A DNA stretch of 64,000 nt from Odiellus spinosus. Lineage: Eukaryota > Arthropoda > Arachnida > Opiliones > Phalangiidae. Shown piece after piece: positions 1-64,000 of the stretch. The notes beneath the pieces were generated by a model, which ran no database searches, was not told the origin of the DNA, and saw nothing but the letters and a program-made list of their open reading frames with translations. Made by a program: the position numbers and the translations under genes. Within the stretch, counting starts at the first letter, position 1. Each line of letters starts with the position of its first letter. The stretch lies in NCBI GenBank assembly GCA_963920705.1, contig OY987237.1, forward strand, positions 11,996,601 through 12,060,600. Direction: 5' to 3'.

Positions 1-144
1 ACCCGAATGTAATATTACAGGCCGGCAAGGCAATCTTTAATACACTTTGTAGCTCAACCCCGGTCAAAGGTCGCCTTCAGATTGCATTTCGAATAAGGCA
101 TCGTATTTCTACTTCCTGGTAGAAGCAATTTCTTTTTTGGGTTG

Positions 145-1010
145 AAAGAACAACAGCAACTCCCCATAAGAGTCTGGGTCCACGTAATGTTAAAAATTTT
201 CGTCTCTTTTATGATAAATTCGAATTATATTATTAAAATAGGGTAGTTGGGGGATAATTTAAAGCTAAAATTCGAGCGCACAACTGTAAATTTTGGGAAT
301 TACAACGAATGGAAGGTTTCTTCCATAATGTAAAGAATAGGAAGAATCTATGACTTCCGTGCCGGATATGAAAGCCTTCCCCCACACGAAAATCTTGAAC
401 GGTTATTATTTTAGATTCATAATTATGTTAGGAAAATATTAGGAAAGAATTATTTTGTAACTGCCACGGGTATAGTGCTGGCGGCAAAATGAAATTCGTA
501 TTTTTTTGGTCTACTATGCCTCGAAATCCTCGAAAACGCCTGTAGAAGTGTTCCACTTGTCAAGCATTCATGCAGTAGGCTTTTGCTAGCTTTACAGGGG
601 CCGTGCAAAGACTATATAGCTTACTTGAATAGTCTTTGGTGTATAAGAAACTCGAAAAATAAATAGAGAAATCATACCAATTAGAAGATACTGGAGTAGT
701 ATCTTTAATTTTTATTTCATATTAAACAAAACACACTTGTATAAAACGGACAAATTATTCATTTAACGCTAAGGTTTTCTACGTTTAACGTATGTCTGGT
801 AGTTCAAGCTCAGTGGCATCTTCACACACTACACGCAATTTTGACTGGTACCAACTGCCTCGATCTTCATGGCGACGATAACCAAGATACCAGATTACGC
901 TGCTAACGTGAACACAAGTACCTATCGTCAAACTACCACCTTTGCAATTGCAATACCAGCCTTTAATGGCATTTGCACCTGTCCCGTTCGGTACATAACG
1001 AATTAGAGCT
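145..1010 (-). repeat. Left 866-bp inverted arm of the transposon
   Basis: This is the reverse complement of 2557-3422. Read on the minus strand it starts inside the SWIM-domain coding region, passes the stop codon near 792, and continues through about 640 bp of non-coding DNA to the element end. The few differences from the other arm (for example near 350 and near 495) suggest the inverted duplication is recent. Confidence 0.9.
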
Positions 1011-1635
1011 CCCGATGAATAAATATGGCTCTTTCCACAAATATACTTGTTCTCACTTCGGCTTTTACCCTGGTTCGTGTACTAACACCGCAAATGAAGC
1101 AAGTCTTTGGCAGGGGCCGAACACAACTGTGCTTTATGGCAATAGTGTTTGATGACGTACGCTTTCATGGTAATTGCGACGTTGATGGCTGAGGTATTGG
1201 TGACGGTGATGGATTAGATACTGTGGACTTTGTTGGTTCAGGTACTGTGGACGTTGATGGCTCAGGTACTGTTGACGTTGATGGATTAGATACTTGCGTC
1301 ATTTGTCTTCGTTTTTGTGGTGGAGACGATGACGTTGAAGAGCCATGATCACTACTGAAGGACGATTTGCTAGCATTTAAGAACGTTTGAAACTTTCGTG
1401 ACAGACCCGAGCACTTTAAACAAATCTTCGTTGTTTTGCTATTAATTACAAGTGGTAATAACCCTTCACTAAAACGAAGAAAACGAGCAAAGCCAGCCTT
1501 TACGTGAGTGCCTATACCTCTACTTGTACTATTGGTAACTTTCCGATTGCACGCGTAACATGTATTTGGAGCCATCTCCAAATTCCAAGTGACTCTCACA
1601 TTGATGTTATTGATAAGGAAAGTTCTTAAGATCAT
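1011..1635 (-). pseudogene. Inverted N-terminal fragment of the transposase
   Basis: The minus-strand frame from 1635 to 1165 encodes a Cys-rich segment with a CYAC pair and an ICLKC pair, followed by a low-complexity stretch of Ser/Thr/Pro repeats (STVPEP, PSTS). A likely start is the Met of MAPNTCYAC. Below 1165 another Cys pair appears (CFICGVSTRTR, near 1100) in a different frame, so at least one frame break lies between. Paired CxxC fingers before the catalytic core are typical of animal DDE_Tnp_4-like transposases, so this is probably the missing N terminus of the gene at 1665-2782. It points the wrong way for that gene and runs directly into the SWIM end carried by the left arm. It could instead be a separate divergent gene of the element. 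Confidence 0.6.
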
Positions 1636-1664
1636 GGTTCAAACCAGATATTACAATTTTTTTA

Positions 1665-2782
1665 ATGTTTATAAAAACAGGTTTAATTATTTTTCGCCAA
1701 CCTGGCTGGCAAAAAATATTAAAGACGTCTTTAATATATGTAGATGGCACCTATATCAAGGTTGGAAGATCCAAGGACTATACCGTTCTTCACAAATCCT
1801 TCTGTGTGCACAAAGGCCAGCATATCCTCAAGCCAATGTTAATGGTAACAACTACGGGTTACATAATAGATATAATCGGACCCTACTTTGCTAATGGCCG
1901 CAATAACGACGCGCGCATTTTAAACCATTCTATCAAAAAGAGAGAAGAACTCCAGTCTTTCTTTCAAGTTGGTGACGTTGTACTGGCAGACCGCGGTTTT
2001 CGAGACTCCAACAGCGTACTGACTGAACTGGGTGTGGATCTACAAATGCCTTCGTTCTTGTCTAAAGGCGAGAAGCAAGTAAACACGCAAGAAGTTAATC
2101 GTTCCCGACAAGTAACGTACTTCAGGTGGCCGGTTGAAGTTAGAAATGGGCATTTGCAGACGGTGTATCGTTTTTTCAAAACCGTATACCTGTGCATATG
2201 TTACCATTAGTTCCGGAACTTCTTCAAATTGCTGCTGCGCTGTTGAACGCCTACCACCCGGAGTTACATCTTAAAGGTTCCTGGGAAGACTCCGTCGAAA
2301 AAATGCTGGCAGTCTCTACGAAAGAAAATCCTCAATGGCAACGAATTGAGGATAGTGAATTTCAAGACTTCCCTGTACTTCGTGAAAGTGATGTACGTGA
2401 GGTGGTAATGAGCGACTTTAAAACGAAACGCGCTGAATCTTATGTGGCGTTGACTATAGAGAAATCCGGCTCTTTCAGCGTCGAAGTGTCCAAAGTTGAA
2501 CATGACTTAATTCGTATACGCGTGCCTGGTCAATTTTCCACCTCAGCTGTTCACCAAGCTCTAATTCGTTATGTACCGAATGGGACAGGTGCAAATGCCA
2601 TTAAAGGCTGGTATTGCAATTGCAAAGGTGGTAGTTTGACGATAGGTACTTGTGTTCACGTTAGCAGCGTAATCTGGTATCTTGGTTATCGTCGCCATGA
2701 AGATCGAGGCAGTTGGTACCAGTCAAAATTGCGTGTAGTGTGTGAAGATGCCACTGAGCTTGAACTACCAGACATACGTTAA
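1665..2782 (+). pseudogene. DDE-superfamily transposase with C-terminal SWIM finger, frameshifted
   Basis: The first frame (1665-2210) has the DDE core: VDGTY (D27), VLADRGFRD (D109) and RWPVEVRNGH (E158), the spacing and motifs of the DDE_Tnp_4 fold. The reading frame then shifts by one base in or next to the short A run at 2178-2181. The second frame (2192-2782) continues with a helical LVPELLQIAAALLNAY stretch and ends in a SWIM zinc finger of pattern CxC-x9-CxH (C142, C144, C154, H156 of that frame). The catalytic triad is intact, but the N-terminal zinc-binding part is absent on this strand, so the copy is unlikely to be active as it stands. The coding end overlaps the right inverted arm. 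The family assignment rests on motifs only. Confidence 0.75.
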
Positions 2783-3422
2783 ACGTAGAAAACCTTAGCG
2801 TTAAATGAATAATTTGTCCGTTTTATACAAGTGTGTTTTGTTTAATATGAAATAAAAATTAAAGATACTACTCCAGTATCTTCTAATTGGTATGATTTCT
2901 CTATTTATTTTTCGAGTTTCTTATACACCAAAGACTATTCAAGTAAGCTATATAGTCTTTGCACGGCCCCTGTAAAGCTAGCAAAAGCCTACTGCATGAA
3001 TGCTTGACAAGTGGAACACTTCTACAGGCGTTTTCGAGGATTTCGAGGCATAGTAGACCAAAAATATACGAATTTCATTTTGCCGCCAGCACTATACCCG
3101 TGGCAGTTACAAAATAATTCTTTCCTAATATTTTCCTAACATAATTATGAATCTAAAATAATAACCGTTCAAGATTTTCGTGTGGGGGAAGGCTTTCATA
3201 TCCGGCACGGAAGTCATTGATTCTTCCTATTCTTTACATTATGGAAGAAACCTTCCATTCGTTGTAATTCCCAAAATTTACAGTTGTGAGCTCGAATTTT
3301 AGCTTTAAATTATCCCCCAACTACCCTATTTTAATAATATAATACGAATTTATCATAAAAGAGACGAAAATTTTTAACATTACGTGGACCCAGACTCTTA
3401 TGGGGAGTTGCTGTTGTTCTTT
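2557..3422 (+). repeat. Right 866-bp inverted arm of the transposon
   Basis: This is the mirror of 145-1010. It starts inside the SWIM-domain coding region, includes its stop codon (2780-2782), and ends in GGGAGTTGCTGTTGTTCTTT at the element boundary. Confidence 0.9.
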
Positions 3423-3943
3423 AAGTTTTTTATTATCGTTAAAATGCTTATGAAGGTAACTTGCATTATGACAAAGATTAGTTTTTAAATTTGATATATA
3501 AAGTTAATAACCTTAACGACGAGTTCCAAGTTTCCATTGGCTCGCGTAATTCAAAAGTAGTCGGATAATTTCTATTGGCTAGCTATTCGAGTAACGTACC
3601 CTAATTTAAAATTCCGCTATAATAAATTATTGTTATTGAATCCCAGTGTTGGAGGGCCTAGTGTTGGATTATAAACAATGCATGGGTATAATTAATCACG
3701 CCTAAACCCACTAAAATTAGACCAATTTTACGAATTGGCATTAACTATAGTTGACATAAAATAAGGGAAATTACCAACTGGAATTCGATCTTCGATAAAA
3801 ACTAATTTAATACACGTCGTTTAAAGTTTTAATTATAGTAATGGAAGAACTAAAAGTATTAGAGTTCAGATTTAACTATTAGTATATTTAATTTCCATTG
3901 GTTGTTGTTTTAACCAATGGTTTATAGTCTTTCTATAAGAAAT

Positions 3944-4285
3944 TTAAAGGGAGGTATTTTTTGGACACGTTTTTGGTGTTTCAATAAATTTCTGAAGTTT
4001 GGTAAAGTTTGAAAAAAAAAAGTAAAAATAAATTCGGACCAATCATATTGTTATTAACATGCAAAGAATAAGCCGGTGTTTGATGATTAACACCTTGGGC
4101 CCATTATCTTTATTTGAAGACATTACAAGCGCTGTTGAAGGCTGAAATATAATTGGCCCGAATTTATATTTATTTTTTCAAATTTTAATAAAATCCAGAA
4201 ATTAATTTAAAGACAAAAAACGTGTCTCAAAATCGAATACGTTTTTCAAAAGATGTTCCATTTTTAGCTCCAAGTTTCCCTTTAA
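3944..4285. mobile_element. TTAA-bounded MITE with TTAAAGGGA ends (family I, copy 1)
   Basis: Both ends read TTAAAGGGA inward. Long imperfect inverted arms (GGACACGTTTTTGGTGTTTC on the left, its mirror near 4195-4235) flank a centre with a second inverted pair around GGACCAATCATATTG. Related copies lie at about 41835-42197 and 58730-59112. The small open frame at 4222-4407 falls mostly inside this repeat and is not a gene. Confidence 0.65.
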
Positions 4286-4734
4286 GAAAAATTAAATTAA
4301 CTGCTGATTTAATCTTATTGTTATATGGTGTTGATAGTAAAACGAAAAATTTGACCACGGAGAGTATCAACCTGACCTTATTTGAAATTTTCACACGACC
4401 TTACTAAAAATAATCATGTTTTATCGAACTACAAATCAATATAAAACACCTTAAAAGCGCGTCAACTTTTCAGGAAAATGATACGAATTAAATAGCGAAC
4501 ATAAAATTGAATTGGAGGATTTGAAACTAGGTTATAGGAATCAAATTTATTCGAATAATACCTCAATAATTTCAATTTCCTTTTCTACACCAATGAAACG
4601 GAATAAATACAGTCTATCTTTATCCTGGTCAGTTTTTAAAGTAAATTTGTCACCAATTATTTATTCGGATTATATTTAATTTTAAGTTTAATTTTATACC
4701 CCTGAGTTGTGTTCTTAAAAAACAGTTTTGGACC
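4286..4734. other. AT-rich gap, nothing recognised
   Basis: Unique-looking AT-rich DNA between the MITE and the tandem array. No coding, RNA or repeat signal was found. The same holds for 3423-3943. Confidence 0.5.
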
Positions 4735-7147
4735 TTTTGAAAACTTTTGGACCTTTTGAAAACTTTTGAAAACTTTTGAAAACTTTTGAAAACTTTTTGA
4801 AAACTTTTGAAAACTTTTGAAAACTTTTGAAAACTTTTTGAAAACTTTTGAAAACTTTTTGAAAACTTTTGAAAACTTTTTGAAAACTTTTGAAAACTTT
4901 TTGAAAACTTTTGAAAACTTTTTGAAAACTTTTGAAAACTTTTGAAAACTTTTGAAAACTTTTTGAAAACTTTTGAAAACTTTTTGAAAACTTTTGAAAA
5001 CTTTTTGAAAACTTTTGAAAACTTTTTGAAAACTTTTGAAAACTTTTTGAAAACTTTTGAAAACTTTTTGAAAACTTTTGAAAACTTTTTGAAAACTTTT
5101 GAAAACTTTTTGAAAACTTTTGAAAACTTTTTGAAAACTTTTGAAAACTTTTGAAAACTTTTGAAAACTTTTTGAAAACTTTTGAAAACTTTTTGAAAAC
5201 TTTTGAAAACTTTTTGAAAACTTTTGAAAACTTTTTGAAAACTTTTGAAAACTGTTTGTAAACTTTTGAAAACTTTTTGAAAACTTTTGAAAACTTTTTG
5301 AAAACTTTTGAAAACTTTTTGAAAACTTTTGAAAACTTTTTGAAAACTTTTGAAAACTTTTTGAAAACTTTTGAAAACTTTTTGAAAACTTTTGAAAACT
5401 TTTTGAAAACTTTTGAAAACTTTTTGAAAACTTTTGAAAACTTTTCGAAAACTTTTGAAAACTTTTCGAAAACTTTTGAAAACTTTTCGAAAACTTTTGA
5501 AAACTTTTCGAAAACTTTTGAAAACTTTTCGAAAACTTTTGAAAACTTTTCGAAAACTTTTGAAAACTTTTCGAAAACTTTTGAAAACTTTTCGAAAACT
5601 TTTGAAAACTTTTCGAAAACTTTTGAAAACTTTTCGAAAACTTTTGAAAACTTTTCGAAAACTTTTGAAAACTTTTCGAAAACTTTTGAAAACTTTTCGA
5701 AAACTTTTGAAAACTTTTCGAAAACTTTTGAAAACTTTTTGAAAACTTTTGAAAACTTTTTGAAAACTTTTGAAAACTTTTTGAAAACTTTTGAAAACTT
5801 TTTGAAAACTTTTGAAAACTTTTTGAAAACTTTTGAAAACTTTTTGAAAACTTTTGAAAACTTTTTGAAAACTTTTGAAAACTTTTTGAAAACTTTTGAA
5901 AACTTTTTGAAAACTTTTGAAAACTTTTTGAAAACTTTTGAAAACTTTTTGAAAACTTTTGAAAACTTTTTGAAAACTTTTGAAAACTTTTTGAAAACTT
6001 TTGAAAACTTTTTGAAAACTTTTGAAAACTTTTTGAAAACTTTTGAAAACTTTTTGAAAACTTTTGAAAACTTTTTGAAAACTTTTTGAAAACTTTTGAA
6101 AACTTTTTGAAAACTTTTGAAAACTTTTTGAAAACTTTTGAAAACTTTTTGAAAACTTTTGAAAACTTTTTGAAAACTTTTGAAAACTTTTTGAAAACTT
6201 TTGAAAACTTTTTGAAAACTTTTGAAAACTTTTTGAAAACTTTTGAAAACTTTTTGAAAACTTTTGAAAACTTTTTGAAAACTTTTGAAAACTTTTTGAA
6301 AACTTTTGAAAACTTTTTGAAAACTTTTGAAAACTTTTTGAAAACTTTTGAAAACTTTTTGAAAACTTTTGAAAACTTTTTGAAAACTTTTGAAAACTTT
6401 TTGAAAACTTTTGAAAACTTTTGAAAACTTTTTGAAAACTTTTGAAAACTTTTTGAAAACTTTTGAAAACTTTTTGAAAACTTTTGAAAACTTTTGAAAA
6501 CTTTTGAAAACTTTTTGAAAACTTTTTGAAAACTTTTTGAAAACTTTTTGAAAACTTTTTGAAAACTTTTTGAAAACTTTTGAAAACTTTTTGAAAACTT
6601 TTGAAAACTTTTTGAAAACTTTTGAAAACTTTTGAAAACTTTTGAAAACTTTTGAAAACTTTTGAAAACTTTTGAAAACTTTTGAAAACTTTTGAAAACT
6701 TTTGAAAACTTTTGAAAACTTTTGAAAACTTTTGAAAACTTTTGAAAACTTTTGAAAACTTTTGAAAACTTTTGAAAACTTTTGAAAACTTTTGAAAACT
6801 TTTGAAAACTTTTGAAAACTTTTGAAAACTTTTGAAAACTTTTGAAAACTTTTGAAAACTTTTGAAAACTTTTGAAAACTTTTGAAAACTTTTGAAAACT
6901 TTTGAAAACTTTTGAAAACTTTTGAAAACTTTTGAAAACTTTTGAAAACTTTTGAAAACTTTTGAAAACTTTTGAAAACTTTTGAAAACTTTTGAAAACT
7001 TTTGAAAACTTTTGAAAACTTTTGAAAACTTTTGAAAACTTTTGAAAACTTTTTGAAAACTTTTTGAAAACTTTTTGAAAACTTTTTGAAAACTTTTTGG
7101 GACCTTTTTGGGACCTTTTTGAAAACTTTTGAACCTTTTTGAAAACG
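4735..7147. repeat. 2.4-kb minisatellite of a GAAAACTTTT decamer (10-, 11- and 21-bp forms)
   Basis: The basic unit is GAAAACTTTT, with or without one extra T. Blocks differ in register: alternating 10 and 11 bp (21-bp repeat) over roughly 4930-6420, with a sub-block at about 5440-5740 where the extra T is a C; 11-bp units at about 6515-6580 and 7050-7100; and about 43 pure 10-bp units at about 6620-7050. Both edges carry the same variant, GGACCTTTT or GGGACCTTTTT. The unit lengths average 10, 10.5 and 11 bp, close to one helix turn. No stop codon falls in several frames, so long meaningless open frames appear on both strands. Confidence 0.97.
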
Positions 7148-7920
7148 TCAAAAATTTATATTTTTTTCCAATATTTGTCGTAATTAACCATAATTTTCAT
7201 ACGAAAGGTATATGACTTTCTGGATTAAGTACTTTTACGAAAAAGACCGCGCGAAAACGACCTAATCACGTGGCTAAACGGGCGATAACTACGCAACCAT
7301 ATTGATGACATATTGCGGGGAACTTTTATTTAAAAAAAATGTCGAAAAAGTCGATTATAAAATATATTCTTAACGATCTTTCCATTTTGAATTCATGAAA
7401 ATTCCGGTGTGATAGCCTGACTTTAAGCCATCATTGGTCTAATTATAGTCTTTGAAAACGTTTCTCCTCTCTAGCGGGGCAGTTGACCTCAAAATAAATC
7501 AGTAAACAGAACCATGGGAACTAAAAATCGACTTTTAACTTGTTATAAGGTTCGATAAGATGTCTTTTAACACGTGTGATATAATATTATTAGTATAGGA
7601 AAAATTCAAGAAAAAAAATCTTTTAAGTAGATCATATTTGGAGAACGCCGAAATTTCCCACCAAACAAGCTTATAGGGTTTTCATTTTACGAGTAACTAG
7701 CCTTGAAAACTATCGAATTTCTTGATAATCGGGTCTAAATTTAGGTATATAGATGGTGAACGAGCTTATTATAGCCTTTTTCTCGGTATATACGCGACAG
7801 GTCAGCTGTAAATTTGAAGTTTAATTTACACTTAATTTTCCTCTCGCAAAACGATGCATAGTTTGTAAAGTTCATATTTCCAAGTTAATTAAATTTGTTG
7901 TTACCAAGTTTTTTCAACTC
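7148..7920. other. AT-rich gap, nothing recognised
   Basis: No gene, repeat family or structured element was recognised in this stretch. Confidence 0.5.
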
Positions 7921-8364
7921 TTAAAGGGAGAATACAACCTAAGAACAAGTGATTTTTATCGATTCCTTATTATTTAAATATGTATAATCCACTAATAGAA
8001 AAATTTACGAACAAATATTAAACTAGAAATAAATTTAAAACTTACCCGGAAAATAGACTTAGCGGGATTCATGGAGATTCTAATTTCCTCGCGTATAAGG
8101 TCTAGCGACCAATCGAACGCGATTGTAAGTCTCGTGGAGATCTCGCGTGAGCGACGGGCCTTTGCTCATTGGTCGCTAGACCGTACGCGTGGACAATTCA
8201 GCTGATCTCCTTGAATCTCGCTAAGCCTTTTTTCCGGGTAAGTTTTAAATTTATTTCTAGTTTAGTATTTGTTTAGTGAAGTTTTTATCGGTGGATTAGG
8301 CCTATTTAAACGATAAGGAATCGATAAAAAAATGACTTGTTATTAGGCTGCATTCTCCCTTTAA
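7921..8364. mobile_element. MITE with long inverted ends and TTAA target site (family A, full copy)
   Basis: TTAA stands at 7921-7924 and 8361-8364, and the ends read AGGGAGAAT inward. Inverted arms of about 150 bp contain AACTTACCCGGAAAATAGAC on the left and its mirror on the right. An inner inverted pair (GGTCTAGCGACCAAT and its mirror) flanks the centre. TTAA duplication is typical of piggyBac- and Kolobok-type elements; the superfamily is not resolved. Partial relatives lie at about 15480-15864 and 23740-24118. Confidence 0.85.
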
Positions 8365-8599
8365 GGAATATATTTAGTTTTTGTTACTATTAAAACCGAT
8401 ATTCAAAATTTGACACCTCGATCTTGGCTGAATTGTTTTTAAAGTGTGGCTGTCACGACATCGGTAAAATTTGCAATTTCTAAAATACTCGCAATTTTTG
8501 TTAATAAATCGGAATTCTAATTTCCTCGCAAAGATCATCCCGTTTACATCACGCAATCAATGGATCTTGAATCATTTTAATAATTTGACTTGCCCTGAC

Positions 8600-8881
8600 C
8601 AAGGAGGATTAGACAAGGAGAAGAAATGTGGGGACGGCGCGGTTCCTACTGCGTCGGCCTAAACTCCCACTCTGGGAGAACGGGGGTAGAGACGTTTCGT
8701 GGTAAAATGTTGTCGCGTGGGTAAAACGAATCCTTTATGAGACGCGCTAGCTAGCGACCACGTGACAACAGTTTACCTCGAGAATTTCCTATCCCCCCCT
8801 TTCCACCCGAGTGGGAGGTTGGCTCTTCTCTCTCTAACTCAACGCAGCCCCACATTTCCTCTCCTTGTCTAATCCTCCTTG
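8600..8881. mobile_element. 282-bp MITE with 7-bp target duplication (family B, copy 1)
   Basis: The ends read CAAGGAGGATTAGACAAGGA and its mirror. The flanks carry an exact 7-bp duplication, CCCTGAC (8593-8599 and 8882-8888). A second copy in opposite orientation sits in an HMCES intron at 57850-58141. There is no coding capacity. Confidence 0.88.
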
Positions 8882-8888
8882 CCCTGAC

Positions 8889-9663
8889 AGAACGATTTAC
8901 ACGAGATTGATCACAAAAAAAACAGAAAAAAAAACAAGTCTGCATTTGAATCGTTCAACTTTTAAAAGCTAAACGTCAACACACTTTTGACATTCAAATT
9001 GCTTTGGCGAAAACGTGACCCCAATGACCCCTGGTGCCGTAGTAAAACAAATCCAACATCGGAGAAGCAATTATACTCTGGTTTTTTTTTAAATAGTTAC
9101 GAAGTTACTGAACCTGTTTCGGGTGGAGTTGAAATTTTCTTTAATTATCTGAATAGAAATTACCGTTAAATCTGGAAGAAAAACTCCCGCTGAGAAAATG
9201 TTTGGAAAGCGAAAAAATATAAGCTACTTTTTCCTGGTTTTATTGGGCAAAATCACAGCGGTGGTGGCGATTCGTCTCCGAAATAATTCAAAGTTATCGT
9301 ATCAAAAAAAGGTTTTGCCGTTAGATTTTCCTCACGTTGTTAACAAAATCAGTTTTTGATAAGCGTATGAAATTGAAAATTGGTATTTTTCCTCTATTTC
9401 AAGTGGTACTGTCGCCATATTTTTCGAAAGTTATGTATATATTAACTTTTCCATATTATTAATAACCCCCATCCTCGAGATTTGTTCACGGGCCATCTCA
9501 TATGTATTCCCCAAACTTCTCCCTCACGACGCTATGTCGTCTGCTGACCGCAGCTATTTATGTCACTAGGAAATGATACTTCCGGTTTACCTAAGTCTCA
9601 AAAATCTATTTGATTTGAGGTCAACTTTTAACCTATTTGAATATAGGTGGCGGGATCAGTAAG
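8889..9663. other. Gap with no recognised feature
   Basis: Short open frames here (for example 8987-9169) have no recognisable family content. Nothing else was found. Confidence 0.45.
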
Positions 9664-9764
9664 TGATTTTGCAGACGCGTCTCTCCCGTTATCGTGTCAA
9701 CCCGAGGTAGATGTTACTATATCGTTTTGCCATGGTAACGGGAGATGCGTGTCCACAAAATCTT
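9664..9764. repeat. Hairpin-forming inverted repeat of about 100 bp
   Basis: GATTTTGCAGACGCGTCTCT at the left pairs with GGAGATGCGTGTCCACAAAATC (shown here only by its extent, 9743-9764) at the right. The stem is about 30 bp with a few mismatches and the loop about 40 nt. It could be a very small MITE or a structured RNA. Confidence 0.55.
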
Positions 9765-9836
9765 TAGTTAATAGCGCCTCTATAGTAGTAAATTAGCTTT
9801 GAATTTTTTTTTCGCGTGCTCTTGCTTCGATATAAT

Positions 9837-10173
9837 CAGAAGCCGATGAAACCCTCCTTTGAAGTCTATTACTCCAGGGTCTTGTCTACCCCTCTCTTTA
9901 TGGGTTATTCTCAAAAGGCGCGATCCGTACGCCTCCTAACGGTAGATGTTTTCGGAGCGGAAGCTCGTCGAGCGAATATCTCTAGCAGCCTTGGAGTTCG
10001 TCCAAAAAACGTCGTCGTTTGTGGAGAGAGAGAATTTCCAATTTTCCGTAGACAGGAGGGATGAAGTAGGACCCCTCCGATCTCGTAAAATTGGGAATTT
10101 TACCCATACAGAGAGGAGCGCTATATGGAGCATTGGAGTAGGAGACTTCAAAGGAGGGTTTCATCGGCTTCTG
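9837..10173. mobile_element. 337-bp MITE with 7-bp target duplication (family C, copy 1)
   Basis: The ends read CAGAAGCCGATGAAACCCTC and its mirror. ATATAAT is duplicated at 9830-9836 and 10174-10180. Copies at 12036-12372 and 43128-43464 have the same length. Short open frames inside it are shared by the copies only because they are the same repeat. Confidence 0.92.
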
Positions 10174-10644
10174 ATATAATATAGGTGTCGTTGCCCAAAG
10201 TTACGGAGTTAAATAAGACTTAACCTTTAAAAAAGAATGGCGTAGTAAACTGTATGAGAGTAAGAGGAATGAGGGTGGGGTAGGATACCGGGTGTACTGT
10301 AAGATTTGTAGTTTTGCTTCTGTCTGCGAATAGAATCTCTCGTTCCCGATTTTGCGCGTAACGCACCATGTGGTGAAGCTTGAGTGACGGACGCCTCGGA
10401 ATTCGCGAGTTCGCGACCTCCTTCTTTTGCCAACAACTTAACAGAAACTTCAACTAGATTCGCAGTGGGCTATATGCCATGTCCAGAAATAAATTAACTG
10501 TCCCAACGTATACCATTCGTATCTCTTCTTTCTCTCGAATATATATATTTTTAAACTCTCACGTAAAAAGTAAATATATACGTTTTGATGGTCTAGGTTA
10601 AATTCGACGTCAATACTGAGGATTTTTTTTATATATAATGACAA

Positions 10645-10808
10645 TTAAAGGCCCTATCTGCTCTGAAACTTGCCCCTTTAAAATTCTCTTCCCTTACGCA
10701 CGCAGACTAACTTTGACTGTATAATTTGTTTTGTACAACGTAGTCTGCTAAGTTAGAAAAGAAGATGACTTTAAAGGGGATTTTAAAATCGCAGATAGTC
10801 CCTTTTAA
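10645..10808. mobile_element. Small TTAA-bounded MITE (family D, copy 1)
   Basis: TTAA flanks both ends (10645-10648 and 10805-10808). The ends read AAGGCCCTATCTGC on the left and GCAGATAGTCCCTT on the right. A second copy lies at 57630-57780 in an HMCES intron. Confidence 0.75.
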
Positions 10809-11579
10809 CCAGGCTTAACGTTTAAATTTTTTCGCGCCCTCGCAAAACTCTAACCAATCACAGAGAGTGTTATTTAAATAACCAATTAGAGATCGGGGGG
10901 AAGTCTATGATAAATCCAATGTAATCGCGAATATTTTACCGATTATTATTAAAGATTAACTGAAATTTGTGGATTATCTTGTCCAAACCCCATCTCTATA
11001 ACCAATAGAATGTCTATCCCCTTTTCATTACACAGTTTAATAGAAACTTAGTCTGGTATTAGTAGAAATACCACCTGTCATTGAGAGATGTCATTCAGGA
11101 CTATAGTTACGCCAATTTCCCTTTTGAATTTAAATTCCTACGCTCATCTGTAAAAATTCTGGTTGCTCACATAACCACGCAGTCAGTATACTCGTTGAAG
11201 AAGGAAACCGACTGGATGGTGTAAGAATTTAACCTTCTGTAAATAGCGCCTAACAAGAAAGTCTTGTACAACCCAACCCACTCGGCGTATGTGGCTAATA
11301 TGCCCGTTGAAAATAACTCGTGAAATTTGTTGCCCCCAACTGTCTGCAAGTCTGAATTTTTTTTCATTCGCTTCCCCGTGCTGAGTTTCAACATTTTGGA
11401 CGTATATTCTGTCGTATTTATTACGTAAACTTTATTTTTAAACTAATTTCCCTGTTAGGTATATCTATCTCTGTTTAGCAAATGAGAAAAATGCTTGAAG
11501 TTTGTATATTTAACGCGTTTTAAAGGTGCGTTCAAACTAACTTTTGTCTATGAAAGCACTTCGATAAAGTTCCTATAAC

Positions 11580-11674
11580 TTAGGACTATTAACAATGGAC
11601 ACGTGTCTGATGAATGCATGGTGTTCAGAAGCGTCCTTTAACGGCAAACAGTGCATGCAAAAGTAGGAACTAAC
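11580..11674. repeat. Dispersed repeat (family E, copy 1)
   Basis: It shares GGACTATTAACAATGGACAC and AGCGTCCTYTAACGGYAAAC with 39676-39809, in the same order but with a shorter centre. No clear terminal inverted repeat was found. The rest of 10809-12028 shows nothing recognisable. Confidence 0.6.
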
Positions 11675-12035
11675 AGAATATGAAGCCCTAGAGTGGATTC
11701 TGTCTTGATACCTGATTTTATTGAAATTTCGGCCATGAATATTCAATTTTATTCAGCATTTCTTAATCAAAATATCGAGGAAGAGTCCAAATCAATTTAA
11801 AAAAAATCCATACCAATGTACTTTAATATCCCTTTAGACATTTTGACGCGGCCCATTTCTTTGGAGTTTTGAGCCTCGCACTGTCTATCAGTCAGATATT
11901 ATGGGGGTTCATTCTTCAGGGTAAAAGATATCGTTTTATTGAAAGCTAACGTCAACCTATTTGCTTTAATTTGCCTCTTTATGTTTCACCGCATCATAAC
12001 AGAATCAAAACTTCATACATGTTTCTACGTTATAC

Positions 12036-12372
12036 CAGAAGCCGATGAAACCCTCCTTTGAAGTCTACTACTCCAATGTTCCATATAGCGCTCCTCTCTG
12101 TATGGGTAAAATTCCCAATTTTACGAGTTAGAAGGGGTCCTACTTCATCCCCCTCTGTCTACGGAAAATTGGAAATTCTCTCTCTCCACAAACGACGACG
12201 TTTTTTGGACGAACTCCAAGGCTGCTAGAGATATTTGCTCGACGAGCTCCCGCTCCGAAAACATCTACCGTTTGGAGGCGTACGAATCGCGCCTTTTGAC
12301 AATAACCCATACAGAGAGGGGTAGACAGACCCGGGAGTAATAGACTTCAAAGGAGGGTTTCATCGGCTTCTG
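12036..12372. mobile_element. 337-bp MITE with 7-bp target duplication (family C, copy 2)
   Basis: Opposite in orientation to copy 1. GTTATAC is duplicated at 12029-12035 and 12373-12379, and the ends are CAGAAGCCGATGAAACCCTC and its mirror. Confidence 0.92.
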
Positions 12373-12379
12373 GTTATAC

Positions 12380-13864
12380 TTTGAGGTTACGGTTTTTTTT
12401 TGTTTGATGAAATCCCGGGCTTCTCCGTATAAGATTAGATATGATAAGCTTGATATTGTACGGGGATTGTGTCTATTTCTTTTGTCAGATCAGATAAACT
12501 TACTTCTCTCGTCAGTCTTTTCGCGGTTTTTGACACCCACGCTATACTTTGTTTGTTTTAAAACCTTAGGGGGTTTTTAAATCGAGAGGGGGAGGCCTTA
12601 TCCCCTAGAAAATTGAATTAGCGCAATCCAAGATAAGGTTTAACGTTGGTAGTTTTAGAAAAGGAACACACGTCTGCTGAATTTTGTTAGATAAATTCAT
12701 ATCTACGCTCATATTTTGGCAAGGTTTCTGAAAGGTTTGCTTCTAAAGGTGGTTTTGCGAAACGACAAATTTGGCGGGAAAAGCGGGTACGAGTGACTTC
12801 CAAACATTTGAACCATTTTTGACCAAATTATACGATTTTTCCTCGTTGGTTAAGCCGATTTCATTCGTTATTCTGTGGAAGGACATTAAAATGAAAAGTA
12901 AAACCAGCCGCTGTAATTTTTCAATTTGTTTTATTATTAAATTCGCTAGTTTGGCGCGAAATCATTTTGATAAGGCCCTAATCGAGTCCGCTTGCTTGTC
13001 TATTTTAATATTATGATTTGACATCATTACTTACTTTTAACCAGTCTCCAGAGACAGGAAAAATAATTGAAAATGTGTCATTAGAACAATAAAATTTCTA
13101 AAATTCGAAACCCGAAAAATACAATTTTCAGCCTAATATTTATACTATTTCCAAAAACTTGTAATTAGCCAATTATCCACTAAACATATCCTTTAAATTA
13201 GGGGTTGTAAAATTAAATTAATTCCGGAAATTTTCTAATTATAAGTAAGGATAAAGTAGGAGTTAACCTCGATACGCCCCAACGAAAGAAAAAATTACAA
13301 TTTTAAATTTGGCGTTTAATCGAAATGTGGACAACGTTTTCGATTGACACGAGTGTTAATTAAAGCACTTTTCATTTAGCCTTAAGCTTTAGGGATTTTC
13401 ATTCTATCTTTTAATTAAGGAAATTACTGGGGCCAAATGATCGGAATTTACATTTAAGTTCTTTCGTTGCGCGCGGCACGCTGTCTGGATCCAATAGCCG
13501 TAGCTCGATCCGGGAGGCGTTTCGTCACGCCTTCTAGAGTCGCTCTAACGCATCAATTAAATTTCCGCTTTCATTATTATTTAAATACCCCGAGGGACGT
13601 CATCATTCAACGGATATACTTTAAAAACGTTTGCTTTTCATTATATGCCGATGTGTGATATAAGCCCGGGTTCGTAATTGATTTTAAAAGGGACAGTACA
13701 ACGATCTAGTCACCAATTTAATTTAAAATTATATGGGGGAAAATTGGAGACCAAATTATTCACAATTTAATTAAATTAAATTTTCCATATGACCAGTTAA
13801 ATATTTGAATACTATTTTGATATTATTCAAAGATGATCTGGGAAAATTCCACAAGATGTTACTG
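12380..13864. other. Gap with no recognised gene
   Basis: AT-rich, with one more GC-rich patch at about 13465-13550. The open frames at 12771-13016 and 13467-13658 show no domain and no splice context that would support them. Confidence 0.45.
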
Positions 13865-14345
13865 AAGCTGTTCGAAAATGGTTGGTGGAAATGCTCGAAA
13901 AGGGTTGGTGGAAATGCTCGAAAAGGGTTGGTGGAAATGCTCGAAAATGGACGGTGAAAATGCTCGAAAAGGGCCGGTGAAAATGCTCGAAAAGGGCCGG
14001 TGAAAATGCTCGAAACAGGGTTGGTGGAAATGCTCGAAACAGGGTTGGTGGAAATGCTCGAAACAGGGTTGGTGAAAATGCTCGGAACAGGGTTGGTGAA
14101 AATGCTCGGAACAGGGTTGGTGGAAATGCTCGAAAAGGGCCGGTGAAAATGCTCGAAAAGGGCCGGTGAAAATGCTCGAAAAGGGCCGATGAAAATGCTC
14201 GAAAATGTTCGGTGAAATGCTCAAAAATGGTTACTAAAAATGCTCGAAAGGGTTGGTGGCAATGCTCGGAACAGGGTTGGTTAAAATGCTCGAAAAGGGT
14301 CGGTTAAAATGCTCGGAACAGGGTTTGTGAAAACGCTCGAAAAGG
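13865..14345. repeat. 23/24-bp minisatellite
   Basis: About 20 tandem units of the type GAAAAGGGTTGGTGGAAATG plus CTC. Variants include GGGCCGGTGAAAAT and a 24-bp form with AACAGGG. The minus-strand open frame across it (His/Phe/Pro-rich) is an artefact of the repeat. Confidence 0.92.
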
Positions 14346-15159
14346 TTTATCGAAATGATTTCGGGAATGATTTTTAATTTATTTTATTCATAAGTTGAAT
14401 ATTTTGCATAATAATTTAAATTAAGTGTAATATATTTATTAAATAATAACTAACTTAAAAACTAAAATGCATTAAAAAGTGTGAGAGTTCCCTCTATCAG
14501 TCTAGCGTGTGACTTTAATATCTATATCACTCGCGTTAATTTTATTTTTCTTCCATTTCATCCCAAAAATTAAGAAATAATATAAGTTTCCAGTTTTCCT
14601 GTGAAATTTTTTAATTCCTATGAGCTAAAATAGAAGTTACTAAACGCGCACATCCCCTTCTCCCTTCAGCTTCGTCTTTAGAATTATCTAGTTTCCTCCA
14701 GTTGGTTACAACTTTGATATTTTCAGGTAGGCCCCCCGACAGAGGCTGTTAGTGTTAGCCAAAAGGAGGTAAGGGGCAGGAGGGTAAATATTTTCTACCA
14801 TAAAGTCCTTGTTATTTACCCAAAGTCTCTACAAAATACAATAAAAGTATGTACATCCGGTCGCTTCTATCTGCTTCTTGGCAGATTAAAATTCCCTCGA
14901 ATCTGGCGCCAGAGAGATAAAAAAAAAGTTCATATTTTTATTTATATAAAACAAGTAAAAATTTGACATAAAAATATAAAAAAAATTGTGAAACAAATTC
15001 CACCTATATGTACTAAAAACCAACCACCCCTCTTTGGAATCCTAAGTTTACATTTAAACCAAGGGGATTTGTTTCCTGGAAAAGATAGTAGATGACGTTG
15101 ACAAAGGTCTATTTAAAAATAAAAACGTTTAATTTCTTAATAAAATATCATTAAAATAG
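14346..15159. other. Gap with no recognised feature
   Basis: AT-rich DNA with no coding or repeat structure recognised. Confidence 0.45.
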
Positions 15160-15471
15160 GGTTGCCACAGGTCAGGGAAAACAGGGAAAAGTCAGGGAAT
15201 TTGAAAATGAACCAAAAAAGTCAGGGAATAGTCAGGGAATATAAAGATCTTTCAAGAAGCCAGGAAATTACAATCATTATCTGCAGAAAAGATTTAAAGC
15301 TGACCGTGTCAGTTGTATAGACTAGAACTAAGATATGCAGGCAAAAGTTTGACGAACGCAATTATTTTAAAAAAATAAAAGGTTAAAAATTGGGTAGTAT
15401 TAGCTGAAACGGTCAGGGAAAAACCTGAAAAAGTCAGGGAACTTGAATCTGAAAAAATTGTCGCAATCCTG
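15160..15471. repeat. Dispersed repeat rich in GTCAGGGAA motifs
   Basis: Several copies of GTCAGGGAA lie between AGGGTTGCCACAGG on the left and a degenerate mirror (TTGTCGCAATCCTG) on the right, which suggests an old MITE. A similar motif, AACCTGGAAATATCAGGGAA, occurs twice in HMCES intron 3 (near 57218 and 57409). Confidence 0.5.
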
Positions 15472-15479
15472 TAAAAGAA

Positions 15480-15864
15480 GAATACCTTATCCTTTAAATA
15501 GGCCTAATCCACCAGTAAAAAAATTGACAAACAAATATTAAACTTGAAATTAATTTAAACCTTACCTGGAAAATAGGCTTAGCTGGATTCATGGAGATTC
15601 TGAATTTCTTCGCATTGATGAGTCATCGACCAATCGGCAAAGATCCGTCATTAAGGCGAGATCTCTATGAGAAACACCAATAACATTCGATTGGTTGCTG
15701 AACCTTCAATGCGAAGAAATTCAGCATCTCAGTGAATCCAGCTAAGCCTATTTTCCGGGTAAGTTTATTTCTAGGCCTATTTTCCGGGTAAGTTTATTTC
15801 TAGGCCTATTAAAACGATATGGGTTCGATAAAAATATTTTATTAGGTTGCATTCTCCCTTTAAA
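15480..15864. mobile_element. Family A MITE, partial copy
   Basis: The right end is intact (GCATTCTCCCTTTAA) and the left end has decayed. The right arm carries a local tandem duplication of about 30 bp around TATTTTCCGGGTAAGTTTAT. Confidence 0.75.
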
Positions 15865-17183
15865 TACTTTAAGTTTAAATTTTAGTAATCGCACCAGTGA
15901 TGAGGTGGTGGGTTTTACCAAGCTTAGATTTCACATTTCATTAAAAAAAAGTCGAGGAAAAATTTCTAAAAAGGTTTTATGACTTCGAAATAAACTAATT
16001 TGCATATTTTACGTATTTGATCAAGTTGAACGCCTTGTATTGAGAGTGTTCAATAGATATAGATTGAAATTTTCATTTTAAAATGTTGGAAAGGGAATTC
16101 GTAGAATATTAAAGAACCCGAATTGTGACACATTTATAGTTTTTGAAACTTTGAGATTTAATTCGTGGCGGGCTGTCCACATTTTATCACTGGTAAATCA
16201 CGCTTCAAGTTTATAACAAGGTATATTATGATTAGTATCTGTATCTGAAAGTTTTGTCGTCGGAACTTTCGCACGAGGAGAGAGGGGAAAAATCCAAAAA
16301 CTCTAAAACTGTCGAGATACGTAATTCGAAATTGCCCTCTCTATCGGTTGAGATTGGAACTTAGTAGGCGGTGCTAATATCGCGCTGAACTTTCTAGACG
16401 TTTACGGGGGTGAAAATGTATCGATGGAAAACGACTCGCGAAACGAAGAAGCGTGTCTCGCCCGGCTGTCGCGATTTCGAGTCTTGATTTACTCTAGAAA
16501 GAATTATACTGGGTCTGGCTGGCTTTCTGTACAAATTTTGGAATACTTAGGGTGACATCATGGATTGAGAAAATCGAACTCCCGTCATCGTCACCCGCAG
16601 TATGTCGTCTTATAAACTTGGAGGATGATTTCCTTGTGATTATGTTTTTAGTTTTATCAGAAGTACTCTAAAACTGAATTCCATTAAAAAATTATACTCT
16701 TGAGTCATTTATTAATTCTTAATCGCGTTCGTAATTAATTTCGAAATAAAAATTTTGCTGAAATCTATTTTTTTTTAAATACCTCAAACATTCCAATAAC
16801 ATAGGTACCGCTTAAGGTATAATTAACAGACTAACAATTATATCGACCTACTAATTTTCTCTAAAAATTTTTAAACACGAAATTCTTTTTAATTATACCT
16901 TCGCCCCGATCGGAAAGTATTGCTGGAATTTTTTATCATCATTAACCGTGTTAAATTCGTTTATATGCTCGGACCTTGAAAATCATATATATTTATTATT
17001 TTATTTTTATTAATATCAACTGTTAAGGATTAACAAATTTATATAATATACCATATAAGGTCGTGATAGTTAAAACGTTCTTACCCCTAAATATTTAGAT
17101 GGGAGACTAATTCCTAATCTCAACGAATTACTTATATCATTAGCGAAAATCTCAATGGAGTATGAAAAGATTTCAAGTATGAT
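15865..17183. other. Gap; one GC-richer patch, no gene recognised
   Basis: Positions 16290-16640 are clearly richer in CpG than their surroundings, but the frames there are short and show no family content. The rest is AT-rich and featureless. Confidence 0.4.
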
Positions 17184-17262
17184 ATAGGGAGTTATCAAGG
17201 GAGACATGGATACGTCAGATTACTATCTCTCACCCCCTTAGTGAGGGTGATTTTCCTGTTTG
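17184..17262. repeat. Fragment of a dispersed repeat (family J)
   Basis: It starts TATAGGGAGT and shares GATACGTCAGA and TATCTCTCA with the more complete copy at 59213-59382. From 17263 to 19432 little else is recognisable, apart from a poly-G run near 18668 and a shared segment near 18450-18530 that resembles 40120-40195. Confidence 0.5.
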
Positions 17263-19432
17263 ACCCTTGCTGCATCATTCCATTGTGCCTTAGTTGATGA
17301 CAAGAAAATTGACAAACATAAACACGATCTTAGGATAGAATAAACTTGGATGTGGTAAACAATATAACTAATTTATAATAGACTTTAACTGGGAAAATCT
17401 GTGCTCCCTAATAAAGCCCATGAGCCAAGTCACTAAATGACTATGGGGAACAATAGATGCTTTTTTTCCACTCCCTGTAATAGAAACTCCATAGTTTTTA
17501 CCAAAAAAGGTTTACCTCACGCTTTTAACCCCAACATATATAGGTTTAAATCACCTGGCGAACAAAATTGTAACCTATGAAGAGAAGTAAAACCGATAGA
17601 TATAGGGGGGTTAAAAATTATTATTTAATATATAATGATAGACTATGTTTCGGGGGTCCCGAAAAGTTTTTTAAGAAACGCCTACAAACGGCCTATTAAT
17701 GAACTAAATGTTTTTTTTTTTCTCTCCCAATTTATTTTTTTTTCTTTTTAAAACGAATAATATGGAAATGAAAGTATTATTGTTAATGACTCCGAACTTT
17801 TACTTCTATAACCACCAATTTCAATTCGTGGCGTCATTTTAATCTTAATTTTAACCGCTGCATTTGGTATTCCGCCTATATGGCTTCGTTAACGATGTTA
17901 GGTTAAGTTGTCTCGAATCGTATCCGGGCCTAACTCACGATCGCTTTCCTCTGGATCTATTATTTAATGAAGATTTAATTATTATCTCGAAATGATAAAA
18001 CCCCCAAAAGAAATAGCGAAGAGGGGGGATAATGTTATTTTCCCTTTGGTTATGATTGGTCTAGTCGCTGATATTAACCCTAGAATGTGATTGGTTGCGA
18101 ATAATTTTAATTAAAATTGTTCTTAAGGGAGAAAATGGGGGGAAAATTAGTCGCGTATTTATTTATTTTAAGTTTTTACCCGAACGTTTTCTTTGCAGTT
18201 AAAACTTTATAACTTTTCTAAAAATAAAAATATTTTAATTTAATGTCCTAAATCCCAAAAATATGAATTTTAATTTAGATCTAATTTATTATGAACCATC
18301 TTAATTCCTATTTACATAATAATTGTGCGTAAAGGGAGAATGTAACTTAAAAACAAGATTCTATATTTAATCATTGATATAAATTATGCTTTTGAGTTTA
18401 ACGATCGGTTTTAAGCTCGTATCAAAAATTAAAACCTACCTTTTGAGCTTTAATTTTGACTGACAAGATCGTGACGTCAGAGCATTGTTGTTAACTTAAG
18501 ATCTTTGCGGTTTATTTCTAGGAAAATTATATAATATTTTGGGGGACACTCAAATATTTTCTATTTCCTGTACCATAAGTAACAAATTATAAGTATGAAA
18601 GGGTTATTCGACGTAATTTTAATTATGACCAGAATTGTTAGGCTTAATCATTTGGAAGTCGATCATTGGGGGGGGGGGGAATCGAACAATTAGGAATAAT
18701 CCGATTTGATCGATTAAAATCGATTTGGATACGCTATTGTGAACGATAAAAACAACTCATGTTGAACGTAATAGTTGATATTATAAAAGAAGTTGTGGGT
18801 GCGAATGTTACTAACTGCGTCACGAAATCACGTGATGTTAAGGTTATACAGGACCGTTATTTCCGTTTTCAATAAACGCCAGGGGTCAGAGGGCTCAGAA
18901 GTCACTCAGGAAAGATCCTACCTTGAGAGCTGACACGAATATAGAAAAAATAAGCTTAAGAAATGCTCGGTGCTCACGAGCGCTATGAGCTTTACAAGCT
19001 GTGACGTACATGATGACGTTGACGGTAACATTCCATAAGCTCCTCCTCTGATAGTAGGCTTAACGTAATGAAATAAGTATATACTGCGTGATATAGAAGA
19101 AAAAAATTGCTTTTAATTTTGTACAAAAGACGATTTTTAAAAATACAGAAATATATAATTTTTGTAATTGGGCAAAGTGATTTTTAGTTTTAGTTTAACT
19201 AAAATGAATCGAACGATGAAAGAAAATATTTAATAATTTTAAGGCGCATTATGAGGATAATTAATTTACATAACGTCATAGTTTGATCATTTAAGTATTA
19301 ATTTCAGGCCAGCGAAATGCTAAATAATTATCATACTATATTTTGCTAATTAAGAGGAGTCGGCCTAGCTTCTTCCATAATTTAATTTAATCTATTCGTA
19401 ACTTCGATCGCGATTGAGAATAAAGGTGGGTT

Positions 19433-19686
19433 TCCAAACGCGCTTGAAAGGCAAAAAGATTGGGCTTGAGCTTAAAAATTTCAAGCTTTTGCTCAAGCGC
19501 GAAATAGGTCCCGTTTCCAAGATCGCTTTTGGGTCGCTTACGATTGAAATGCAGCCCGATTACGCTTGAAAAACGCGCTAAGCTTATTTTTTTATCGATC
19601 GCTTGATTGATTTTTCAAGCGCGCTCGTTTTGAAACATCTCAAGCCCAATCTTTTTGCCTTTCAAGCGCGTTTGGAAACCCACCTT
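19433..19686. mobile_element. 254-bp MITE with perfect inverted ends of about 50 bp and TA target site
   Basis: AAGGTGGGTTTCCAAACGCG and the next roughly 30 bases are mirrored exactly at the right end. TA flanks both sides (19431-19432, 19687-19688), as for Tc1/mariner-type or other TA-inserting elements. The interior repeats the motif TTTCAAGCGCG. The perfect ends suggest a recent insertion. Confidence 0.88.
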
Positions 19687-19688
19687 TA

Positions 19689-20910
19689 GAAGGAAAATAT
19701 CACAACATTTTTTATTTAAGGCACTGATGTTTTAATATTTTGTTAATTTTTGCTTATAAAAATACTGATTTATTTTTGGCTTTTTTTTATTGAGCCTTTC
19801 AAGCCATTTAAAACATTTTATGAAAAATCTAGCGTTATGAGTTTTTTAAAACTTGAAATTTTTGTTGAGTACAATATGGAACTTTTCCAAGATTAGAATT
19901 TTCACATATTCTGACCAAGTTTTAAGTGATGTTAATTAGTTTTAGATAATTTTGGTTCTTCAATTAAGTTAGAAATGAGTTAATTAAATGCGGAGAAAAA
20001 ATACCATAATTTTGGCGCGAAAAAAAAATCTTTTAGGGCCATTTTCGTATCGAAAAACTAAGTTTTCACCATCGAAACAAAACCTTGCGTTTTTTAAGCG
20101 AAATATTGAAAACGTATAGTGGGAAAATATGGCTTTTTATGTGGATAAAATGCTGTAGGCGCCCAAAAATTGTTAAGCGCGAAAAATGAAATTTTTGGCG
20201 CGAAATTCCCGCCAAGAATGAAATGCTTTTAACGCCTTAGAAAAAGATTTTGTGCGAAAATAATGCTTTTGGGCGATTAAAAATTTTACGCCAAATATAT
20301 TCCATTAAAAATACAATAAATTAAAAGATTTTTAAATCAAGGCCTTTTATAAAAAAAAAATATTTAAATATTCACAAAATGAGAGAAAGAATTATTGCGT
20401 GTTTTTCTTTTGCCAAAATATTTATATATAAACTTTTGAGGTAAAAATTCTTGGAATGCAAATACTTGGGACGATATCTTGGACGGGTTTTGTTTTATTT
20501 TTATTATTTTTCACGAAAAATTATTTATAATACACCTGAACCTTCGCGAAGGCAACGCGTTGGAATGTGATTTTTAAAATAGTTATTATTAGAAATTAAT
20601 TTTTCTTTTTAGTCACAACACTTGAAATATCACTTTATAAGTTATTTCCTATGATATAAAATAGTTTTTGATTCGTCAAAAATTTCGTCGTTAATTGGGA
20701 GGGACGGGTTTTTATGGTAATTTGGCCACTTTTTTCGCAAAATACTCCTATCACAAAGTTATTGCGTTTTGGCATCGTTGTTGTAATTAAAATACTGTTT
20801 GTCTTTTTAAAGATAAAGTCGTAACTAAAACTAATTGCTAAATTATTCGCGGCGAACGCTTCGTTACAAGTCCAAATCTTTAATACTCCATGGTGGTTCA
20901 TTGGCACAGG
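19689..20910. other. Gap and likely KLF5 3' region
   Basis: AT-rich, with repeated TTGGCGCGAAA-like motifs at about 20010-20220. The minus-strand frame 20635-20907 has no recognisable content and lies just beyond the probable KLF5 transcript end. Confidence 0.4.
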
Positions 20911-20916
20911 TTTATT
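20911..20916 (-). terminator. Candidate poly(A) signal of KLF5
   Basis: AATAAA on the minus strand, about 112 nt after the KLF5 stop codon. Other AATAAA copies occur further on, near 20494-20505. Confidence 0.4.
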
Positions 20917-21027
20917 GAGGGGGGTCCCGTACTGTCATTTCACTCGTGGGCCAAGTTTCGTATAATATACGCTATTTTCTCAGCGGTGGGTTTGTTTTTA
21001 AGCCTAATTTTTGGAGGGACATGAATT

Positions 21028-50391
<29,364 letters not shown>

Positions 50392-51000
50392 TTTTGTTTT
50401 CAATCTCACACGCGAAAACTTGCGTTTCTTATGTCAGATACATTGACGAGGAAATATAATTTCACATTAATCCTTTCAACCGGTAAAAAAACGTGGTGGT
50501 TCAATAGTTTCCTTTATTTGTAAATCGTTTAAAATCGTGGTTATCGGTGTTATAAATCCTTTTTATTGTTAAACATTAGTTCGCTCCAACGAACCGTGAA
50601 TCTCGCTCGGCTTAACTGACACCAAACGCGTGCCCGTCCAACAAAGGGTGCGAGGGAGAAAACTAATAGCAATTGATTGTCAAAAACGTTCTTTTTTCGA
50701 ATGGGTGGGGACGAAGGGTGAGATTTTTATTTTTTCTCCTATCTGAAGATGAAGTATTTGTCGGCTGCGATGATGCCGGCGCGTGTCTACTGGTTTCCGG
50801 CGCGATTTTCAAGTCGTGACTGACCGGAGGCGAGTTGATCAGACTCTTTCTTTTTCTCCTTGAGTCCTGAGTGGTGGGCTCTTAAGGGATGAAGTTTTTT
50901 TTTAACATTTCATCCCTCCTTCCTTAAAATTTGCTCGCCAAACTTAGCCTCCCCTCGCAGCCACGAGCCCTCTGTCTTTCTCTTCTAAAACACACGCCTC
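50392..51000 (-). promoter_or_regulatory. Probable 5' UTR and promoter region of KLF5 isoform 1a
   Basis: This stretch directly upstream of the exon 1a ATG is richer in GC and CpG than most of the window (for example GAATCTCGCTCGGC near 50600 and GATGCCGGCGCGTG near 50770). No TATA box or transcription start can be fixed by eye. Confidence 0.35.
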
Positions 51001-51749
51001 CTACCATAGACTATACGTTAATTTTCCCCGTTTATCAAAAGAGAGTACGAATTTCCCCCCACAATTCCGCATTTCTATCTCTCCTAACCGAGAAAAAGAA
51101 GAATTAGATATTGTAGCGCCTTCTATAAAGGCTTTTTTAAATGAGAATGTTTTATCGTATTGACTTTAAGAATGATTGAAGCATCTTTTAAGAGATGGTA
51201 ACCCTAGTTTCCTCTTTTTATTGCTCCATGGATGCATAACATCTTTATACTTTATTCAAGAATATGATAGATATTTTATGCCAAAGAAATTCATCATATT
51301 ATTGGTTTTACAATATAAAACCGAGCTTTTAAAACTTATAACGGGATTAGATTGTTAAAATATTTTTAACTTAATTCAATCTATTCGTTCATTAACGGTA
51401 AAAATGGAAGGTTTTATGCTACGTTGCATTGAAACTAGACTCTTAAAAATATTTCCATTTCAATGTTTATTCGCTAAACAAGAAGAAATTGGATGCGCAA
51501 GTTATGTCTTTGATATGATAAAAACCCAGTAACTTCATTCGCGTCGCTATAAATACAAGTTTAGCTTACAGTAATCGGATGAGGAGTATTTGAGTTACAA
51601 TGAACAGAAGAGTACATTTATGCTTAAATAATTAACTTATTAAATACTTTAATTATTGTTCTTAGAAATAGTAAAAACACTTATTTCAAAGAAAACATGT
51701 TTCCCTTTAATTTCAAACTTGTGATGACTTGGTCACCCGTTTTCAAGGT

Positions 51750-52215
51750 TTCAATTTCCCGCTTTTATGCTTTTCCGCCAATTGTATTCAAGTATCGCTA
51801 TCTAGTGCTAAAAACGGCAATTTTTTTAAATTTTAATCAAAATTGTATTATTCCAAGTTAACTGCGAAATATTTTTTTAGTCTTACTATTTCATTAGGCA
51901 CCATTCTCAAGAATATTATTATTTTACTAGGGTTTAAATCATTTAGTGCAATTTCGAATAAGGGCAAAATTGAGATAGCTACCGCTATCTAGTAGTTTTG
52001 TTATTCGTAGATCTTTTTAATTTATATTTATTTAATTATATAAGCGTAATATTTAACCGATTTCTTGATTTATATTAATTGTGTAATGTGTACTGTCAAT
52101 TCCACGTAAAAATTTAAACAATTATGTCCGGTGGTTGAAATTTCCCGCGTTTTTGGGTTAAAACCCAAATACTCCCTATATTAGCGCGACTACCGCTGTC
52201 TAGCGCTAGAACCAA
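51750..52215 (+). promoter_or_regulatory. COP1 upstream region with repeated CGCTATCTAG and TTTCCCGC motifs
   Basis: Three related sites (ATCGCTATCTAGTGCT at 51794, ACCGCTATCTAGTAG at 51981, TACCGCTGTCTAGCGCTA at 52191) are spaced about 187 and 210 bp apart upstream of the COP1 ATG at 52462. Two TTTCCCGC sites (near 51757 and 52141), which match the E2F consensus, precede the first and third. Promoter function is inferred. Confidence 0.4.
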
Positions 52216-52461
52216 TCACAATCAGGAAATCCATTTTTTTCTCACGATGGAGCCACTTCCTTTATGCTGAAAAATTCCAAGATGAAGAATGGAACGCGAA
52301 GTAATGAATTGATGCACGACATAACTATTAGTTTTTGGTTTAATTTTAATATTAGTTTCAGTTTAATTTGCTATATTTTAGTGTAAACTCGAAGGTGAAC
52401 CGGGTAGAGTTAATTAGAATAGATTTCCTACGCGATTTTTCGGTGGGAAAACCGCGGGTAA

Positions 52462-54968
52462 ATGGCTGCGGGAAATAGGCCTAACAGTGGGCATGATTTA
52501 TCAACTCGTCCACGAAAAAGGCAACATCCTCTTCCTCCAGTCTTCAACGGTGATCTCAGTTCCTACGAAGATAAGAATAACGACTTTCTGTGTCCTGTTT
52601 GCTTCGAAACTATCGAGGAAGCCCACATGACCAAATGCGGACATACCTTTTGTCATAAGTGCATTACTACCAGTTTGGAACACAGTAATAGGTAAGTAAA
52701 TGACCCGAATATCGCTGAATTTGCTTTCCTACTAACCCATTTCTGTCCGGGTTTAGGTGTCCAAAGTGTAACTTTATCATCGAAAAGAACTATGAAATAT
52801 TTCCTAATTTTGTGCTAAATGAATTGATCACCAAGTTCAAAAAGAAACAATTGGAGAAGAAATTGAAGCTGGAAGCGGAAAATTCTGGTTGCGTATCCGA
52901 ATTTTGGGAGCTTTGGAATAAGGATGGAGAGAAATTAGATTTGCCTAGTGTAGACATGATGCTCAGTATATTGGCTCAGAAGAAGCAGCAATTGGAAACT
53001 GATAACAAAGCGGCTCAATTACAGTTGTTGAAGGAATTCCTGACTTATACTCGTCGTAGAAAACAAGAGCAACTCGAATCTATTATGAAAGAACTACGAT
53101 ACGTTGAGGAGGATATGAAATTAGTTACTGAAACTGTCGAGACTCGTAAAAGTGGCAAAAATTCAGATTCTGATTCGGTGCCTGATTTAAATTTGTTCAA
53201 TAATAACGAAAATATTGACGAGGTTTTTTCTAATCTTAAGAAAGAACAACCTTCGTGCAGTTCGAGTTTCACTAGAATAGTTCCCGCTAGTAAAAGCCCT
53301 ATCGCTTTGAATAGTTCAAAAAATAATACTCTACAGGATGGTTTCAACGGAAGTTTGTACAGCGGGAGCGGCAAAAGTGTAGTGACAAACTTAATGAACC
53401 GACGCCGGCGAATGATAAACCATTTTGACGATTTGGAAAAATGTTACTTTACTTCTCGGTCTAAAGATCCCATTATCGTTAATGAAAGCTTTATAGCGGA
53501 GCCTCTTCCTATTAATTCAACAGTTAAAGGGTAAGTGATACTGTGGAGTATTTATTTTCTTTACCAGTTACGGAGTAATTAATCCTTGGCTATCGTAAAC
53601 CCTGAGTAAATGTGATTAGTGTTAAAAATGTGAAATTATTGTATCAATAGTTGTTTACTCATTCCAAAGAGTGTTAACTAAATGTCAAATATTTATTGAA
53701 TACCTCTAAATTAGGCAACCAATCAAGCCAAAACGAGTACTCATAATGGATAGCCAAAGCGAGTACTCAACGAATAACTGAAACTAGTACTAGTAAAGAA
53801 AATAAATAATATTCATATTGCAAAGAATTGCTATAATTTCAACCCAATCGTTTTTTTTTTGGTTTTACAGCGTTCAAAATGGTTTGGTAGATTTCTCTGA
53901 TACTCTTCATAAGTTCACGAAATTTTGTTCCGTTCGAGCATTATCTACTCTGAATTATGCGAGTGATTTATTCAATGGTTCCAGTATTGTTTCTAGCATC
54001 GAATTTGACAAGGATAATGAGTTTTTCGCCATCGCCGGCGTTACTAAACGAATTAAACTCTTCGAATACAACTCTGTGATTCAGGATACGGTCGATATCC
54101 ACTACCCGATGAACGAAATGGTTTGCAACTCCAAAATCAGCTGCATTAGTTGGAGTTCCTATCATAAGGGAATGTTAGCCAGTAGCGATTACGAAGGTTC
54201 TGTTTCTTTGTGGGATGCTTTTACTGGACAAAAAATTCGCTTATTTCAAGTAAAAATCGAAATTCTACTTTTAAAGGGAGAATGAAGTCTTACAAAAATT
54301 TAATTTTTAAGGAACATGAAAAACGATGTTGGAGCGTTGATTTCAACAAAGTTGATACGAAACTCATAGCTTCGGGTTCGGACGATTCCAGAGTGAAACT
54401 CTGGTCGACGGATTGTGAACATTCCGTAACTTGTTTGGAAGCCAAAGCGAACGTTTGTTGCGTTAAATTTAACCCGGAAAGTCGATATCATTTAGCATTT
54501 GGATCGGCCGATCATTTTGTACACTATTACGATTTGCGCAATACGAAACAAGCTTTAGGCGTGTATCGAGGCCATAAAAAGGCAGTTTCCTACGTCAAAT
54601 TTTTAAGTTCCAAAGAACTCGTTTCGGCTTCGACGGATAGCCAATTGAAGCTATGGAACGTTGATAAGCCAGCCCATTGTATCCGCTCTTTCGAGGGCCA
54701 TTTAAACGAAAAGAACTTTGTCGGATTAGCTACGGATAACGATTACATCGCTTGCGGTAGCGAAAACAATTCCCTATATATTTATTATAAGGGTTTAACG
54801 AAACAAGTTTTAGCGTTTCATTTTGATACGGTGAGGAGTGTCATTGAGAAAGACAAAAAAGAAGAGGACTCGAACGAGTTTGTTAGCGCCGTTTGTTGGA
54901 GAACTGGCTCCAACGTTGTAGTTGCGGCTAACAGTCAAGGTACTATTAAGGTGCTGGAGTTAGTTTAA
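52462..54968 (+). CDS. COP1: E3 ubiquitin ligase COP1 (RING, coiled coil, WD40)
   Basis: Coding exons are 52462-52691, 52757-53530, 53871-54249 and 54312-54968; all junctions are GT-AG and phases close to 679 aa (human COP1 is 731). The C3HC4 RING finger has C44, C47, C59, H61, C64, C67, C78 and C81; exon 1 ends in the finger and exon 2 supplies the last CPKC. A coiled coil follows at about residues 100-230. WD40 repeats fill the part from about residue 335, with [34 protein letters not shown] and the family end [11 protein letters not shown]1 recruits substrates through the WD40 face and, in animals, acts with DET1-DDB1-CUL4 to mark transcription factors such as JUN and ETS proteins for the proteasome. 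Intron 3 is only 62 bp and must be spliced, because reading through hits TGA. Drosophila melanogaster is generally regarded as lacking COP1, so a higher fly is unlikely as host. Confidence 0.96.
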
Positions 54969-55058
54969 TGTTAGCTCTAGTTTAGAAGAAACCCAATTTG
55001 TTTTTGTAGAACTAAATTTAGGATAAAGGATTCCTTAATTATTCTGAATTATTAATAT

Positions 55059-55240
55059 AGTAAAACCTTGTTGTAACGAAACCCTTAGATTTAGGTCTTT
55101 AGATTTAGCAGATAAAGTTAAAGAAAGTTACTTTTTTCGTTATAACCAGTGATCTTGACCAAACACTTGGTCTTCCTCAAAGCCAAGGCTTAGCGACCGA
55201 AATTCAGTAACAAATCATTTTGTTATAACGAGGTTTTACT
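55059..55240. mobile_element. 182-bp MITE in the COP1 3' UTR
   Basis: AGTAAAACCTTGTTGTAACG on the left is mirrored by GTTATAACGAGGTTTTACT on the right. AGTAAAACCTCGTTATAACG-type ends resemble pogo/Tigger elements. No clear TA duplication remains. It lies between the COP1 stop codon and the candidate poly(A) signal. Confidence 0.75.
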
Positions 55241-55478
55241 CTAATCCCCCAAGCATCGTTTCTTATTGTTTTACTAAATGGCTATTCAACTTAAATTCCC
55301 ATTTTTATTGGGGTAAAACCCCAATTTTTTTTTGTTTTATTTGCATAGTTATATATTTAAAATTACTAATTAATATTAGCATTTTTCGATATTGGCTTCA
55401 TTTTGTTAAGCGAACAATGTAAATTTGTACAGATTGCCAAGTTTTCTAGTAAAACTGAAGAATAATTGGTGTTAATTG

Positions 55479-55484
55479 AATAAA
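55479..55484 (+). terminator. Candidate poly(A) signal of COP1
   Basis: AATAAA, 511 nt after the stop codon, followed by a T-rich stretch. Confidence 0.5.
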
Positions 55485-55743
55485 CTTTATTTTTGAACTA
55501 ATTTAGTGTAAATTTTTTATTTTTAAGGAATTTTTTAAAGGTGCATTAAGAAAACGCTATAAACACTCTTATCAGGCTATGCAGATTTTCTAAGGTGCAG
55601 TGTAACAGAACTTAACATGAAACTAGTTATAAAAAAAATTTCAAACCAACTTTAAAGGTCAAAGACTAAAAGCAAAGGAACTAAAGAATTTGACTATGAA
55701 ACTTTTCACCCTATATATGGTGTGTGTGTAACGCATAAATAAA

Positions 55744-55784
55744 CTGCCTGTCACCCTGGAAACAAACACCAAGGCGACAGGCAG
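55744..55784 (+). other. Short GC-rich hairpin between COP1 and HMCES
   Basis: CTGCCTGTCACC pairs with GGCGACAGGCAG: a 12-bp stem with one mismatch and a loop of about 17 nt. It stands out in AT-rich DNA, 266 bp upstream of the HMCES ATG. The role is unknown. Confidence 0.5.
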
Positions 55785-56049
55785 AAGAAATTTTTAAAAT
55801 TTGCGGTTTTTTTTGGGCCTGGTTTATCTCATGCAATTGTTAAAATTCTTTATGAATTTGAGCTTCTACTCCACATATCTAAATCGGGGTTTCCTTCATC
55901 CTTGTTACCGCGTGTTACTCAAACTCAATTTTCGTGTCGTCTGCTATTTAGAAATTAGAAGATAGGATAAAGGATTGGTGAAATCGAAATAGTTTTTCTC
56001 TACATTTGTTTTATTTTCATTAGAATAGTAAATTTATTGAAGTTTAGCT

Positions 56050-58496
56050 ATGTGTGGACGGTTTGCTTGCACTCTCGAAGGTTGTCATTACAAGAGAGCT
56101 TGCGCGTATAAAAATAAAGGGGGTGATTTAATTATACCCAAGTACAGTTACATTCATGATAGTTCTCCTTCATTCTCTCCAAGCTTCAATATACCACCGA
56201 CCAGTATTACGCCCGTAATAGTAAAGGGTAAATGCGAAAATGAAAGTTTTGAAAGAGTGATATGTGATATGCGTTGGGGTTTAATACCTCCGTGGAACGA
56301 TTCTAATAACATAACTAACGCGAAAGCCGAAACTATTTTGGAAAAGGGGATATTCAGAAAGCCCTTTACAACTGGTCAAAGATGTGTGGTAGCAGTTAAT
56401 GGGTAAGCTATATATGTTACAAAGACTACAGCGCAAAGTATTTATTTTAATGTATGACATTTAAATCGAGATTTTACGAGTGGCAAGCGGTTGGAACAAA
56501 ATTTAAGCAACCGTACTTTGTTTATGCTCCTTCGGATATTAAATGGGAAGGTCTTGACTACGATGGTTTAGAAAAGTATTGGAGTTCTTCCATAGGATGG
56601 ACAGGACCAAAACTTTTAAACATGGCTGGAATATTCTCCCCCACCAATTCCAACAATCCGGTTTGAACTACTTGCTCAAAAAACAGTTTGCTTTTGAATC
56701 CTGCTTCTATTTGTCCTACAATTTTAACTTTGCCAAATCCTGACTATCAAACTTTTTAAAATGTGACCATTTAAAAAGATGCTCTTAAACCTCATTTGCT
56801 TCTTTGGTTTTTTTCTTCCATTGGTCATGTTGCAAACTTCGTTGTTTGTCAATTTTACTCGATCATAGTCACCAAAGGACTAATGGGAGGAAAGATCATT
56901 CAAATTGAACCAACCATTAGCTAAGCCCCTGGTGTTGCTTAGCCTATTTACGCGTACCTTTTGCTACAAATATTTTCCAGAACGCCCCACCTTATTCTTA
57001 TGCTGTTGTGACTATAGAATCCCAGGAACCATTTGCGTCCATTCACCACAGAGTTCCTGTAAGATTATATCTTAGGGCAACTTTAATACGGAATGTGCAC
57101 TCTGGCAGCAGCCAGAGGCATTTCATAATTCCTCTAGCTCTCATTCCTCTTTCATATAGCAAACGATAATCCTCAAATTTCTGCTTTTCGGAAGAAGTTT
57201 CTCTGGGTTCTTACAAACCTGGAAATATCAGGGAAAATTGTAATTTTTTTTTGCGAAAAACTGAAGTTAGGGAAATGTATGTGGAACTCTAACTTAAGAC
57301 ACCCAAAACTGTTGCAATTCTATATTTCTAACATAATTTTTGCTTTTAAATTAGTACTCTTTTAATTTATTAAGATGTGCAGGGAAATTAACTAAGAGCA
57401 GTTTTAAAAACCTGGAAATATCAGGAAAATTCATTTTTCCAAATCTTATACTAACCTTGTTGGGCCAATGCCAGGGGTGCATTCCGTTGAAATTGCGTAT
57501 TGGGCTTATATACTAAATAGTGCATTTATTCAAGGTTATCTTGGAAATGCAAGACGAAATAGATACTTGGCTTAATAATATAAGCCCTGTGGAAGAGGTA
57601 AATGCTCTGCTAACTCAATAAATAATCGTTTAAAGGCACTATCTGCTCAAGAATTCGCCCCTTGAAAAGGATCATGCCTTACACACACAGCCTAGCTTAG
57701 GATTGTGCAATTTGTTATGTCTAACAACCGATAGAAGACAACTTTGAAGGGGATTTACGTATCGCAGATAGTCCCTTTAAAATGATATATATCTGTCTCA
57801 TTTTCAACTCTGTATAATAATTAGCTAACAAACCAAACTTTACTACGGGCAAGAAGGATCAGATAAGGAGAGGAAAAGTGGGGCTGCGTTGAGTTAGAGA
57901 GAGAAGAGCCAACCTCCCACTCGGGTGGAAAGGGGGGATAGGAAATTCTCGAGGTAAACTGTTGTCACGTGGTCGCTAGCTAGCACGTCTCATAAAGGAT
58001 TCGTTTTACCCACGTGACAACAATTTACCACGAAGCATCTCTACCCCCGTCTGTCCCCCGTTCTCCCAGAGTGGGAGTTTAGGCCGACGCAGTAGGAGCC
58101 GCGCCGTTCCCACTTTTCCTCTCCTTATCTGATCCTTCTTGCTACGGGTAAACATTTTTCGTGGATATATGATTGATCGGGTTTTTAATTGTTGCGGGGA
58201 AAGTGTCTAGTTTAATACGGACTTTATCGTAAAAGGTCGTGTCACTGCTCAAACCCCCGACCAAGCTCGAATGGTACACTGTAGCTGATACAGTTGGAAA
58301 CTCGAGAAACAAAGACCCTTCTTGTTTGGCCAAAGTCGAGCCCAAAAAGACTCCGCAGAAAAAGACCCCTCAAAAGAAAGCCACGTTACCTGGACAGACG
58401 TCCATTACGTCGTTTTTTAAAACATCCTCTAACCAAAGTTGCGAAAAGGGTTCGGGTGACTACGCTGGTGCCAAAAGAACCAAATTGGATTTTTAA
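56050..58496 (+). CDS. HMCES: HMCES, SRAP-domain abasic-site DNA-crosslink protein
   Basis: Coding exons are 56050-56402, 56471-56660, 56981-57058, 57535-57597 and 58236-58496; phases close to 314 aa (human 354). The protein starts MCGRF, so Cys2 becomes the N-terminal nucleophile after Met removal and forms the thiazolidine crosslink with abasic sites in single-stranded DNA. The other SRAP active-site residues are present: Asn90 (TNAKAE), Glu121 (GFYEW) and His203 (IHHRVP). MRWGLIPPW and FNIPP are family signatures. The tail after about residue 265 is basic, with a doubled KTPQK, then a canonical PIP box QTSITSFF (282-289) that would bind PCNA at replication forks. In known HMCES proteins this pathway shields abasic sites from error-prone bypass. 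Intron 2 uses a weak GTTTGA donor; intron 4 holds two MITEs. Confidence 0.95.
57630..57780. mobile_element. Family D MITE in HMCES intron 4
   Basis: TTAA lies at both ends (57630-57633 and 57777-57780), with ends AAGGCACTATCTGC and GCAGATAGTCCCTT. It is the second copy of the element at 10645-10808. Confidence 0.78.
57850..58141. mobile_element. 292-bp MITE with 7-bp target duplication in HMCES intron 4 (family B, copy 2)
   Basis: The ends read CAAGAAGGATCAGATAAGGA and its mirror. CTACGGG is duplicated at 57843-57849 and 58142-58148. It is inverted relative to 8600-8881 and ends 94 bp before the last HMCES exon. Confidence 0.9.
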
Positions 58497-58622
58497 TGTT
58501 AATTTTAAAGGCTATGTATCTAGTAGATTTTACTGCCTTAACATTAATTTATTTTAATATAATTATTATTCTTTAATACAAAGTTATTTCAAAGCCATTT
58601 ATTATCCCAGTTTTAAAGTTCA

Positions 58623-58628
58623 AATAAA
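58623..58628 (+). terminator. Candidate poly(A) signal of HMCES
   Basis: AATAAA, 127 nt after the HMCES stop codon, followed by a T-rich stretch. Confidence 0.5.
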
Positions 58629-58729
58629 ATGTTTTTAAGACTTTTATTCCTGGTAGAGTAATAGCAAATTTTTATTATAAAAGTAACGTAAAAATATTTA
58701 CTAGTTTTAATATTAGCATATTTATATAA

Positions 58730-59112
58730 CGTTTTCAAGAATTTTTTTTGGAATTTTAAGTCACGTTTCTGGTGTTTAAATTAATATCTAAAAATTGGTA
58801 AAATTTGAAAAAAGGCAAATATAAATTTGGACCAATCATATTATTTCGCTTGTAATGCCTCAGACCTTGGTGCCTATTCTTTTAATGTTAGAACATTACA
58901 GGCGCTGTTGTAGGCTGAGATAATATGATTGGTCCCAATTTATAATTACCTTTTTTTTTTTTTACAAATTTTACCAAACTAAAGAAATTAATTTAAGCAC
59001 CGAAAATTTGTGTAAAAATTCCGAAGAAATTCTCAAATAGCTTTTTGGCATCTGGTAATTCCGAAAATAAATTCAAAAGCTGTTCCATTTTTAAGCTACA
59101 AGTTTCCCTTAA
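58730..59112. mobile_element. Family I MITE, copy 3
   Basis: It has the GACCAATCATATTATTT core with its mirror AATATGATTGGTCCCAA, and the right end CAAGTTTCCCTTAA at 59109-59112. It lies between the convergent HMCES and ACSF2 genes. Confidence 0.6.
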
Positions 59113-59212
59113 TATTTAAACAAATTTAACCGTGAGGAAGTAATTCCCTTATAACAAGAAAATACAATTTTTATTTGATATAATTTAAGTCTTAAAACTA
59201 AATTTGTCTTGT

Positions 59213-59382
59213 ATAGGGAGTAAGCAAGGTAGACATTGATACGTCAGAGATTTCTATCTCTCATCTCGGTGTCATGCCCCTTAGTGATGGAGTTATATTC
59301 TCCCTTACAAACGCTCCCCCAGTAAGGGGTTTCCATGACGTCATGCCTTCTTTCCCCTTTGCTCTTAGCTGTCTCCCTATAA
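59213..59382. mobile_element. 170-bp MITE with TATAGGGAG ends (family J)
   Basis: TATAGGGAG at the left is mirrored by CTCCCTATA at the right. It contains a TGACGTCA palindrome (59336-59343). A partial copy is at 17184. Confidence 0.65.
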
Positions 59383-60114
59383 TTCTCTATTTTGTAAGTT
59401 CAAAAAGTTAATTTTTAACTATCAAGCGGAGCCAGGTCGCTAATAACCACCAGATTACCAAATTGAAAGAATTGCAAATGGGAGATTGCCACAGATTCTT
59501 ACACGCACGCGCGTAGGACTACGATTAGTGTAACGCTAACCTAGACAATACCCTGAAGCAGTCAGCAAATCTCTCTATACGGTAGTTCCTTCATGATGCA
59601 CTGATTTGATTGGGAGATGCATTTTTTTTTCAAATTTTACCGTGCAATACTCGATAGCCAGCGAGAGCAATTTTGTTTTGAGAAAGATTCGGAACATTCT
59701 TGAGATTAGTCTTCATTATCCCTTTAACCGCTTTTATGTAAAATTCTAGAAAATAATCGGAAACTTTAAAACTAAATCGCTTTTTAATAATGACGTTTTA
59801 TTTTAACAGTATATAAAAATAAAGCAATATTATAACAAAATAATACGTATATAATAATTATAACAAGGAAAAAGAAGCCAAGTGTCCTGGGGTTGTTGAA
59901 AACCCAAATACGCCTTAAATAGTGGAATTAAGATACAGTTTAAATGCCTGAAGGCTTCCCCTCTAAGTTTGTAACGAGAAAAGGGTGATAAACTCGAGTT
60001 AAGTTTTCCTTGTTTCGAAATATTCTCTTTCATTTCGCACGCAAATATATTTTTTATATCTTGGAATGTTTCTTTAAAAAATAGTTGAAAGTGTATTATT
60101 ATTATTAGCGTAAC
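59383..60114. other. Spacer between HMCES and ACSF2, including the probable ACSF2 3' UTR
   Basis: No gene was recognised. AATAAA on the minus strand at 59797-59802 is a possible ACSF2 poly(A) signal, 313 nt beyond the stop codon. Confidence 0.45.
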
Positions 60115-63100
60115 TTATCTTATCAAGTTCAGTTTCTCTAGAGCGAATTGCTTCAGCTTAAATTTCTGAACTTTTCCGGAAACGGTTGTAGGAAAAGAAT
60201 CGGCGAAGAAGACGTATTTTGGTATCTTAAAATGCGTTATCTGTGACACAAATATAACGTTTAATATTTAATTACAAGATATTTAATTATTATATGGAAC
60301 TACTAGTTGAATCTCGTGCGTTATACCACGTGATATGGGCCCTTTAGGGTAGTCTCTTTCGTGAAAATACTTTAAGGCATTCAAGAAAAGGTCTCTGAAT
60401 TGTTTTGAAAAATCGGAAAAGATTACCTTTTTTGTCATTTAAATTAAAGGAGAACCTCCAACCAATCAAAAGACGCCCCTGTACCTTTGACACGCGCTGT
60501 TGTACGCGTTATTGTGCGCCTGATATAAATAAGAATGAGATTTAGCGCGATTCAAAGTTTTGAAGCGGAGTTTTTACTAAGCCAAAGGTGGGGAATCTTT
60601 TGATTAGTCGGAGGTTATCATTTTAATTGAATGCCAAAATCAGGTTTCTGATTCTTTGTGCAATTCAGTTAACAGTTCCTTTATGTTGTACTATATAAAC
60701 TGGGTCCGCCACTCTAGCTTGTGTCCCTTTATTTTACTTTTTACCAATTGATATATGTAGATTAGAATTCTACTTGTTATTTACGAAGCTTACCTTTCCT
60801 TTGCAGTAAGATTTTATATCTTCCTCATTCAAAATCATGCCAGGTTTTAGGGAAATCCAAGCGCAACATTCTTCTCCCATTTTGTCGTCTGGAACCCCTA
60901 CAATCTGCGATATATCAGGCTTTTGAATTAGCGGAATAATATTGAGGGTTACATGCTTATTAATTTAGGCAAACGTTTCCCGCACTTTTTTGCCACCATG
61001 CTCGCGTAGACAATTAAAAAGACTGTCACGTGATCAGCCCTAGGTGTTGGTCTGGGTGGATATGTAGTACCCCAAGTGTATTTCATAACTCGGTTGTACC
61101 GCAACTTACTTGAACATCCTTGATGGCTGGGTGTTTTAGCAAGAACTGTTCAACCTCAACGGGGTAGATATTTTCTCCGCCTCTGATAATCATATCCTTT
61201 AGACGACCGACGACGTACAGATAACCCTCATTGTCCAGTTTTCCCAAGTCGCTGTGGATGTGTAATGTTATTATCATTTTAACATAGTTAAGATTTGGGG
61301 ACTCGCTTACCCAGTATGATACCATCGGTCAGGGGTCAAGACTTCTTTAGTTTTGGCTTCATCACCCCAGTATCCTAGGAAGACATTGTAGCCCCGAACA
61401 AGTATTTCACCCTCTTCGCCTTTTCTCGTAACATTGCCATTTTCGTCAATTATCTTGACCTGTAATTAGTGATATTAGACGGTATTCGGTTAAACGCGCC
61501 CTAATATTATATGTTGTTTCAAAATTTACCTCCAAAAGATCTAAGGGTTTGCCGACTGTTTTACGCAAGTGTTGTGTTTTGTCATAAGGGTCGCATAATG
61601 ATATGATGCCGGATGTTTCCGTGCATCCGTATCCTACCTGCAATGTAATTATAAGGCGATTGGGATATAAAGCGAAAGTTGCTAAATCCTCACCAACACT
61701 TTTGTATTCAGTGTAGAACAAGCTCTTTCTATGAGATCTTCGTGACAATTAGTACCACCCATAGCAACTGTGATTAACGAGAAAATGTCCATTTTTGAAA
61801 CTTAAGTATGACCGTCAATAATAGTCTTTAATTAGGTACCAGTTTCCAAACTTGAAATGTCTATGGAATTGAGTTCGGGTTTGCTCATCATGTCGATGAC
61901 CATGGTTGGAGCGGCGAGCATAAACGTACACCTGAAAGGATGTTGTCAATCTTAACTATATGTAGGCTATTATTGTTGCAAAAACGAGTAATTAGAATAA
62001 TCGATGATATATCATAATTACACATACAACGCCAATTACCTTTCTTTCTCGATGGCCTCTAACGAAGTCAAGGAATTGTATCGAGCCGAAGGAATAACTA
62101 CGGTACCTTGACTAGCCAAAATGATACCGACTCCTAAAAGGGGTATATTCCGTTAAGTAATTATATTTGACGCGAATCCTATCGCATTAGCTTGCCTATG
62201 ACGCAACCCAAAGCGTGAAACAGTGGTACATGAAGAAGTAAAGTCAAATTTTGGTCAAAATCTAAACGTTTGGCAGCGCCTCTTCCTAGGTTGTAACACT
62301 GAAAATGGGTGACCACGGCCGCTTTTGACCTTCCAGTTGTGCCCTGTTATATCGAACCCACAAAACATAAAAGCGTAGGGTTACTTTACATTAAAATACG
62401 CCACTAACGAAAAACCTATCGCAACACGAAACATTTTTATTATAAGCTGTCAAAATAGGCTTACGGAAGTAAATTGTATACAAAATGGATCATCAGGTTG
62501 CACTCTTATGGCGGAAAGCTTATCAATCATTATTTTAGTCGGAGTTTTCATAAATTCTTTGAAATCCAAAGTTCCTCTAAAAGATTTTTAAGGAAAGATT
62601 AAATTTGCTTTTACCATTATCATAATTAAATACCAAAGCCGAAGGAAACTGTTAACTACTTTTTTGGTGTGTTGGATATCAAAATAATATGCTTCAGATT
62701 CGGTAACTTCTTACAGGATAAAGTTTTGGAAGCATTTGTGGCGATTTCGGGCTCCACTTGGCACAAAATACCGTAGTAGTCAATGGTTTCCATGTCGTCT
62801 TGCATAACAAGGGCCTTGCATTGAACCTAATTGAATTATCATCAATTGAGATTACATCTTTACTCTTCTAAACCTATTTTAGACACCTTCTTGGTCTTAT
62901 AAGAAACTTTAACACCTGTAACACGGAATCATAGCTACTTTTAGCCCCTAAAAATGTCACGCTTGCTACGAAACATCCAGCAGGTGTTTTCTGGGAATCT
63001 TAAACAAATCTATGTGGATAATTATAGAGAGACTTACATGACTCAAGGCGTACTCCAACTCGTCTGATTGGTAGGCAGGGCAGATGGTTACCTTAATCGA

Positions 63101-64000
63101 ACAAATGATTAACATTATGTCATAATGCTTGGATACCAGAAACTTCGCGCCCAAGAGTGAACAAACAGGACTAGGTTCTTCAAATGTTGCTTAGCTAAAC
63201 GAATGACTCGTTTATAATTACGCGCGTAAACTCTTTGCACGGGCCAACGCGATGAGTGGGGCTGAGAGGGAGAAATATCGTGGAAATTTATAGTTTTCTG
63301 TCTTCCACAAGCTCGGGTTACTAACTATCGCTATATTTTGATTGCGAACATCTTGGAAGAATTTCTATTTGTTTCATTCTTGGATGTTCAACTCCCATGA
63401 TTGTAACTAACCATGATAATTCCTGTTTTGGCCAGAGCAAATTCGAATAACATCCATTCGTAGGAGTTTCGGGCCCAAATGCCTACTCTGTCCCCTTTGT
63501 TCAAGCCCAATGCCAATAAATTCGCTGCTAGAATATCTACCTGAAAAAAGGAACGAACAATCTTTAAATCAAATACAATTTAATGAGCTAATTAACACCT
63601 GCCAAAAATCTTCAATTTCCTTTCCGCAAAAACTAATATTTTGTTTCCCTGGTGGAATAACTCTTAGTTGAAGATTTAAATGGAATAGAACCTTCAAGTG
63701 TCCAATAAACGGAAGTTGAAGGCGGGCCCGCCACTGGGGACATCCCTATGGGACCCAAGAGATCATGGCTTTTAATTCTTACTTTAGTTCAGCTATTATA
63801 TGATAAATATTTAGGTTTTGTCTTAACCATGATGGGTAATTGCTTGTGCTAATTAACATCTTATTCCTAAATATCTCTTACTGGTTAAATAAGGTTAAGT
63901 TAGATATTGGTGCGTAAGCAACTTCGAAATTCCTCAAGATAAAATATTTACCTCACGGTTGAGTTCCCGATAGGTCTTCTTGATGCCTTGATGAACTGAG
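60115..64000 (-). CDS. ACSF2: Acyl-CoA synthetase, ACSF2 type (partial, 5' end outside window)
   Basis: Fourteen minus-strand exons: 63952-64000 (continues beyond the window), 63412-63540, 63038-63091, 62660-62826, 62465-62576, 62196-62343, 62040-62133, 61840-61931, 61694-61767, 61530-61637, 61311-61459, 61110-61251, 60794-60904 and 60115-60240. Phases close to 517 aa; human ACSF2 has 615, so the N terminus with any mitochondrial signal is missing. Adenylate-forming motifs appear in order: [11 protein letters not shown] (A3), GYGCTETSG (A5), DRWYHTGD (A7), [20 protein letters not shown] (A8) and SGKVQKFKL with the catalytic lysine (A10). Such enzymes activate medium-chain fatty acids as acyl-AMP, then acyl-CoA. 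The P-loop has GRSKA where GxPKG is usual. The intron after 62196 starts with GC, a GC-AG intron. [10 protein letters not shown] and [12 protein letters not shown] fit ACSF2 better than other ACS families. Confidence 0.93.

Follow-up and report, generated by a model that had tools for sequence, protein, structure and literature searches.

A 2.4-kb array of A4CT4G-type units in Odiellus spinosus: a probable AT-rich minisatellite with A- and T-tracts half a helical turn apart

Introduction

Minisatellites vary in copy number between individuals. They are described, in an excerpt of PMC8122249, as arrays of 0.5-30 kb with a typical unit of ~15 bp. AT-rich minisatellites (VNTR), including the expanded human FRA16B and FRA10B, carry an AT-rich head-to-tail unit over kilobases, can potentially form single-strand secondary structure and are candidates for instability. 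At fragile sites of the FRA16B/FRA10B type, distamycin or BrdU induces a cytogenetic gap. The repeat units of FRA16B and FRA10B are 33 or ~42 bp (PMC9714581). Other related systems are the curved polymers (GA4T4C)n and (A4T4CG)n, the periodic An/Tn clusters (PATCs) of C. elegans, and the AT-rich pericentric satellites of insects, for which a bend is predicted (PMC8122249, excerpt).

Here we describe an array of A4CT4G-type units in the window, i.e., the whole stretch of 64,000 nucleotides that was analyzed. Its head-to-tail units exceed those of microsatellites (2-6 bp), and its length lies within the minisatellite range; compared with the typical minisatellite unit, its unit of 10-11 bp is on the short side. 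It shares with FRA16B and FRA10B the AT-rich unit and the folding potential and is likewise a candidate for instability, but its unit is far shorter than theirs and it is known from this one sequence alone. As in (GA4T4C)n and (A4T4CG)n, A4 and T4 tracts recur with the helix; however, one base lies on each side between A4 and T4, which gives 5/5 instead of 4/6 bp and cancels the tract rolls. The array resembles PATCs in its one-strand A-tracts at a ~10-bp period over hundreds of bp. In PATCs the An/Tn runs lie ~10-bp periodically along one helix face, according to the available part of PMC3819648, whereas the T-tracts of the array lie on the opposite face, and the array as a whole is an exact tandem repeat. 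Pericentric satellites occupy pericentric heterochromatin with many large arrays of the same unit; here a single array of 2.4 kb was seen in the window, which also holds sequences resembling genes at distances of tens of kb and gives no sign of a pericentric place.

Results

Structure of the array

The array extended over ~2.4 kb from 4726 to 7146, the left limit being taken from direct reading of a TTTTGGACC variant unit. Tandem Repeats Finder (TRF) placed it at 4734/4735-7146, with 232 copies at period 10 (score 3898) and 116 copies at period 21 (98% matches, score 4074). Decomposition at the GAAAAC cores identified 227 cores between 4739 and 7141, which delimit 226 complete units. Exact copies of three forms made up 222 of these units, and together with the two periods this bears out the existence of the array as reported by the first-pass annotation. 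The forms were GAAAACTTTT (133 units), GAAAACTTTTT with an extra T (75 units) and GAAAACTTTTC with an extra C (14 units). The other four were edge variants at 4739, 7088 and 7121 and a degenerate 21-bp unit at 5247-5267. Core-to-core steps were 10 bp in 133 cases and 11 bp in 89, and steps of 19, 20, 21 and 33 bp occurred once each. Units in the interior varied by the additional T or C, which occurred in blocks, and by the one degenerate unit. The features are as follows.

4726..7146, no strand assigned: whole array of A4CT4G-type units (GAAAAC cores and both TRF scores as above)
4726..4757, plus strand: left edge, TTTTGGACC variant units in alternation with TTTTGAAAAC (direct reading; odd 19-bp unit at 4739-4757)
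4758..5435, plus strand: chiefly 21-bp (10+11) blocks with brief 10-bp breaks, containing the degenerate unit (segmentation)
5436..5719, plus strand: 21-bp C-variant block, GAAAACTTTTC alternating with GAAAACTTTT (segmentation)
5720..6475, plus strand: 21-bp (10+11) blocks of 17 + 16 + 3 dimers (segmentation)
6506..6571, plus strand: six pure 11-bp units (segmentation)
6614..7043, plus strand: 43 perfect 10-bp units (segmentation)
7044..7087, plus strand: four pure 11-bp units (segmentation)
7088..7146, plus strand: right edge with two GGGACC variant units and one of GAACC (direct reading; odd units at 7088 and 7121)

The 10+11 (21-bp) form occupied 1,638 bp, compared with 550 bp for the 10-bp form, the largest block of which covered 430 bp. 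Pure 11-bp runs reached 66 bp and 44 bp and were never longer. Long blocks of each register, as annotated earlier, were thus found for the 21-bp and 10-bp forms but not for the 11-bp form, and the opposite-hand superhelices proposed for 10- and 11-bp blocks are left without a long 11-bp block. All 14 CpG dinucleotides in 4739-7140 were located at the 14 TTTTCGAAAA junctions of the C-variant block.

The order of the 226 units was far from random. The longest strict alternation (33), the longest run (43) and the lag-2 identities (198) were reached in none of 10,000 shuffles, the maxima of which were 16, 26 and 129, respectively. Units of the GGACC type were found at both ends, at 4726-4734 and 4749-4757 on the left and as two GGGACC and one GAACC within 7099-7140 on the right. 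Among the 226 units these variants were confined to three edge ones. Such variant units at both edges are the residue expected of growth from inside a mixed seed.

Phase of the A- and T-tracts

The spacing from A4 to A4 averaged 10.54 bp, and the 10.5-bp phase was held across the whole array (vector strength 0.70), in agreement with the helical phasing annotated for the A4 tracts. A T-tract is the A-tract of the other strand and has the same narrow minor groove. From A-run to next T-run the centers were 5.0 bp apart in 149 cases, 5.5 bp in 76, and 6.5 and 4.5 bp in one each; from T-run to A-run they were 5.0 bp apart in 136 cases, 5.5 bp in 76 and 6.0 bp in 14. These distances amount to half a turn of B-DNA, therefore placing neighboring tracts on opposite helix faces.

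The dinucleotide spectra displayed the same pattern. In the 10-bp block, AA alone had a power of 29.5 at 10 bp, while AA+TT had 0.00 at 10 bp and 44.8 at 5 bp. AA+TT power in the 21-bp block was 0.50 at 10.5 bp vs 55.7 at 5.25 bp, and in the C-variant block 0.34 vs 26.2. Both the half-turn distances and the vanishing 10-bp power indicate that the A- and T-tracts do not share one helical face on which bends would add. The annotated closeness to (GA4T4C)n did not hold either, since the centers in that polymer are 4/6 bp apart and those in the array mostly 5/5 or 5.5/5.5 bp. Membership in the PATCs was rejected because AA alone was periodic at 10-10.5 bp and AA+TT was not, as judged by the description in the available part of PMC3819648.

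Predicted curvature

Three-dimensional paths were computed from dinucleotide sets, three of which were used with both tilt signs. A curved A4T4 and a straight T4A4 are a known contrast (PMC8510488, excerpt), and sets in which the curvature of A4T4 was more than double that of T4A4 were retained, which applied to five of eight. The tilt sign was chosen by this benchmark; the Olson set passed only with the tilt sign reversed. Three of the forms modelled came from the window, namely its 10-bp, 21-bp and C-variant 21-bp blocks, and the fourth was an artificial 11-bp polymer with 28 units; 40 window segments served as background. The values below are in degrees per turn.

Set: array forms; A4T4; background mean (maximum)
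Bolshoy, tilt reversed: 9.6-11.5; 21.2; 7.7 (10.7)
De Santis: 5.3-7.0; 19.3; 6.7 (10.1)
De Santis, tilt reversed: 13.7-16.6; 28.2; 8.0 (12.7)
Olson, tilt reversed: 10.1-11.5; 15.0; 3.9 (6.1)
AA wedge: 12.8-15.7; 26.0; 7.7 (11.9)

Overall, the five sets predicted 5-17 (5.3-16.6) degrees per turn for the array, 15-28 for A4T4 and background means of 4-8. With these parameters and a tilt sign set by the benchmark, the 10-bp block had 0.31-0.73 of the A4T4 curvature. The DNase I trinucleotide scale, which is symmetric and tilt-free, gave 5.91 for the 10-bp block, 7.92 for A4T4, 2.48 for the background and 1.21 for T4A4. The resulting ratio of 0.75 is the result most favourable to strong curvature. 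Among the failing sets, Bolshoy with the other tilt sign placed the array at 17.5-25.4, but inverted the benchmark contrast, with a curved T4A4 and a straight A4T4; Olson with unreversed tilt gave 6.9-7.9, and a roll-only set (benchmark 16.0 vs 9.9) gave 0.1-3.0 for the array.

In the 10-bp unit the rolls of the AA and TT tracts cancel exactly, and only junction steps and tilts remain. This cancellation and the tilt-free DNase I scale were kept from a linear phase sum, the tilt convention of which is opposite to that of the three-dimensional path. A polymer with A4 and a GC-rich spacer in place of T4 had a predicted bend of 8.8-23.2 degrees, compared with 5.9-14.8 for the array unit. The half-turn T-tract thus lowered the predicted bend in four of the five sets, the exception being Olson (8.8 without the T-tract vs 10.9).

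These calculations suggest that the array duplex is probably mildly to moderately curved, to a degree that depends on the model, because its A-tracts are offset by half a turn from its T-tracts and so face the other way. In the curvature models the blocks exceeded the background on most of the scales used and stayed below A4T4 in the five retained sets and on the DNase I scale. The strong curvature predicted by the first-pass annotation is therefore unproven and on balance doubtful.

Single-strand folding

Each strand was predicted to fold on itself into 4-bp A/T stems with one mismatch per 5 bases, alternately C.C and G.G. The computed energy of the 10-bp block was -23.1 kcal/mol per 120 nt for the minus strand, with a z of -6.2 and none of 200 shuffles as good; for the plus strand it was -11.5 kcal/mol per 120 nt, with a z of -1.1 and 32 of 200 shuffles as good. 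Controls with the same parameters gave -24.2 kcal/mol for (CAG)40, -43.8 for (CTG)40 and 0.0 for (GAA)40. The minus strand was close to (CAG)40 in this respect, and (CTG)40 was far stronger. A hairpin route to expansion of the array is plausible from these predicted energies; given the z value of the plus strand, such an aid would be strand-specific at best.

Genomic setting

The window resembles the genomic DNA of an animal and contains coding pieces that are interrupted. Pfam matches included WD40 repeats at 53.8-55.0 kb, a SRAP domain at 56.0 kb and a weak AMP-binding match, below the cut-off, at 61.5 kb. We take these pieces to be COP1, HMCES and an acyl-CoA synthetase, respectively. A piece at 26 kb, for which no Pfam match was found, presumably codes for the N-terminal portion of a Kruppel-like factor. 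Next to the array no gene was recognised, by methods that did not include a eukaryotic gene predictor. The window contained no Rfam match at gathering scores and no tRNA or tmRNA, and a structured RNA was rejected as a candidate on these grounds. The T4/T5 tracts are weak candidates for Pol II T-tract termination, given that a 5-nt T-tract is reported to cause little termination (PMC7615648, excerpt).

Twelve TRF regions, including the A4CT4G-type one, covered 6,727 of the 64,000 bases (10.5%), a sum that omits four shorter TRF rows, all below 55 bp. The window is thus rich in tandem arrays. The periods of the others, among them 23, 30, 31, 103 and 172 bp, displayed no common helical rule. Two were 23-bp minisatellites. 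The one at 46566-47445 (38.3 copies, 97% matches) had three open minus-strand frames, and a 120-nt piece of it had folding energies of -30.5 kcal/mol for the plus strand and -26.2 kcal/mol for the minus strand. The other, at 13872-14345 (20.4 copies), had long open minus-strand frames in three phases. A 172-bp tandem repeat at 45066-45814 (4.4 copies, 96% matches) was near nucleosomal length. Outside the array, GAAAACTTTT occurred once in the window, at 29637 on the minus strand, and TTTTGGACC once, at 40186; no further array of the GAAAACTTTT-type unit was found within the 64 kb.

A DNA transposon with a DDE_Tnp_4 transposase (1665-2207) was located at 145-3422. Its 866-nt inverted arms (145-1010 and 2557-3422), which include the end of an ORF, were 99% complementary, and this arm identity suggests a recent element. 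The inverted arms stop at 3422, 1.3 kb to the left of the array, and the inverted repeats in each flank are the flank's own; a location of the array inside a transposon was therefore rejected. A blastn comparison of the left flank (3423-4725) with the right flank (7147-9500) found no common long repeat (matches of 11-17 bp, the best of 17 bp with E 0.04), so that nothing suggests one mobile element carrying the array. Palindromic MITE-like stretches flanked the array on both sides, at 3958-4233, 7920-8365 and 8600-8884. The first resembled 58754-59019 and 41907-42044, the second resembled 15482-15863 and 23945-24064, and the third was 90.5% identical to 57847-58141. Judged by sequence, these stretches are probably small non-autonomous transposons.

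The unit in other sequences

A 26-base probe of the array had no exact match in a viral contig collection. Among bacterial and archaeal genomes it matched one contig, PCCU01000051.1, labelled as a Pelagibacterales MAG; both searches may leave out records of the window's own genome. This contig contained two short arrays of the GAAAACTTTT-type unit (5.6 and 6.9 copies). Arrays or single motifs were located at L001:2799-2854 and at L002:337-368, 2820-2832 and 3548-3623, and the three of these four sites that were compared with an ORF list each lay ~115-160 bp upstream of the start of an ORF. Ten of its 21 listed ORFs were scanned against Pfam; eight had no match, one matched a SWIM finger and one LRR repeats. 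We suspect that this contig is of viral or eukaryotic origin, was binned wrongly and has a promoter motif of the GAAAACTTTT kind. Short arrays of so simple a unit can be of independent origin.

In the PMC literature, versions of the repeat of 15-20 bases had one match, in a paper on a snake venom protease. The 10-mer by itself occurred in 49 papers. One of them, on a mushroom coral mitogenome (PMC12311936), has it once, and the minisatellite motifs in the available part are 27 bp and longer, unlike the array unit. The available part of another, a peanut FISH paper (PMC6192370), has the 10-mer once, inside a 31-base probe that is listed twice. A literature search for half-turn tract cancellation or AT-rich minisatellite hairpins found no paper.

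Discussion

The array is most likely a locally expanded AT-rich minisatellite, probably young, in apparently non-coding animal DNA, a reading to which we assign a probability of about 0.8. The seed would have been a short array of mixed units of the TTTTGGACC, TTTTTGGGACC, GAACC and GAAAAC types. It may have grown from inside via repeated tandem duplication of 10-bp and 21-bp (10+11) modules, by slippage and unequal exchange, which would have left mixed units at both edges. Each strand is nearly self-complementary, since its A4 and T4 can pair, and hairpins in replication may have aided the expansion. The ~10.5-bp spacing would then result from the spread of the 10+11 dimer. The order of the blocks, the edge variants and the half-turn alternation were observed in the sequence, and curvature and hairpin stability were computed; this route, the youth of the array and the absence of a function are inferred. 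The mean spacing is strikingly near the helical repeat, which could reflect selection and counts against a plain minisatellite.

Three readings give the array a role in chromatin, and each is improbable. The least so is a strongly curved element, in which phased A/T tracts add over kilobases and set a chromatin structure or boundary. It fits the A4 phase maintained over 2.4 kb, the position of all four block forms above all 40 background segments in three of the five retained sets and the ratio on the DNase I scale, and in several insects the pericentric satellites are described as having predicted curvature from A-T tracts (PMC8122249, excerpt). The half-turn alternation, however, cancels the tract rolls, the 10-bp block has only 0.31-0.73 of the A4T4 curvature in the five sets, and De Santis with unreversed tilt puts the blocks at about the background mean. 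A marginally less probable reading is a fairly straight, stiff rod with A4 and T4 minor-groove sites on both faces that resists nucleosomes and/or collects AT-hook or HMG-type proteins, thus acting as a nucleosome-poor spacer or barrier. The near absence of an AA+TT 10-bp component (0.00 in the 10-bp block, and 0.34-0.50 in the 21-bp blocks vs 26-56 at 5.25 bp) is in its favor, since no rotational nucleosome preference is expected without such a component, and A-tracts are described as stiff and nucleosome-resistant in the available part of PMC4066768. But the tracts of the array are short (4-5 bp). Selection itself appears still more doubtful: a "zig-zag" A-tract polymer, in which A4 and T4 alternate each half turn over ~230 turns and stay near 10.5 bp via the 10+11 dimer, would present minor-groove sites on both faces without rotational nucleosome preference, and its half-turn phase would be kept by selection for a nucleosome-poor segment coated by minor-groove proteins.

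An assembly or sequencing artefact, by which the real array length or the T4/T5 order differs, is about as unlikely as this selected polymer. Near-perfect 2.4-kb arrays are difficult to assemble, and T4 vs T5 is a homopolymer difference. The strict 10/11 alternation, which the shuffles never reproduced, is nevertheless unexpected from random homopolymer error, and the C-variant block differs by something other than homopolymer length. A low-complexity repeat encoded on the minus strand is by far the most remote reading. Over 2,402 bp the three minus-strand frames had no stop, vs a mean of 239 (minimum 217) in 200 shuffles. The unit AAAAGTTTTC, however, has no stop triplet and a length that is not a multiple of 3, which leaves three frames equally open, and the changes in unit length shift the frame throughout. 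The arrays at 13.9 kb and 46.6 kb likewise had long open frames in every phase of the minus strand. In Pfam, 32 families matched the minus-strand translation at E 0.01, with tape measure and RmuC among them; the 25 listed were of many unrelated kinds, and the matches look compositional. Coding sequence was therefore rejected, as the open frames are accounted for by unit composition.

With an expanded minisatellite as the preferred reading, the array carries a caution: the A-tract spacing on one strand is insufficient to predict bending, and the placement of the T-tracts decides. The array offers a natural test polymer in which A4-N-T4-N recurs with half-turn spacing, in one version of 10 bp and one of 10.5 bp. 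The bending sets used here differ ~2.5-fold on the 10-bp block (5.9 to 14.8 degrees per turn), and a gel could therefore help to discriminate them.
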